Shown here: one piece after another, positions 1 to 64,000 of the stretch
Position numbering within the stretch: position 1 is the stretch's first letter
How the letters are laid out: the number at the start of each line of letters is the position of its first letter
Assembly: GCF_947490405.1 (NCBI RefSeq)
Contig: NZ_CANLGU010000003.1
Span: 248,001 to 312,000, forward strand
Length of the DNA: 64,000 nucleotides
Direction: 5' to 3'
From: an uncultured Algibacter sp.
GTDB lineage: Bacteria; Bacteroidota; Bacteroidia; Flavobacteriales; Flavobacteriaceae
Program-made: the position numbers and the translations under genes
Notes under the pieces: generated by a model
Told to the model about the DNA's origin: nothing
What the model saw: only the letters and a program-made list of their open reading frames with translations
Databases searched by the model: none

Positions 1-93
1 TAGCAATTAAAATAACATAACGTTAAATCCATTGTTAATCTGGTTATTCGTCTACAAAACAAAAAACCACAACAAATTTGTATTATTATTGTA

Positions 94-1149
94 ATGATGT
101 TTACATTACGCTTCATATTAAAAAAGATAGGACAGATTCTATTACACGTTATATTTTGGTATGGCGTGCTCTTGTTTTATACCTACTTTTTTGGTGTGGA
201 TAGTAGCGATTATAGCTATGTTAGAAACTTTTCATTTTTTTTAATGCCCATAACCATTGCTACAACTTATGTGTTTATTTATAAAATAATACTCGATTAT
301 TTAATCCCGAAACGCTACTTTTTATTTGGTCTCTACAGCCTCTACGTGTTTATAATTTCGGCATACCTTATTGTGATCTCTGTGTTTTATGGGCTTGTTT
401 ATCTTTCAAATTTCGAGCATACAAACATGGCACCCATTAGCAAAAGCTTACTATTTGTAGCTATTAGCGTGTATTTAGTGGTTATAATTGTTAGTGCGTT
501 TAAGCTTTTAAAACTAAACTTAAAACATGCTGAAGACACCAAAAAACTGGAAACCAAAATTTTAGAAACCCAATTAAAACTAAAAGAACAAGAACTGAAT
601 TACTTAAAGATGCAGATTCATCCGCATTTTCTTTTTAATACATTAAACACCATGTATGGTTTTGCTTTAAAGAAAGCTGATGAAACACCAGAAATGATTT
701 TAAAGCTTTCAAACTTGTTAGACTATTTATTATATCAGGTTGATAAACCTTTTGTGGCGTTGCAAGATGAAATTAATCATATTGATGATTATATTGAGTT
801 GGAAAAAATGCGTTTTAATGATACGCTTCAAATTAATTTTGAAACCAAAAATATTTTAGAAGACGTAAAAATTCCTCCCATGCTCATGCTTCCATTTATT
901 GAAAACAGCTTTAAACACGGGAGTTTAAAAAACGGGACACTTCATATTAACATTAAACTGTATTGTGAAGACAAAAACATATTTTTTGACATTGATAATA
1001 CTACCAGCGATAATCTTACATCTAAAAATGGTATTGGTTTAGAAAATATAAAGAAGCGATTAAACCTATTATATAAAGATAAGCACCAACTTGATATTGA
1101 ACATACAAATGGAATATTTAAAGTCCATTTAAAACTCATGACCAATTAA
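94..1149 (+). CDS. LytS-type sensor histidine kinase (His_kinase domain, membrane)
   Basis: N-terminal TM helices; HPHFLFNTLN phosphoacceptor motif; C-terminal ATPase motif GIGLENIKKRL. Confidence 0.9.
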   Translation: MMFTLRFILKKIGQILLHVIFWYGVLLFYTYFFGVDSSDYSYVRNFSFFLMPITIATTYVFIYKIILDYLIPKRYFLFGLYSLYVFIISAYLIVISVFYGLVYLSNFEHTNMAPISKSLLFVAISVYLVVIIVSAFKLLKLNLKHAEDTKKLETKILETQLKLKEQELNYLKMQIHPHFLFNTLNTMYGFALKKADETPEMILKLSNLLDYLLYQVDKPFVALQDEINHIDDYIELEKMRFNDTLQINFETKNILEDVKIPPMLMLPFIENSFKHGSLKNGTLHINIKLYCEDKNIFFDIDNTTSDNLTSKNGIGLENIKKRLNLLYKDKHQLDIEHTNGIFKVHLKLMTN

Positions 1150-1865
1150 TGCAAGAAAGCAAAAACATATCGTGTATAATTGTGGATGATGAGGCTATTG
1201 CAAGAGACGTTATTGCAACGCATTTGGCTAAAATACCGCATATAGAAATAGTTGCTAGGTGTAATAATGCCATTGAAGCTTTTAATGTGCTAAGAACCCA
1301 CACCATCAATTTAATTTTTTTAGATATTAATATGCCCGAAATATCAGGTATATCCTTTGCTAAATCTATAAATAAGGATGTGAAAATTATTTTTACAACA
1401 GCTTATAGAGATTTTGCTGTTGAGGGTTTTGAACTGCAAGCTATAGATTATTTGATGAAACCTATTTCTTTTGAAAGGTTATTAAAAGCAGTAAATACTT
1501 ATTATGATGTTTACGCATCAATCGAAACAACCACAGCCACAAAAGTTGACCCGAATGATTTTATGTTTGTTCGAGCCGATAGACGCATGATTAAAATAGA
1601 TTTTGAATCTATAATCTACATTGAAAGTTACAGCGATTATATAAAAATTCATTTAGCCAATGAAACTATAGTGACTAGAGAAACAATAAGTGCCATTGAA
1701 GCAAAACTACCAAACAAACGTTTTTTACGAATTCATCGTTCTTATATCATTGCCTTAAAACACATTACGTCTTTTACCAACGAGGAAATAACAATTAATA
1801 ATACCGCACTTACAATAAGTAGAAGTTATAAAAAAGGCGTTTTAGAAGTACTAGAAAAATTTTAG
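1149..1865 (+). CDS. LytTR-family response regulator
   Basis: Receiver domain (IIVDDE...LIFLDINMPEISG) plus LytTR DNA-binding domain (FLRIHRSYII); start overlaps upstream stop (TAATG). Confidence 0.92.
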   Translation: MQESKNISCIIVDDEAIARDVIATHLAKIPHIEIVARCNNAIEAFNVLRTHTINLIFLDINMPEISGISFAKSINKDVKIIFTTAYRDFAVEGFELQAIDYLMKPISFERLLKAVNTYYDVYASIETTTATKVDPNDFMFVRADRRMIKIDFESIIYIESYSDYIKIHLANETIVTRETISAIEAKLPNKRFLRIHRSYIIALKHITSFTNEEITINNTALTISRSYKKGVLEVLEKF

Positions 1866-1883
1866 TGAAGATTAGTCCTTTTA

Positions 1884-1924
1884 AAATCTCTTGAAAAGCT
1901 AAAATAGATTCAAGAGATTTTTAA
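1884..1924 (+). terminator. Rho-independent terminator, convergent genes
   Basis: 12-bp perfect stem AAATCTCTTGAA / TTCAAGAGATTT followed by T-rich tract. Confidence 0.75.
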
Positions 1925-1940
1925 TACTTATATGCCTTGA

Positions 1941-4847
1941 TTAATTATACAATAAACGCTTGATAACACCAGACTTGGTTCTTAAAATATAAATACCTTT
2001 AGAGAACGCAGAAATGTCTACTTGATCTCCTGTTCCTTGTGATACCTCTACCCCTAATAAAGAGTAGACTTTCCAAGTTTTTGGAGTACTTAAATTAAAC
2101 TTACCATTTTTACTAGGTATGGAGTATACTTTAAAATCTTCAGCACTCGTAACCTCGTCAATACTTAATGCACCTACTTTATTGATGGTTACATAATCGT
2201 AAGTAGGTCCTGCTCCACCCACAGGAATTTTTAATTCTAAAACCCATTTCCCTTCGGTTAAGGTAAATACGCTTGAAGTATAATCACCATATACTGTGGC
2301 ACCGCTTCCATCTGTAATTTTTCTAATACCAGAAGTAGTAGAACCATTTGGCGCTGTAAAAAGGTTTGTTTTGGACGTTAATTGCTGATTTAAGATTGAG
2401 GCTTCAAAAGGTTTTGAGTTATTAGAGAGCGTTCTATAATTTACCAACATTTCGTAGTCTCCAGTTTCGGTAACATCTACGGTATACCTTGTGTATTCAT
2501 TACCAACAACACTAGACACTACAAAACCCGTACCTCCTGTTGTGATATCTACATCTTCACCAGCACCAGTACGATATGCTCCACCCACGTTTCCTAGTGT
2601 AGAATCTGAAAAGGCAACACCGGCGCCTCCTGTATCGTAGTCTTCAAATTGAATTATTCCAGGTATGGTACGCGTTACATTATTATAAGGTCGTGATGGA
2701 AAATCGTTACTCGTAATATTTATAACTGTTTCGGCTGTTCTATTGTCTGTATGGGTTAGTACTAATTTTAGCTCGTAATCACCTGCTGCTATATTTTCTA
2801 GAGCAGTATCGTTTTGTCCATCAAAACCCCAAGTAAACGGTGCACTAGTGATACTTCGCACTAAAACATTATTGACAAATAAATCTACACTCGCAATTTC
2901 AGAGGCACTTAGTGCTATTGATGCTTCAACTTCTATATCTTCTCCTGGTAAAACATTATCAGCATTTCCTGGTGATAAAAATACAGGAGCTTGTAACGGT
3001 ATCAGTAAATCAACATTAACCTTATCTAAATTAAGTACCCCATTTATTGCATTGATACGTAATGTATGTATGCCTTTAGTTAAAGGCACATTAAACCGTG
3101 TACTACTTTGAAAATCTAATGCACTTGCAGTTTGTGATAATGCAAAATCATTAAAAGCTACATCATTATCTATCTCTATGCCGATTATAGCATCAGCAAC
3201 TTCTGAAGCATAAATAAATTCAAAATTATAGGTGTTTGTATTTAAAACATTTACTGTGTATTCTAACCAATCACCACTTTGCATATTATTTATATAGGTA
3301 ATATCGTTATCCGTAGCAACACCAAGAGCTGTAGATGATGAAAAACTTTCGGCCTCAATAATTCCAGATATTGCTTGTGCATTCTCATTGAGATATATTC
3401 CAGAAATTTTACTTACCGATAATGGTGGTAAAATAATAGTGCCTGTACCCTGTTTTATTAATTGCAATTGATTTGAAAAATAATCTACTGGTGCTACAGG
3501 TCCTAAATTTTCAAACACCAATGCTTCATGATTAAAAGCGCCTGTATATTCAATATCATCAAACTTCAATTCGAATTCTACAGGTTTATCTGTTAAATTA
3601 ACAGCCATTATTTTTGTTTCTCCATTTTTTGTAGTTGCCCTTGCATTTACTGCCTTTACAGAACCCCTTGGCACTGTTAAATCTGTAGAAGCTGTAACTG
3701 TACCAGATAACATTATAGCATCTCTGTATACATCTTGTATAATTTCATAAGTAGATAAATAGCCTCTTTTTTGTAATGGATATATAGGTTGTCTTTGTGG
3801 AGAAACAACCACCATAGCGTTTAAAATTCTATTAAAACTAAACCAGTTGGCTCTCTCATAGATATCTTGATTTTCTGCCATATACATATAAACATCTGCT
3901 AGTCCTAAACATGCGCCAGCATGAACGTCGCTACCTGCAGAAACCCCCCATTCAGTTAACCATACTGGCTTTCCAGGTGCAAAATTATCTCTCACCCAAT
4001 TAACGTCTTCAGCTAATTCTAACTTAGCAGTTAATAATGCACTGTATGCACTATTACTTTCTCCAGGAATATCAGGATCAGCGCCTAAATACTTATGTAC
4101 AGTAATGGCATCAAAATAATTGCCATCTCCTATAATTTCATTATTATAACCAGCTTGACTTCGTCTCCAACCTAAAGGAATAGATAATTTAATATCTGGA
4201 AATTCGGCCTTTAATGCTGTTGATACCTCAGTAGCTGCGGATAAATATAAAGCTGGTGTTGCAGTTCTATTAGCACGCTGGTTTTTCCAAAAATGCTCGT
4301 TTCCTAACTCAATAGCTTTTACTTCTAAACCTAAACCAATATCCTTTTGTGCTCTAGCAACACTACTAGCACCATCATCAAAATTAACACTGTAAGTCCA
4401 CATCATGTCATAGCCTTGTCCACCAGTAACAGCTTTTCTATCTGTATTTAAAGACGCGATACCACCTATATGCCCTTTTATACTTCTAACATATACATCT
4501 AAAACATCTTGATGGCTTCCATTATCATAATCATCTTGTTGATAAGTATCATCTTGCCATTCATAAAAATTAGCCCAAACACCGTGTGGAAATCTTATAG
4601 TTACTGGGTTTACTAATTTTATAAAATCTTTTTGTAATTGCGTATTAAAACCTTCAATATTATAGCCTATAATTTTGTTATTAAAAGGCTCTGTATTGGT
4701 AGTTTCTACATTTAAGGATGCCGTTATAGTATTTGGCGTGTTAAATGGATATTGTTGAGCAAAAAGTTTTAATGAAAAACCGTTTAAGACGAGTAGTAAT
4801 AATAAAATTTGTAACTTGGATACTTTCCTAAGTGTAATTGTTGTCAT
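1941..4847 (-). CDS. Secreted clan GH-A glycosidase with two CBM6-like modules and T9SS C-terminal sorting domain
   Basis: Signal peptide; ELGNEHF acid/base and LTEWG nucleophile-like motifs; two CBM6-like segments (IIEAESF..., IIQFEDYD...); C-term KVYSLLGVEVSQG...FSKGIYILRTKSG T9SS type A. Confidence 0.8.
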   Translation of the reverse strand: MTTITLRKVSKLQILLLLLVLNGFSLKLFAQQYPFNTPNTITASLNVETTNTEPFNNKIIGYNIEGFNTQLQKDFIKLVNPVTIRFPHGVWANFYEWQDDTYQQDDYDNGSHQDVLDVYVRSIKGHIGGIASLNTDRKAVTGGQGYDMMWTYSVNFDDGASSVARAQKDIGLGLEVKAIELGNEHFWKNQRANRTATPALYLSAATEVSTALKAEFPDIKLSIPLGWRRSQAGYNNEIIGDGNYFDAITVHKYLGADPDIPGESNSAYSALLTAKLELAEDVNWVRDNFAPGKPVWLTEWGVSAGSDVHAGACLGLADVYMYMAENQDIYERANWFSFNRILNAMVVVSPQRQPIYPLQKRGYLSTYEIIQDVYRDAIMLSGTVTASTDLTVPRGSVKAVNARATTKNGETKIMAVNLTDKPVEFELKFDDIEYTGAFNHEALVFENLGPVAPVDYFSNQLQLIKQGTGTIILPPLSVSKISGIYLNENAQAISGIIEAESFSSSTALGVATDNDITYINNMQSGDWLEYTVNVLNTNTYNFEFIYASEVADAIIGIEIDNDVAFNDFALSQTASALDFQSSTRFNVPLTKGIHTLRINAINGVLNLDKVNVDLLIPLQAPVFLSPGNADNVLPGEDIEVEASIALSASEIASVDLFVNNVLVRSITSAPFTWGFDGQNDTALENIAAGDYELKLVLTHTDNRTAETVINITSNDFPSRPYNNVTRTIPGIIQFEDYDTGGAGVAFSDSTLGNVGGAYRTGAGEDVDITTGGTGFVVSSVVGNEYTRYTVDVTETGDYEMLVNYRTLSNNSKPFEASILNQQLTSKTNLFTAPNGSTTSGIRKITDGSGATVYGDYTSSVFTLTEGKWVLELKIPVGGAGPTYDYVTINKVGALSIDEVTSAEDFKVYSIPSKNGKFNLSTPKTWKVYSLLGVEVSQGTGDQVDISAFSKGIYILRTKSGVIKRLLYN

Positions 4848-5032
4848 GCTTTCTCTTTTTCAATTTTTTAAAAAGTATGCATTCAATACTAAATGCACAT
4901 TTTTCCGAAGATACTAAAGTAAAAGAGCCTTAGTGTCATGTAGTGTACTGATTTGCAATGTGAATTATACAAACTGCAGATTAAGTCGTTATGATCAATT
5001 AACGTAAGATATTAAATACTGATGTGCTACTT

Positions 5033-5734
5033 TTATCTAAAAATTTGTTTTTTTTCTTTTAGTTTACCATCAGCCCAAACTTTAATATCATCAAATTTAC
5101 CCGTATCATCAAACGAACCAAAACCTAAGTATCCAGATTTAAAATGCGTATCTGTAGCTTTCATGATAGGTGTCGTCATGTCATCAAAATAAATTTCAAT
5201 AAGCCCTTCTTCAACTTTTCTAACTACTCTAGCGGTATGCCAATCGTTTACCGCGCCCCAACTAGTACCCTTAGTTCTTTCTGAAGCTATACTTTTTCGA
5301 GGCTCATCATTAACTAAAAAAATAGAATTTGCGTGTGCATCTGCTTTTGTAGCGATGTGTGTGTAATAAAAATTGGAGGCGTTAGTAATACCAAACATTA
5401 AACATAAATCGCGATGCCCGTATTCTCTGCCGTTTTGGTTTAGTCGTATTTCATAAATAAAATCACCAAGAAGCACATTTTTAATTAAAGCTATATTAAA
5501 TGGCGACCTTACTTCTGGTTTGTAATTGCTTTTTTCAACAAGCTCTAAACAGTTGCCGTTGCTTTCTTTTGAAATGCGCCACACTTTGCTATCTGTCATT
5601 TCAAAATCATGTATCGCTTCATTAGATTCAAAATCTTGACTGTAAACTAGTTTATAATCCTCTGGGATGTTTGCTTGAGCACATAGTTTTATACTTAAAG
5701 TAAAACATACAAAAAGAGCAAAAGAAATTTTCAT
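5033..5734 (-). CDS. Secreted concanavalin A-like (DUF1080-like) domain protein
   Basis: Signal peptide; beta-rich LVYSQDFES...GYLGFGSFDDTGKFDDIKVW pattern. Confidence 0.6.
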   Translation of the reverse strand: MKISFALFVCFTLSIKLCAQANIPEDYKLVYSQDFESNEAIHDFEMTDSKVWRISKESNGNCLELVEKSNYKPEVRSPFNIALIKNVLLGDFIYEIRLNQNGREYGHRDLCLMFGITNASNFYYTHIATKADAHANSIFLVNDEPRKSIASERTKGTSWGAVNDWHTARVVRKVEEGLIEIYFDDMTTPIMKATDTHFKSGYLGFGSFDDTGKFDDIKVWADGKLKEKKQIFR

Positions 5735-5786
5735 GTAGTGAATATTTATTGATCTCTAAATTATCACTTTAAATTTTAATAAAAAA

Positions 5787-5820
5787 AATCCCTTTCCAAA
5801 TTCATGAAAAGGGATGATAA
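5787..5820 (-). terminator. Terminator of the downstream-numbered MscS-like gene
   Basis: ATCCCTTT / AAAGGGAT stem with poly-T on the minus strand. Confidence 0.6.
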
Positions 5821-5882
5821 GATGTAGAGAGCGTTTCGTTACCCAGAAAAGTAACCAACCAAATTTTAACCCTAACTTAAAG

Positions 5883-6698
5883 TTAATCCTGAATACTTAC
5901 TTGACTCTCTACAATATCTTTAATAGGTATAATGACTTTACCTGTTTTTGTTTTTATAGTTACTGAAATACTATTAATAGCTTCTACCTCACCACGGATG
6001 TCATTGAACTCAATAACTTGCCCTATTTCGTAAAGTTTTCTGGCATAAAACGTATTTAGTATTTTTTCTACCGCTTTGCGTGCTCCAAAACCAAACGCTA
6101 ATGCAAACGCTAAAAGAAATGCTGCCAGTATCATTTTAATATTACTGGTTATAATTTCAGTATTTATCTCTGCTTGATTAAGTGCCGTGATACTTATTAA
6201 AACCATTAGGATAATAAATACCAGTTGGCTTATTAATTTACCTCCAGATAAATCTATAGACTCGAATAAATTTTGCAAAGATTTTTTAACAAACGTTGCA
6301 AACAAAAGGCCTAATGTTATAATTACTAGAGCGGTAAACAGTTTTGGCAAATAGCCCATAAAACTCTTTAATCCCTCAGAAACCATTGTTAATTGTAAAA
6401 TATCTGCTACAATAGTAATTAATACGATGTATAATAACCACTTAACTGTTTTAACTAAAATATTAACCAAATTAACATTTAGGGTTTTCCCTTCTGATAA
6501 CTCTATTTCATTTAGCTTATCACCTAGTTTATTAACATTGGCTTTAGTAAGTACCTTTTTTAAAATACTTGTTATAATTTTTGTAACAATCAAGAATATA
6601 ATTATTAGAGCAAGTACACCTAAAATTTTTGGTGCAGAGGCCGCAATATCTAGCCATATTTTTTCTAATGATTCTTTTATTTGGTCTAAAAAATTCAT
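5883..6698 (-). CDS. Small-conductance mechanosensitive channel family protein
   Basis: Multiple TM helices then GFGARKAVEKILNTFYARKLYEIGQVIEFNDIRGEVEAINSISVTIKT (MscS beta-domain pattern). Confidence 0.85.
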   Translation of the reverse strand: MNFLDQIKESLEKIWLDIAASAPKILGVLALIIIFLIVTKIITSILKKVLTKANVNKLGDKLNEIELSEGKTLNVNLVNILVKTVKWLLYIVLITIVADILQLTMVSEGLKSFMGYLPKLFTALVIITLGLLFATFVKKSLQNLFESIDLSGGKLISQLVFIILMVLISITALNQAEINTEIITSNIKMILAAFLLAFALAFGFGARKAVEKILNTFYARKLYEIGQVIEFNDIRGEVEAINSISVTIKTKTGKVIIPIKDIVESQVSIQD

Positions 6699-6718
6699 AA
6701 TTATAGGGTTATTATTGG

Positions 6719-6907
6719 TTATGTATTTTTGTTATTATTATTTCTCTTACTAATTACCGTTTCTATAACATGACTAAAGTTATAAGAAAACAAAGCAGCT
6801 AAATCCATTATGAGTTTTGCCATAGCAATATCACTCATAACCTTCGACTTAAGTTCCTGAGGAACTTCTTTAAGTGGCTGGTTTATATGTTTAAATGGAT
6901 TATCCAT
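6719..6907 (-). CDS. Small hypothetical protein coupled to sigma factor
   Basis: 62-aa ORF sharing 1 bp with the preceding sigma factor stop. Confidence 0.55.
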   Translation of the reverse strand: MDNPFKHINQPLKEVPQELKSKVMSDIAMAKLIMDLAALFSYNFSHVIETVISKRNNNNKNT

Positions 6908-7482
6908 TAATTTGGGTTTTCGTTATAAACGGTTATTAATTTGTCTTTAGCGCGTTTAATTCGCATTTTCACCGCACTTTGTCCTATACCTAGAGCATCT
7001 TCTATTTCTTTAATCGTTAAGAAATCTTGGTATTTCATTAGCAAAATCATTTTCTCTTCTGGAGAAATGAGCTCTAATGCTACTTTTAATTTATCAACTT
7101 TCATGGTCAGGAGACTTTTATCGTCTTCCTCTTCTTCTGAAAGGTTTTCTATATCTTTATAATCAACCGACTGTTTCTCAAATTTCTTAGCCGTATTTCT
7201 AGTTACATAATTAACACAATGGTTATAAGTAAATGAATATAACCATGTTGAAAATTTCGATTTACCTTTAAAACTAGCTAGTTTAACAAAGAGTTTTAAA
7301 AATACATCTTGCGTTAAATCCTTAGCTTCATCTTCATCTTTCGCAAAACCATAACATTTATTATATACTAGACCCGCATACCTATCATACAAAGTCTCGA
7401 AAAGCAATGTGTCGTTTGTTTTGACGATTGCTTCTACCAGATCCTCATCAGATAGCTTATTAATATTGTTTAGGGTTTTCAA
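6907..7482 (-). CDS. RNA polymerase sigma-70 family (ECF) factor
   Basis: Region 2 (LTQDVFLKLFVKLASFKGKSKFSTWLYSFTYNHCVNY) and region 4 (LTIKEIEDALGIGQSAVKMRIKRAKDKL). Confidence 0.92.
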   Translation of the reverse strand: MKTLNNINKLSDEDLVEAIVKTNDTLLFETLYDRYAGLVYNKCYGFAKDEDEAKDLTQDVFLKLFVKLASFKGKSKFSTWLYSFTYNHCVNYVTRNTAKKFEKQSVDYKDIENLSEEEEDDKSLLTMKVDKLKVALELISPEEKMILLMKYQDFLTIKEIEDALGIGQSAVKMRIKRAKDKLITVYNENPN

Positions 7483-7727
7483 ATTTAGCTTAACGCTATT
7501 TAGTTATTAATCTTTAAGACCCAATACTTTTTAAAAGGTCACAAGTTTTGCAAAAAAATAAAAAAAACATTTATTAATGCGCAAAACATAATAATATACT
7601 TACGCACATACTACGCAAATTCTTTGTTATATTGAAACAGTAAATTTAAGGTTTAAACTTTTGTTAATGGCTTTACTAAATAGGAAACTTATAATGGATA
7701 TTCTTAAATTAGCAAAAATTTAAGTTT

Positions 7728-8510
7728 ATGAAGTCTCTATACGTTTTCCTTATTGCTACTATATTTATTTTACCAACGAATAGTCATGCTAGTGATGATT
7801 TTTGGGGACAAACGGGACATCGTGTTGTTGGAAAAATAGCTGACATCTATTTAAAAGGAAAAGCCAAAAGAGAAGTAAGACGCTTATTAAAAAGAAAATC
7901 GCTTGCTTTTGTTTCAACATTTGCTGATGAGATAAAAGCAGATAAACGCTATAATAAATTTTACACTTGGCACTACATAAATATGCCTCTTGATTCTAAT
8001 TACGAAGACTCTAAAAAAAATCCGAAAGGCGATTTAGTAACTGGAATAGCTTATTGCACAAAAATTATTAAAGACGATAAATCTACAGATGATGACAAAT
8101 CATTTTACTTGAAGTTATTAATTCATCTTATTGGCGATTTGCATCAACCTATGCATATTGGTTTGGAAGAAGATAGAGGTGGAAACGATTTTAAAGTGCA
8201 ATGGCATTATGAGGATTCCAACCTACATAGAGTTTGGGATAGTGGCATGATTGAAAAATATAATATGACTTATACTGAACTAACTGATAATGCAGATGTT
8301 TTAACCAAAGACCAAGTAAAGTCCATCCAAAAAGGATCAGTTATTGACTGGGTGAATGAAACCCATGAGTTAACAAAAAAAGTATATGCTTCTGCTGAAC
8401 CTGATGAAAATTTAAGATATCGCTACTCTTACAATAACTTTAAAACCGTTAGGAGTCAATTACAAATTGCTGGAATTCGTTTAGCGCAATATTTAAATGA
8501 TTTGTTTTAG
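7728..8510 (+). CDS. S1/P1 nuclease family protein
   Basis: Signal peptide; WGQTGHRVVG; HLIGDLHQPMH; DSNLHRVWDSGMI zinc-site motifs. Confidence 0.92.
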   Translation: MKSLYVFLIATIFILPTNSHASDDFWGQTGHRVVGKIADIYLKGKAKREVRRLLKRKSLAFVSTFADEIKADKRYNKFYTWHYINMPLDSNYEDSKKNPKGDLVTGIAYCTKIIKDDKSTDDDKSFYLKLLIHLIGDLHQPMHIGLEEDRGGNDFKVQWHYEDSNLHRVWDSGMIEKYNMTYTELTDNADVLTKDQVKSIQKGSVIDWVNETHELTKKVYASAEPDENLRYRYSYNNFKTVRSQLQIAGIRLAQYLNDLF

Positions 8511-8514
8511 TAGA

Positions 8515-9351
8515 CTAATTTGATTTATATAAATCATATTTTGCTAATTCAATTTCTACTATAGACTTCCACTTTTTTTGAGTTTCAAATTTTTCACCGA
8601 ATTGCGTTTGTATATCATAAAGACTTTGGCGCCCTTCCCATTCATTATGAATCTTATAGTAAATTTTTTCAGCCTCAGCGCCTTTTGAAGGCGTAATATT
8701 AGCATCAATAAAAGCCTTTCTTAGTTTTCTAGCATAAATTTCAGTAATATCAAAATGAATTTGCTCATGAGTTAAAACATAAGGTGTTTTTCCTTCTGGC
8801 CTAAACCAACTACTATTATTTACAAATACAGTTTTTACAAAAATCTTACCTTTTGAAAATAAATTTAAACCATTCGAGTAAAACCCAAAACCAGAGTTAG
8901 TAACAGCTAAAGCATTTGGATAATTTTCATCATCTGGAACTCCTTTAAAATCATCCCATGTTAATTTTCTATCAGATGACCATTCTATTTCTGTTTCATA
9001 ATTTTTAGCATCATCAACTTTATAAATCTTAGCCCAAAGCCTATCACAACTACTCCAACTATCAGCTGGCTTATGTTTGGTTATTTTAACTAAATTGGCT
9101 CCTGCTTTTCTAGCCAAAACTTTTAAATGTTCAAGATTTTCATAATAAGAACAATTTTCTGAGAATCCATTATCTGTAGCTTTTAGTTCTCCTATTATAT
9201 CGCCTTTTATAATTTGATCATCAACAATATCAAGTATAACCACTAATTCACTTTCTTCTAGTTCTGGTAGTTTTTTTATAACTGAACTCCGAAGTTTTGG
9301 AGAACATGAATTAAACGCTATAAAGATTAAAATTAATGCTAATCTCTTCAT
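8515..9351 (-). CDS. DUF922-like putative Zn-protease lipoprotein
   Basis: LTWDDFKG...LTHEQIHFDITEIYARKLRK; lipobox FNSCSPK. Start moved to internal ATG at 9351 (MKRLALILIFIAFNSC). Confidence 0.7.
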   Translation of the reverse strand: MKRLALILIFIAFNSCSPKLRSSVIKKLPELEESELVVILDIVDDQIIKGDIIGELKATDNGFSENCSYYENLEHLKVLARKAGANLVKITKHKPADSWSSCDRLWAKIYKVDDAKNYETEIEWSSDRKLTWDDFKGVPDDENYPNALAVTNSGFGFYSNGLNLFSKGKIFVKTVFVNNSSWFRPEGKTPYVLTHEQIHFDITEIYARKLRKAFIDANITPSKGAEAEKIYYKIHNEWEGRQSLYDIQTQFGEKFETQKKWKSIVEIELAKYDLYKSN

Positions 9352-9366
9352 AGAAATACTTTTAAA

Positions 9367-9405
9367 AACAAAAAGCAATCAATAATTGATTGCTTTTTGT
9401 TCTAA
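9367..9405 (-). terminator. Strong terminator downstream of lpd
   Basis: 16-bp perfect stem AACAAAAAGCAATCAA / TTGATTGCTTTTTGTT with 3-nt loop. Confidence 0.8.
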
Positions 9406-9427
9406 TTTTATTTTTCAATATACGATT

Positions 9428-10828
9428 TTAAATATGCAAAGCTCTATCCTCAGTAGCCGCTAAAGCTGCTTCTTTAATAGCCTCTGTAAATGTTGGATGT
9501 GCATGAGACATTCTTGAAACATCTTCAGCACTTGCACGATACTCCATTGCCACAACAGCTTCAGCTATCATATCTGCCGCACGAGCTCCAATCATGTGTA
9601 CTCCTAAAATTTCATCTGTGGTTTTATCAGCTAAAATTTTCACAAAACCATCTAAATCCATACTGGCTCTACTTCTACCTAATGCACGCATTGGAAAAGA
9701 GCCTACCTTATAATCTACACCAGATTCCTTTAGTTCTTCTTCAGTTTTACCAACTGCAGCAACTTCTGGCCATGTGTAAACGACTCCAGGAATTAAGTTA
9801 TAATCAATATGCGGTTTTTGTCCAGCAATAGTTTCAGCTACAAAAACACCTTCTTCTTCAGCTTTATGCGCTAACATTGCACCTTTTACAACATCTCCAA
9901 TAGCATAAATATTGGATGCTGATGTTTGTAAATGCTCGTTTACTTCTACTCTACCTCTATCGTCTAGTTTTACGCCTGCAGCTTCAGTATTTAATCCATC
10001 TGTATAAGGACGACGTCCTACAGATACTAAACAATAATCGCCTTTAAATTCAACTTCTTCACCTTTCTTATTATCTGCTTTCACGATAACTTCGTCTCCT
10101 TTTCGGGTAACTGACTTTACTTTGTGAGATACTTGCATTTTGAATTTCGCTTTCTTGAAAACTTTATTCAATTCTTTAGATAATCCTGCATCCATGGTTG
10201 GAATAATTCTATCCATATATTCCACAACAGTTACTTCTGATCCTAATCGTCTGTATACCTGTCCTAATTCTAAACCAATAACACCACCACCAATAACAAT
10301 CATGTGTTTTGGGATTTCTTTAAGCTTTAGGGCTTCAGTAGATGTAATGATGCGCTCTTTATCAAGCTCAATAAATGGTAAGTTTGAAGGTTTACTACCC
10401 GTAGCTATAATTGTGTTTTTAGCTTCAATTTCTGTATTTTCCTCACCAGAAATGGTAATATGAGTCGCATCTTTAAAGCTTCCTAAACCTTGGTATACAT
10501 CAATTTTATTCTTTTTCATTAAAAAATCAATTCCTCCTGTAGTTTGGTCTACAACGGCTTGTTTACGCGCAATCATCTTCTCTAAATTCACTTTTACTTC
10601 ACCTGGTACTTCAATACCATGTTCCTCAAAATGCTTTACCGCATCATCATAGTGATGAGATGAATCTAAAAGTGCCTTACTTGGAATACAACCAACATTT
10701 AAACAGGTACCACCAAGTGTTGCATATTTTTCTATAATGGCAGTTTTCATGCCTAATTGTGCGCAACGAATGGCTGCCACATAACCTCCAGGACCAGAAC
10801 CAATAACGGCTACATCGTATGAATTCAT
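9428..10828 (-). CDS. lpd: Dihydrolipoyl dehydrogenase
   Basis: GSGPGGYVAAIRCAQLG, GGTCLNVGCIPSKALL redox disulfide, C-terminal HAHPTFTEAIKEAAL. Confidence 0.97.
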   Translation of the reverse strand: MNSYDVAVIGSGPGGYVAAIRCAQLGMKTAIIEKYATLGGTCLNVGCIPSKALLDSSHHYDDAVKHFEEHGIEVPGEVKVNLEKMIARKQAVVDQTTGGIDFLMKKNKIDVYQGLGSFKDATHITISGEENTEIEAKNTIIATGSKPSNLPFIELDKERIITSTEALKLKEIPKHMIVIGGGVIGLELGQVYRRLGSEVTVVEYMDRIIPTMDAGLSKELNKVFKKAKFKMQVSHKVKSVTRKGDEVIVKADNKKGEEVEFKGDYCLVSVGRRPYTDGLNTEAAGVKLDDRGRVEVNEHLQTSASNIYAIGDVVKGAMLAHKAEEEGVFVAETIAGQKPHIDYNLIPGVVYTWPEVAAVGKTEEELKESGVDYKVGSFPMRALGRSRASMDLDGFVKILADKTTDEILGVHMIGARAADMIAEAVVAMEYRASAEDVSRMSHAHPTFTEAIKEAALAATEDRALHI

Positions 10829-10954
10829 ATAATTATTTATGTAATATTAAAAAAAAGATGCTTTGACTGCGCTAAGCATAACAAAGCAAAACTAAAATCA
10901 AAAATACGAATTTAGATTCAAGGGCTTTAAAGGATTAAGAGTTTTTTAAACAAT

Positions 10955-12565
10955 TTAATGATGTTTATGAATATCATTTAAAATCCACTCCAATTCAGTA
11001 TCAATATTTGATTTTCTATCCTTTAAATTTGGTAAAATCTCAACATCTGGCTTAATACCATAACCATCAGGTGTTTGTTTTTGAGGTGCTTCAATTTGCA
11101 TAAGCCCCATCCTAACTTTTACTTTAGAAGTTGGAAGTTGATACGTTTTGTAAATCCCTGCTACCGTACCGTTATAAGCACCACCAGTTTCTTCTCCAAC
11201 AAAAACAGCACGCTTGTTTGCTTTTAAATGTGTGGATATAAGTGATGATGCTGAAAAAGAATTACCATTAATTAGCACATATAACTTACCTTGATAACTA
11301 AGTGGATTAGGCGATTTTATTTTAGTGTGTTTATTGAAGTTATAGTATAGTTTACCATCTCGCTTTTTTATTTTTAAAAGATTGTGCACCGCAACTACCG
11401 GATAAAACATAGATCCCATAACTTTTAAACTATTAGGCGTTGTATTACTCATAAACGATTTTAAAAATGGAGTTTTACTTTTAACTTCACTTTCCGTAAT
11501 AAACTGATAATCTTTATTGGCTAAATAGGAATATAAATAATCGATTTCTGCTATTCGCCCACCACCGTTATCTCGTAAATCTAAAATCATATACTTAGTT
11601 TTAGCAGAATCTAATTTTACAAAACTTTCTTTATAAAACTTTTTATACGGTCCATTGGTAAAGCTTCTTAACTTCATGTAAGCTACAGTGGTATCTTTTC
11701 CAATAAAATTAAAATTTCGGGTGTATTTGTTTTTCTTTCCTAAATACCCATATTTTCTATTGGTTTTTTTTCGCTTTCGCTTTGCAATTTTAATGACTTG
11801 CTTTTGCTCTTTAGTTAAAATTAATGGCTTTACCCCCTTAATTAAAGTAGAGTCTTTGGCTTTTATACGGTCTTGAGGCTTGCGCTTATTATTGTCCTTA
11901 GAAATTCTTCTGAACATTTTATTAAATACAGAGTCTTTAGATTTAAACGTGATTTTCAAACTGTCTTGAAAACCTTTATCCTTATAGTAAAATACCGAAA
12001 ACCCTTTGGAAATATATCTATCGTGAAGCGTTTTATTGTAACCATCAGAAGCAAAACGAGTTTTATAAACCTCAACCAATTTAGAAGCAGATTCATTATT
12101 TATACTCAAAATTTCATTATCAACTAAGGTAGAGTCCTTTCCAAAGTAATCTTTAACCCATAGTTTCCCTTCTAAATATGCCACTTCTAAATCATAAAAC
12201 TCAAACTTATTCTTTTTAAGTAATTTTCTTTCCTTTCTTGTAAACCACTTACTTACAGATCCAACAGCAACATGCCCTTGCCTTACCTCGGCAACCACAG
12301 GAGCCAACTTTTTATAAAATGTTCTTGAATCAATCGGCGTGTTTATACTGTTCTTAAGGCTATCAAATTTAAAGTCTAAAACTTCCTTAGAAGTATACTG
12401 ATATAATTTTGGATGGTGCCGTTTTAATTGACCATACAATTTATCAACATCTTCGTGTAAATCTGCAACAGCATGCAACTTAGTAATATGTTCATTATGC
12501 TTTTTAACACTTTTACATGAAACCAAAATTAAAAACAATAAAACTGATAAAAGAAGTCGCTTCAT
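10955..12565 (-). CDS. S41 family C-terminal processing peptidase-like lipoprotein
   Basis: Lipobox LVSCKS; YMILDLRDNGGG; LINGNSFSASSLISTHLK; GEETGGAYNG. Confidence 0.88.
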   Translation of the reverse strand: MKRLLLSVLLFLILVSCKSVKKHNEHITKLHAVADLHEDVDKLYGQLKRHHPKLYQYTSKEVLDFKFDSLKNSINTPIDSRTFYKKLAPVVAEVRQGHVAVGSVSKWFTRKERKLLKKNKFEFYDLEVAYLEGKLWVKDYFGKDSTLVDNEILSINNESASKLVEVYKTRFASDGYNKTLHDRYISKGFSVFYYKDKGFQDSLKITFKSKDSVFNKMFRRISKDNNKRKPQDRIKAKDSTLIKGVKPLILTKEQKQVIKIAKRKRKKTNRKYGYLGKKNKYTRNFNFIGKDTTVAYMKLRSFTNGPYKKFYKESFVKLDSAKTKYMILDLRDNGGGRIAEIDYLYSYLANKDYQFITESEVKSKTPFLKSFMSNTTPNSLKVMGSMFYPVVAVHNLLKIKKRDGKLYYNFNKHTKIKSPNPLSYQGKLYVLINGNSFSASSLISTHLKANKRAVFVGEETGGAYNGTVAGIYKTYQLPTSKVKVRMGLMQIEAPQKQTPDGYGIKPDVEILPNLKDRKSNIDTELEWILNDIHKHH

Positions 12566-12662
12566 GTAAGCTAAAATACTAGTATTAAAGAAATCTAAAA
12601 ACGGATTAATGTTTCTTTAACTTTTTAAAAAAATCAAATGAAATTCTGTAGTTTTGCCCTTC

Positions 12663-13121
12663 ATGCAAAAAAACATCAACATACAGAACAAAAAGGCTCG
12701 ATTTCAATATGAGATTTTAGATAAATACACTGCTGGTATTGTGTTAACAGGTACCGAAATAAAATCTATTAGAAGCAGCAAAGCTTCTATTGCTGAAAGT
12801 TTTTGTGAGTTTAGTGAAAATGGTGAACTGTTTGTTGTAAACATGACTATCCAAGAGTATGCTTTTGGCAACTATTACAACCACAAACCGAAAGCCACTA
12901 GAAAACTACTATTAAACAAAAGAGAACTTAAAAAATTAAATAAAGAAGTCCAAAATACTGGGCTCACTATTATTCCGTTACGTTTATTTATTAACGATAA
13001 AGGCTATGCCAAATTAGAGATTGCTTTAGCAAAAGGTAAAAAGCTTTATGACAAACGTGAAACCATAAAAGATAGAGACAACAAACGTGACCTGGACAGA
13101 ATTAAAAAAAACTACAAATAA
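12663..13121 (+). CDS. smpB: SsrA-binding protein
   Basis: KKARFQYEILDKYTAGIVLTGTEIKSIRSSKASI...KRDLDRIKKNYK; ATG at 12663 preferred over TTG at 12654. Confidence 0.97.
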   Translation: MQKNINIQNKKARFQYEILDKYTAGIVLTGTEIKSIRSSKASIAESFCEFSENGELFVVNMTIQEYAFGNYYNHKPKATRKLLLNKRELKKLNKEVQNTGLTIIPLRLFINDKGYAKLEIALAKGKKLYDKRETIKDRDNKRDLDRIKKNYK

Positions 13122-13187
13122 ATTAAGGGTTTCTTAACGCTCCAGATTATTTATATTTTCTAATTTACGGTTTTTAAAATCATTACA

Positions 13188-13739
13188 ATGAAAAACTTAT
13201 TTTCTTTTCTATTGATTGGAATGTTATGTCTTAATATTCAGGCACAAAAAAAAACTAAAAACGAAGAAAAAGAAACTGTTGAATTTAAAATTGATAGTTC
13301 ATCCGTTTTAACTTTAAACAGCACTATTAAATCTCTTTATAATGTTATTTCTGGTGAAAAAGGCAAAGAAAGAAACTGGAAACAGTTTAAGTTTCTTTTT
13401 AAGCCTGACGCCAAATTAATTCCATCAGGTAAAGATAAATCGGGAACTTACAGAGTTCGTTATATGTCTCCAAATGATTATATAAAAGGATCGGGAAAAT
13501 GGTTGGTTGAAAATGGTTTTTTTGAAAAGGAAATACACAGAGAAGTAAATTCCTTCGGGAATATTACACAAGTATTTAGTACTTACGAAGCTTTTTACAG
13601 CGAAAATGATGAAAAACCTTTTATGAGAGGCATTAATAGTATTCAATTATTAAATGACGGTGAGCGCTGGTGGGTTATTAATATTTATTGGACCCAAGAA
13701 TCTGAGGAAAACCCCATTCCAAAAAAATATTTACCTTAA
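13188..13739 (+). CDS. Secreted hypothetical protein (NTF2-like fold suspected)
   Basis: Signal peptide; complete ORF; FSTYEAFYS...GINSIQLLNDGERWWVINIYW pattern. Confidence 0.65.
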   Translation: MKNLFSFLLIGMLCLNIQAQKKTKNEEKETVEFKIDSSSVLTLNSTIKSLYNVISGEKGKERNWKQFKFLFKPDAKLIPSGKDKSGTYRVRYMSPNDYIKGSGKWLVENGFFEKEIHREVNSFGNITQVFSTYEAFYSENDEKPFMRGINSIQLLNDGERWWVINIYWTQESEENPIPKKYLP

Positions 13740-13773
13740 CAATAACTCTTCAACTATCTAAATTCAATCCATT

Positions 13774-15663
13774 ATGTTAAACAAACAATACATATTACCC
13801 TTAGTTTTAATTGCATTTATCTTTAAAATCAATGCACAGGATACAGCAAAACCAATCTTTAAAGATGGTGAAGCTCAAATTGTTGAAGCTTTTAACACTC
13901 CCGAAAAATGGATAAGGCATGACTTGTTTGTGGAAACTGAATTTGATACGGATGGTGATGGGAAATTAGACCGCATGCACGTATCTGTAACCAGACCTTT
14001 CCAAACAGACAAAGGGTTAAAACTTCCGGTTATTTATGTTTCAAGCCCTTATTTTGCTGGTGTTGCTCCAGATGTTGAAGGTTTATTTTGGGATGTAAAA
14101 CATGAATTAGGAGCAACTGCAAAAGACCGTGTTCACCCTGAAGTAACGCGTTTAGGGAAGCGACCAATCATATCTAACTCTCACTTAAAAAAATGGATTC
14201 CACGTGGTTATATCGTGGTACATTCCTCTTCCCCTGGAACAGGATTATCTCAAGGTTCACCTACTGTTGGAGACGATAATGAATCATTAGCCCCAAAAGC
14301 AGTTATTGATTGGTTGTGCGGAAGAGCAAAAGGCTATACAGAACCTTACGGAAATGAGATTGTAAAAGCTTTTTGGAGTACCGGAAAAGTGGGCATGACG
14401 GGAACATCATATAATGGAACCATTCCGCTTGCAGCTGCAACTACTGGTGTTGATGGATTAGAAGCCATAATACCAATTGCACCAAATACATCCTATTACC
14501 ATTATTATCGCTCTAATGGATTGGTACGTTCTCCTGGTGGGTATTTAGGTGAAGATATTGATGTTTTGTATGATTTTATCCATAGTGGTGGCGAAGAACC
14601 TCTTATTCCCAACAATAAAAAGGTAAATGACTCGGATATACCAAAAGTATTCAAATCTAAAAGAGACTACAGTAATGCCATGGTGCGTGATACTGAAATG
14701 AAAAATGGTATGGATAGAGAAACTGGTGATTATAATGATTTTTGGGCAGGACGCGATTATTTAAATGATATGGCACCTATGAAAGCTGCTTTATTGATGT
14801 CTCACGGTTTTAATGATTGGAATGTGATGCCAGAACACAGTTACCGTATCTATAAAAAAGCTAAAGAAATGGGCATTCCTTCTCAAATTTATTACCACCA
14901 ATTTGGACATGGTGGTCCACCTCCAGTAAGTATGATGAATAAATGGTTTACTCGTTTTTTACATGGTATTGAAAATGGTGTTGAAAATGAACCTAATAAA
15001 GCTTGGATTGTTCGTGAAGATGATAAAATGGAAAATCCAACAGCTTATAAAGATTATCCAAATCCAGATGCTTCTAATATTACTTTACACCTTACTTCGG
15101 GGGCTCCTAAAAGCGGTGGATTAACATCACAAAAAACATCAAAACAGGGTAAAGAAACTTTAGTGGACAACTATTCGTTTTCGGGAAAAGCTTTAGCTCA
15201 AGCTGAAATTACCAAGCATCGATTACTATATATAACACCAAAACTTAAAAAAGATATTCATATTTCTGGTGTACCACAAATCACTGTAAAATTGGCAAGT
15301 AATAAACCTGCCGCAAATTTATCAGTATGGTTAGTATCACTGCCATGGAACGATAGTAGAAGAGCAAAAACTACAGATAATATTATTACACGTGGTTGGG
15401 CAGACCCTCAGAATCATAAATCTTTAACTGAAAGTGAACCTCTAGTTCCTGGTGAATTTTACAACGTTACTTTCGATTTGCAACCTGATGATCAAGTTAT
15501 TAAAGCAGGACAACAAATTGGTTTAATGATTTTTTCTAGTGATAAAGAATATACATTACACCCTAGCCCTGGAGCAGAACTTACTATAGATTTAGATGGA
15601 ACAGTTTTAGACTTACCAGTTGTTGGTGGCTCAAATAGTTTTAACGACGCATTTAAAGACTAA
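13774..15663 (+). CDS. CocE/NonD-type X-Pro dipeptidyl-peptidase
   Basis: GMTGTSYNGTIPLAAA nucleophile elbow; HGFNDWNV; C-terminal jelly-roll segment. Confidence 0.9.
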   Translation: MLNKQYILPLVLIAFIFKINAQDTAKPIFKDGEAQIVEAFNTPEKWIRHDLFVETEFDTDGDGKLDRMHVSVTRPFQTDKGLKLPVIYVSSPYFAGVAPDVEGLFWDVKHELGATAKDRVHPEVTRLGKRPIISNSHLKKWIPRGYIVVHSSSPGTGLSQGSPTVGDDNESLAPKAVIDWLCGRAKGYTEPYGNEIVKAFWSTGKVGMTGTSYNGTIPLAAATTGVDGLEAIIPIAPNTSYYHYYRSNGLVRSPGGYLGEDIDVLYDFIHSGGEEPLIPNNKKVNDSDIPKVFKSKRDYSNAMVRDTEMKNGMDRETGDYNDFWAGRDYLNDMAPMKAALLMSHGFNDWNVMPEHSYRIYKKAKEMGIPSQIYYHQFGHGGPPPVSMMNKWFTRFLHGIENGVENEPNKAWIVREDDKMENPTAYKDYPNPDASNITLHLTSGAPKSGGLTSQKTSKQGKETLVDNYSFSGKALAQAEITKHRLLYITPKLKKDIHISGVPQITVKLASNKPAANLSVWLVSLPWNDSRRAKTTDNIITRGWADPQNHKSLTESEPLVPGEFYNVTFDLQPDDQVIKAGQQIGLMIFSSDKEYTLHPSPGAELTIDLDGTVLDLPVVGGSNSFNDAFKD

Positions 15664-15671
15664 ATATTAAA

Positions 15672-16283
15672 TTGAACGCACGACGAAATAAACGTGAAGC
15701 TTATTGGTCTAAAAGATACAAAGACAACCTAACTGGTTGGGATATTGGAGAACCATCAACACCAATTAAAACGTACATAGACCAGTTAAAAAATAAAGAT
15801 TTAAAAATCTTAATACCTGGTGCTGGAAATTCTTATGAGGCAGAATATTTATTCAATAAGGGATTTAAAAATGTATTTGTTTTAGACATTTCAAAAGAAC
15901 CGTTGAAGGCATTTCAATCTAGAGTCCCTCTTTTTCCTAAAAATCAGATTATTCATGATGACTTCTTTACTCATAAAAACCAATATGATTTGATTATTGA
16001 ACAAACGTTTTTCTGCTCTTTTCCTCCTAGCAAAAATAACAGGGAAGCTTATGCCAATAAAATGTTCGAGCTATTAAAAAAAGATGGTAAGTTAGTAGGC
16101 TTATGGTTTAATTTCCCATTGTCAAGAGATGTGGAAAAACGTCCTTTTGGTGGCTCCAAAAAAGAATATCTGGGGTATTTCTCTCACTTATTTCAAGTTA
16201 AAACGTTTGAAGTGAGTTATAATTCGATTCCGTCTAGACAAGACAAAGAGTTATTTGGAGTTTTTAGAAAAAAATCTAACTAG
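15672..16283 (+). CDS. TPMT-family SAM-dependent methyltransferase
   Basis: YWSKRYKDNLTGWDIGEPSTPIKTYIDQL; ILIPGAGNSYEAEYL; TTG start. Confidence 0.85.
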   Translation: MNARRNKREAYWSKRYKDNLTGWDIGEPSTPIKTYIDQLKNKDLKILIPGAGNSYEAEYLFNKGFKNVFVLDISKEPLKAFQSRVPLFPKNQIIHDDFFTHKNQYDLIIEQTFFCSFPPSKNNREAYANKMFELLKKDGKLVGLWFNFPLSRDVEKRPFGGSKKEYLGYFSHLFQVKTFEVSYNSIPSRQDKELFGVFRKKSN

Positions 16284-16921
16284 TTTTTATCCTCTAATAA
16301 AGGTACAAATCTAAATTCACCAAACTCTTCTTGTTCAAATTCTTTTGGCCCTTTTCGAGTATACATCGTCATAATTTGAACATCGTCACCCACAGGTATT
16401 ACTAGTCTTCCTCCTATTTTTAATTGACTTAATAAAGGTTTAGGCACAAAAGGCGCTCCTGCAGTAACAATAACCCCATCAAAAGGTGCCTCTCCCTCTA
16501 ATCCAATATATCCATCACCAAAAATGAGTTTTTTAGCGCGGTACCCTAGTTTCGGTAAAAATTTACTCGTTTTTTTAAATAATTCGTTTTGCCGCTCAAT
16601 ACTATAAACTCTTGCTCCCAGCTCACATAAAACAGCTGTTTGATAACCACTTCCTGTACCTATTTCAAGGATTTTATCTCCAGGTTTTATTTGCAATAAT
16701 TCAGATTGAAATGCTACCGTATAAGGCTGAGAAATGGTTTGGTCTGCAGCAATAGGAAAGGCTTTATCTTGGTATGCATGATCTAAAAAACTAGAATCCA
16801 TAAACAAGTGCCTAGGTATATTACCAATAGCTTTTAAAACATTTGAATTGGTTATTCCTTTGTTTTTTAATATGTTAACGAGTTGCTGCCTTAGTCCTTG
16901 ATGCTTAAAAGTATCTTTCAA
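16280..16921 (-). CDS. pcm: Protein-L-isoaspartate O-methyltransferase
   Basis: QTISQPYTVAFQSELL; ILEIGTGSGYQTAVL; APFDGVIVTAGAP. Confidence 0.93.
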   Translation of the reverse strand: MKDTFKHQGLRQQLVNILKNKGITNSNVLKAIGNIPRHLFMDSSFLDHAYQDKAFPIAADQTISQPYTVAFQSELLQIKPGDKILEIGTGSGYQTAVLCELGARVYSIERQNELFKKTSKFLPKLGYRAKKLIFGDGYIGLEGEAPFDGVIVTAGAPFVPKPLLSQLKIGGRLVIPVGDDVQIMTMYTRKGPKEFEQEEFGEFRFVPLLEDKN

Positions 16922-17078
16922 TTCTGGTGGTGTTTAGTTGCTAAAATTAGTCAAAGATTTTTAAGCTAGAAAGCTATTTATTCAGATTTTATTTTTCGTC
17001 ATTTTAGCTCAAAAACTTTTAGATTATTTACTTAACTTGATACTTTAAATAATTATTTTTGTTGAAAACGTAAAGAAT

Positions 17079-18038
17079 ATGCTAAAAGCTGGAGTTCTTG
17101 GTGCTGGTCACCTAGGTAAAATTCATTTAAGACTTCTTAAACAATCTGAAAAATATGAGCTTGTTGGGTTTTATGATGCCGATGAAGAAAATGGTAAAAA
17201 AGTAGAAGCTGAATTTGGTTATAAATTTTTCAACTCGATTGATGCTTTAATTGATGCTGTAGACATGGTTGATATTGTAACGCCTACACTATCACACTAT
17301 GATTGTGCTAAACAAGCCATTGCTAGAGGCAAACATATTTTTATAGAAAAACCAATTACCAACACGGTTGAAGAAGCAGAACATATTAGACAACTTTTAG
17401 CTGAAAACAATTTACGAGGACAAGTTGGTCATGTAGAGCGATTTAACCCTGCCTATCTTGCTGTTAAGGATGAAATTAACTCACCTATGTTTATTGAAAC
17501 ACATCGTTTAGCAGAATTTAACCCCAGAGGTACTGATGTACCCGTGGTACTAGATTTAATGATTCATGACATTGATATCATTTTAAGTGTTGTAAAATCT
17601 AAAGTGAAAAAAGTTTCAGCTAGTGGTGTTGCTGTAATTAGTGACACACCCGATATTGCTAATGCACGTTTAGAGTTTGAAAATGGTTGTGTAGCTAACT
17701 TAACAGCTAGTAGAATTTCTTTAAAGAAAATGCGTAAAGCACGCTTTTTTCAAAAAGATGCCTATATCTCAGTTGATTTTTTAACAAAAAAATGTGAGGT
17801 TGTTAAAATGAAAGACGCGCCTGAAAACCCTGGAGATTTTGATATGATTCTCCAAAATGCTGAGGGTGTTAAAAAGCAAATATATTTTGATAATCCATCT
17901 GTACCAGATAATAATTCCATTTTAGATGAATTAGAAACTTTTGCAGATGCTATAAATAATAACACGACGCCTATTGTAACGCTACATGACGGAACAGAAG
18001 CCTTACGAGTTGCTACGCAAATTATAAATAGTTTTTAA
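17079..18038 (+). CDS. Gfo/Idh/MocA family oxidoreductase
   Basis: GAGHLGKIHLR Rossmann motif; IFIEKPITNTVEEA. Confidence 0.92.
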   Translation: MLKAGVLGAGHLGKIHLRLLKQSEKYELVGFYDADEENGKKVEAEFGYKFFNSIDALIDAVDMVDIVTPTLSHYDCAKQAIARGKHIFIEKPITNTVEEAEHIRQLLAENNLRGQVGHVERFNPAYLAVKDEINSPMFIETHRLAEFNPRGTDVPVVLDLMIHDIDIILSVVKSKVKKVSASGVAVISDTPDIANARLEFENGCVANLTASRISLKKMRKARFFQKDAYISVDFLTKKCEVVKMKDAPENPGDFDMILQNAEGVKKQIYFDNPSVPDNNSILDELETFADAINNNTTPIVTLHDGTEALRVATQIINSF

Positions 18039-18929
18039 ATGAAAAACGTTGCAGTAATTGGAGCAGGTACTATGGGAAATGGTATTGCTCACACTTTCGC
18101 TCAAAGCGGCTTTAAAGTTCAGTTAATTGATGTTAGTGAAGACGCTCTAAAAAAAGGTATACAAACCATAGCTAAGAATTTAGATAGAATGGTTTCCAAA
18201 GAAAAAATTACTGAGCAACAGAAAACCGAGATTTTAAATAATATAACCCCTTACACCAATATTAAAGATGGTGTTGATTCTGCTACTCTAGTTGTTGAAG
18301 CTGCTACAGAAAATTTAGAACTAAAACTCAATATTTTTAAAACGCTAGATAAGGCGTGTTCAGAATCAGTAATTTTAGCTACTAATACATCTTCTATTTC
18401 CATAACCCAAATTGCAGCTGCTACATCAAGACCAGAGCGCGTTATTGGAATGCACTTTATGAACCCTGTACCCATAATGAAATTGGTAGAAATTATTAGA
18501 GGTTACAACACTAGTGATGATGTCTCTAATACCATCATGGAACTTTCTAAAAGCTTAGGAAAAATTCCTGTTGAAGTAAATGATTATCCTGGTTTTGTAG
18601 CAAATCGTATTTTAATGCCTATGCTCAACGAATCTATTGAAACGCTTTACAATGGTGTGGCTGGTGTTGAAGAGATTGATACCGTTATGAAGTTAGGTAT
18701 GGCACACCCAATGGGGCCTCTACAACTTGCTGATTTTATAGGTTTAGATGTATGCTTATCTATTTTAAATGTGATGTATGATGGTTTTAAAAACCCAAAA
18801 TATGCACCATGTCCGCTCTTAGTTAATATGGTAAGAGCTGGTAAATTGGGTATAAAGTCTGGTGAAGGATTCTACGATTATGCTGAAAGTAGAAAAGCGG
18901 AGAAAGTTTCAACTCAATTTTTAAAGTAA
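18039..18929 (+). CDS. 3-hydroxybutyryl/3-hydroxyacyl-CoA dehydrogenase
   Basis: GAGTMGNGIAHTFAQSG; NTSSISIT; GMHFMNPVPIMKLVEII; PGFVANRILMPMLNE. Confidence 0.95.
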   Translation: MKNVAVIGAGTMGNGIAHTFAQSGFKVQLIDVSEDALKKGIQTIAKNLDRMVSKEKITEQQKTEILNNITPYTNIKDGVDSATLVVEAATENLELKLNIFKTLDKACSESVILATNTSSISITQIAAATSRPERVIGMHFMNPVPIMKLVEIIRGYNTSDDVSNTIMELSKSLGKIPVEVNDYPGFVANRILMPMLNESIETLYNGVAGVEEIDTVMKLGMAHPMGPLQLADFIGLDVCLSILNVMYDGFKNPKYAPCPLLVNMVRAGKLGIKSGEGFYDYAESRKAEKVSTQFLK

Positions 18930-18930
18930 A

Positions 18931-18977
18931 CAGTCTCAGTCGCCGTTATCAGTACTGACACTGAATACTGCGATTGC
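18931..18977. repeat. CAGT-rich imperfect palindromic intergenic sequence
   Basis: cagtctcagtcgccgttatcagtactgacactgaatactgcgattgc, with multiple CAGT/ACTG elements. Confidence 0.4.
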
Positions 18978-18989
18978 TATCTTAAAATT

Positions 18990-20228
18990 ATGGCAAAAAT
19001 AATTCCATTTAAAGCGGTGCGACCAACCCGAGCTATTGTAGGTTTGGTAGCAGCAAGACCTTATCAAAGTTACACGGTTGAGGAGCGCGAATCAAGAATG
19101 GATTATAATCCTTACAGTTTTCTTCATATCGTAAATCCAGGATATAAATATCATCAAACTATTCATGGTGAAGCCCGATATAAACTTGTTCGAAATAGAT
19201 ACTTAGAGTTTAAAGAGGATGGCATTTTTATTCAAGATGAAAAGCCTTCGTTGTATGTTTACAAGATAGTTGATAGACACGGACAAAAATTTAACGGTAT
19301 TATTGCAGCTACCAGTGCTAAAGATTATGATAATAATGTTATAAAAAAACATGAAGATACTATTGCTAAACGTGAGCAAACCTTTAAAAGCTATTTAAAA
19401 ACCGTTGGGTTTAATGCAGAACCTGTACTTCTCACCTATCCTGATAATAAAGTAATTTCATCTATAATAGAGCAAACTCAAAAAAATCATGCAGAATTTG
19501 AGTTTACCATGACCTACAGAGACACCCATTATTTATGGAAAATAGAAGATGAAGAAGCTATTAATCAAATTCAGAACGAGTTTGAGAAAATGAAGACTAT
19601 ATACATTGCAGATGGACATCACAGATCATCGTCATCTTATCTGTTATATAAAGATGAAAAAGATAAAAACCCAAATCATAATGGTACAGAATCCTATAAC
19701 TTTTTCATGTCTTATCTAATTCCAGAATCAGATTTGGTAATCCATGAGTTTAATAGACTTGTAAAAGACTTAAATGGATTAACAAAAGAAGCATTTTTAA
19801 TTCGTTTAGATTCTGCTTACCGAATAGAGAACAGAGGTAACATTCCCTATACCCCATCAAAACCTCATCATTTTAGTATGTATTTGGATGGTGATTTTTA
19901 TTCTTTATACCTCAGAAAAGCACGATATAAAGTTAATACGGCTTTGGATGAACTTGATGCAGAATTATTATACAAAACCATACTACAGCCTATATTGGGT
20001 ATAAACGATTTAAGAAACGATAATCGCATAGAATATGTGAATGGGAAACACGATATAATTACTATAAAAAGCAGCGTAGATAGTGGCGAATTTAAAATTG
20101 GGTTTGGCATGTGTCCTGCTACTATCAAACAAATAAAAAACATAGCAAATGAAGGTTTAACTATGCCTCCAAAAAGCACTTATATTTTACCTAAATTAAG
20201 AAGTGGCATAATCATTTATGAGTTTTGA
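18990..20228 (+). CDS. DUF1015 family protein
   Basis: IIPFKAVRPTRAIVGLVAARPYQSYT; YIADGHHRSSSS. Confidence 0.9.
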   Translation: MAKIIPFKAVRPTRAIVGLVAARPYQSYTVEERESRMDYNPYSFLHIVNPGYKYHQTIHGEARYKLVRNRYLEFKEDGIFIQDEKPSLYVYKIVDRHGQKFNGIIAATSAKDYDNNVIKKHEDTIAKREQTFKSYLKTVGFNAEPVLLTYPDNKVISSIIEQTQKNHAEFEFTMTYRDTHYLWKIEDEEAINQIQNEFEKMKTIYIADGHHRSSSSYLLYKDEKDKNPNHNGTESYNFFMSYLIPESDLVIHEFNRLVKDLNGLTKEAFLIRLDSAYRIENRGNIPYTPSKPHHFSMYLDGDFYSLYLRKARYKVNTALDELDAELLYKTILQPILGINDLRNDNRIEYVNGKHDIITIKSSVDSGEFKIGFGMCPATIKQIKNIANEGLTMPPKSTYILPKLRSGIIIYEF

Positions 20229-20285
20229 TATTTATAGCTTTTCTATACTTATTTAATATCTCATTAAAACATTTTAAATAAAACA

Positions 20286-20957
20286 ATGTCTATTAAAAAT
20301 AATTTAAAAAACATAAAATCCGTTCTACCAGAGCATGTTACGCTTGTAGCAGTATCAAAAACCAAACCTGTAAATGATCTCATAGAAGCATATAATGCTG
20401 GTCAGCGTATTTTTGGCGAAAATAAAATCCAAGAAATGGCAGAGAAATATGAGGAAATGCCTAAAGATATTGAATGGCATATGATTGGGCATGTACAACG
20501 TAACAAAGTCAAATACATGGCGGGTTTTGTCTCTTTAATTCATGGTGTAGATAATTTTAAATTACTCAAGGAAATAAATAAGCAGGCTAAAAAGATTGAA
20601 AGAGTCATTAATTGTTTATTTCAAATAAAAATAGCTTCAGAAGATTCTAAATTTGGTATGACTCCAGAAGACGCTTCAAACATTATTCAATCTAAAGATT
20701 TTGCAGAACTAGAAAACATCAAAATCACTGGTGTTATGGGAATGGCAACATTTACTGACAATCAAAGTCAAATAGAAAATGAATTCAAGCAATTAAAATC
20801 TACTTTTGAAACATTAAAAGTACTTAATACTAACAATTGTAAACTAGAAACTATTAGTATGGGTATGAGTAGCGATTATCCATTAGCAATTGACTGCGGA
20901 AGCACCATGATTCGAGTTGGAAGTAGTATATTTGGACATAGAAGTTATAAAAACTAA
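20286..20957 (+). CDS. YggS-family pyridoxal phosphate homeostasis protein
   Basis: LVAVSKTKP; FGENKIQEM; WHMIGHVQRNKVK; SMGMSSDYPLAI; VRVGSSIFG-like C-term. Confidence 0.95.
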   Translation: MSIKNNLKNIKSVLPEHVTLVAVSKTKPVNDLIEAYNAGQRIFGENKIQEMAEKYEEMPKDIEWHMIGHVQRNKVKYMAGFVSLIHGVDNFKLLKEINKQAKKIERVINCLFQIKIASEDSKFGMTPEDASNIIQSKDFAELENIKITGVMGMATFTDNQSQIENEFKQLKSTFETLKVLNTNNCKLETISMGMSSDYPLAIDCGSTMIRVGSSIFGHRSYKN

Positions 20958-20986
20958 GCTTTTAAACAATAAAATAACAACTTCCT

Positions 20987-22357
20987 ATTTACGCAATTTT
21001 AGACATAGAAACTACCGGTGGAAAGTACAACGAAGAAGGCATAACAGAAATTGCTATTTACAAGTATGATGGGCATGAGGTAATAGATCAATTTATAAGT
21101 CTCGTAAATCCTGAACGTGAGATACAACCTTTTGTGGTTAATTTAACTGGTATAAATAGTAACATGCTTCGCAATGCCCCAAAATTCTATGAAGTTGCAA
21201 AACGTATTATAGAAATTACTGAAGATTGCATTTTAGTAGCTCACAATGCGCAATTTGATCACCGTATTTTATGCACTGAGTTCAGACGACTTGGTTATGA
21301 ATATGAAAGAAAATCGCTTTGTACCGTAGAGCTTTCCAAAGATTTAATTCCTGGGCAAGCATCTTATAGCTTAGGTAAATTAGTTCGATCACTCGGAATC
21401 CCTGTAACTGACAGACACCGTGCATCTGGAGATGCATTGGCAACAGTCAAGTTATTTAAGATGTTATTAGATAAAGACACCACAAAAAGTATTATTCAAA
21501 ATTCCATTAGGCTAAACCCCAAACGCCAAATAGAACCAAGACATTTAGATATTATTGATGCTTTACCTGCTATTACAGGTGTTTACTATATCCACAAAGA
21601 GAACGGAGATATTATTTACATTGGTAAAAGCAAAAACATAAAAAAACGTATTAATCAACATTTTACAGGTACTAACCATAAATCTAAAAAAATACAAGCC
21701 CAAGTAACCACTGTAACTTATGAAGCTACTGGAAGTGAACTTGTTGCGCTTTTAAAAGAAAGTGAGGAAATAAAAAAAGTAAAACCTATACATAACAGAG
21801 CATTACGTCGTTCTATTTTTACACACGCTTTGTATAGTTTTAAAGACGAAAACAACTATATAAACTTAAAAATTGATGTCGCAGATGGTCGTAAAAAGCC
21901 CATTACTACCTTTAGTAATCGCCAAAGCGGAAAGAGTTTTATAACTAAAGCTGTTGAAGATTATAATTTATGCCAAAAACTTACTGGTCTTTATAAAACA
22001 AAAACTAGTTGTTTTAATTTCGAAATTAAAAGCTGTGAAGGTGCATGTATACAAAAAGAAGCTCCAGAGTCTTACAACAAACGTGTTGAAGCGTTAATTG
22101 AAAAAAACAGCTATACCAACAAAAACATGGTAATTATTGACAGAGGTAGAGACATCGATGAACGAAGTGCTATACTAATAGAAAATGGCGTTTTTAAAGG
22201 GATTGGTTTTTTCAATTTAAACTATCAAATTACTAATCTTAAAGTTCTAGAGTCCATAATAACACCTATGCAAAATAATAGGGATACCCAGCATATCATT
22301 CAAAATTATTTAAGACGAAACAAACGTTTAAAAATAGTTGAGTTAGAAAACAAATAA
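20987..22357 (+). CDS. DnaQ-like 3'-5' exonuclease fused to GIY-YIG nuclease domain
   Basis: Translation upstream of the listed ORF gives (M)YAILDIETTGGKYNEEGITEIAIYKYDGHEVIDQFISLVNPEREIQPFV; then HNAQFDHRIL; GIY-YIG: GVYYIHKENGDIIYIGKSKNIKKRI. Apparent ATT start at 20987. Confidence 0.85.
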   Translation: MYAILDIETTGGKYNEEGITEIAIYKYDGHEVIDQFISLVNPEREIQPFVVNLTGINSNMLRNAPKFYEVAKRIIEITEDCILVAHNAQFDHRILCTEFRRLGYEYERKSLCTVELSKDLIPGQASYSLGKLVRSLGIPVTDRHRASGDALATVKLFKMLLDKDTTKSIIQNSIRLNPKRQIEPRHLDIIDALPAITGVYYIHKENGDIIYIGKSKNIKKRINQHFTGTNHKSKKIQAQVTTVTYEATGSELVALLKESEEIKKVKPIHNRALRRSIFTHALYSFKDENNYINLKIDVADGRKKPITTFSNRQSGKSFITKAVEDYNLCQKLTGLYKTKTSCFNFEIKSCEGACIQKEAPESYNKRVEALIEKNSYTNKNMVIIDRGRDIDERSAILIENGVFKGIGFFNLNYQITNLKVLESIITPMQNNRDTQHIIQNYLRRNKRLKIVELENK

Positions 22358-22387
22358 CTTATATATTCTTTTCTTACTTTTGGATTT

Positions 22388-23239
22388 ATGAGTAATACAT
22401 CAAAAACAAACTGGAAATCAAAACTTCATGACATTATTTATGAAGCAGACACTCCTGCAGGTAAACTTTTTGATGTTATTCTTCTTATTGCCATTATAGC
22501 CAGTATTATACTAGTAATGCTAGAAAGCATTAAAAGTTTTGACAATAAATATCATAACTTCCTTAATATTTCAGAATGGATTATAACAATACTCTTTAGT
22601 TTAGAATATATAGCAAGAATCATTACTGTAAAAAAACCACTAAACTATGTTTTTAGCTTTTACGGTATTATCGATTTGCTTTCAACCATTCCAAAATACA
22701 TATCATTACTATTTGGAGGCATTCATGCTTTAGCAGCATTAAGAGCCTTACGCTTACTTCGTATATTTAGAATATTAAAGTTAGCCCGTTACTTAGGGGC
22801 TTCAAACCATTTAGCTGCTGCACTAAAATCAAGTCGTGCAAAAATATCTGTATTCCTGTTTGCCGTATTAATTTTATGCATCATTTTTGGCACACTTATG
22901 TATCTTATAGAAGGAGAAGTCAGCGGTTTTACTAGTATTCCTGTTAGCGTATATTGGTGCATTGTAACGCTTACCACGGTTGGGTTTGGAGACATTGCTC
23001 CTGTTACTCCTCTGGGTCAGTTTATAGCCGCCATAATTATGGTTTTAGGTTATGGTATTATAGCTGTACCAACAGGTATTGTTTCTGCCGAATATACAAG
23101 TCAGACAAATAGTGGCAAACAAAAACCCAATAAACCAGAAATAAATTTAAACTCTCAATCCTGTGAAAATTGTTTGGCAGAAAACCATAAAGATAAAGCA
23201 GACTATTGCTATAATTGTGGCGAAAAACTTTATAGCTAG
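22388..23239 (+). CDS. Voltage-gated-like potassium channel with C-terminal zinc ribbon
   Basis: S4-like LRALRLLRIFRILKLARYL; selectivity filter TLTTVGFGD; C-terminal CENC...CYNCGEKL. Confidence 0.9.
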   Translation: MSNTSKTNWKSKLHDIIYEADTPAGKLFDVILLIAIIASIILVMLESIKSFDNKYHNFLNISEWIITILFSLEYIARIITVKKPLNYVFSFYGIIDLLSTIPKYISLLFGGIHALAALRALRLLRIFRILKLARYLGASNHLAAALKSSRAKISVFLFAVLILCIIFGTLMYLIEGEVSGFTSIPVSVYWCIVTLTTVGFGDIAPVTPLGQFIAAIIMVLGYGIIAVPTGIVSAEYTSQTNSGKQKPNKPEINLNSQSCENCLAENHKDKADYCYNCGEKLYS

Positions 23240-23398
23240 TTTTTGGGCGTTACTATAAGGATCGGGATTTATTCGTTGATTTCTATTTTAAACTATTGAA
23301 CTCATGAATATAAATATTTCACTACTTACTCATTCTCCCAAAAGCTATCGGGATCAGACAGTTCTAACATGCCGTTAAATCACTAACGCAGCCCTATT
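23240..23398 (+). repeat. Diverged copy of dispersed intergenic repeat
   Basis: tttttgggcgttactataaggatcggg...cactaacgcagccc; resembles copies at 28051 and 49198. Confidence 0.45.
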
Positions 23399-23570
23399 TG
23401 CTAGCTTAAGCTTATTATTATTTAAACATAAAAATAGTCTTTATCAGAAGGTTTGTTGAACTTTTCATGGATATAAACCATTTTATTTCAAACAAAATCA
23501 AGTAATCCCTAAAAGCTAATATCACCAATTCAATAGTTAAATTCGTATAAATCATTTATTCAAATTAACT

Positions 23571-25169
23571 TTGCCAAAAATTCAGAAAATCATAAAACCA
23601 AACACAAAATATCTTATTTCTATAGTTGGCCCAACAGCTATTGGTAAAACCGCGCTTAGTATAAAACTAGCGCAACATTATAAAACCGAAATTATTTCGG
23701 CAGATTCTAGACAGTTTTTTAAAGAGATGCAAATTGGCACTGCAGCACCAACTCCAGAAGAATTAGCAAGTGTTAAACATCACTTTATTCATCATAAATC
23801 TATAAAAGATAATTACAATGTTGGTGCATTTGAAAAAGACGCTCTTAAACAACTAGAAACTTTATTCGCAACAAAAGATATTGTTATTATGGTTGGTGGG
23901 TCTGGACTTTATGTAGATGCAGTAACTAAAGGCTTAGATTATTTTCCTGATGTAAATCCAGATATTAGAGAAAAACTTAACAGAAGCTTAGAATTAGAAG
24001 GTTTACAACACCTTCAAAATCAATTAAAAGAGGTTGATCCCGTTTCTTATAACAAAATAGCTATAGATAACCCACAACGGGTTATTCGTGCTTTAGAGAT
24101 TTACATAGGCTCAGGAAAACCGTATTCTTCATTCTTAAATAAAGGGAAAGAAAAACGGCATTTTAAAACCATTACCATAGGGTTAACAACAGATAGAGCA
24201 TTAATATACCAACGCATCAATAAACGCGTAGATATTATGATGCAAGAAGGCTTACTAAACGAAGTTAAAGGCTTATTGGCGTACAAAGATTTAAATGCGC
24301 TAAATACCGTTGGTTATAAAGAACTCTTTAATCACTTTTTAGGTGAATGGGATTTAGAATTTGCTGTTTCTGAGATTAAGAAAAACTCTCGTCGTTTTGC
24401 TAAACGCCAACTCACTTGGTTTAAAAAAAATCAAGATACCTTATGGTTTGATTATGATGCATCAATAAACCTTATTACAAACAAAATCAATACTGTAATT
24501 AATGAACATGTTTTAGATAACCCTGTTTGGTTTGCTTTAACCGAAAAACAATCTGGATATTGTATAGATTATGGTAATGTGAAATTTTATAAAACGGACT
24601 ATGCCCCATTTGGAGCATTTATAAATAGTGAAAACACTGCAGAAGTTATCCTAAAACACTCAAAACTAATAAAAGACTTTTTTATAGTTGGTAATATACC
24701 AATAATGCCCCCTAAATTTAAGCCCGCAATTAAATATGTTGGTTTACAAATGATACTTCGTGAAAAAATAAAACTACCCATAACAGAAACTGTCATTGAA
24801 CTCCAAGAAAAGCACCTTGAAGATTTAATGGGTTTAATTAAACTTGTATATCCGCATTTTTTTAAAGAAAAAACAAGTAAGCTAGGGCGATACTATGGCA
24901 TCTATAAAAGCAATATATTAGTATCTGTAGCGGGTGAGCGTATGCAAACAAAACACTTTACTGAAATTAGCGCAGTAGCAACACATCCAGATTATTTAGG
25001 TAATGGCTATGCAAAACAGCTTATAACGTATGCTTCAAATAAAATTTTTGAGGATAATAAAACCCCTTTTTTACACGTAGATGAAACCAATCTGGGACCA
25101 ATTAACTTATATAATAAGCTTGGTTTTATTGTAAGAAAGAAAATAGAATATTGGAAAATAAGTAGTTAA
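23571..25169 (+). CDS. miaA: tRNA dimethylallyltransferase (MiaA) fused to C-terminal GNAT acetyltransferase domain
   Basis: GPTAIGKTALSIKLA; ISADSRQFFKEMQIGTA; RQLTWFKK; then GNAT-like ISAVATHPDYLGNGYAKQLITYASNKIF...LYNKLGF; TTG start. Confidence 0.88.
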   Translation: MPKIQKIIKPNTKYLISIVGPTAIGKTALSIKLAQHYKTEIISADSRQFFKEMQIGTAAPTPEELASVKHHFIHHKSIKDNYNVGAFEKDALKQLETLFATKDIVIMVGGSGLYVDAVTKGLDYFPDVNPDIREKLNRSLELEGLQHLQNQLKEVDPVSYNKIAIDNPQRVIRALEIYIGSGKPYSSFLNKGKEKRHFKTITIGLTTDRALIYQRINKRVDIMMQEGLLNEVKGLLAYKDLNALNTVGYKELFNHFLGEWDLEFAVSEIKKNSRRFAKRQLTWFKKNQDTLWFDYDASINLITNKINTVINEHVLDNPVWFALTEKQSGYCIDYGNVKFYKTDYAPFGAFINSENTAEVILKHSKLIKDFFIVGNIPIMPPKFKPAIKYVGLQMILREKIKLPITETVIELQEKHLEDLMGLIKLVYPHFFKEKTSKLGRYYGIYKSNILVSVAGERMQTKHFTEISAVATHPDYLGNGYAKQLITYASNKIFEDNKTPFLHVDETNLGPINLYNKLGFIVRKKIEYWKISS

Positions 25170-25212
25170 AGAAGTGAAAACTCAAGATTATAAGGGCTAG
25201 AAAAGTAGTTTT

Positions 25213-26826
25213 TTATTCCATAGTTACATTGCTATATTTAGCGTTAATTACAATATTTTTCCCACTAGACAAACTTCCAGTTAAAAAGTTAGTGGTGTGG
25301 GCATCATTTGCTTGCTCTGGATGATTAAAATGAGATCGTGTACCCTTATATCTTAAATTACAATCTACTGTAGGTAACTTAATAAAAGCATCATTATTCT
25401 GAAGGATCATATTCAAACTGATAAAATTATCATCAATATTAAAAATTTTCACATCACCAATATTACCATCTATAATAGCGCTTCCAAATAAATTTTCTAC
25501 ATCAATATTGGATGATACAGCATTTAAAACCAGATGCTCAACATTTTCCAATTCAACATCTTTTACATAATTCAGATTCAATTCTCCTAAATTCCAATTC
25601 GTAACATATATAGGGGAATAAGAAGCATTAATGGAAGTTAAACTTCCATTAATGCTTTCTGCTGTAAATTTTGTGTATTGTAAATCCGCCTCTAAGTTCT
25701 CAATATTTGCTGCAAATTGTATTTCACCATGCTTAACATTTACTTTTAACTTAGCGTCTTTTGGCATTTTTATTTTAATCGTTTTCTTAACATTCGGATT
25801 CGATCTGTTATGAAATAGCCCTTCAACCTCACGTTCTCTATCTTTAATTAAAATAGCACGTTCCTTAGAACGCTTCTTTTGCTCTTCAGCACGAGCTTTA
25901 GCTCTTACCTTCATAGCTTCTGCTCTAGTTTTGCTTTCCTCAGCACGAACCTTAGCTCGTTCTTTCATTGCTTCGGCACGGGCTTTTTGTGCTTCAACAC
26001 GCTCTGCTTGCGCTTCTATGCGTTCAGCTTGACTTTCCATACGCTCAGCAAAATTCTCACCCCATTCTTCCATTTCTTTAGCATACTTCTCTTCCCACTC
26101 TTTACCAAATTTCTCGCCCCAAGCTTCCATCTTTTTAGCGTAATCTTCTCCAAACTTCTCACCCCATTCTTTACCAAATTTTTCGCCCCAAGCTTCCATC
26201 TTTTTAGCATAGTCCTTTCCATAACGGGATTCGAAATTTTGAGACCATTCTTCTAAATACTTTTCACCATTTTTTTGATATTCTTCATAGTTAAACTGAA
26301 TCGCATTAACACCCTCTGGCAATTCTGGTAGTTCAGGCATCTCTGGCATTTCAGGCATCTCTGGCATCTCTGGCATTTCAAAATCGAAATCAAAATTCAT
26401 TTCAGGCATATCTGCCAATTCAAATTTAAGTTCATTTAATATAGCACCTATCGGGTGGTTATCATGCTCACAACCATCACAACTTTCAGAATCTCCATGC
26501 AGCCATAATGACCGCGATTGTCCACCTCTTGTACTAATTGAAACTTTACTACTAGTAGCATCAATATCTACATCCCAATGCTTAAGGGCATCTTCTAACT
26601 CTTCCTGACTCAATTTTTCACCTTCAACATAGGCTTCAATTTCAATAGTATTTTTGTTCCATGTATCAAATACAATGTTACTATAACTTGTATTAAGATT
26701 AACAACAACATCTTTATCTACTTTAATAGATTGTGATATTTTTGTTAGCTTTTGTTGCGCTATCAAGCTTCCTGTTATAAGAAAGCAGAGTGCTACAAGT
26801 TTCATTTTTATTTTAGTTTTGTTCAT
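25213..26826 (-). CDS. DUF4097-like adhesin-type protein with long charged repeat insert
   Basis: Signal peptide; PEMPEMPEMPEMPELPELPEG; YAKKMEAWGEKFGKEWGEKFGED 23-aa repeat; Glu/Arg/Lys-rich coiled coil; C-terminal beta-repeat domain. Confidence 0.75.
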   Translation of the reverse strand: MNKTKIKMKLVALCFLITGSLIAQQKLTKISQSIKVDKDVVVNLNTSYSNIVFDTWNKNTIEIEAYVEGEKLSQEELEDALKHWDVDIDATSSKVSISTRGGQSRSLWLHGDSESCDGCEHDNHPIGAILNELKFELADMPEMNFDFDFEMPEMPEMPEMPEMPELPELPEGVNAIQFNYEEYQKNGEKYLEEWSQNFESRYGKDYAKKMEAWGEKFGKEWGEKFGEDYAKKMEAWGEKFGKEWEEKYAKEMEEWGENFAERMESQAERIEAQAERVEAQKARAEAMKERAKVRAEESKTRAEAMKVRAKARAEEQKKRSKERAILIKDREREVEGLFHNRSNPNVKKTIKIKMPKDAKLKVNVKHGEIQFAANIENLEADLQYTKFTAESINGSLTSINASYSPIYVTNWNLGELNLNYVKDVELENVEHLVLNAVSSNIDVENLFGSAIIDGNIGDVKIFNIDDNFISLNMILQNNDAFIKLPTVDCNLRYKGTRSHFNHPEQANDAHTTNFLTGSLSSGKNIVINAKYSNVTME

Positions 26827-26837
26827 TTTTTGATTTT

Positions 26838-27422
26838 TTAGATTGATTGTGATACCTCACCAGCAAGTGCATCAGAAGTATTAAATTTTTGTAATTGTTC
26901 TCTTAATCGATACAATAAGTTCAAACGAAGTTTCAAATTATCAATTAATGCATTAACTGTTAATTCACTTGGTCCAGATTCTGTTAATTCTAAAGAAAGT
27001 TTTTTATATTCTTTATCTAAAGCATTTAATTGAATTAAATATCCATCAAACAACTCCTTGGTTTCAGGTGTGTATGTCATTTTAGACAACTCTAAATTAA
27101 TACTTGCTAAATAATAATCTTCAACCTTTTTTAAACCAGGCGAAACATCACCTAAAGTTTTAGTATCTTCTGTTTTTGTGTTGGCAATCTCTGGAGTATC
27201 GCCAATAATTTCTGGCTGAAAATATTTAAAAGCTCCAAAACTCAAACCTAAAAGCACCACAACGCTTGCTGCTATTTGCATCCAATTAAACTTTGATTGC
27301 TTTTGCTTTTGTTCAGGCAACACCACATCTAGCTTATCTAAAAAGCGTTTCTGATGATTTTTAGGCATCTTTTCATGTGTTACTTTCTCATTTTTAAATA
27401 ACTCTCTAAGATCTTGTGCCAT
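26838..27422 (-). CDS. Putative anti-sigma factor (single TM)
   Basis: Cytoplasmic N-term, single TM IAASVVVLLGLSFGAFKYF; overlaps sigma gene end by 17 bp. Confidence 0.75.
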   Translation of the reverse strand: MAQDLRELFKNEKVTHEKMPKNHQKRFLDKLDVVLPEQKQKQSKFNWMQIAASVVVLLGLSFGAFKYFQPEIIGDTPEIANTKTEDTKTLGDVSPGLKKVEDYYLASINLELSKMTYTPETKELFDGYLIQLNALDKEYKKLSLELTESGPSELTVNALIDNLKLRLNLLYRLREQLQKFNTSDALAGEVSQSI

Positions 27423-27957
27423 TTTTTTTAAGTTTTAAAAGGTTTTGTAATTTTACTTTTCCTCTAGATAATTGAGTTCTTGATGCTACCTCAGAAATAC
27501 TCAGAATTTCCGAAATTTCCTGATGATCGTATCCTTCAATTAAATATAACATAACAACATACTGATACTTTTCCGGCAACTCGTCAATAGCTGCCTTTAC
27601 ATCGTTAAGTGTTATTGTATCTTCAACTAACCATTTGTCATCTTTATCAGTATCAACCACTTTCAGGTGCACCTCTTCTAGCTCAACAAGATGTTGTTTT
27701 CTAGCTTTTAAGAAGTCAATACTCTTATTAACAACAATACGTTTTAACCATGCGCCAAAAGTTACTTCTGCCTTATATTGATGCAATTTTGTAAAAGCTT
27801 TGATGAAAGCTTCTTGCACCACATCTTCAGCATCAGCTGCATCTTTCAAAAACCGTTTTGCAACAATATACATCCCGTCGCAGTACTGGTTGTATAACTG
27901 CAATTGTGCTTTGCGGTTGTTCTGTTTACATTGTTCAATAATGTCAACTTGAAACAT
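27406..27957 (-). CDS. RNA polymerase ECF sigma factor
   Basis: DAEDVVQEAFIKAFTKLHQYKAEVTFGAWLKRIVVNKSID; region 4 YDHQEISEILSISEVASRTQLSRGKVKL. Confidence 0.93.
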   Translation of the reverse strand: MFQVDIIEQCKQNNRKAQLQLYNQYCDGMYIVAKRFLKDAADAEDVVQEAFIKAFTKLHQYKAEVTFGAWLKRIVVNKSIDFLKARKQHLVELEEVHLKVVDTDKDDKWLVEDTITLNDVKAAIDELPEKYQYVVMLYLIEGYDHQEISEILSISEVASRTQLSRGKVKLQNLLKLKKNGTRS

Positions 27958-28050
27958 GCTTGTTCTACTTTTGGTTTAAGTTAGTTCGTTTAAAAGACGA
28001 TTAAAAAAATACAGTGTTGCAAAAAATTTAAAAAAATATAAATTATTTTA

Positions 28051-28134
28051 GTTTTTGGGCGTTACCACAAGGGTCGGGCTATTCGTTACAAGTCCTCGTT
28101 CCTGCGGGCTTTCCACTACTATCCCTAACGCGGG
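28051..28134 (+). repeat. Dispersed intergenic repeat
   Basis: gtttttgggcgttaccacaagggtcgggctattcg...ctatccctaacgcg; near-identical core in inverse orientation at 49198-49348. Confidence 0.65.
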
Positions 28135-28344
28135 CACATCAGCTAAATTATGTTTTCAATCACAGTTAAAGTCTCAATTTACAAATTCACATCGTCCTTT
28201 ACTTTATTCTCAATCCTCGCTTTCCTTATACTTTAAGCCCATTCTAACATATAGCACCTCTACAACAAAACTAAATAAATTACCGTTTGTTCTTTACTGG
28301 TTATTGCATTTAAATTATCTTTATACTTTAATAAATTGCTGTCT

Positions 28345-28899
28345 ATGAACACCTTCCTAAAACGTGTCTTAATTCTATTATCCATAATAGCATTAGGACT
28401 ATTTTTATACTCCGCTTTTGTTGAAAATATCTTTGCACAACGCCTAAGTCCTAAAGATACTGTAGAGTTTAAATTAAACGATTTAAAACTCGAAGTCTTT
28501 TATAACAGGCCGTTTAAAAAAGATCGTGAAATTTTTGGTGCCCTTGTACCTCATGGTGAGGTATGGCGAACAGGAGCCAACGAAGCTACTACTTTTGAAA
28601 CCAACAAACCCCTTGAGGTTAAAGGTATGCCTTTAGCAGTAGGTAAATATACATTATGGACCGTTCCTAGAGATTCTATCTGGACCGTAATGTTTAATAC
28701 CAAACAATACTCTTGGGGTGTAAATGCCGAAATGAAACCCATGTGGGATCCAAATTATGATGCCTTAACCATCGAAGTTCCCGTACAAAAATTACAAAAC
28801 ACAGTAGAGCAATTCACCATAGCATTTGATAATTCAACAGATAACCTCTTTTTAACCATGGCCTGGGATGATGTTAAGGTTGCAGTTCCTTTAAAATAA
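28345..28899 (+). CDS. DUF2911 domain-containing protein
   Basis: SPKDTVEF...LEVFYNRPFKKDREIFGALVPHGEVWRTGANEATTFETNKPL; ATG at 28345 preferred. Confidence 0.85.
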   Translation: MNTFLKRVLILLSIIALGLFLYSAFVENIFAQRLSPKDTVEFKLNDLKLEVFYNRPFKKDREIFGALVPHGEVWRTGANEATTFETNKPLEVKGMPLAVGKYTLWTVPRDSIWTVMFNTKQYSWGVNAEMKPMWDPNYDALTIEVPVQKLQNTVEQFTIAFDNSTDNLFLTMAWDDVKVAVPLK

Positions 28900-28919
28900 T
28901 TAATATCACAATCATTGTC

Positions 28920-29360
28920 ATGAAAAAAATAGTGCTCATTTCAATTTTATCTTTATTTACATATTACTTATCCGCCCAAAGTAAAACTTTAGCAAACCAA
29001 ATTGAAACACAAAAGTTATCAAAACAAGTTGCAGGGTTATTCAGTGAAAACAAAATTTCTAAATCCTTTCAAATCTTAGAACAATATTGGCCGCTTCCAA
29101 AAAACGAAATGGAGGCGTTACAAGAAAAAACCATTAAATACATGAATATTTTAGAAACTCGTTTTGGCAAACGCTTAGATGTAACTAAAATAAAAGATGA
29201 GCATATATCTGATATTGCACTAAGAGAAACATACATTATGAGGTATACATATAGCGCAATAAGAATCGTTTTTACTTATTACAGAAGTGAAAATGGTTGG
29301 TTTATAAATTCCTTTAAATGGGATGATTCGTTTACCGAAGAGTTTGTAAAAACTAAATAA
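28920..29360 (+). CDS. Secreted hypothetical protein
   Basis: Signal peptide, complete ORF. Confidence 0.6.
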   Translation: MKKIVLISILSLFTYYLSAQSKTLANQIETQKLSKQVAGLFSENKISKSFQILEQYWPLPKNEMEALQEKTIKYMNILETRFGKRLDVTKIKDEHISDIALRETYIMRYTYSAIRIVFTYYRSENGWFINSFKWDDSFTEEFVKTK

Positions 29361-29417
29361 TTCTCTTGTTATTCCTCTTAAAATAAAATTGTAAATTAGA
29401 CAAACTTTCATCTCCAG

Positions 29418-30494
29418 GTGTCAAAGAAAAAAAAATCGGCATTACAAGAACAAAAAGGCGTTTCTATTTCAGAAATCACAAACCAATCTTCTATAAATTC
29501 CATTCAACAAAAGCGTAAATCAAATATTGATGAAACCAAATTGGTAAATGCACTTTTAAAACAAGACATAACAGCATTAAGCAGAGCCATAACACTTATT
29601 GAAAGTAAAAACCAAAAGCATAAAGACAAAGCAAGCAATATTTTAAAAGCATGTTTGCCTCATGCCAACAACTCAATTAGAATTGGCATTACTGGTGTTC
29701 CTGGTGTTGGAAAAAGTACATTTATTGAAGCCTTCGGGAAACACCTTACTGCTCAAGGAAAACGTGTTGCAATTTTAGCTATAGACCCAAGCAGCACTAT
29801 TACCAAAGGTAGCATCTTAGGAGATAAAACAAGAATGGAAGATTTAGTAAAAGACAAAAATGCCTTTATTCGTCCTTCAGCTTCTGGTGAATCTTTAGGT
29901 GGTGTTGCCAGAAAAACAAGAGAAACCATTATACTTTGTGAAGCAGCTGGTTTTGATGTTATTATTATTGAAACTGTTGGTGTTGGCCAAAGTGAAACCA
30001 CCGTGCATAGTATGGTCGATTTCTTCTTACTCTTAAAATTAGCTGGTGCTGGTGATGAGCTTCAAGGTATAAAACGTGGTATTATAGAAATGGCAGATAC
30101 TATTGCTATAAATAAAGCAGATGGCGATAACCTGAAACAAGCCAAACTTGCCAAAGTAGAATTTAATCGAGCGCTTCACCTCTATCCTGAAAAATCATCA
30201 AATTGGCAACCTAAAGTCACGCTTTGTAGCGCCCTTAAAAATGAAGGCGTTGATACCATTTGGAATATCATTTTACAATACGTTGAAACCACTTCTCAAA
30301 ATAATTTCTTCAACCAAAAGCGTTATGAACAAAATAAGTATTGGCTTATTCAAACCATAGAAGAGCAGCTAAAATCAAACTTTTTTAATAAGCCAAAAAT
30401 CAAAAAAGCTTTAGAAAATCAAATCCAACTTATTGCAGAAAACAAAACAACTCCTTTTGCCGCTGCAGATTATTTGTTAAGTCTAAGCAATTAA
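29418..30494 (+). CDS. meaB: Methylmalonyl-CoA mutase-associated GTPase
   Basis: GITGVPGVGKSTFIEAFG; AIDPSSTITKGSILGDKTRM; GVGQSET; GTG start. Confidence 0.95.
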   Translation: MSKKKKSALQEQKGVSISEITNQSSINSIQQKRKSNIDETKLVNALLKQDITALSRAITLIESKNQKHKDKASNILKACLPHANNSIRIGITGVPGVGKSTFIEAFGKHLTAQGKRVAILAIDPSSTITKGSILGDKTRMEDLVKDKNAFIRPSASGESLGGVARKTRETIILCEAAGFDVIIIETVGVGQSETTVHSMVDFFLLLKLAGAGDELQGIKRGIIEMADTIAINKADGDNLKQAKLAKVEFNRALHLYPEKSSNWQPKVTLCSALKNEGVDTIWNIILQYVETTSQNNFFNQKRYEQNKYWLIQTIEEQLKSNFFNKPKIKKALENQIQLIAENKTTPFAAADYLLSLSN

Positions 30495-31063
30495 GTTGTT
30501 ACAAATCGTTTTAATAAATAGTTTGCAAATTTATAAAACAGAAAGCCAGATATCATTCCAAATGTTAGTCCGCAAACAATATCTAAAGGGTAATGAACAC
30601 CTAAATATATTCTGCTGTAAGCAACTATTAAGCTAACTAAAATCAAGAGATATATTAACTTTTTAAAAAAAGGTTTCAATAACAAACCACCAAAAATGGC
30701 TACAGCCATAGAGTTTGATGAATGCCCAGAAAAGAAACCATATTTACCACATCGTACTGCAATAAAACGCACTTTATCGGCAATTTCATCCGCTCCGCAT
30801 GGTCTAGGTCTTGCAAAACCTCTTTTAAATACATTTGTAATTTGATCAGTAAATGTAATCATCAAAGCCATAACTAAAATTAAAATAACCATAGCTTTTA
30901 ATCCAAATTTTTTATAAAATAAATAAAGTAGCAACACGCCTAAAACAGACCCAAAAATAAATTTGTTGGTAATACTTAACCACAAAGCATCCCAAGAATC
31001 AGAACCCAACCCGTTTAAATATAAAAATAACTCAGTATCGTATTCTAGAAGTTGCTCTATCAT
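30491..31063 (-). CDS. PAP2-family phosphatase
   Basis: KRGFARPRPC; FFSGHSSNS; RIYLGVHYPLDIVCG. Confidence 0.93.
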   Translation of the reverse strand: MIEQLLEYDTELFLYLNGLGSDSWDALWLSITNKFIFGSVLGVLLLYLFYKKFGLKAMVILILVMALMITFTDQITNVFKRGFARPRPCGADEIADKVRFIAVRCGKYGFFSGHSSNSMAVAIFGGLLLKPFFKKLIYLLILVSLIVAYSRIYLGVHYPLDIVCGLTFGMISGFLFYKFANYLLKRFVTT

Positions 31064-31066
31064 ATT

Positions 31067-31294
31067 TTATTCATTGTATTTAGCAACCTCACTATCATAA
31101 AATTCGGTAGCTTCCTTTATAGCATTTTCTGTTTCAGTTTCCAATTCTTTCTGATCTTCGGCATCAAAATCTTCAAACCATTCTACATCATCGTTTTCAA
31201 GATTAATAATAAACCTAGGAAATTCTGTATGAACCACATAAATAGCATTCGGAAATTCCGTGTTATCACCTAAAATAAATTTTGGAAGACTCAT
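31067..31294 (-). CDS. Conserved-looking small acidic hypothetical protein
   Basis: 75-aa ORF between co-directional genes, overlapping the MATE gene end. Confidence 0.6.
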   Translation of the reverse strand: MSLPKFILGDNTEFPNAIYVVHTEFPRFIINLENDDVEWFEDFDAEDQKELETETENAIKEATEFYDSEVAKYNE

Positions 31295-32682
31295 GTTTTT
31301 ATTATTTGTTGTTCAGACAAAATTAACCTTTTAGTCAAATAGTTAAACCTTATATACAATAAAATTGCCGCAGTAGTTAAACCTGCTAATAAACCCAACC
31401 AAATTCCAAAACTGCCATAAGCTTCTTCTTTACCAAAAAACCAACTCACTGGAAATCCAATTATCCAATACGAAACAAAAGTTATTAAAGTTGGTATTTT
31501 AACATCCTGTAAGCCACGAAGTGCTCCTAATACTAAAACCTGTATACTATCACTTATTTGAAAAATGGCTGCTGCAATTAATAATTTTGAAGCAATACTT
31601 ACCACTTCCATATTATCAGTTAAGTTTTCAGCATCGTCATAATCCACATATATTTTTGGTAAATAATCATGAAATACAAAAAACAGTATTGCAAAACCGA
31701 AGGCTAATAATGTTCCCATAAAGAATAATGAAAAAGCTATCCTTCTAAGTTCAAAGTAAGCTTTTAAACCCTTTTGATTGCCAACACGTACCATAGCAGC
31801 TACACTAAGCCCCATAGCGACCATAAAAGTCATGGAGCTTAAATTTAAAGCAATTTGATTTGCTGCTTGTGGATTTTTACCTAACAAACCACTTAACCAA
31901 ATAGCAGCTGTAAAAATGGCTACTTCAAAAAACATCTGCATCGCACTGGGAGCTCCTAAATTGATGATTTTTTTTATCATCAAACTGTCTAATACAAAAA
32001 ACTTAATATTGGTAACGAATGCTCTTGACTTTTCTTTACCCTTGAGTAAAAACCATAAATAAAGAACCATTATAACTCTTGATGCTAATGTTCCATAAGC
32101 AGCTCCAACGATACCCAATTCTGGAAAACCAAACTTTCCAAAAATTAATATATAGTTTAAAATAATATTAACAATATTTGCAAGCAAAGTGGCATACATT
32201 GGATATTTAGTCATAGATAAACCATCGCTAAACTGTTTAAATCCTTGAAAAATTATTAAAGGAATTAGTGAGACAGCTACTAAATCTAGATAAGGAATTG
32301 CTAGTTTAACAACCTCAACAGGTTGTTTCATCAAATACATTAAGGGTTTTGCAAAAAAAACTACTAAAAAAAGTAATACCCCCAAAACAGTGCAAAGAAA
32401 CAACCCATGTTTAAAGGATGATTTTCCTTTTAAAAAGTCTTTGGCAGCATCAGCTTCTGCTACTAAAGGTGTAATAGCTGTTGAAAAACCAATTCCTAAA
32501 GACATGGCTATAAACATAAAACTATTACCCAAAGAGACTGCTGCAAGTTCAGCAGTTCCCAGTTGTCCAACCATAATATTGTCAATAAAACTAACAAAGG
32601 TATGTCCCAACATTCCTAGCATCACTGGAGCGGCTAATTGCCAATTATATTTGAACTCTTTAGTGTAGTTTGAAAAATGCAT
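31291..32682 (-). CDS. MATE family efflux transporter
   Basis: PVMLGMLGHTFVSFIDNIMVGQLGTAELAAVSLGNS; 12 TM pattern. Confidence 0.94.
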   Translation of the reverse strand: MHFSNYTKEFKYNWQLAAPVMLGMLGHTFVSFIDNIMVGQLGTAELAAVSLGNSFMFIAMSLGIGFSTAITPLVAEADAAKDFLKGKSSFKHGLFLCTVLGVLLFLVVFFAKPLMYLMKQPVEVVKLAIPYLDLVAVSLIPLIIFQGFKQFSDGLSMTKYPMYATLLANIVNIILNYILIFGKFGFPELGIVGAAYGTLASRVIMVLYLWFLLKGKEKSRAFVTNIKFFVLDSLMIKKIINLGAPSAMQMFFEVAIFTAAIWLSGLLGKNPQAANQIALNLSSMTFMVAMGLSVAAMVRVGNQKGLKAYFELRRIAFSLFFMGTLLAFGFAILFFVFHDYLPKIYVDYDDAENLTDNMEVVSIASKLLIAAAIFQISDSIQVLVLGALRGLQDVKIPTLITFVSYWIIGFPVSWFFGKEEAYGSFGIWLGLLAGLTTAAILLYIRFNYLTKRLILSEQQIIKT

Positions 32683-32814
32683 TGAGCAAAAGTAATATTT
32701 AGCTTTTATCTTTTAAAAATTTGTAATTAATCTTTTTGCAGAAATGGTTAATTAACAAATGTTAATAATTATTTGTAATTTCGTAATAGCATTTTGTAGT
32801 ATTATATTACATTT

Positions 32815-32940
32815 GCTGCGCTCCAAATCAATCTCCCTAGTAGGTTTATAGCGAGTAGGAACACTTAGCTTTATTTATAGGGATAAAAATTAGTGCTAGG
32901 TTTCTAAATGAAAAGGAGGAAATAAATTTCCTCCTTTTTT
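32815..32940 (+). ncRNA. Candidate small RNA ending in a strong terminator
   Basis: TACATTTG (-7-like TAnnTTTG) near 32808-32815, then about 100 nt without ORF, then 13-bp perfect stem and poly-T. Confidence 0.35.
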
Positions 32941-32945
32941 ATTTT
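32911..32945. terminator. Bidirectional-capable terminator hairpin
   Basis: AAAAGGAGGAAAT-AA-ATTTCCTCCTTTT perfect 13-bp stem followed by T-rich tract. Confidence 0.8.
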
Positions 32946-32961
32946 ATTTTTTCTTTATAAA

Positions 32962-33903
32962 CTATAATTCTGTAACACCTTTTTTTGCTTCTTCAAATTC
33001 CTTAATGATATCTTTAACAATATCAGATACTGGTTTAATATCATCTATCAATCCTGAAATTTGCCCGATCTCTAACTCACCTTCATTCAAATCACCTTCA
33101 AACATGCCGCGTTTAGCTCTCGCTCTACCTAGTAGTTCTTTTAGTTGTTCAACTGTTGGAGCAGACTTATATAAATGTTGAACTTGATTATAAAAATCAT
33201 TTTTAATCAATCGCACTGGGGCTAACTCTTTCAAAGTAAGCTGGGTATCTCCTTCCCTAGCCTCAACAACCATTTTTTTAAAATCTATATGTGCTGAACT
33301 TTCATTACTAGCTACAAATCTGCTCCCTATTTGTACACCATCTGCTCCCAAAACCATGGTAGCTAACATGGCGCTTCCGGTGGCTATACCTCCAGCTGCA
33401 ATTAAAGGAATCTTAATATGCGCTTTAACCATTGGTATTAAGGTTAGTGTTGTTGTTTCATCTCTTCCATTATGACCTCCAGCTTCAAAGCCCTCTGCAA
33501 CTATTGCATCAACACCAGCTTCTTGCGCTTTTAATGCAAACTTTACACTACTCACTACATGCACCACAGTTATACCTTGTTCTTGTAACCAATTTGTCCA
33601 TGTTTTTGGATTTCCAGCAGAGGTGAATACGATTTTCACATCCTCTTCTACTATGATATCCATAATCTGTTTGATATTTGGATATAACATAGGAACATTT
33701 ACCCCAAACGGATTATTAGTCGCTTTTTTACACTTTTGAATGTGCTCTCTCAGTACTTCTGGATACATAGAACCTGCACCAATAAGGCCCAAAACACCTG
33801 AATTACTAGCAGCAGATGCTAAACGCCAACCACTATTCCAAATCATTCCTGCTTGAATGATGGGATACTTAATATTAAATAAATTAGTTATCCTATTTGC
33901 CAT
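32962..33903 (-). CDS. Nitronate monooxygenase family protein
   Basis: YPIIQAGMIWNSGWRLASAASNSGVLGLIGAGSM; VAEGFEAGGHNGRDETTTLTLIPMV; GGIATGSAMLA. Confidence 0.92.
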   Translation of the reverse strand: MANRITNLFNIKYPIIQAGMIWNSGWRLASAASNSGVLGLIGAGSMYPEVLREHIQKCKKATNNPFGVNVPMLYPNIKQIMDIIVEEDVKIVFTSAGNPKTWTNWLQEQGITVVHVVSSVKFALKAQEAGVDAIVAEGFEAGGHNGRDETTTLTLIPMVKAHIKIPLIAAGGIATGSAMLATMVLGADGVQIGSRFVASNESSAHIDFKKMVVEAREGDTQLTLKELAPVRLIKNDFYNQVQHLYKSAPTVEQLKELLGRARAKRGMFEGDLNEGELEIGQISGLIDDIKPVSDIVKDIIKEFEEAKKGVTEL

Positions 33904-33926
33904 GAAATTTTGAAATATGTTATGAA

Positions 33927-35114
33927 TTAAGAAATAACTCCAGAGCCAATAAGCTCATTATCAATATACCAAGCAACAAACTGACCTTCTGCCATTGCTG
34001 ACTGAAATTCTTCAAACTCAACATACATACCGCTGTCAACCTTATGTAATTTAGCTTTTTGTAAAGATTGTCTATATCTAATTCTAGCCATTACTTCCAA
34101 AGTTTCATCTAAATGAAGTTTTAAATCTTCGCGCACCCAGTGCAATTCTTCATTAGAAACAAATAAGGCCTTTTTTAAAAGTCCCGGATGTTCCTTTCCT
34201 TGACCTGTATAAATCACATTTTCTTTTACATCAGTATCAATTACAAATAAAGGTTCTATGGTTCCTCCAACTCCTAGCCCTTTTCTTTGTCCTTTAGTAA
34301 AATAATGAGCACCTTGATGTTTACCTACAACTTTACCTAAATCTACTTTATAATTTATTTTTCGAGATAAATACTTTAGCTTTTCTTCTTCAGAGTTAAA
34401 ATCAGTTTTAACCTTATTGTATATGTCTTGTTCTTTTGATACTTCAACAATAACACCCTCTTTAGGTTTTAATTGTTGCTGCAAAAAGTCTGGTAGTTTT
34501 ACTTTTCCTATAAAACACAACCCTTGAGAATCTTTTTTATCTGCAGTAACCAAATCTAATTTAGTAGCAATGTCTCTTACTTCTGGTTTTGTTAACTCGC
34601 CTATAGGGAATAAAGATTTAGCCAATTGTTCTTGAGATAACTGACAAAGAAAATAAGACTGATCTTTATTATTATCAACTCCCGCTAATAGCTTATAAAT
34701 CTCATTACTATCTTTTTTTATAACGCCCTTTCTACAATAATGTCCTGTAGCAACAAAATCTGCTCCAAGTTCCAGAGCAATTTTCATAAATACATCAAAC
34801 TTAATCTCTCTATTACATAAAACATCAGGATTAGGTGTTCTCCCTTTTTCATATTCGTTAAACATATAGTTTACTATACGCTCTTTATATTGCTCACTTA
34901 AATCAACAGTTTGAAATGGAATTCCTAATTTTTCAGCTACTAACATTGCATCATTACTATCATCTAACCAAGGACACTCATCAGATATTGTCACAGAATC
35001 ATCATGCCAGTTTTTCATAAACAAGCCAATAACCTCATAACCTTGCTGCTTTAATAAATAAGCGGCTACACTAGAATCTACACCTCCTGAAAGACCTATA
35101 ATTACTCGTTTCAT
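33927..35114 (-). CDS. mnmA: tRNA-specific 2-thiouridylase
   Basis: [60 protein letters not shown]. Confidence 0.97.
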
Positions 35115-35299
35115 TCAAAAAAATTAGGATACAAAGATACATATTATAACAAGATATTTGTTAGCTATTAATTCTTTAAAAACATCGATGAAATACATTT
35201 TTGTTTAATTTTAACTTAATTTTATTAAACAAATTTGTAATAATGTTTAACAATTTACTATTTTTGTTAAACAAATAGTAACTAATAATTATTAAAAAG

Positions 35300-36700
35300 A
35301 TGAAAGTATTAAGAAACCTCAGAAATTTATCTCTCCTTTTTATAGGATTGATTTTAGTAACCTCATGTAGTAATGACGATGACAGTTCAGGTGAATTTGT
35401 TCCTACCAGTAGCATTGTTGCGATAGCTCAAGCAACTCCAGAATTATCTAGTTTGGTATCTGCACTTGTTAAATATCCAGATTTAGTAAGCTTGTTGAGC
35501 AATGATGGTACATTTACTGTATTTGCACCAAATAATGATGCTTTTGCAGACCTATTAGCTGCCATAGGTCAAACCTCTATTGATGATATTCCTGAAGATG
35601 TATTAAAGAGTGTTTTACAACATCACGTTTACACTTCGGCTGCGCTTCAAGCAAGTCAAGTTACATCAGGATCTATAACTATGGCTGGTGGTGAATCTGT
35701 TGATATCTTAGTTGATGAAAATGGTGTTACTGTTGGCAATGCAACAGTTATTGCTATAGATGGAATAGGAACAAATGGTGTTGTTCATATTGTAGATAGC
35801 GTTATTGTACCACCTTCAATATTACCTATAGTTGGAACTATTGTTGCTCCAGCTTATTTTAATAAAGACTTCACAACATTAATTGCTGCTGTATTAGCAG
35901 CAGACCCAAGTGTTTTAGAATTACTTTTAAGCAACGGTCCGAATGATAATGGATTAACTTTATTTGCTCCAACAAATGATGCTTTTGCTGCTGCTGGCAT
36001 TACTGATGTAAATGGTGCTGATGCTATTTTAGCATATCACCTTGTTGATGGAACAATAATGCAAGATATGTTACCTGTATCTGGCATAGCTGCTGCTGAA
36101 GTTCCTACCTTAAATGGAGAAAACATATATGTTACCAACGCTGGTGGAGCGGTTTCAATTAATGGAACAACAACAGTAACAGCAACAAATATCGCAGGAT
36201 CAAATGGTGTAGTACATGTTATTGATAGAACATTAATACCTCCAACAAACACAATTAACGATATAGTAGCAAGTCTTGCTGGGGGCAATCCTGCAGAATT
36301 TACAATGTTGGCTGCTGCTTTAGCGAGAGCAGGTTTAGGTGATACTTTTGGTACAACTGGCCCTTTTACAGTGTTTGCTCCAACTGATGCGGCTTTTATG
36401 GCTGCTGGCTTCCCAGACGTTGCTTCAATTAACGCAACGGCTCCAGAAACTTTAGTTCCAATACTTACACATCATGTAGTAGAACCAAATGTGTACATCT
36501 TTTCAACAGATTTAACAGACGATTTACAGGCGCCAATGTTAAATGGACAAAACGTAACTATCGATTTAGATACCTTGACCATTCAAGACGCAGCTGGATC
36601 TCCTACCGCAGCTGGTTTAGTACCAGCTTTATTAAACGTTCATGCAACTAATGGTGTAGTACATGTTATAGATAGAGTATTACTACCTGCTGATAATTAA
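35300..36700 (+). CDS. Lipoprotein with three tandem fasciclin (FAS1) domains
   Basis: Lipobox VTSCSNDDDSS; three copies of TxFAPTNDAF ... NGVVHVIDRVL(L/I)PP. Confidence 0.93.
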   Translation: MKVLRNLRNLSLLFIGLILVTSCSNDDDSSGEFVPTSSIVAIAQATPELSSLVSALVKYPDLVSLLSNDGTFTVFAPNNDAFADLLAAIGQTSIDDIPEDVLKSVLQHHVYTSAALQASQVTSGSITMAGGESVDILVDENGVTVGNATVIAIDGIGTNGVVHIVDSVIVPPSILPIVGTIVAPAYFNKDFTTLIAAVLAADPSVLELLLSNGPNDNGLTLFAPTNDAFAAAGITDVNGADAILAYHLVDGTIMQDMLPVSGIAAAEVPTLNGENIYVTNAGGAVSINGTTTVTATNIAGSNGVVHVIDRTLIPPTNTINDIVASLAGGNPAEFTMLAAALARAGLGDTFGTTGPFTVFAPTDAAFMAAGFPDVASINATAPETLVPILTHHVVEPNVYIFSTDLTDDLQAPMLNGQNVTIDLDTLTIQDAAGSPTAAGLVPALLNVHATNGVVHVIDRVLLPADN

Positions 36701-36770
36701 AAAATTAGTTTGGTTTGTTGATTGTAGGCAAACATTTAGTATTCCCACTAAAAATTGTCTATGAAAAAGG

Positions 36771-36797
36771 CGCCTTAAGAAATTAAGGCGTTTTTTT
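36771..36797. terminator. Terminator hairpin between convergent genes
   Basis: CGCCTTAA-GAAA-TTAAGGCG followed by T8. Confidence 0.75.
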
Positions 36798-37487
36798 TGT
36801 GCGTTTAGGTTTATAGGAGAAATCCTTTTCTTTAGTCAGCTTACTATTTTCATAATACTTCCAAATACCATCTTTTTTTCCTCTCTTATAAACACCTTCA
36901 GACAGCAATTCTCCTTTTGGGTTATAAAACTTTGCCAATCCATGTAATTCATCATTTACATAAACATACTTTTTTAACGTAATACCCTTTAAAGAATACC
37001 AAATAGATTCTCCTTCAAGCTTACCATATACATAGTTCTTCTTTTCTGCAATCTGTCCGTTTGGATAGTACACTAAACGTTCTCCCTCTAATTCTCCTTT
37101 ATTATTATAAGTCTCTAAAGTAAGTAGTTCATCAGAGTTTTTTTGATAATATTTCCAAGTACCAATATATGTTTTACCATCCATCTTACCTTCGCTAATT
37201 ACTTTTCCATTTGATGCTAAAAACTTTACCTCTGTAATATTATCATTTTCATTAAACAATTTTGTAGCACTCAAAATAGGTTTCTTTTTATATGCCTTAT
37301 AAAACTTAAATAATCCAACCTCTTTCCCATGGGTAAACTGACCTTCGTACCTTAAAATATTAGTGTCTTCATAATTTTTTTTCCATTTCCCATGACGTTT
37401 CCCATTACTATCAAACCCATTAATGTCTTGAGCAAAAACCAAATTGCTTAGCATTATTACAAACAATACGCTATAAAACCTTTTCAT
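36783..37487 (-). CDS. YwqK-family MORN-like repeat protein
   Basis: Repeats such as GKRHGKWKKNYEDTNILRYEGQFTHGKEVGLFKFY, GELEGERLVYYPNGQIAEKKNYVYGKLEGE, GELLSEGVYKRGKKDGIWKYY. Confidence 0.85.
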   Translation of the reverse strand: MKRFYSVLFVIMLSNLVFAQDINGFDSNGKRHGKWKKNYEDTNILRYEGQFTHGKEVGLFKFYKAYKKKPILSATKLFNENDNITEVKFLASNGKVISEGKMDGKTYIGTWKYYQKNSDELLTLETYNNKGELEGERLVYYPNGQIAEKKNYVYGKLEGESIWYSLKGITLKKYVYVNDELHGLAKFYNPKGELLSEGVYKRGKKDGIWKYYENSKLTKEKDFSYKPKRTKKTP

Positions 37488-37552
37488 TTTTATGTTTTGT
37501 TAATCGCTTTCGCGGAAGTTGTTCTTAATTGTCTTCTAATTGCATATAACAA

Positions 37553-37585
37553 AAAAGCTGCCAAAATATTTTATTGACAGCTTTA
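37553..37585 (-). terminator. Terminator downstream of yidC
   Basis: aaaaaagctgcc...gacagcttt inverted repeat, poly-T on minus strand. Confidence 0.55.
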
Positions 37586-37634
37586 TATTTATTTAAATCA
37601 AGATCTTTCTATTACACGCAATGTAAAGTTTTAA

Positions 37635-39521
37635 TTATTTACGTTTTTGTTGCGCTTGTTTTTGTTTTTCTGCCTGTTCCATCATTTCTGACATTTTCTT
37701 TTGAAAACGATTTTGCTTCTTAGGCTGTTTCTTCTTCTCTTGAATCTGAGCATGAATTTTATCTTCATCAAGTATAAAGTTTTTAATAACTAATATGATT
37801 CCGATACTAATGACATTAGATATGAAATAATATAAACTCAAACCTGATGCATAGTTATTGAAGAAAAACAACATCATTATAGGAGAGAAATACATCATAT
37901 ATTTCATCATTTTCGCCATATCTGGCATACCTTCTTGCTGTGGTTGCGATTGCATATTCTGCCCCGTAGTTAAACGCATATAAAAGAAAATAGCTATAGA
38001 AGCTAATATTGGGAACAAACTCACGTGGTTACCATAGAAAGGAATATTGAATGGTAAGTTTGCAATAACATCATAAGACGATAAATCGTCCACCCAAAGG
38101 AATGACTTTTGTCTCAAATCAAACGCAGAAGGAAAAAATTGAAACAAAGCATAAAATACTGGCAATTGTATTAAAGCTGGTAAGCATCCCGCCATGGGAC
38201 TTGCACCTGCTTTGGTTTGTAGCGCCATAGTTTCTTGTTGCGCTTTCATTTTGTTATCCTTGTATTTGGCTCTTATAGCATCAAGTTCAGGTTTTAAAAT
38301 TTTCATTTTTGCTTGAGACAAAAACTGTTTATACTGTACAAATGACAACAAGATTTTTACTAAAACCGTCATTACCACAATAGCAATTCCATATGGTAAA
38401 AACCCACCAAGGAAACCAAATAGTGGCATGAATATATAACGGTTTATCCAACCAAATAATCCCCAACCAAATGGAACCAATTCATCAAGGTTTCTATCAT
38501 ATTTATTTAAAACTTTAAAATCACTTGGTCCGTAATACCAATCCATGGTTTGATTGATTTCTCCACCTTGTAACTCCAAAGGAATAGTAGTGGCAAAAGT
38601 TTTAGTATAAACCGTATCTATGGTTTCATCTTTTACTAAATTTTCAGTCCTAACTTTTACGTTTTTAAAACGATTATCAGTTAATAATACTGAAGAAAAG
38701 AAGTGTTGTTTGTAACCAACCCATGATACATCTTCTATATCATCTTCACCATCTCTTGTATAATCAGCTTTTCCGTCCTCATAATCATAATGAATGTCGG
38801 TATATCTATTCTCATAAGAAATACTTTTCGCATGTCGGTACCCTTTAAGTTTCCAATCTAAATTTATAGCTTGAGAACTATTGATTACATTGCTTAACCC
38901 TTGAGAACGAATGGCAAAGTCTATCATATAATCACCTTCCTTAATCTCATATCTATATTCTAAAAACTGACTTTCAGAAACCTTAAGCTTCATAGAAACT
39001 AAAGTAACATCTCCATTTTTAGTTACCGATGACACAAATGGTAAATCCTTTGTATTTAGAATTCTACTATCTGTAGTTCCAAAATTTATATTAAAAGATG
39101 CATTGTTATCCTTAATTAAATATATAGGAATTGAATCGTAATCAACAAACTGCTTTAAACGCACTTCTGAAAGATAACCACCTTTATTACTAAATTTAAG
39201 TGCTAATAAATCGCTTTCTATTACCGTTTCTTTATTTGAAGATTGTATAGCTGAATATGCAAAGGCACCTAATTTGTTTTTTAACTGAATAACCTGAAGC
39301 GAATCTGCATCAGATCCAACTGCATAATCATTCGCAGTAGTAACCAAAGTTTGCTCTTGTTCTTTAGCCTTCTTTTCTGCTTCAACCTGTTCTTGTTTAG
39401 CTTTCTCTTGAGCTTCTATTTCTTCAGGAGAGGGTTGATTCTGCCAAAGCATATATGCCAATATTCCGAAGATAAGTACAAAACCTATAATCGAATTTAA
39501 ATCTAATTTTTTTTCTTCCAT
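37635..39521 (-). CDS. yidC: Membrane protein insertase YidC
   Basis: N-terminal TM and periplasmic domain; KMKILKPELDAIRAKYKDNKMKAQQETMALQTKAGASPMAGCLPALIQLPVFYALFQFF. Confidence 0.97.
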   Translation of the reverse strand: MEEKKLDLNSIIGFVLIFGILAYMLWQNQPSPEEIEAQEKAKQEQVEAEKKAKEQEQTLVTTANDYAVGSDADSLQVIQLKNKLGAFAYSAIQSSNKETVIESDLLALKFSNKGGYLSEVRLKQFVDYDSIPIYLIKDNNASFNINFGTTDSRILNTKDLPFVSSVTKNGDVTLVSMKLKVSESQFLEYRYEIKEGDYMIDFAIRSQGLSNVINSSQAINLDWKLKGYRHAKSISYENRYTDIHYDYEDGKADYTRDGEDDIEDVSWVGYKQHFFSSVLLTDNRFKNVKVRTENLVKDETIDTVYTKTFATTIPLELQGGEINQTMDWYYGPSDFKVLNKYDRNLDELVPFGWGLFGWINRYIFMPLFGFLGGFLPYGIAIVVMTVLVKILLSFVQYKQFLSQAKMKILKPELDAIRAKYKDNKMKAQQETMALQTKAGASPMAGCLPALIQLPVFYALFQFFPSAFDLRQKSFLWVDDLSSYDVIANLPFNIPFYGNHVSLFPILASIAIFFYMRLTTGQNMQSQPQQEGMPDMAKMMKYMMYFSPIMMLFFFNNYASGLSLYYFISNVISIGIILVIKNFILDEDKIHAQIQEKKKQPKKQNRFQKKMSEMMEQAEKQKQAQQKRK

Positions 39522-39535
39522 CTAATTTTAGTTGG

Positions 39536-39600
39536 TGTTATTCTGAATGCAATAAAAAACCTCCTTTAGAGATATTTCGATTGCGCTTAATATGACAAAC
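39536..39600. repeat. Imperfect palindromic intergenic repeat
   Basis: ggtgttattctgaatgcaat ... cgattgcgcttaatatgacaaac. Confidence 0.4.
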
Positions 39601-39651
39601 GTTATTATTATAAAGTGTATTGAATAATCAAAAAACTATCCAATCTTACTT

Positions 39652-41319
<1,668 letters not shown>

Positions 41320-41410
41320 TTAAAATAGTAATTTAAGAGGGACTTGTTAACAATTTTCCAATTGATTTAATCCTACAAATCATTTGACTTTGTAAAAAAA
41401 TTCTACTAAA

Positions 41411-41420
41411 TTCGCTAACG
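41411..41420 (+). repeat. Outer inverted repeat, left arm, of putative cassette
   Basis: TTCGCTAACG; exact reverse complement CGTTAGCGAA at 42846-42855. Confidence 0.7.
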
Positions 41421-41481
41421 ACTGATATAAGTCACTTGTGCTGAACTTGTTTCAGTATTAAAACGACGTCATATCATATAA

Positions 41482-41491
41482 GTTGGCAACA
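41482..41491 (+). repeat. Inner inverted repeat, left arm, of putative cassette
   Basis: GTTGGCAACA; exact reverse complement TGTTGCCAAC at 42719-42728. Confidence 0.7.
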
Positions 41492-41513
41492 ATTTGAAAA
41501 ACTAAAATAAACT

Positions 41514-42137
41514 ATGGCATTACCATCAACTTACACGAATTCCTATTCAACTTTACCTGAATTTTTTGGTAAAATAAGGGATGCTCAAGCACCTGATAGG
41601 TTTACAAATCAAATATTAAAAGATTTAGGATATAAGTCTAACAACCATAGACCTTTCATTCCATTAATGAAAGCTTTAGGTTTTTTGTCATCTGATGGTA
41701 GTCCAACACAGAGATACCAAGAATATCGAAACCACGCTTTGTCAGAAAGAATTATGGGAGAAGCTATTAAAGAAGCTTATTCTGACTTGTTTTTAATAAA
41801 ATCAAAGCCTACTCAAAAGGATAATGAACTAATTACTGGTAAATTCAAAAGTTACCATAATGTAAGTGATACTGTTGCAAACTTAATGTCTAAAACATTC
41901 TTTTCTCTATTAAAAATTGCTGATTTAGAATTTGACCAAAAGAAGTTATCTACTGAAAAAGTTAAGGATAAGATTGAGCCAACCAAAACCGAACCTAAAG
42001 GAGTACAAGAAAAAATAATTAAAGAAACTTCTGGTCTTGGACTTCACTACAATATTCAAATTCATCTACCTGCAACTAAAGATATTGAAGTTTACAATGC
42101 TATTTTTAAATCTTTAAAAGAACATTTAATTGAGTAA
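41514..42137 (+). CDS. DUF5343-like protein (winged-helix-like N-term, separate C-terminal segment)
   Basis: LPEFFGKIRDAQAPDRFTNQILKDLGYKSNNHRPFIPLMKALGFLSSDGSPTQRYQEYR; charged linker; C-term GLHYNIQIHLPATKDIEVYNAIFKSLKEHL. Confidence 0.65.
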   Translation: MALPSTYTNSYSTLPEFFGKIRDAQAPDRFTNQILKDLGYKSNNHRPFIPLMKALGFLSSDGSPTQRYQEYRNHALSERIMGEAIKEAYSDLFLIKSKPTQKDNELITGKFKSYHNVSDTVANLMSKTFFSLLKIADLEFDQKKLSTEKVKDKIEPTKTEPKGVQEKIIKETSGLGLHYNIQIHLPATKDIEVYNAIFKSLKEHLIE

Positions 42138-42714
42138 TCAAAAAGACATAAGAGATTTTCTTTTTCGAGGTTTAATGTTCGAATCAGAAGCTTCCAAATT
42201 TCAAGGAGCTGGAATTCAAATTGGCGCTGACTCAAGTTACACGGAAAAGCAACTTTTGGGAGAAGCACTTGCACCTTTTGGAATTTCGAGACGAAATAAT
42301 GCATTAGAAATGGCTAGACTGTATGCCATTATTAACTGCTTTGAAAATGAAATTAGAGATTTCATTCGTGAAACTTTAACCGAAAATGAAGGTGTTGATT
42401 GGTGGAATAATCTACCTAGAAAAACGAAAGAACACGCAGAAAAAAGACAAACAACCGCATTAACTGATTCTTGGCTTGAAGGAGAAAAAACAGATTTATT
42501 GGGCTTCGTTGATTTTGGAATGCTTGCTTCAATTATGATTGAGAAATGGACTTGTTTTAGTAACTTAATTCCTTCACAGCATTGGCTAAAACAAAGAATG
42601 GAAGAATTGGAAAAAGCTAGAAATTTTATAGCACATAATAGAATGCTTTTACCTAGCGAATTCCAAAGGATTTATATGTATGTTGCTGATTGGAATAGAG
42701 TAATTGGATTATAA
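42130..42714 (+). CDS. HEPN-domain protein (Swt1-like)
   Basis: All-helical; MARLYAIINCFENEIRDFIRETL core and C-terminal RNFIAHN (R-X4-H motif); TTG start overlapping upstream stop by 8 bp. Confidence 0.65.
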   Translation: MSNQKDIRDFLFRGLMFESEASKFQGAGIQIGADSSYTEKQLLGEALAPFGISRRNNALEMARLYAIINCFENEIRDFIRETLTENEGVDWWNNLPRKTKEHAEKRQTTALTDSWLEGEKTDLLGFVDFGMLASIMIEKWTCFSNLIPSQHWLKQRMEELEKARNFIAHNRMLLPSEFQRIYMYVADWNRVIGL

Positions 42715-42718
42715 AAAC

Positions 42719-42728
42719 TGTTGCCAAC
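42719..42728 (-). repeat. Inner inverted repeat, right arm
   Basis: TGTTGCCAAC, reverse complement of 41482-41491. Confidence 0.7.
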
Positions 42729-42764
42729 AACGTGTATAATTAATTGCTGGTTTTAGCCTACTTA

Positions 42765-42786
42765 AGAAAATCCTCGCGGATTTTCT
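42765..42786 (+). other. Stem-loop within right flank of cassette
   Basis: AGAAAATCC-TCGC-GGATTTTCT, 9-bp perfect stem. Confidence 0.65.
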
Positions 42787-42845
42787 ATTCGGTTTGTATT
42801 TGCTAAATTAGGTGATTAAAACACGCAACAAATCATATAAAAACA

Positions 42846-42855
42846 CGTTAGCGAA
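42846..42855 (-). repeat. Outer inverted repeat, right arm
   Basis: CGTTAGCGAA, reverse complement of 41411-41420. Confidence 0.7.
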
Positions 42856-42863
42856 AATCAATC

Positions 42864-43136
42864 CTAAACCTCCAAAATCTCTTCTTCGCTCTTTTGAAAT
42901 ACATAGGTTAAAAACCACATGATGGTAAATGTTGGTATAATATCAAACCCAGGTATAATCTCTTCAATAAAAGATACAACACCAGCTATTTTACCACGGT
43001 TACCTTTATACATTTTGCTCATTAAATACCCAGATGCTGGTGCCCAAATAATATCAAAAATGGTAAGCATACCAATAGCATCAAATACTAGGCTTAATCC
43101 GAGCTTTTTATATTTACTTAAATTTTCTAAATTCAT
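42864..43136 (-). CDS. Small membrane hypothetical protein
   Basis: 90 aa, two hydrophobic segments, intact ORF. Confidence 0.65.
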   Translation of the reverse strand: MNLENLSKYKKLGLSLVFDAIGMLTIFDIIWAPASGYLMSKMYKGNRGKIAGVVSFIEEIIPGFDIIPTFTIMWFLTYVFQKSEEEILEV

Positions 43137-43177
43137 TCTATATATTTATTAAAAATATAACAAGAAACGTACCAAGT

Positions 43178-43765
43178 TTATTTTCCAATAAGCTTTAGAA
43201 ACTCATTTCTAGTTTCAATTTTTTCAAACTGCCCTCTAAAGCCAGAAGTTGTTGTTATAGAATTTTGTTTTTGCACACCTCGCATCATCATACACATGTG
43301 TGATGCTTCAATAACCACAGCTACACCTTGAGGCTTAAGCGTATCATTTATACAATCTAAAACTTGCTCTGTAAGGCGTTCTTGTACTTGCAATCGTCTT
43401 GCAAACACATCAACAATTCTAGGTAATTTACTCAACCCTACAATTTGACCGTTAGGAATATATGCAATGTGTACCTTTCCAAAAAAAGGTAAGATATGGT
43501 GTTCACAAAGCGAATACAACTCAATATCTTTAACAATAACCATTTCATTATAAGACTCTTTAAACATGGCTCCCTTTAGGATTTCAACTGGATCTTGATC
43601 GTAACCTTGAGTTAAAAATTGCATCGCTTTGGCTGCACGTTCAGGTGTCTTCAAAAGACCTTCACGCTGCGTATTTTCACCTAAGTCCTTAATAATAGCT
43701 TCGTATCTGTTTTTAACATCATCAGTGATTTTATCGTTGTACTCTTCAAAACTTTTATATGGCAT
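43178..43765 (-). CDS. folE: GTP cyclohydrolase I
   Basis: [50 protein letters not shown]. Confidence 0.97.
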
Positions 43766-43943
43766 AATCTTACTTAAATTTAAACCTAAAGGTAGCTAAA
43801 AAAATAATTTCTAAACTCAATGTTTAAGAACCTTGCATAAACTTTTAACTTTTTATTGGGAATAATAATTAGCAACAAATTTAGTTTTGTATATGCTTAG
43901 TAACTAAAACTGGGCATACTTTCATCATCAATCAAATCAATTC

Positions 43944-46436
43944 ATGAAGCTAATAACCTTCTTATTGCTATGCTTTTGTGTTATTCTGAATCCAGAAGCA
44001 CAAACAAAAAAGGTTTATCAAATAACAAGAACACAAAAGCCTCCAAATATTGACGGTGTTATTAATGAAGGTACATGGGATAATTTACAAATAGCCACAG
44101 ACTTTATTCAATTTAGGCCAGATGTTGGAAAATCTCCAATAAAAGAAAAGCGAACTGAAGTAAAAATGTGCTATGATGATAAAGCTATTTATATAGCTGC
44201 TTATCTACATGACAATCCTGACGATGTTATGCGCCAATTCACACAGCGCGATAATTTTGGGCAATCCGATTTTTTTGGTATAATCTTCAATCCTAATAAT
44301 GATGCCCAAAACAACACCGAATTTTTTGTTTTTAGCTCTGGAACCCAAGCTGATGCTGTTGAAAGCCCTAATAATGGTGAAGATTTTGGATGGAATGCTG
44401 TTTGGGAAAGCGCTGTAAAACTTGTTGATGATGGCTGGGTTGTTGAAATAAAAATACCTTACAGGGCATTGCGGTTTACACAACAAGAAGATCCAACTTG
44501 GGGCATACAATTTCATAGGCACTTTAGAAAAACAAGAGCTCAATATACTTGGAATGCTATTGATGTTACTAAAGGTAATTTTGGGTTGTATAATGCAGAA
44601 TTAAAGGGATTAAAAAATATTAAACCGCCTACTCGATTGAGTTTTTACCCATATGCTTCTAGTCTAGTTAGTACTTTTGATGGTGAAACCGAAACCGATT
44701 TTGCTGCTGGCTTGGATGTGAAGTATGGCATTACTGAAAACATAACTTTAGACGCCACTTTAATTCCTGATTTTAGTCAAGCTGGTTTTGACAATGTTGA
44801 ATTGAATTTAGGTCCCTTCGAGCAACAATTTGCAGAACAAAGGCAGTTTTTTACAGAGGGTGTTGATTTATTTAATAAAGGAAGATTATTCTATTCAAGA
44901 CGCATAGGTGGCAACCCTACTGTTACTCCTGAAACTGCAGATGATGAGGATGTTATTGATTATCCAGAAAAAGTGCAAATGATTAATGCCATAAAAATAT
45001 CTGGCAGAACTAAAAAAGGCTTAGGTATTGGTTTCTTTAATGCTATTACTGAAAAAACTTCAGCTACTATTGAAAAGACTGAAATAATTAACGAAAATAC
45101 ACCTAGCGAACAAACTATAAAATCGAGACGAAAAGAAATTGTTGAACCACTTGCAAACTATAATATTATGGTTCTAGATCAGCAATTTAATAAAAACTCA
45201 TCTGTAACTTTAATCAACACAAACGTAACTCGAGATGGAAATTTTAGAGATGCCAACGTAACAGGTTTGTTATTAGATTTAGTAAACAAAAAGAATACTT
45301 ATGGTGCTCAAGGCGAAGTTAAAATGAGTACTTTCAATGATGTTGAGAATCAAGAAAACGGCTATAGTGCTAGATTAGGTATTAGTAAAAACAGCGGTAA
45401 ACTAAGGTATAATATTAATTATAGCTATGCAGATGAGCACTACAATATTAACGACTTAGGTATACTATTTAGAAATAACTATAGTAACTTTCGTGGAGAA
45501 ATAAATTACAGAATCTTTAAACCAACAAAAAAGCTGAATAACTTTTGGGCTGGCTTTTGGTTCAATTATAATCAACTGGCTAATCCGAATACTTATACTG
45601 GGACTAATAGTGGTTTTTATATTAATGCAACAACAAAAAAACTATTCTCTTTTGGCGGTAATATATTTACAAACATTGGAAAGCGTTATGATTATTTTGA
45701 GCCAAGAAATGGATTTGATAGCTTTTTTATAACTAAAAACTATACAGAATCTAATGTAAGAATATCTTCTGATTACAATAAGTTTTTTGCGTTAAATGCA
45801 AATTTTGGATATGGGTTGTTTTTTGACAAAGAAAGAGACAATTATAGCAATTGGTGGTATGGTATTGGACCACGCTTTAAGTTTAATGATAAATTTTTAG
45901 TTGTTTTACGCTATGAATATGATGACTATTTTGGGGATAGAGGTTACATTAACGGACAAGATGTTGATGGAGAAATTATTTTTGGTCAACGAGAGCGCAT
46001 TGAAACTGAAGTGAGTATTTCTGGAAGTTATAACTTCAATCCTTTTAACGCATTAACTTTAAGCTTTAGAAATTATTTAAGTCGTGTAACTTATGATAAT
46101 CAAGTTTACAATTTACAAAATGATGGTAGTTTAGACATATCCAATACTAACACCAAAACAACTATTGGCAATGATACTGATTTTAATCCTGATGCAAATT
46201 TTAACACTTGGAATTTAGACTTTAGCTATACTTGGCAATTTGCTCCAGGTAGTCAATTAACGGCATTGTATAGAAATCAGATTTTTAATTTTTCTGACGA
46301 TTCTCAAGACAGTTACTTTGATAGTTTAAATAACTTATTTGACCAAGAAAAGCGAAATACTTTTTCCTTAAGATTGGTTTACTTTATTGATTATAATGAT
46401 GCTAAAAATATATTCAAAAACAAAAAGAGTTCATAA
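43944..46436 (+). CDS. DUF5916-type protein with N-terminal CBM9-like domain
   Basis: IDGVINEGTWDNLQIATDFIQFRPDVGKSPIKEKRTEVKMCYDDKAIYIAAYLHD; outer-membrane beta-barrel-like C-term; QFAEQRQFFTEGVDLF. Confidence 0.85.
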   Translation: MKLITFLLLCFCVILNPEAQTKKVYQITRTQKPPNIDGVINEGTWDNLQIATDFIQFRPDVGKSPIKEKRTEVKMCYDDKAIYIAAYLHDNPDDVMRQFTQRDNFGQSDFFGIIFNPNNDAQNNTEFFVFSSGTQADAVESPNNGEDFGWNAVWESAVKLVDDGWVVEIKIPYRALRFTQQEDPTWGIQFHRHFRKTRAQYTWNAIDVTKGNFGLYNAELKGLKNIKPPTRLSFYPYASSLVSTFDGETETDFAAGLDVKYGITENITLDATLIPDFSQAGFDNVELNLGPFEQQFAEQRQFFTEGVDLFNKGRLFYSRRIGGNPTVTPETADDEDVIDYPEKVQMINAIKISGRTKKGLGIGFFNAITEKTSATIEKTEIINENTPSEQTIKSRRKEIVEPLANYNIMVLDQQFNKNSSVTLINTNVTRDGNFRDANVTGLLLDLVNKKNTYGAQGEVKMSTFNDVENQENGYSARLGISKNSGKLRYNINYSYADEHYNINDLGILFRNNYSNFRGEINYRIFKPTKKLNNFWAGFWFNYNQLANPNTYTGTNSGFYINATTKKLFSFGGNIFTNIGKRYDYFEPRNGFDSFFITKNYTESNVRISSDYNKFFALNANFGYGLFFDKERDNYSNWWYGIGPRFKFNDKFLVVLRYEYDDYFGDRGYINGQDVDGEIIFGQRERIETEVSISGSYNFNPFNALTLSFRNYLSRVTYDNQVYNLQNDGSLDISNTNTKTTIGNDTDFNPDANFNTWNLDFSYTWQFAPGSQLTALYRNQIFNFSDDSQDSYFDSLNNLFDQEKRNTFSLRLVYFIDYNDAKNIFKNKKSS

Positions 46437-46486
46437 TTGTTCATCACAGTATAATGTAGTAAATTCACTGCTATTATTTTTTATAG

Positions 46487-47149
46487 ATGATTCAAGCAAA
46501 AAACATTCATAAATATTACGGCGACTTACAGGTTTTAAAAGGGGTTGATGTAGAAATTAATAAAGGTGAAATTGTTTCTATTGTAGGAGCTTCTGGTGCA
46601 GGTAAAACAACTTTATTACACATTTTAGGTACTCTAGATAAGGGGGCCTCTAAAGATAATTCTGAATTACTAATTAATGGAACCGATGTTAACAGTCTAA
46701 AAGACAAAGCTTTAGCGAAGTTTAGGAACGAACATATTGGTTTTATCTTTCAATTTCATCAACTACTCCCGGAATTTACAGCTATAGAGAATGTTTGTTT
46801 ACCAGCTTTTATAAAAGGCACCAAAAAAACCGAAGCAGAAAAACGAGCTAAAGAGCTTTTAGATTTTTTAGGTTTATCTCATCGCTACAATCATAAACCT
46901 AACGAGCTTTCTGGTGGAGAACAACAACGCGTTGCTGTAGCTAGAGCTTTAATTAATAATCCTGATTTAATTTTTGCTGATGAACCTTCTGGTAATCTGG
47001 ATAGTGAGTCTGCTGAAAACTTACACAATCTATTTTTTAAACTCCGAGATGAGTTTGGACAAACTTTTGTAATTGTTACACACAATGAAGAATTGGCTAA
47101 TATGGCAGATAGAAAATTAACTATGGTAGATGGGAATTTTAAACTCTAA
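46487..47149 (+). CDS. LolD-like ABC transporter ATP-binding protein
   Basis: Walker [10 protein letters not shown]; signature [15 protein letters not shown]; Walker [10 protein letters not shown]. Confidence 0.92.
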
Positions 47150-48314
47150 ACTTATTTAAAGCAAATTGGAGCACACCAAAAAATGGACCAATAGCTAGTA
47201 CTAAGAAAAGGTGTCTTACTTCAATACTGTTTTGCATGCTATTGATTAATTGTATACTCAATATAGTTATACCAAACCCAATAGAGTTTACAATAGTGAG
47301 TGCAGTACCTTTAGCGTAATTTGGTGCACTTTGCGCTACTAAAGTTGAAAATAGTGGTGAATCTGCAATAACTACAATTCCCCAAAAAAGAAGAAACCCA
47401 AGAAACACTGTTTCCGAACTAATTAAAAAAAATATAGGAGACACTAAGCAACATATACATGATAGCGAGAGTGTTGCTACAGCAACTTTTTTTGGTGTAT
47501 ATATTTGGGATAAAAAACCAGAGAACACACAGCCAACTGCACCAATACCAATTATAATAAAACTCCACAACGAAACATTAAAATGTGCGTTGTTATGATG
47601 ACCTAAATATCGACTTAATATAAATGGTACAAAGGCCCAAAAGGCATAAAGTTCCCACATGTGTCCAAAATATCCAAAAGCGGCACTTCTAAATTTTTTA
47701 ATTTTAAACACACTGTAAAACAAAGTAATATCAAATTTTTGCGATTTCACTTTATATGGACCTTCAGGTACAAAAAGTACTAAAACCAAACCGCCTAGAA
47801 AAGCGACTATTGAAGTAATATATACTAAACTCTTCCATGAAATAAAATCTCCAAACACTTTTAAAGCATGAGGAAATGCGGTTCCAATTACCAATGCACC
47901 AACTAAAAACCCTAATGATTTTCCTAATCCGCTTTTAAAGAAATCAGAAGCTATTTTCATTCCTACTGGATATATTCCAGCTAAGAAAAACCCAGTACCA
48001 AACCGGATAGCAAACAAACTTTTAAAAGTATTAACCTCTAATACTGTTAAAAGATTTATACCTGAAGCAATCATTGCAGAGATAAAAAAAACTTTTGAAG
48101 CAGAAAATCGATCAGAAATAGCTAAAATAGCAAATAAAAAAGTTCCGATAATAAAACCAAACTGTACAGCAGAGGTTAAATGAGACAGCGAAGACAAGCT
48201 CAAATTAAAGTTTCCTATTAAATCAAAAATAATGGCATTTCCAGCAAACCATAAAGATGTACAGCAAAACTGAGCAAAAACAATAATTGGTAAAATATAT
48301 TTTTTAATTGGCAT
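47139..48314 (-). CDS. MFS transporter
   Basis: 12 TM pattern, [12 protein letters not shown] loop. Confidence 0.85.
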
Positions 48315-48381
48315 TAAGCTTTTTTCTATATCTAAATAAAATAAATCAGTCTCCTTTATGTTCTGCTAATTACAGTTATTT

Positions 48382-49176
48382 TTGTTAAATATGAATAGAA
48401 GTACAAAAAAAATTCCTAGAGCTGAGTTAAAAGATTTTCTAGACACTAAAATTGAAGCCTATAATAATCCTAAATTTATTGAAAGTGACCCCATACAAAT
48501 TCCACATAGCTTTAGTAAAAAAGAAGATATTGAAATTTCTGGTTTTTTAATAGCTACTATAGCTTGGGGAAACCGAAAAAGCATCATAAATAATGGCAAA
48601 AAGTTAATACAACTGCTTGATAACTCACCGCATGATTTTGTAATGAATCATCAAGAAACTGATTTAGAAAAGCTTCTCCCTTTTGTTCATAGAACCTTTA
48701 ATGGCGATGATTGTATTCAGTTTATTAAATCGCTTCAAAATATTTACAAAAACCATAGTGGTTTAGAGGCAGTTTTTGCAAATCATGCTAAAAACGATTC
48801 TCTTCAACATGCCATTTCAAAATTTAAAACTATTTTTTTTGAGATTGAACATTTAAAACGTACGCAAAAACATGTAAGCGACCCCATGAAAAATTCTGCT
48901 GCAAAACGCATAAACATGTTTTTAAGATGGATGGTTAGAGATGATAAAGCTGGTGTTGATTTTGGTATATGGAAATCTATATCTCCCAGTTTACTTTCTT
49001 GCCCTTTGGATGTACATTCAGGAAATGTAGCTAGAAAACTAAAGTTGTTAAAGCGTAAACAAAACGATGCTAAAGCCTTAGCTGAATTAGATAAATCTCT
49101 TAGAAAACTAGATTCTAAAGACCCTGTTAAATATGATTTTGCGCTATTTGGTTTAGGAGTTTTTGAAGGTTTTTAG
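48382..49176 (+). CDS. TIGR02757 / DUF2400 family protein
   Basis: SFSKKEDIEISGFLIATIAWGNRKSIINN; KRINMFLRWMVRDDKAGVDFGIW; CPLDVHSGNVARKL. Confidence 0.88.
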   Translation: MLNMNRSTKKIPRAELKDFLDTKIEAYNNPKFIESDPIQIPHSFSKKEDIEISGFLIATIAWGNRKSIINNGKKLIQLLDNSPHDFVMNHQETDLEKLLPFVHRTFNGDDCIQFIKSLQNIYKNHSGLEAVFANHAKNDSLQHAISKFKTIFFEIEHLKRTQKHVSDPMKNSAAKRINMFLRWMVRDDKAGVDFGIWKSISPSLLSCPLDVHSGNVARKLKLLKRKQNDAKALAELDKSLRKLDSKDPVKYDFALFGLGVFEGF

Positions 49177-49197
49177 AATTTTAATGAACGTACATTT

Positions 49198-49348
49198 GCG
49201 TTAGGGATAGAAGCGGCATCCTTTTTAAAAATCTTTAAAAAACAAGTTGCTTAGAAACTATAATTTAACAGATTGCTACGATTGTTCCTCCCTCAGGATA
49301 ACGTTTTAAAAAGATATAGCGAATAGCCCGACCCTTTTGGTAACGCCA
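49198..49348 (-). repeat. Dispersed intergenic repeat (inverse orientation copy)
   Basis: Reverse complement GGCGTTACCAAAAGGGTCGGGCTATTCG vs GGCGTTACCACAAGGGTCGGGCTATTCG at 28051; other end cgttagggatag vs ctatccctaacg. Confidence 0.65.
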
Positions 49349-49349
49349 T

Positions 49350-49392
49350 AAAAAAAACGATTGACAAACATTTAGTTTATCAATCGTTAATT
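49350..49392. terminator. Terminator hairpin downstream of M61 peptidase
   Basis: ACGATTGA ... TCAATCGT stem with flanking A/T tracts. Confidence 0.65.
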
Positions 49393-49416
49393 CTAATTAG
49401 TAATATTAAAATACTA

Positions 49417-51309
49417 TTACCCTCTTAACCAAGCTTCACGCAATGCTTTTTGAGCATCTGTTGCATTTTCTTTTTCTTTTAATATTTTCGCAGACTTATA
49501 TGCTTGTGTTAGAGTTGTTTTTATAATAACTTCTTCTCCATCGCGCAGTAAAACAACCTCTACATCTCTACCTGGTTTCCAGCCAAAAACCCCACCTAAA
49601 ACTTGATTAGCATTTTGTAAAGTTACTTCTGTACCATCAATAGATTTGATGATATCATTTGGTTGTACGCCTTGTTCTTTCCAGAAACTTACCCCTAAGG
49701 CACTATCTGTGAAGAAAATCCCTTTATCTGGATCACCACTTACAATGGGTGTATTATCTAACATAATATAATTAGTTTCTGCCTTACCATCTCCTATTTC
49801 TAAACCTGCTTTATCAAAGAAAACATTATAATCAATTGGAATATCTCCAACGACATGCGTGTTTAAAAACTCGCCAACTGATGGATACGTCATAGCTGTG
49901 ATTTCTTCTATTAATTTATCATCTTCAAAAGGTTTATTTTTACCATATTTATTGGAAAGCTCTTTCATTAGAGATAAAATACCTCTATTACCATTACTTG
50001 CTTCTCGTATTAAAATATCGATACACATACCTATTAATGCCCCTTTTTGATATACATTTAAATATTGATCTTTATAAGGTGCTTTGAGTACATTTTCACT
50101 CATGATAGTGAAACTCATGGCATCATTTAGCTTTTTTGATGCCTTAATTTTACCTAATATTTTGTTATAAAAATCTTTTTCTTCTACCAAACCTTGATCT
50201 ACTTGGAATAGGGTTGCAAAGTATTCTGTAACTCCCTCGTACATCCACAGATGTTTTGAAAATGTTGGGTTGTTGTAGTCAAAATAGTGTACATCCTCAG
50301 AATGAACACTCAACGGTGTAACGATATGAAAAAATTCATGAGACACTACATCTGTCATAGCTGAGGCAATAGCATCTTGATCCATAGCTTCTGGCAAAAC
50401 TACTACTGTAGATGTATGATGCTCTAATGCACCGAATCCTTTGGGAGACCCTTCCGACCCATCAGAAAGGTATAAGTAAATATCATATCGTGGTGTTGAG
50501 TTAATATCTCCCATATACACTTTTTGAGCTTGCATCATTTTAAAGACAACATCTTTAAGCGATTTTGCTGTATGCACTTTGTTTGGTGAGTATACACTTA
50601 AAACAATTTTAATATCGCCTACCTGAAATTCTTCAACATCTAATTTACCATACATCATTGGGTTATCAGTTATATCGAAATATCTTGGAGCAAGGTAACT
50701 TGTAGTTGTCATTTTACCATCCTCACTTGCTTTAGAACTTATATTTTGTAGAGCTGAAGTACGAATAAAATCTGATGGTGCAGTAATATCTAACTTGTAT
50801 TGATTATTTTTTAAAGAATCGAAGTATCCTATAAACCCATGTAAGTTTAACACATAGTTTTCTGGCTCAATATTAGTACCTGATGGTGAAAAAGGGGTAT
50901 CTTTTCCGATACCACCCGTTTTTTCGATATCGTACGTATCATTAACCAAATAAGTTATTTTATCTAGCTCTTTTGCATTTGCAATAGTCCAAGAGTTTGT
51001 ATCTAATTTACTTACAGCCATTTCGTTTCCTTTATAATCAAAGGCTTTAAAGCTATCGATGTACTTACCAAAGTCACTTACTGAGTATGTTCCTTGCACT
51101 ACTCTTGGAAGCCTGTATGTAACCGTTTCTACTGTAAAACGCCCCGGGTTGATTATTACTGGTGCTTTATCATCAGTAATGTTGGATAAATTTATTGAAG
51201 TTTCAATAGGTAAATTTGTTGCTAAATCGTTGATAGCATTTTTATTGGAGCCACAACCTACTAATATGGCACCAGCAAAAAATGCTAGAAGTGTTTTTGT
51301 AGTCATCAA
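49417..51309 (-). CDS. M61-family (glycyl aminopeptidase-like) metallopeptidase with PDZ domain
   Basis: VVSHEFFHIVTPL (HExxH); LWMYEGVTEYFATL; C-terminal PDZ-like GVQPNDIIKSIDG; lipobox VGCGS. Confidence 0.92.
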   Translation of the reverse strand: MMTTKTLLAFFAGAILVGCGSNKNAINDLATNLPIETSINLSNITDDKAPVIINPGRFTVETVTYRLPRVVQGTYSVSDFGKYIDSFKAFDYKGNEMAVSKLDTNSWTIANAKELDKITYLVNDTYDIEKTGGIGKDTPFSPSGTNIEPENYVLNLHGFIGYFDSLKNNQYKLDITAPSDFIRTSALQNISSKASEDGKMTTTSYLAPRYFDITDNPMMYGKLDVEEFQVGDIKIVLSVYSPNKVHTAKSLKDVVFKMMQAQKVYMGDINSTPRYDIYLYLSDGSEGSPKGFGALEHHTSTVVVLPEAMDQDAIASAMTDVVSHEFFHIVTPLSVHSEDVHYFDYNNPTFSKHLWMYEGVTEYFATLFQVDQGLVEEKDFYNKILGKIKASKKLNDAMSFTIMSENVLKAPYKDQYLNVYQKGALIGMCIDILIREASNGNRGILSLMKELSNKYGKNKPFEDDKLIEEITAMTYPSVGEFLNTHVVGDIPIDYNVFFDKAGLEIGDGKAETNYIMLDNTPIVSGDPDKGIFFTDSALGVSFWKEQGVQPNDIIKSIDGTEVTLQNANQVLGGVFGWKPGRDVEVVLLRDGEEVIIKTTLTQAYKSAKILKEKENATDAQKALREAWLRG

Positions 51310-51393
51310 AATCGATTTTATAATTTTTTAATTGACGTGCAAATTACCATAATGTTACGGGGTGCTTTCTTAAGGTTTTGTTAAATTCGCAAT

Positions 51394-52401
51394 ATGCAAG
51401 ACCCATTAATTAGCATCTTAATTCCATTTAAAAATACTGAAACATTTATTAGTGATTGTTTAGTATCTATTACAAATCAGACTTACACCAATTGGGAATT
51501 ACTGATTGTTGATGATAACTCAACTGATTCTAGCTTTAACATTGCAAATACTTTTGCAAAAAAAGATTCTAGAATAACCCTTTTAAAGAATTCTGGAAAT
51601 GGTATTATTGATGCTCTACAACTGGCTTTTAAATCGAGTTCTGGTACTTTTATAACCCGAATGGATAGTGATGATTTGATGCGACCTAATAAACTTGAAA
51701 TCCTGTCCAACAATTTAATACAATATGGTAAAGGACATATAGCAACAGGCTTAGTAAATTATTTTTCTGCTGAAGGTATTAAATCTGGATATAAAAATTA
51801 TGAAGAATGGTTGAATTCGTTAACAAAAAAAGGCACTAACTTTTCTGAAATTTATAAAGAGTGTGTTATCCCATCCCCTTGTTGGATGATAAATCGAGAA
51901 GATTTAATTGCTTGTAATGCATTTAACCCCAAAAGGTATCCTGAAGACTATGATTTAGCTTTTCGTTTTTACAAAAAAGGTTTAAAGTGTATTCCTTGTA
52001 ATACAGTTTTACATGATTGGAGGGATTATAGCTATCGTACATCTAGAACAGATGACCACTATGCCGAAAATCACTTTATTCCTTTAAAACTAGATTATTT
52101 TTTAGAACTAGATTATATTTCTGAGAAAACACTTGTGGTTTGGGGTGCTGGTGCGAAAGGTAAATTTATAGCTAAATCATTGATAGAAAAAGACATCGTT
52201 TTTGAATGGATTTGTGATAACCCAAAAAAGATTGGTAAAGATATTTACGGCAAAATTTTAAAGCCTTTTAGTTATTTAGAAGACATTAATAATATGCAAA
52301 GTATTATTACCGTTGCTAACCAAGTTGAACAAAAGGGCATTAGAGATTATATGAATAAGCTTAATCTAAAACCTATTTTCGATTATGTTTTCTTTTGCTA
52401 A
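51394..52401 (+). CDS. Family 2 glycosyltransferase
   Basis: ISILIPFKNTETFISDCLVSITNQTYTNWELLIVDDNSTD; TRMDSDD. Confidence 0.9.
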   Translation: MQDPLISILIPFKNTETFISDCLVSITNQTYTNWELLIVDDNSTDSSFNIANTFAKKDSRITLLKNSGNGIIDALQLAFKSSSGTFITRMDSDDLMRPNKLEILSNNLIQYGKGHIATGLVNYFSAEGIKSGYKNYEEWLNSLTKKGTNFSEIYKECVIPSPCWMINREDLIACNAFNPKRYPEDYDLAFRFYKKGLKCIPCNTVLHDWRDYSYRTSRTDDHYAENHFIPLKLDYFLELDYISEKTLVVWGAGAKGKFIAKSLIEKDIVFEWICDNPKKIGKDIYGKILKPFSYLEDINNMQSIITVANQVEQKGIRDYMNKLNLKPIFDYVFFC

Positions 52402-52483
52402 ATAAAAGCTATTAATTTAAAATTACAACAGGCAAGTTTATAAATTCATTTGCATTTTCTATATTTGCCCAATCTAAATAAAC

Positions 52484-54409
52484 ATGCAGTTTAAACACCC
52501 CGAACTTCTTTACGCTTTATTTTTACTGCTCATTCCTATTATTGTCCATTTATTTCAGCTGCGAAAATTTAAAAAAGTTGACTTTACTAATGTGGCTTTT
52601 TTAAAAGAAGCTACACTACAAACCCGCAAGAGCTCTCAAATTAAAAAATGGTTAATCTTATTAACAAGATTACTGCTTTTAGCAGCATTAGTTTTTGCTT
52701 TTGCTCAACCTTTTACTTCAAAAACAAATAGTTTTAAAACGGAAAAAGAAACGGTTATTTATTTAGATAACTCGTTTAGTATGCAAGCTAAAGGTAATCA
52801 AGGTGAGCTACTAAAACGTGCTATACAAGACATCATTACAGCTATTCCTGAGGATGAAACTATTTCTATTTTTACTAATGATGTTACTTTTAAAAACACA
52901 ACCATAAAAGCTATTAAAAACGACTTATTAAAACTTGAGTATTCATCAAAAAACATTTCAAGTGAGGGCGCATTATTAAAAAGCAAAACTCTTTTAAAAA
53001 ACAAAAGTAATACTTTAAAAAACATTATATTAATATCTGATTTTCAAGAGAATAAATTCGTTGTAAAAAATAACTTAGATTCCTTAACAAACCTGAATTT
53101 AGTAAAATTAAGCCCCATTAATAAAAACAACGTTTCAGTGGATAGTATCTATATTTCAGAAACTAATCCTACATCCATAGAACTTAAAGTTAGCTTAAAA
53201 AACAATGGAGCTTCAATTGATAATTTACCTGTTTCATTATACAACAATGATACGTTAATTGCTAAAACTTCAGTTGAATTAAAAGAGCAAGCTACCACTT
53301 CGTTTTCTTTACCAAACAACCAAGAAATAAATGGAAAAATAAGCATTGATGATTCGAGTTTACAATTTGATAATACTCTGTTTTTCAACATCAATAAAGC
53401 TTCGAAAATTAACATTTTAAGCATCAATGGAGATGACGACACCTTTTTGAAACGAATTTACACCAACTCTGAGTTTGAATACACGTCTACTACTTTAAAT
53501 CAATTAAATTACAATGTAATCAACAACCAACACTTGATTCTTTTAAATGAATTAAATAATATTCCTATCTCCTTATCATCAGCTTTAAAACAGTTTTCAA
53601 ATCAAGGAGGCTCAATCACAATAATACCTTCAAAATCAATTAATCGTGATTCTTATAATCAATTATTAGTAAATCACGGTAGCAATATTAATAATTTGGT
53701 GACTTCTAAAAAGCGCATCACCACTATTAATTATGCGCACCCTTTATACAATAATGGAGTTTTCGAAAAACAAGTTAAAAATTTCCAATACCCCAAGGTA
53801 AATACTTTTTTTAATGTAATTTCTAATAGCTTATCTAAAGTCTTACAGTTTGAAGATGGCAAAGTGTTTTTAGGTCAAAAAGACCATACTTATATTTTTT
53901 CAGCACCACTAAACCAAAACAACTCAAGCTTTAAAAACTCGCCATTAATAGTACCAACTTTTTATAATATTGCCAAACAGAGCTTTAAACTCCCCGAGTT
54001 ATATTATACTATTGGTAAAGAAAACACCTTTGATATAGAAACAACTATGCAGCAAGATGCTGTTTTATCACTTGTGTCTGAAGATGTTAACATCATTCCA
54101 AAACAACAGTATTTTAATAATAAAGTTGTTATTAACACCTCTGAAACACCTTTAAAAGCAGCTACATATTCTATAAAAAACAAAAACAAAACTATACAAA
54201 ATGTAAGCTATAACTATAGTAGAGACGAAAGTAAATTAGTTTATAAAGACCTATCATTAGTAAAAAATGCTACAGTCAGTGATTCTATCACTGAAGTTTT
54301 TGAAACCATAAAAAGTAACACAAAAGTTAACGCCCTGTGGAAATGGTTTGCTATTTTTGCATTAGCGTTATTGATTATTGAAATGCTCATCTTAAAATTC
54401 TTTAAATGA
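52484..54409 (+). CDS. BatA-domain membrane protein
   Basis: MQFKHPELLYALFLLLIPIIVHLFQLRKFKKVDFTNVAFLKE; vWA-like IYLDNSFSMQAKG; C-terminal TM. Confidence 0.9.
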   Translation: MQFKHPELLYALFLLLIPIIVHLFQLRKFKKVDFTNVAFLKEATLQTRKSSQIKKWLILLTRLLLLAALVFAFAQPFTSKTNSFKTEKETVIYLDNSFSMQAKGNQGELLKRAIQDIITAIPEDETISIFTNDVTFKNTTIKAIKNDLLKLEYSSKNISSEGALLKSKTLLKNKSNTLKNIILISDFQENKFVVKNNLDSLTNLNLVKLSPINKNNVSVDSIYISETNPTSIELKVSLKNNGASIDNLPVSLYNNDTLIAKTSVELKEQATTSFSLPNNQEINGKISIDDSSLQFDNTLFFNINKASKINILSINGDDDTFLKRIYTNSEFEYTSTTLNQLNYNVINNQHLILLNELNNIPISLSSALKQFSNQGGSITIIPSKSINRDSYNQLLVNHGSNINNLVTSKKRITTINYAHPLYNNGVFEKQVKNFQYPKVNTFFNVISNSLSKVLQFEDGKVFLGQKDHTYIFSAPLNQNNSSFKNSPLIVPTFYNIAKQSFKLPELYYTIGKENTFDIETTMQQDAVLSLVSEDVNIIPKQQYFNNKVVINTSETPLKAATYSIKNKNKTIQNVSYNYSRDESKLVYKDLSLVKNATVSDSITEVFETIKSNTKVNALWKWFAIFALALLIIEMLILKFFK

Positions 54410-55662
54410 ACATACTTATAAAATCTGCCACAATTATAGATTCTAAAAGCGAGTTTCATAATACAACTCAGGATATTTTAATTGAAAACGGTGTGATTAC
54501 TAAGATTTCCAGTAATATAAAAAACTCTAAAAATTATAGAGAAGTTAAGCTCGACGACCTTCATGTATCACAAGGCTGGTTTGATAGCAGTGTGAGTTTT
54601 GGAGAGCCTGGATTTGAAGAACGCGAAACCATAGCTAACGGATTAAAAACTGCAGCATACTCTGGTTTTACTGCTGTTGCCGTAAATGCAAACACAAACC
54701 CAGTAATAGATTCCAATGCTGATATTACATTTTTAAACTCAAAAGCTAATGATAATGCAGTTAGTTTGCTACCTGTAGGCGCTTTAACCGTATCAAGTAA
54801 AGGTGAAGATTTAGCTGAATTGTTTGATATGAATACAGCTGGTGCTGTAGCGTTTTACGATTATAAGAAACCCATTTCTAATCCGAATTTAATGAAGATT
54901 GCACTGCAATACGCTAGTAATTTTGATGGTTTGGTTTGCTCTTTTCCACAAGAAAATAAAATTTCTGGACATGGTGTTATGAATGAAAACATAACTAGTA
55001 CTAGATTGGGCTTAAAAGGGATTCCTGCCTTAGCAGAAGAGCTCCAAGTTGCAAGAGATTTGTTTTTATTGGAATATACAGGCGGAAAATTACACATCCC
55101 AACAATTTCAACTGCAACATCTGTAACCTTAATAAAAGAAGCAAAAAAGAAGAAATTGGATGTTACGTGTAGCGTCGCGATTCATAACTTATACTTCGCT
55201 GATGATGTTTTAACGGATTTTGATACCAATTTTAAGGTATTACCTCCGTTACGAACGCAAACCGATATAGACGCTTTAATTGAAGGCTTTAAAGATGGTA
55301 CAATTGATATGGTTACCACAGACCATAACCCTATTGATATTGAAGACAAAAAAATAGAGTTTGACCATGCTAGTTATGGTTCTATTGGTTTAGAAAGTGC
55401 TTTTGGAGCGTTACAAAACATATTTACAACAAAAAAAACTATTGATATTCTAACAAAAGGAAAAGCACGATTTGGAATTGAATCATCTGTTATAACTGTT
55501 GGTAACAAAGCAGATATAGCGCTTTTTAATCCAGATACTAAATACACATTCTCTAAAGCGGATATTGTTTCAAAATCTAAAAACGCGATTTTTGAAAATG
55601 AAACTTTAAAAGGAAAAGCTTACGGGATTATTGCAAATAATAAAGCCGTTATAAATTCTTAA
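54406..55662 (+). CDS. Dihydroorotase-family amidohydrolase (probable non-catalytic)
   Basis: Overall dihydroorotase order (GEPGFEERETIANGLKTAAYSGFTAV; TDHNP; KADIALFNPD) but the HxH and HxxHxST motifs are degenerate; ATGA overlap with upstream gene. Confidence 0.82.
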   Translation: MNILIKSATIIDSKSEFHNTTQDILIENGVITKISSNIKNSKNYREVKLDDLHVSQGWFDSSVSFGEPGFEERETIANGLKTAAYSGFTAVAVNANTNPVIDSNADITFLNSKANDNAVSLLPVGALTVSSKGEDLAELFDMNTAGAVAFYDYKKPISNPNLMKIALQYASNFDGLVCSFPQENKISGHGVMNENITSTRLGLKGIPALAEELQVARDLFLLEYTGGKLHIPTISTATSVTLIKEAKKKKLDVTCSVAIHNLYFADDVLTDFDTNFKVLPPLRTQTDIDALIEGFKDGTIDMVTTDHNPIDIEDKKIEFDHASYGSIGLESAFGALQNIFTTKKTIDILTKGKARFGIESSVITVGNKADIALFNPDTKYTFSKADIVSKSKNAIFENETLKGKAYGIIANNKAVINS

Positions 55663-55665
55663 TTA

Positions 55666-56004
55666 ATGACTGAACAAGATATAAACAAAGGGCGCCAAAA
55701 TGCTATTATAAGTTACATTACCATTTTTGGTGTTATTATAGCCTATTATTTAAATAATGAAGACAACAAAAAAAGTGTTTTTGCAAGTTTTCATATTAGG
55801 CAATCTTTGGGGCTATGGCTTACTTTTTTTGCTTTAGGCTACATTATTGGAAGCTTTAATAGCTGGCTAATTTCGGCTTCTTTTTATTTATTCTTTGCTG
55901 TGCTTTTTATTTATGGCTTTACAAATGCCATTGGAAGAAAAGCCCAACCTGTTCCTTTAGTTGGCAACTTATACCAAAAAATATTCTCAAACCTCGGATC
56001 TTAA
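55666..56004 (+). CDS. DUF4870-like small membrane protein
   Basis: VIIAYYLNNEDNKKSVFASFHIRQSLGLWL; multiple TM. Confidence 0.75.
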   Translation: MTEQDINKGRQNAIISYITIFGVIIAYYLNNEDNKKSVFASFHIRQSLGLWLTFFALGYIIGSFNSWLISASFYLFFAVLFIYGFTNAIGRKAQPVPLVGNLYQKIFSNLGS

Positions 56005-56661
56005 ATGTTACATACCTCACTCTCTCTGGATCATCTTATTCGTGAATCTAGCTTAACTAAAAACGCACCATTACTTATTTTGATGCATGGTTATGGAAGT
56101 GATGAAAACGATTTGTTTTCTTTTGCTTCAGAATTACCTGAAGAACTTTTTATTATTTCTTTAAAAGCACCTTACCCTATGCAACCTTATGGCAATGCTT
56201 GGTATGCTATTAATTTTGATGAAGAAAAAGGAAAATGGAGTGATAACGATCAAGCTAAAGCATCTCGTGATTTAATTGCAAAGTTTATTGATGAAGCTAT
56301 TACTGAATATCCAGTAGATAAAAACAATGTATCACTTTTAGGCTTTAGTCAAGGTTCTATTTTAAGTTATGCGATAGCACTAACCTACCCTGAAAAAGTT
56401 AAAAATATAGTTGCGCTTAGTGGCTATATTAATAAAGATATTTTTCCTAAAGATATTGAAAGTAAAGATTATTCAAATTTAGATTTTTATTGCTCTCACG
56501 GAAGTGCAGACCAAGTTATTCCTGTAAGTTGGGCGCGTCTTACCACGCCTTTTTTAGATGGTTTAAACATCAAACACAACTATTCTGAGTTTCCTGTAGG
56601 GCATGGTGTTGCGCCTCAAAATTTCTACGAGTTTAAAGATTGGTTATCGAAGCGTATTTAA
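56005..56661 (+). CDS. Phospholipase/carboxylesterase family alpha/beta hydrolase
   Basis: ILMHGYGSDENDLFSFA; LLGFSQGSILSYAIAL; HGSADQVIPV; GHGV. Confidence 0.93.
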   Translation: MLHTSLSLDHLIRESSLTKNAPLLILMHGYGSDENDLFSFASELPEELFIISLKAPYPMQPYGNAWYAINFDEEKGKWSDNDQAKASRDLIAKFIDEAITEYPVDKNNVSLLGFSQGSILSYAIALTYPEKVKNIVALSGYINKDIFPKDIESKDYSNLDFYCSHGSADQVIPVSWARLTTPFLDGLNIKHNYSEFPVGHGVAPQNFYEFKDWLSKRI

Positions 56662-56698
56662 TATATTTCATATCTTAAACCTTTAATTTAGGTTTAAA

Positions 56699-57211
56699 AT
56701 GAAAATATATTCTACTTCTTTTCTACTATTATTTCTTTTATCATTTAGTACATTAACTTCACAAAATACAGATAACTTAAAAGCAATAAATCTAGACCTC
56801 TGGCAAAACTTCACCAAAGCTTTTGAAGAATTGGATTATAATTTATTTGCAAGCTTACACTCTAATAATATGATTCGTGTGAGCGGAGATGCTAAAACGA
56901 TTAAAAATAAAACCAAATATATTGATGGCTATAAAAACCATTGGAAATCAAAAAACATACATCAAACCATATAATTTAGGTTTTTAGAGCGTATAAATGA
57001 TAATACAAAAGCTTCTGAACAGGGTATTTATAAGCTAACTAGAAATCCTGATACAGAAACTGAAAAATCATACTACGGAAAATTCCATGTAATTCTGAAA
57101 AAGGAAAATAAAATATGGAAAATACTAGTAGATTATGATTCTTCAGAAAAGAATACAATTAATGAAGAGGCTTATTTACAGGCTGTAGATATTGAAGATT
57201 TTAAAAAATAG
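56699..57211 (+). pseudogene. Secreted NTF2/SnoaL-like small protein interrupted by one in-frame TAA
   Basis: ORF MKIYSTSF...IHQTI then TAA at 56972-56974, then same frame FRFLERINDNTKASEQGIYKLTRNPDTETEKSYYGKFHVILKKENKIWKILVDYDSSEKN...DIEDFKK-TAG at 57209-57211. Confidence 0.7.
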
Positions 57212-57219
57212 AAAACAAA

Positions 57220-57245
57220 AAAATCCAGCAAACGCTGGATTTTTA
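57220..57245. terminator. Terminator between convergent genes
   Basis: AAATCCAGC-AAAC-GCTGGATTT. Confidence 0.8.
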
Positions 57246-57266
57246 ATATCATAAAATGTAAATACT

Positions 57267-57971
57267 CTAACTATTAATTACCAATCTAAAACCTTCACCA
57301 TGAATGTTTAGTATTTCTACTTTTTCATCTGGTTTTAGATACTTACGTAATTTAGCAATATAAACGTCCATACTCCTTGATGTAAAATAGTTATCATCGC
57401 GCCAGATTTTAGTAAGCGCTAATTCCCGAGGCATTAAGTCATTTTCATGTAATGCCAGTAAGCGCAATAACTCATTTTCTTTAGGTGATAATTTAACTGG
57501 CTCTCCCCCATCAAACTTTAAAAAACGAAGTTTTGAATTTAAATCGAATCGTCCAATTTTAAACTCAAACTGCTTGCTGTCTGAAATAGTTTCGGTTGCT
57601 TTTCTTTGGATTATGGCCTTAATTTTCATTAAAAGCACTTCACTATCAAAAGGCTTATTTAAATAATCATCTGCACCAACCTTATAACCTTTTAAAACGT
57701 CTTCTTTCATCGTTTTAGCTGTTAAAAATATAATTGGAACATCTGTGTTTTTTTCTCTAATCTCCTTAGCCAATGTAAACCCATCTTTATATGGCATCAT
57801 AACATCTAGGATGCATAAATCGAAATCGTCTTTCTTAAATTTTTCAAAGCCTTCCATACCGTTTTTAGCATGGGTAACCTCGTAATCATTCATCATTAAA
57901 TAATCTTTAAGTACGGTTCCGAAATTAGGATCGTCTTCAACTAATAATATTCTTTTTTTATACTCTTCCAT
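57267..57971 (-). CDS. OmpR-family response regulator
   Basis: RILLVEDDPNFGTVLKDYL; LCILDVMMPYKDGF; C-terminal winged helix SRSMDVYIAKLRKYLK. Confidence 0.95.
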   Translation of the reverse strand: MEEYKKRILLVEDDPNFGTVLKDYLMMNDYEVTHAKNGMEGFEKFKKDDFDLCILDVMMPYKDGFTLAKEIREKNTDVPIIFLTAKTMKEDVLKGYKVGADDYLNKPFDSEVLLMKIKAIIQRKATETISDSKQFEFKIGRFDLNSKLRFLKFDGGEPVKLSPKENELLRLLALHENDLMPRELALTKIWRDDNYFTSRSMDVYIAKLRKYLKPDEKVEILNIHGEGFRLVINS

Positions 57972-57973
57972 AA

Positions 57974-59542
57974 TTATGATATTAACGGAAGCTTTATAAT
58001 AAAAGTGCTTCCTTTTTCTTTTTCTGATTCAACTGATACATGACCTTGGTGGTCCTCAACAATTCTTTTAACGTAAGCCAAACCTAAACCATGACCTTTA
58101 ACGTTGTGAATATTTCCAGTGTGTTCTCTATAAAACTTTTCGAACACCTTTTTAGCAGCAGCTTTACTCATTCCGCTACCATGATCTTTAATTTTTAACA
58201 AAATATTTGTTCCTGCATTTTCAGTATATACTTCAATTTCAGGAGCGTCTGGAGAATACTTAATAGCATTATCCAAAATATTTACTATAACATTAGTAAA
58301 GTGTGTTTCATTAGCTAAAACTGAAGACTTATCAGCTTTAAAAAATGTTTTAATATAACCCTTTCTGTCCTCAACAATAAGTTCAACATGAGTTAGTGCA
58401 TCTGCAACTAAGTCGTGTAGATTAGCCCTATCCTTACTAATATTTAACTCATTTTTTTCTAGTTTAGATATTCTCAATACATTCTCAACCTGCGCATGCA
58501 TACGTTTATTTTCTTCTTTTATCATCCCCAAATATCTAATCACCTTATCCTTATCATCAATAACCTTAGGGTTTCTGATAGCATCTAATGCTAGATTAAT
58601 AGTTGCTATTGGGGTTTTAAACTCATGCGTCATGTTATTTATAAAATCAGTTTTTATTTCTGAAATCTTACGCTGTTTTACCAATTGAAATAATGCACTT
58701 GAATATGCCAATATGATAATTGATGTAAAAACAATCGATAACAAAATCATGCCTATTATCCCAGATAATATAAACTTTCCATCATCAGGAAAATTAACAA
58801 GAAGCCTATATGGTGTCTGATTGTTTTCATCATAAAAAATAGGTACTTTAAAATTTGAATTTGGCTCGTATTCAAAATTTTCACTTCTTACTTTTGTTGC
58901 CAAATCATTACTGTAAATAGCAAATTCAAAATCAATATCTATATTATCTTTAGCTAATTTTTCAGAAAGCAATTCTTTAATTTCAGTATTAGAAACACGC
59001 TTATGGATAGGTGTTCGTTTAGAAATTTCCTTGAAGCTTTTTTCAAAACTCAAACGTTGTGCTTCATCTATAGTGCCACTTCTGATAATTTTTGTGATTG
59101 GGCTTTTAACATCTTTGTTGTTAAAACCTGAATAATCGTATATTTCAGTAGTAGATTTTGCTGTGATATTTTTTATATCAATACTATCTAAACCAATGTC
59201 AAAGAGCGAAGAAGATAGTTTGTAATTTTCTTCTAATACATTACTTCTGTAAATGAGAGTTTCATCAGTGCTGTTATTTTTTTTATAAATCAACAATTGC
59301 GAAACAGCATCTTCATCTGCTTTTTTTTCGCTATCCATGTTCAAAAACTTTGAAAAATAATTTTCTGATTCATTATCTTCAATGGTGTTGGAAACGTAAT
59401 TTAATGCCTTATCCACATTAAACCTAAATCGCTCCTTTTCATTATTTACAGAATCATTAATATAGTAAGCTTGGATAGCAATAATACCAACGAGAGACAA
59501 GCTCATGAGTATTATTAACAGAATAAATAGCCTTTTGCCCAT
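57974..59542 (-). CDS. Sensor histidine kinase
   Basis: FINNMTHEFKTPIATINLALDAI; NILDNAIKYS; GHGLGLAYVKRIVEDHQG. Confidence 0.96.
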   Translation of the reverse strand: MGKRLFILLIILMSLSLVGIIAIQAYYINDSVNNEKERFRFNVDKALNYVSNTIEDNESENYFSKFLNMDSEKKADEDAVSQLLIYKKNNSTDETLIYRSNVLEENYKLSSSLFDIGLDSIDIKNITAKSTTEIYDYSGFNNKDVKSPITKIIRSGTIDEAQRLSFEKSFKEISKRTPIHKRVSNTEIKELLSEKLAKDNIDIDFEFAIYSNDLATKVRSENFEYEPNSNFKVPIFYDENNQTPYRLLVNFPDDGKFILSGIIGMILLSIVFTSIIILAYSSALFQLVKQRKISEIKTDFINNMTHEFKTPIATINLALDAIRNPKVIDDKDKVIRYLGMIKEENKRMHAQVENVLRISKLEKNELNISKDRANLHDLVADALTHVELIVEDRKGYIKTFFKADKSSVLANETHFTNVIVNILDNAIKYSPDAPEIEVYTENAGTNILLKIKDHGSGMSKAAAKKVFEKFYREHTGNIHNVKGHGLGLAYVKRIVEDHQGHVSVESEKEKGSTFIIKLPLIS

Positions 59543-59612
59543 TAATCAAAATTAACATTTAAACATTTAGGTCTGCTACCTTTTAACCTTACATTAACAA
59601 AAATGTTAAAAT

Positions 59613-60206
59613 TTAAGATTTGTGTGTTTTAATAAGTAGTTTCTTATGAATTTTATTGACTTGTTTTTTGGTTTTATCAAGCTCAATGTTTTCTATAACA
59701 AAATGGGAATGCTTTATTTTCTCCTCATCCGTCCATTGGTTATTCATAATAGCTTCGATTTTTTCTTTTGAAGTATGATCTCGTTTAAGTAAACGTTTAA
59801 TTCGTGTTTCTATTGGAGCAACAACAGTGATTATATAGTTGCACGTTTTATGTCCACCATTTTCAAACAGAATAGCAACTTCTTTAATAACATAAGAAGC
59901 ATCTTGTTTCAGCATCCATTTTTCAAAATGTCTAGCAACTTTAGGGTGCACAATAGCATTCATTTTCTCTAAATAAGTTTTATTATTGAATATGATATTT
60001 GCTATGAAAGGTCTATTTAATTCACCATCTATATATGCTTTATCTCCAAATAATTTAATAAGCTTTCTTTTAATTACTTTAGAGCGATTCATCAAATTTT
60101 TAGCTTCATCGTCTGCTATATAAATAGGCACTCCTAATTCTGAAAACTGTTTTGCTACAGTTGTCTTACCACTTCCAATTCCTCCTGTTAAACCGACAAT
60201 AATCAT
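59613..60206 (-). CDS. coaE: Dephospho-CoA kinase
   Basis: IIVGLTGGIGSGKTTVAKQFSELGVPIYIADDEAK. Confidence 0.96.
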   Translation of the reverse strand: MIIVGLTGGIGSGKTTVAKQFSELGVPIYIADDEAKNLMNRSKVIKRKLIKLFGDKAYIDGELNRPFIANIIFNNKTYLEKMNAIVHPKVARHFEKWMLKQDASYVIKEVAILFENGGHKTCNYIITVVAPIETRIKRLLKRDHTSKEKIEAIMNNQWTDEEKIKHSHFVIENIELDKTKKQVNKIHKKLLIKTHKS

Positions 60207-61159
60207 TTTGTTACTATAAATTCTATACGTTGTTGCCTTAATTTTACGTGTTTTACAAAATCAGGATATTTTTTGAGTTCTGGTACTAAAAAAGATTGAT
60301 TAACATTGGTTTTTCGATAATCACAAACTACTTTAAAGCTATTAGTTTTAATCTGATTGAATTCACTTAAACTAACATAATAAGAAACGTTTACTGTTTT
60401 AGGAAAGTATTTTAATTTTACGTTTTTAGGAACACCTATCACAGTAACTGGGATATTAAGCGTACCCTCTGTAAACTTTTCTACTTTAGCATTTAGCTTT
60501 ATTTTGTTTTGGGAAAACTTCAAATCTGAAGTGTTTTTTGGTAATTTAATGCTTACTGTTTCTGCTATATTCGTTCTCACATCTTTTAAAACAGTAGCTT
60601 CTGTTTCAAGAAAATTAATTTTAGAAACTAATAAATTTGGCCCTACTATAGTTATAGAATCGGGTTCTGATATTAGACGACTAGACCTATCAAAACCCGG
60701 AAAAAAGTTAATATCTGCATTTACACGCACAGGAACTTTCTTTACCATATTTATACCATAACGAAACGTAATAGGATCTGGAGATATACTTAATAATTCA
60801 ACTTGTTTATCAAACTGGGTGTTTTTTAAGTAGGATTTTGATTTGTTGTAAACGAAAGTGTTTTCAGTTTTATAAACATCTTTACTAAAATCAATTTTAA
60901 TTTTAGGTTTGGTTACATAATAATTTAACCACTTAAAACCATGTGTTTTTAATGTAATGTTAAGACTTACAGAATCGTTTAAAATAACATTCTCCTGCGG
61001 CACATTAATCTTTTCTATCTCGAAAGCTATTGTGTTTGTATAATCTTTTGAAAGCTTTGTGAATAGTAAAATTATAAAAGCCGAAAGTAAAAATAAAATA
61101 AAAACATTTATTTTTTTCTTTTTAAAAGACGCTATAATATTTACTTTTAATTTTTTCAA
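60203..61159 (-). CDS. YbbR-like domain protein
   Basis: N-terminal TM; VPVRVNADINFFPGFDRSSRLISEPDSITIVGPN; start/stop overlap with coaE. Confidence 0.75.
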   Translation of the reverse strand: MKKLKVNIIASFKKKKINVFILFLLSAFIILLFTKLSKDYTNTIAFEIEKINVPQENVILNDSVSLNITLKTHGFKWLNYYVTKPKIKIDFSKDVYKTENTFVYNKSKSYLKNTQFDKQVELLSISPDPITFRYGINMVKKVPVRVNADINFFPGFDRSSRLISEPDSITIVGPNLLVSKINFLETEATVLKDVRTNIAETVSIKLPKNTSDLKFSQNKIKLNAKVEKFTEGTLNIPVTVIGVPKNVKLKYFPKTVNVSYYVSLSEFNQIKTNSFKVVCDYRKTNVNQSFLVPELKKYPDFVKHVKLRQQRIEFIVTK

Positions 61160-61205
61160 TTTACCACCTTAATAAAACACCTTAAAATCATAATAACCAA
61201 TACTT

Positions 61206-62213
61206 TTAGTTAAGTTTAAAAAATAATTTAGGAAAATACTTTTCTGGGTTTTTATTAAGCACTGAAACTGCCAATGTAGACTTAAAAAACCCATAACCAT
61301 ATCCGATAAACTGAATTAGAATTGCTGGCATCGTCAAGACTGAAACTATTAAATTTCTTGTACTTATTAGTGCTAATAAAAACGCTATGAAAAAATAAAT
61401 AGTATAAGCTAACAACAACCATTTATTACCTAGAATAAAAAATAAAATTGCCAAAATCAACCCTAAGCAAAACAGTGTAGGAAACCAGTATGTAACCTTT
61501 TTTGTTGATGGATGCCATTTGTTTAAAATAGGACGAACCATCCCAAATTTATTTACTTGTTTGTAAAAATTCTTCCATGAAATTCTGCGCTTATGATATA
61601 CGTATGCTTCTGGAATTAATTTAGTTTTAAATCCTAAATTCCATAATCTAATTGATAAATCTGGATCCTCTCCAGGATGAATTCTTCCAAACCCCTTAGA
61701 TGCCTCAAATGCTTTTTTTGAAAGCCCCATATTGAAGCTTCTGGGTTGAAATTTGTCAACACTATTTTTATTTCCTCTAATACCTCCTGTAGTTATAAAA
61801 GATGTCATTGAAAAATTGATAGCTTTTTGTAAATTAGAAAACGAACTGTGAGCCGCATCTGGACCGCCAAAACAATCTACATAATCTGTTTCTAAACTTT
61901 TATTGGCTGCAACCAAATAATCTTTGGGCAGAATACAATCTGAATCTAAAATAATGAAGTAATTTCCTTTTGCTTGCTGCATACCAAAATTTCTAGAATC
62001 ACCAGGTCCTGAATTTTCTTTAAAATAATAGGATATATTTAGTTTGTTGCTAAATGTTTCTACTACTGCTTTTGAGGTCTTTGTTGATCCGTCTTCCACA
62101 ATTACAATTTCAAAAGGTATAGCTCCATCTAAAGCGTTAAAACTCTCCAGAAGTTCTTGAATTTCATCTGGCCTGTTATAAACTGGAATTATAAATGAGT
62201 ATTGTAATTGCAT
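61206..62213 (-). CDS. Family 2 glycosyltransferase, membrane-associated
   Basis: SFIIPVYNRPDEIQELLESF; VIVEDGSTKTS; ILDSDCILP; C-terminal TMs. Confidence 0.92.
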   Translation of the reverse strand: MQLQYSFIIPVYNRPDEIQELLESFNALDGAIPFEIVIVEDGSTKTSKAVVETFSNKLNISYYFKENSGPGDSRNFGMQQAKGNYFIILDSDCILPKDYLVAANKSLETDYVDCFGGPDAAHSSFSNLQKAINFSMTSFITTGGIRGNKNSVDKFQPRSFNMGLSKKAFEASKGFGRIHPGEDPDLSIRLWNLGFKTKLIPEAYVYHKRRISWKNFYKQVNKFGMVRPILNKWHPSTKKVTYWFPTLFCLGLILAILFFILGNKWLLLAYTIYFFIAFLLALISTRNLIVSVLTMPAILIQFIGYGYGFFKSTLAVSVLNKNPEKYFPKLFFKLN

Positions 62214-62390
62214 GTTACAAATGTAATTAATCTTGTTGCATTTATTGGCAAAGTTGTAATCTCCTTTTAGGTTATACTTTTAGTTGGCAGATAGGTGCGA
62301 GAGCGATAGTAGTGGTTAGCTTTTGGCGAGGCGTGCATCGAGCCAAAACTAGTAACGGATAGCGCGGTTTTTATTTCAAAAACTCGCCAT

Positions 62391-62420
62391 AAAAAAAGCC
62401 ACCCTTTTAAAGGCGGCTTT
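62391..62420 (-). terminator. Terminator downstream of fabI
   Basis: AAAGCCACC ... GGCGGCTTT inverted repeat, poly-T on minus strand. Confidence 0.7.
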
Positions 62421-62440
62421 GTATTATTGAGTATGCTTTT

Positions 62441-63259
62441 TTATTCTTCTCCTACAAAGGTAGACATTACGGCATCACTTACGCCCATGTTGCTAAATCC
62501 ACCATCATTATAAAGGTTTTGCAAAGTAACACGTTTGGTTAAATCGCTAAATAACGACACTGTGTAGTTTGCACAATCCATGGCTGTAGCATTACCAAGT
62601 GGCGACATTTTTTCTGCGTAAGAAATAAATCCATCAAACCCTTTTACACCACTTCCAGCTGTTGTTGGTGTTGGCGATTGTGAAATGGTGTTTACTCTTA
62701 CTTTTTTGTCTCTTCCGAAGAAATACCCGAAACTACGTGCAATACTTTCTAAATAGGCTTTATTGTCTGCCATATCATTATAATCTGGAAAAACACGTTG
62801 TGCTGCCATATAAGTTAATGCTACAATACTTCCCCATTCGTTCATGGCATCTGCCTTGTATAATGTTTGCATTACTTTATGAAAAGACATGGCTGAAACA
62901 TCTGTTCCCTTTTGCGTCCAAGCGTAATTTTGATCTGTATAGTGTTTACCCTTTCTAACATTAATTGACATACCAATGGAGTGTAGTACAAAATCAATTT
63001 TACCTCCTAAAATCTCCATAGATTGCTCAACTAAATTTTGCAAATCCTCTTCGGAAGTGGCATCTGCAGGAATAATTTGAGAACCTGTTTTTTCTGCTAA
63101 CTCATTAATTTGCCCCATTCGCATTGCAACTGGTGCATTAGTTAACACAAATTGACCGCCTTCTTCATGAACACGCTCTGCAGTTTTCCAAGCAATTGAA
63201 TTTGAATCTAATGCTCCAAAAATGATTCCTTTTTTTCCTTTTAGTAAATTATATGACAT
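62441..63259 (-). CDS. fabI: Enoyl-ACP reductase
   Basis: KGKKGIIFGALDSNSIAWKTAERVHEEGG; HSIGMS; YNDMADNKAYLESIARSFG. Confidence 0.93.
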   Translation of the reverse strand: MSYNLLKGKKGIIFGALDSNSIAWKTAERVHEEGGQFVLTNAPVAMRMGQINELAEKTGSQIIPADATSEEDLQNLVEQSMEILGGKIDFVLHSIGMSINVRKGKHYTDQNYAWTQKGTDVSAMSFHKVMQTLYKADAMNEWGSIVALTYMAAQRVFPDYNDMADNKAYLESIARSFGYFFGRDKKVRVNTISQSPTPTTAGSGVKGFDGFISYAEKMSPLGNATAMDCANYTVSLFSDLTKRVTLQNLYNDGGFSNMGVSDAVMSTFVGEE

Positions 63260-63361
63260 ATTAGTAAACTATTTTAATTCTTATTTGTTAATTAGTGTGC
63301 TAAGATAATATTAAAATTATGATTTTCTATAATAGATTCTTGCTACTAAAGGCACATCAAG

Positions 63362-64000
63362 CTAGTTGAGCAACTCTTTGGCATGAGCTATTGCCGATGT
63401 AGTTAATTCTGAACCACCAAGCATTTGAGCTATCTCTACAATACGATCGTCATGATTTAATTTAATAAGATTAGTTTGCGTTACCTCACCTACATCTTCT
63501 TTATAAACTTTAAAATGCGAATGGCCTTTGGCAGCAATTTGTGGTAAATGCGTAATTGAAAATACTTGCATGTTCTTACTCATTTGCAGCATAATATCAC
63601 CCATTTTATTTGAAATCTCACCAGAAACTCCTGTATCAATCTCATCAAACATTATTGTTGGAAGCTGAATGTATTTTGATAGTATAGACTTTATAGCTAA
63701 CATGATTCTGGAAAGTTCTCCTCCTGAGGCGGCTTTTTTTAGCGCGTTAAAGCTACCTCCTTTATTTGCTGAAAATAAAAAAGACAGCTCGTCTTTTCCA
63801 TTGCTATAATAAGTATCACTGTTAAATACTTCAATTTTAAACTGTGCATTTGGCATCCCTAACTCTGCTAAAATAGTTTCTAATTGTGACTTTAAAAGCG
63901 GAATAACCTCTAAGCGATTTTTATGAATGGATTTTGAAATTGCATTAAGTTCTTTCTCTTTTGAAGAAATTTCAGTTTGCTTTTTCTTAATTGTATCATC
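63362..64000 (-). CDS. recN: DNA repair protein RecN, C-terminal part (runs off window)
   Basis: FSANKGGSFNALKKAASGGELSRIMLAIKSIL; PTIMFDEIDTGVSGEISNKMGDIM; HLPQIAAKGHSHFKV; reading frame stays open past the listed ORF start to 64000. Confidence 0.93.
   Translation of the reverse strand, partial: DDTIKKKQTEISSKEKELNAISKSIHKNRLEVIPLLKSQLETILAELGMPNAQFKIEVFNSDTYYSNGKDELSFLFSANKGGSFNALKKAASGGELSRIMLAIKSILSKYIQLPTIMFDEIDTGVSGEISNKMGDIMLQMSKNMQVFSITHLPQIAAKGHSHFKVYKEDVGEVTQTNLIKLNHDDRIVEIAQMLGGSELTTSAIAHAKELLN

Follow-up and report, generated by a model that had tools for sequence, protein, structure and literature searches.

A pair of overlapping genes in an uncultured Algibacter sp. is very likely a PDC-M34-type module, DUF5343 plus HEPN, that is carried as a single mobile cassette of an integron-like system. 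This judgment comes from sequence comparisons; it applies to the reading as a cassette and to the assignment to a family, and does not extend to the defense mechanism. The pair lies in a 64,000-nt stretch of contig NZ_CANLGU010000003.1 (hereafter, the window), and all coordinates given without a locus name refer to that stretch. The original prediction was made from the sequence alone and overlooked the carrier of the two genes: the pair is bracketed by recombination sites at 41411-41482 and 42718-42857.

The gene pair and its proteins

Gene 1 (41514-42137, + strand) has an ATG start and encodes a 207-aa DUF5343 protein. Gene 2 (42130-42714, + strand) has a TTG start and encodes a 194-aa, Swt1-like HEPN protein. 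As originally described, the two ORFs overlap; they share 8 nt (TTGAGTAA, 42130-42137), and translation of gene 2 is probably coupled to that of gene 1 through this overlap. The description of the pair as standing alone amid minus-strand genes is likewise correct, with pyrG (39652-41286), the gene for a 90-aa membrane protein (42864-43136), and folE (43178-43765) all on the − strand.

Gene 1 had been called DUF5343-like, and it matches the Pfam DUF5343 model with E = 1.9e-45 and 155 bits (cut-off 27). Its AlphaFold model consists of a confident N-terminal domain, a disordered linker, and a C-terminal helix, the last of which is conserved (IHLPATKDIEVYNAIFKSLKEHL). The winged helix proposed for the N-terminus finds partial support: the predicted three helices and small hairpin are compatible with it, but a Foldseek search of the PDB with the gene 1 model gave no significant fold match. 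Gene 2 scores above the cut-off of Pfam HEPN_Swt1 (E = 3.2e-13; 50.4 bits, cut-off 27.5). Its RX4H motif, RNFIAH (residues 164-169; 42619-42636, + strand), is predicted to be the active site of an RNase. In an alignment of 43 gene-2 homologues, down to ~25% identity, R164 and H169 never vary; E72 and R76 are likewise invariant in these sequences. The reading of gene 2 as a HEPN protein with an R-X4-H motif thus holds. Its expected all-helical structure is borne out by the AlphaFold model (pLDDT 87.5), although the HEPN fold as such was not recovered by Foldseek, with no PDB match at E <= 0.001. In two other loci (L070 and L071), gene-2-like HEPN domains are fused to a different N-terminal domain and have no DUF5343 partner.

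A listed candidate defense system

Gene 1 matches the PADLOC model PDC-M34A over residues 1-205 of 207 (E = 8.6e-77), and gene 2 matches PDC-M34B over residues 1-193 of 194 (E = 6.2e-69). Judged by these matches, the pair is PDC-M34, a candidate defense system already listed in PADLOC. Both proteins align near full length, in the same order and with overlapping genes; we saw no difference from PDC-M34, and carriage as a cassette is what the present analysis adds. The PADLOC candidates of this class originate from a "guilt-by-embedding" screen, and most of them are unvalidated (PMC12988326). The earlier statement that no characterized system has this pair is therefore true to the letter, yet the pair was already on record as a candidate. 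A search of the open-access literature found no paper on DUF5343 or PDC-M34.

A scan of GTDB genomes yielded 80 DUF5343 loci, and a HEPN gene lies directly 3′ of the DUF5343 gene in 78 of them. The gene-pair association is thus conserved, as had been anticipated, and it extends over Bacteroidota, Pseudomonadota, Actinomycetota, Cyanobacteria, Acidobacteria, and Chloroflexi, as well as archaea. Within the family, the distribution is patchy, with a gene-2 homologue in just 8 of 250 other Flavobacteriaceae genomes. No defense-island setting was seen: most genes immediately beside the homologues have housekeeping roles or no relation to defense, with no clear enrichment of defense genes in this survey, which had no matched control. 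The best-supported setting of the pair is that of a solitary mobile cassette.

The possibility of a known phage or plasmid gene is ruled out: viral contigs searched for gene 2, and plasmids and phages searched for gene 1, contained no homologue.

Possible functions of the pair

Gene 2 resembles HEPN toxins and effectors (HEPN-MNT, Abi, and Swt1-like proteins) in its all-helical structure, its invariant RX4H motif, and its match to HEPN_Swt1. It differs from HEPN-MNT systems in its partner, which is a DUF5343 protein rather than a nucleotidyltransferase, and from HepT in its motif, RNFIAHNR, which lacks the tyrosine of RX4HXY. We infer a defense or toxin role for the pair. In the mechanism that we favor, with about even confidence, the HEPN protein would be an RNase, and the DUF5343 protein would hold it inactive and sense infection; release of the HEPN protein would lead to RNA cleavage, and phage growth would be stopped by abortive infection.

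The main rival on function is a toxin-antitoxin addiction module, in which a HEPN toxin and a DUF5343 antitoxin would stabilize cassettes rather than act against phage. We consider this possible, though on the unlikely side. The two small overlapping genes, the antitoxin-first order, and the HEPN toxin signature all fit such a module, and toxin-antitoxin cassettes are common in large integrons. However, the copy in the window is solitary and not in an array where other cassettes could be held; the two proteins are of roughly equal size, unlike those of most type II pairs; and the family is among the PADLOC defense candidates. It is unlikely that the HEPN protein is instead without catalytic activity and binds RNA or protein as the partner of a DUF5343 regulator that serves in housekeeping or stress. 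The lack of a significant structural match for either protein would suit that reading, but the R and H of the motif are invariant across even the most distant of the aligned homologues, and a housekeeping role is ill-suited to both the patchy distribution in the family and the horizontal spread.

The cassette and its landing site

The whole gene cassette occupies 41483-42847 (+ strand; 1365 bp), from G|TTGGCAACA to CACG|TTAGCGAA. To its left is one half of a landing site, an attC-like hairpin at 41411-41482 (+ strand) with the crossover after G 41482, which belongs to the same family as the landing sites of other isolated cassettes. This half has an R″-like arm, TTCGCTAAC (41411-41419, + strand), and a REP-like hairpin insertion, GTGCTGAACTTGTTTCAGTA (about 41436-41458, + strand), that is missing from the same site in two genomes of the genus (G258 and G044). 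At the right end lies the attC-like recombination site of the pair cassette itself (42718-42857, + strand; 140 bp), which matches our home-made site model, R1, with 145.3 bits and an E-value of 3e-31, the E-values of this model being rough. The site consists of an R″ arm (42718-42728, + strand), a covarying inner stem, and an R′ arm, GTTAGCGAA, that starts at 42847 (+ strand). The right half of the landing site (TTAGCGAAAA; 42848-42857, + strand) runs on into the native intergenic region between pyrG and the membrane-protein gene. At 42718, the R″ sequence CTGTTGCCAAC is complementary to TTGGCAACAA, the 5′ end of the cassette itself.

Comparisons with other genomes support these boundaries. 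Similarity to a copy in a Flavobacteriaceae MAG (L125; 83% nt identity) starts at 41481, the predicted cassette boundary. In one genome of the same genus (G254), the interval from pyrG to the membrane-protein gene holds an empty target, ..TTAAAG|TTAGCAAAAAT.., and the right half of the window's landing site matches this TTAGCAAAAAT.., which directly follows the left half in the empty site. In another (G044), the same G|TT junction holds a different cassette, a 181-aa gene with its own site, followed by TTAGCAAAAAT... The empty target, the other cassette, and the pair cassette thus have a single G|TT junction in common, and the target is not duplicated. Carriage of the unit by an IS or transposon was considered and rejected, with no transposase inside the unit and a junction that is explained by G|TT.

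The other solitary cassettes of the genome occupy the same type of landing site, TTCGTTTAACGTCGGATATAAGTCATTAAAACGACGCATATCCG..G|TT..CG|TTAAACGAAC. In the window, the 5′ part of the landing site bears a promoter-like sequence, TTTG-N20-TAAATTCG (41383-41414, + strand; TTTG at 41383 and TAAATTCG at 41407), that reads into the cassette. TTG/TANNTTTG is the promoter consensus of Bacteroidota. By eye, TTG-N19~21-TANNTTCG is present at the equivalent place in 11 of 12 isolated cassettes of the genome; with the strict pattern TTTG-N17~22-TANNTTYG, only the landing site of the window matches among the 12. We suggest that this promoter-like sequence is active and that a captured cassette would be expressed from it.

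Eight of the 12 solitary cassettes checked lie 39-79 nt before a Flavo-1 RNA (RF01705; G000:C2, C4, and C5; L013, L018, L019, and L022-L026). Because Flavo-1 is itself a 67-copy repeat in the genome, we do not take this closeness to the landing sites as functional.

Recombination sites and cassette arrays

By BLAST, the repeat just 3′ of gene 2 has ~33 copies in the genome, arranged in tandem with a spacing of ~1-2 kb on three contigs and occurring singly elsewhere. With a covariance model, about 60 sites are counted, most of them in head-to-tail arrays. In each site, the left arm varies but ends in AAC; an inner stem follows, and the right arm has CG|TT and then variable letters. The R′ arms keep GTT while the next letters vary (GTTGTGT, GTTACCC, GTTGGCA), and the GTTRRRY and RYYYAAC boxes are not kept. 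The inner stem is 93% paired, with double changes at seven pairs, and none of 500 shuffles reaches its score. Such a covarying stem is compatible with recombination via a folded, single-stranded attC.

In an integron-type array, each cassette begins with the right arm of the site before it, and the left arm of the cassette's own site is expected to be complementary to that 5′ end. Across three arrays of the genome, 112 of 160 positions match in this way, compared with 54.8 after shuffling, and none of 20,000 shuffles reaches the observed value; cassettes of one genome are not independent here, and model R1 and the arrays derive from one family. Among 143 cassettes from other genomes, the matching fraction is 0.81, against 0.32 for shuffled sequences (maximum 0.38). 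In the control, which compares the left and right arms of one and the same site, the fraction is 0.35. This complementarity is as expected, at the level of sequence, if cassettes exist as circles that recombine at G|TT.

The median array cassette is 770 bp long, and the longest ORF is in the sense orientation in 157 of 167. Their cargo is mostly unknown in Pfam and includes a few PADLOC-type genes. A second HEPN type, RiboL-PSP (L010:7969-8682), and a beta-lactamase-family protein (L010:2332-3426) are encoded by other cassettes in the arrays of this genome.

Ends and sites of this kind also occur with the pair outside the window. An attC-like site is found a few nucleotides past the HEPN stop codon in other Bacteroidota (L125, L126, L127, L153, L160, L177, and L069), the sites in L153 and L126 being weak matches. 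Cassette-type matched ends are present in 8 of 77 pair loci, compared with 0.2% of mismatched locus pairs; these loci, some of them in Pseudomonadota, include Halomonas, Polaromonas, Rhodoferax, Pseudohongiella, and an Ectothiorhodospiraceae MAG. No IntI-like or array-type integrase was found in the 4-kb flanks of the 80 loci. Upstream of the 91%-identical gene-1 homologue of L125, we noticed (L125:3740-4000) the apparent C-terminal end of a tyrosine recombinase gene, followed by an attI-like hairpin; the pair would be the first cassette in that locus.

The array recombinase

A 372-aa tyrosine recombinase encoded in the genome (G000:C7:2421-3539, − strand) directly precedes an array. For its relatives in complete genomes, 18 of 19 stretches have every counted site downstream of the recombinase and in its orientation; the first recognized site is 4-8 kb from the recombinase in L113 and L117, and L124 has no site on that strand. 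The first cassette starts 56-138 nt past the recombinase stop codon, always after G, in 12 of 18 arrays, and its start is often preceded by a TATA-rich, attI-like stretch. This position leads us to infer that the cassettes are moved by the array recombinase. A second member of the same group in the genome (383 aa; L039:1733-2884, G000:C4) has no array beside it.

The layout, as the sequences show it, is as follows. Behind a tyrosine recombinase gene, and on its strand, come an attI-like site and then cassettes of ~0.8 kb lined up head to tail, every one of which closes with an attC-like hairpin. Solitary cassettes, including that of the pair, occupy dispersed landing sites bearing promoter-like sequence. 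The recombinase would excise and insert cassettes, as circles, at G|TT.

The best NCBIfam model for the array recombinase is NF040815 (210.7 bits, cut-off 220), which NCBI names "site-specific tyrosine recombinase/integron integrase," and its best PDB match is XerA (5hxy). While it resembles Xer/XerA-type recombinases in these two respects, it differs from them in having a ~100-residue N-terminal extension, in its association with arrays, and in forming a group apart from the Xer proteins of the genome.

Integron or integron-like

The system shares much with integrons: tandem one-gene cassettes, hairpin sites with paired outer arms, complementarity to the cassette's own 5′ end, a G|TT junction, an attI-like first site, and mostly unknown cargo. 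With this same overall logic, a score of 191.9 bits on the IntI model TIGR02249, and a small tree of 35 rows in which the array recombinase is nearer to IntI than to Xer, one might regard the arrays as true integrons with a divergent IntI. We think this quite improbable. The score is below the 265-bit cut-off of the model, and the recombinase lacks ~43 residues of the IntI-specific region, with IntI residues ~173-247 corresponding to only ~30 residues. In the tree, array recombinases form their own group, outside that of IntI1, IntI2, and Vibrio IntIA (100/99), although the branch that separates them is weak (87/77). The integrase is co-oriented with the array, and the attI-like site lies past its stop codon rather than at the gene start. 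The R arms are of ~10 nt and do not follow the GTTRRRY consensus, and single cassettes occupy dispersed, promoter-like landing sites. Because the recombinase lacks the IntI-specific insert and scores under the IntI cut-off, we call the system integron-like rather than an integron. The IntI-specific domain has been described as necessary for integron recombination (PMC9668308), and one survey notes incomplete conservation of the insertion within its "integron-like" subgroup (PMC8138268).

That the 140-bp repeat is instead a MITE- or REP-like element, with the array order a by-product of transposition rather than of site-specific capture, is barely credible: the many dispersed palindromic copies, and the abundance of other repeats such as Flavo-1 in the genome, would fit it, but array copies all point in one direction beside a recombinase, left arms match the 5′ end of their own cassette and not the other arm of the same site, and three different occupancies of the locus share a single junction.

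Distribution of the system and a possible link to tet(X3)

The site model has matches in 220 of 251 Flavobacteriaceae genomes, covering 207 of 237 genera; in a sample of 396 genomes spread evenly across the phylum, 75 have a match. Bacteroidetes are regarded as almost devoid of integrons. According to the IntegronFinder 2.0 study, earlier finds in this phylum were limited to integrase-only elements, and the study adds one complete integron, in Salinibacter (PMC9024848). Integron surveys appear not to recognize the Flavobacteriaceae system, and we found no description of integrons or of an integron-like system of Flavobacteriaceae in open-access papers.

Outside Bacteroidota, the array recombinase has its nearest plasmid-borne relatives in truncated TnpF proteins, with 54.8% identity over residues 146-372. 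TnpF directly precedes tet(X3), on the same strand, on Acinetobacter plasmids (L205, NZ_CP104735.1, 2967-4988; L208, FJ012881.1, 6028-8049), and in the tree it groups with the array recombinases. No site past tet(X3) was found with model R1. The authors of an earlier study remarked on a "xerD" gene beside tet(X) without explaining it (PMC7473080). By eye, the stretch preceding tet(X3) looks similar to an attI-like hairpin.

Taken as a whole, the picture that we consider evenly balanced between right and wrong is the following. Most Flavobacteriaceae would have an independent integron-like platform, with a non-IntI recombinase, its own attI/attC family, and dispersed, promoter-bearing landing sites, which has been missed since surveys require IntI. 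This platform would circulate defense modules such as the pair described here, and it would be the source of tet(X3) and the truncated recombinase on Acinetobacter plasmids. Such a system would explain the movement of the candidate defense pair, bears on the origin of tet(X), and would test the need for an IntI-specific domain in cassette capture. Present in such a share of the family's genomes, it would give access to a large reservoir of mobile and mostly uncharacterized genes in dominant marine and soil bacteria.
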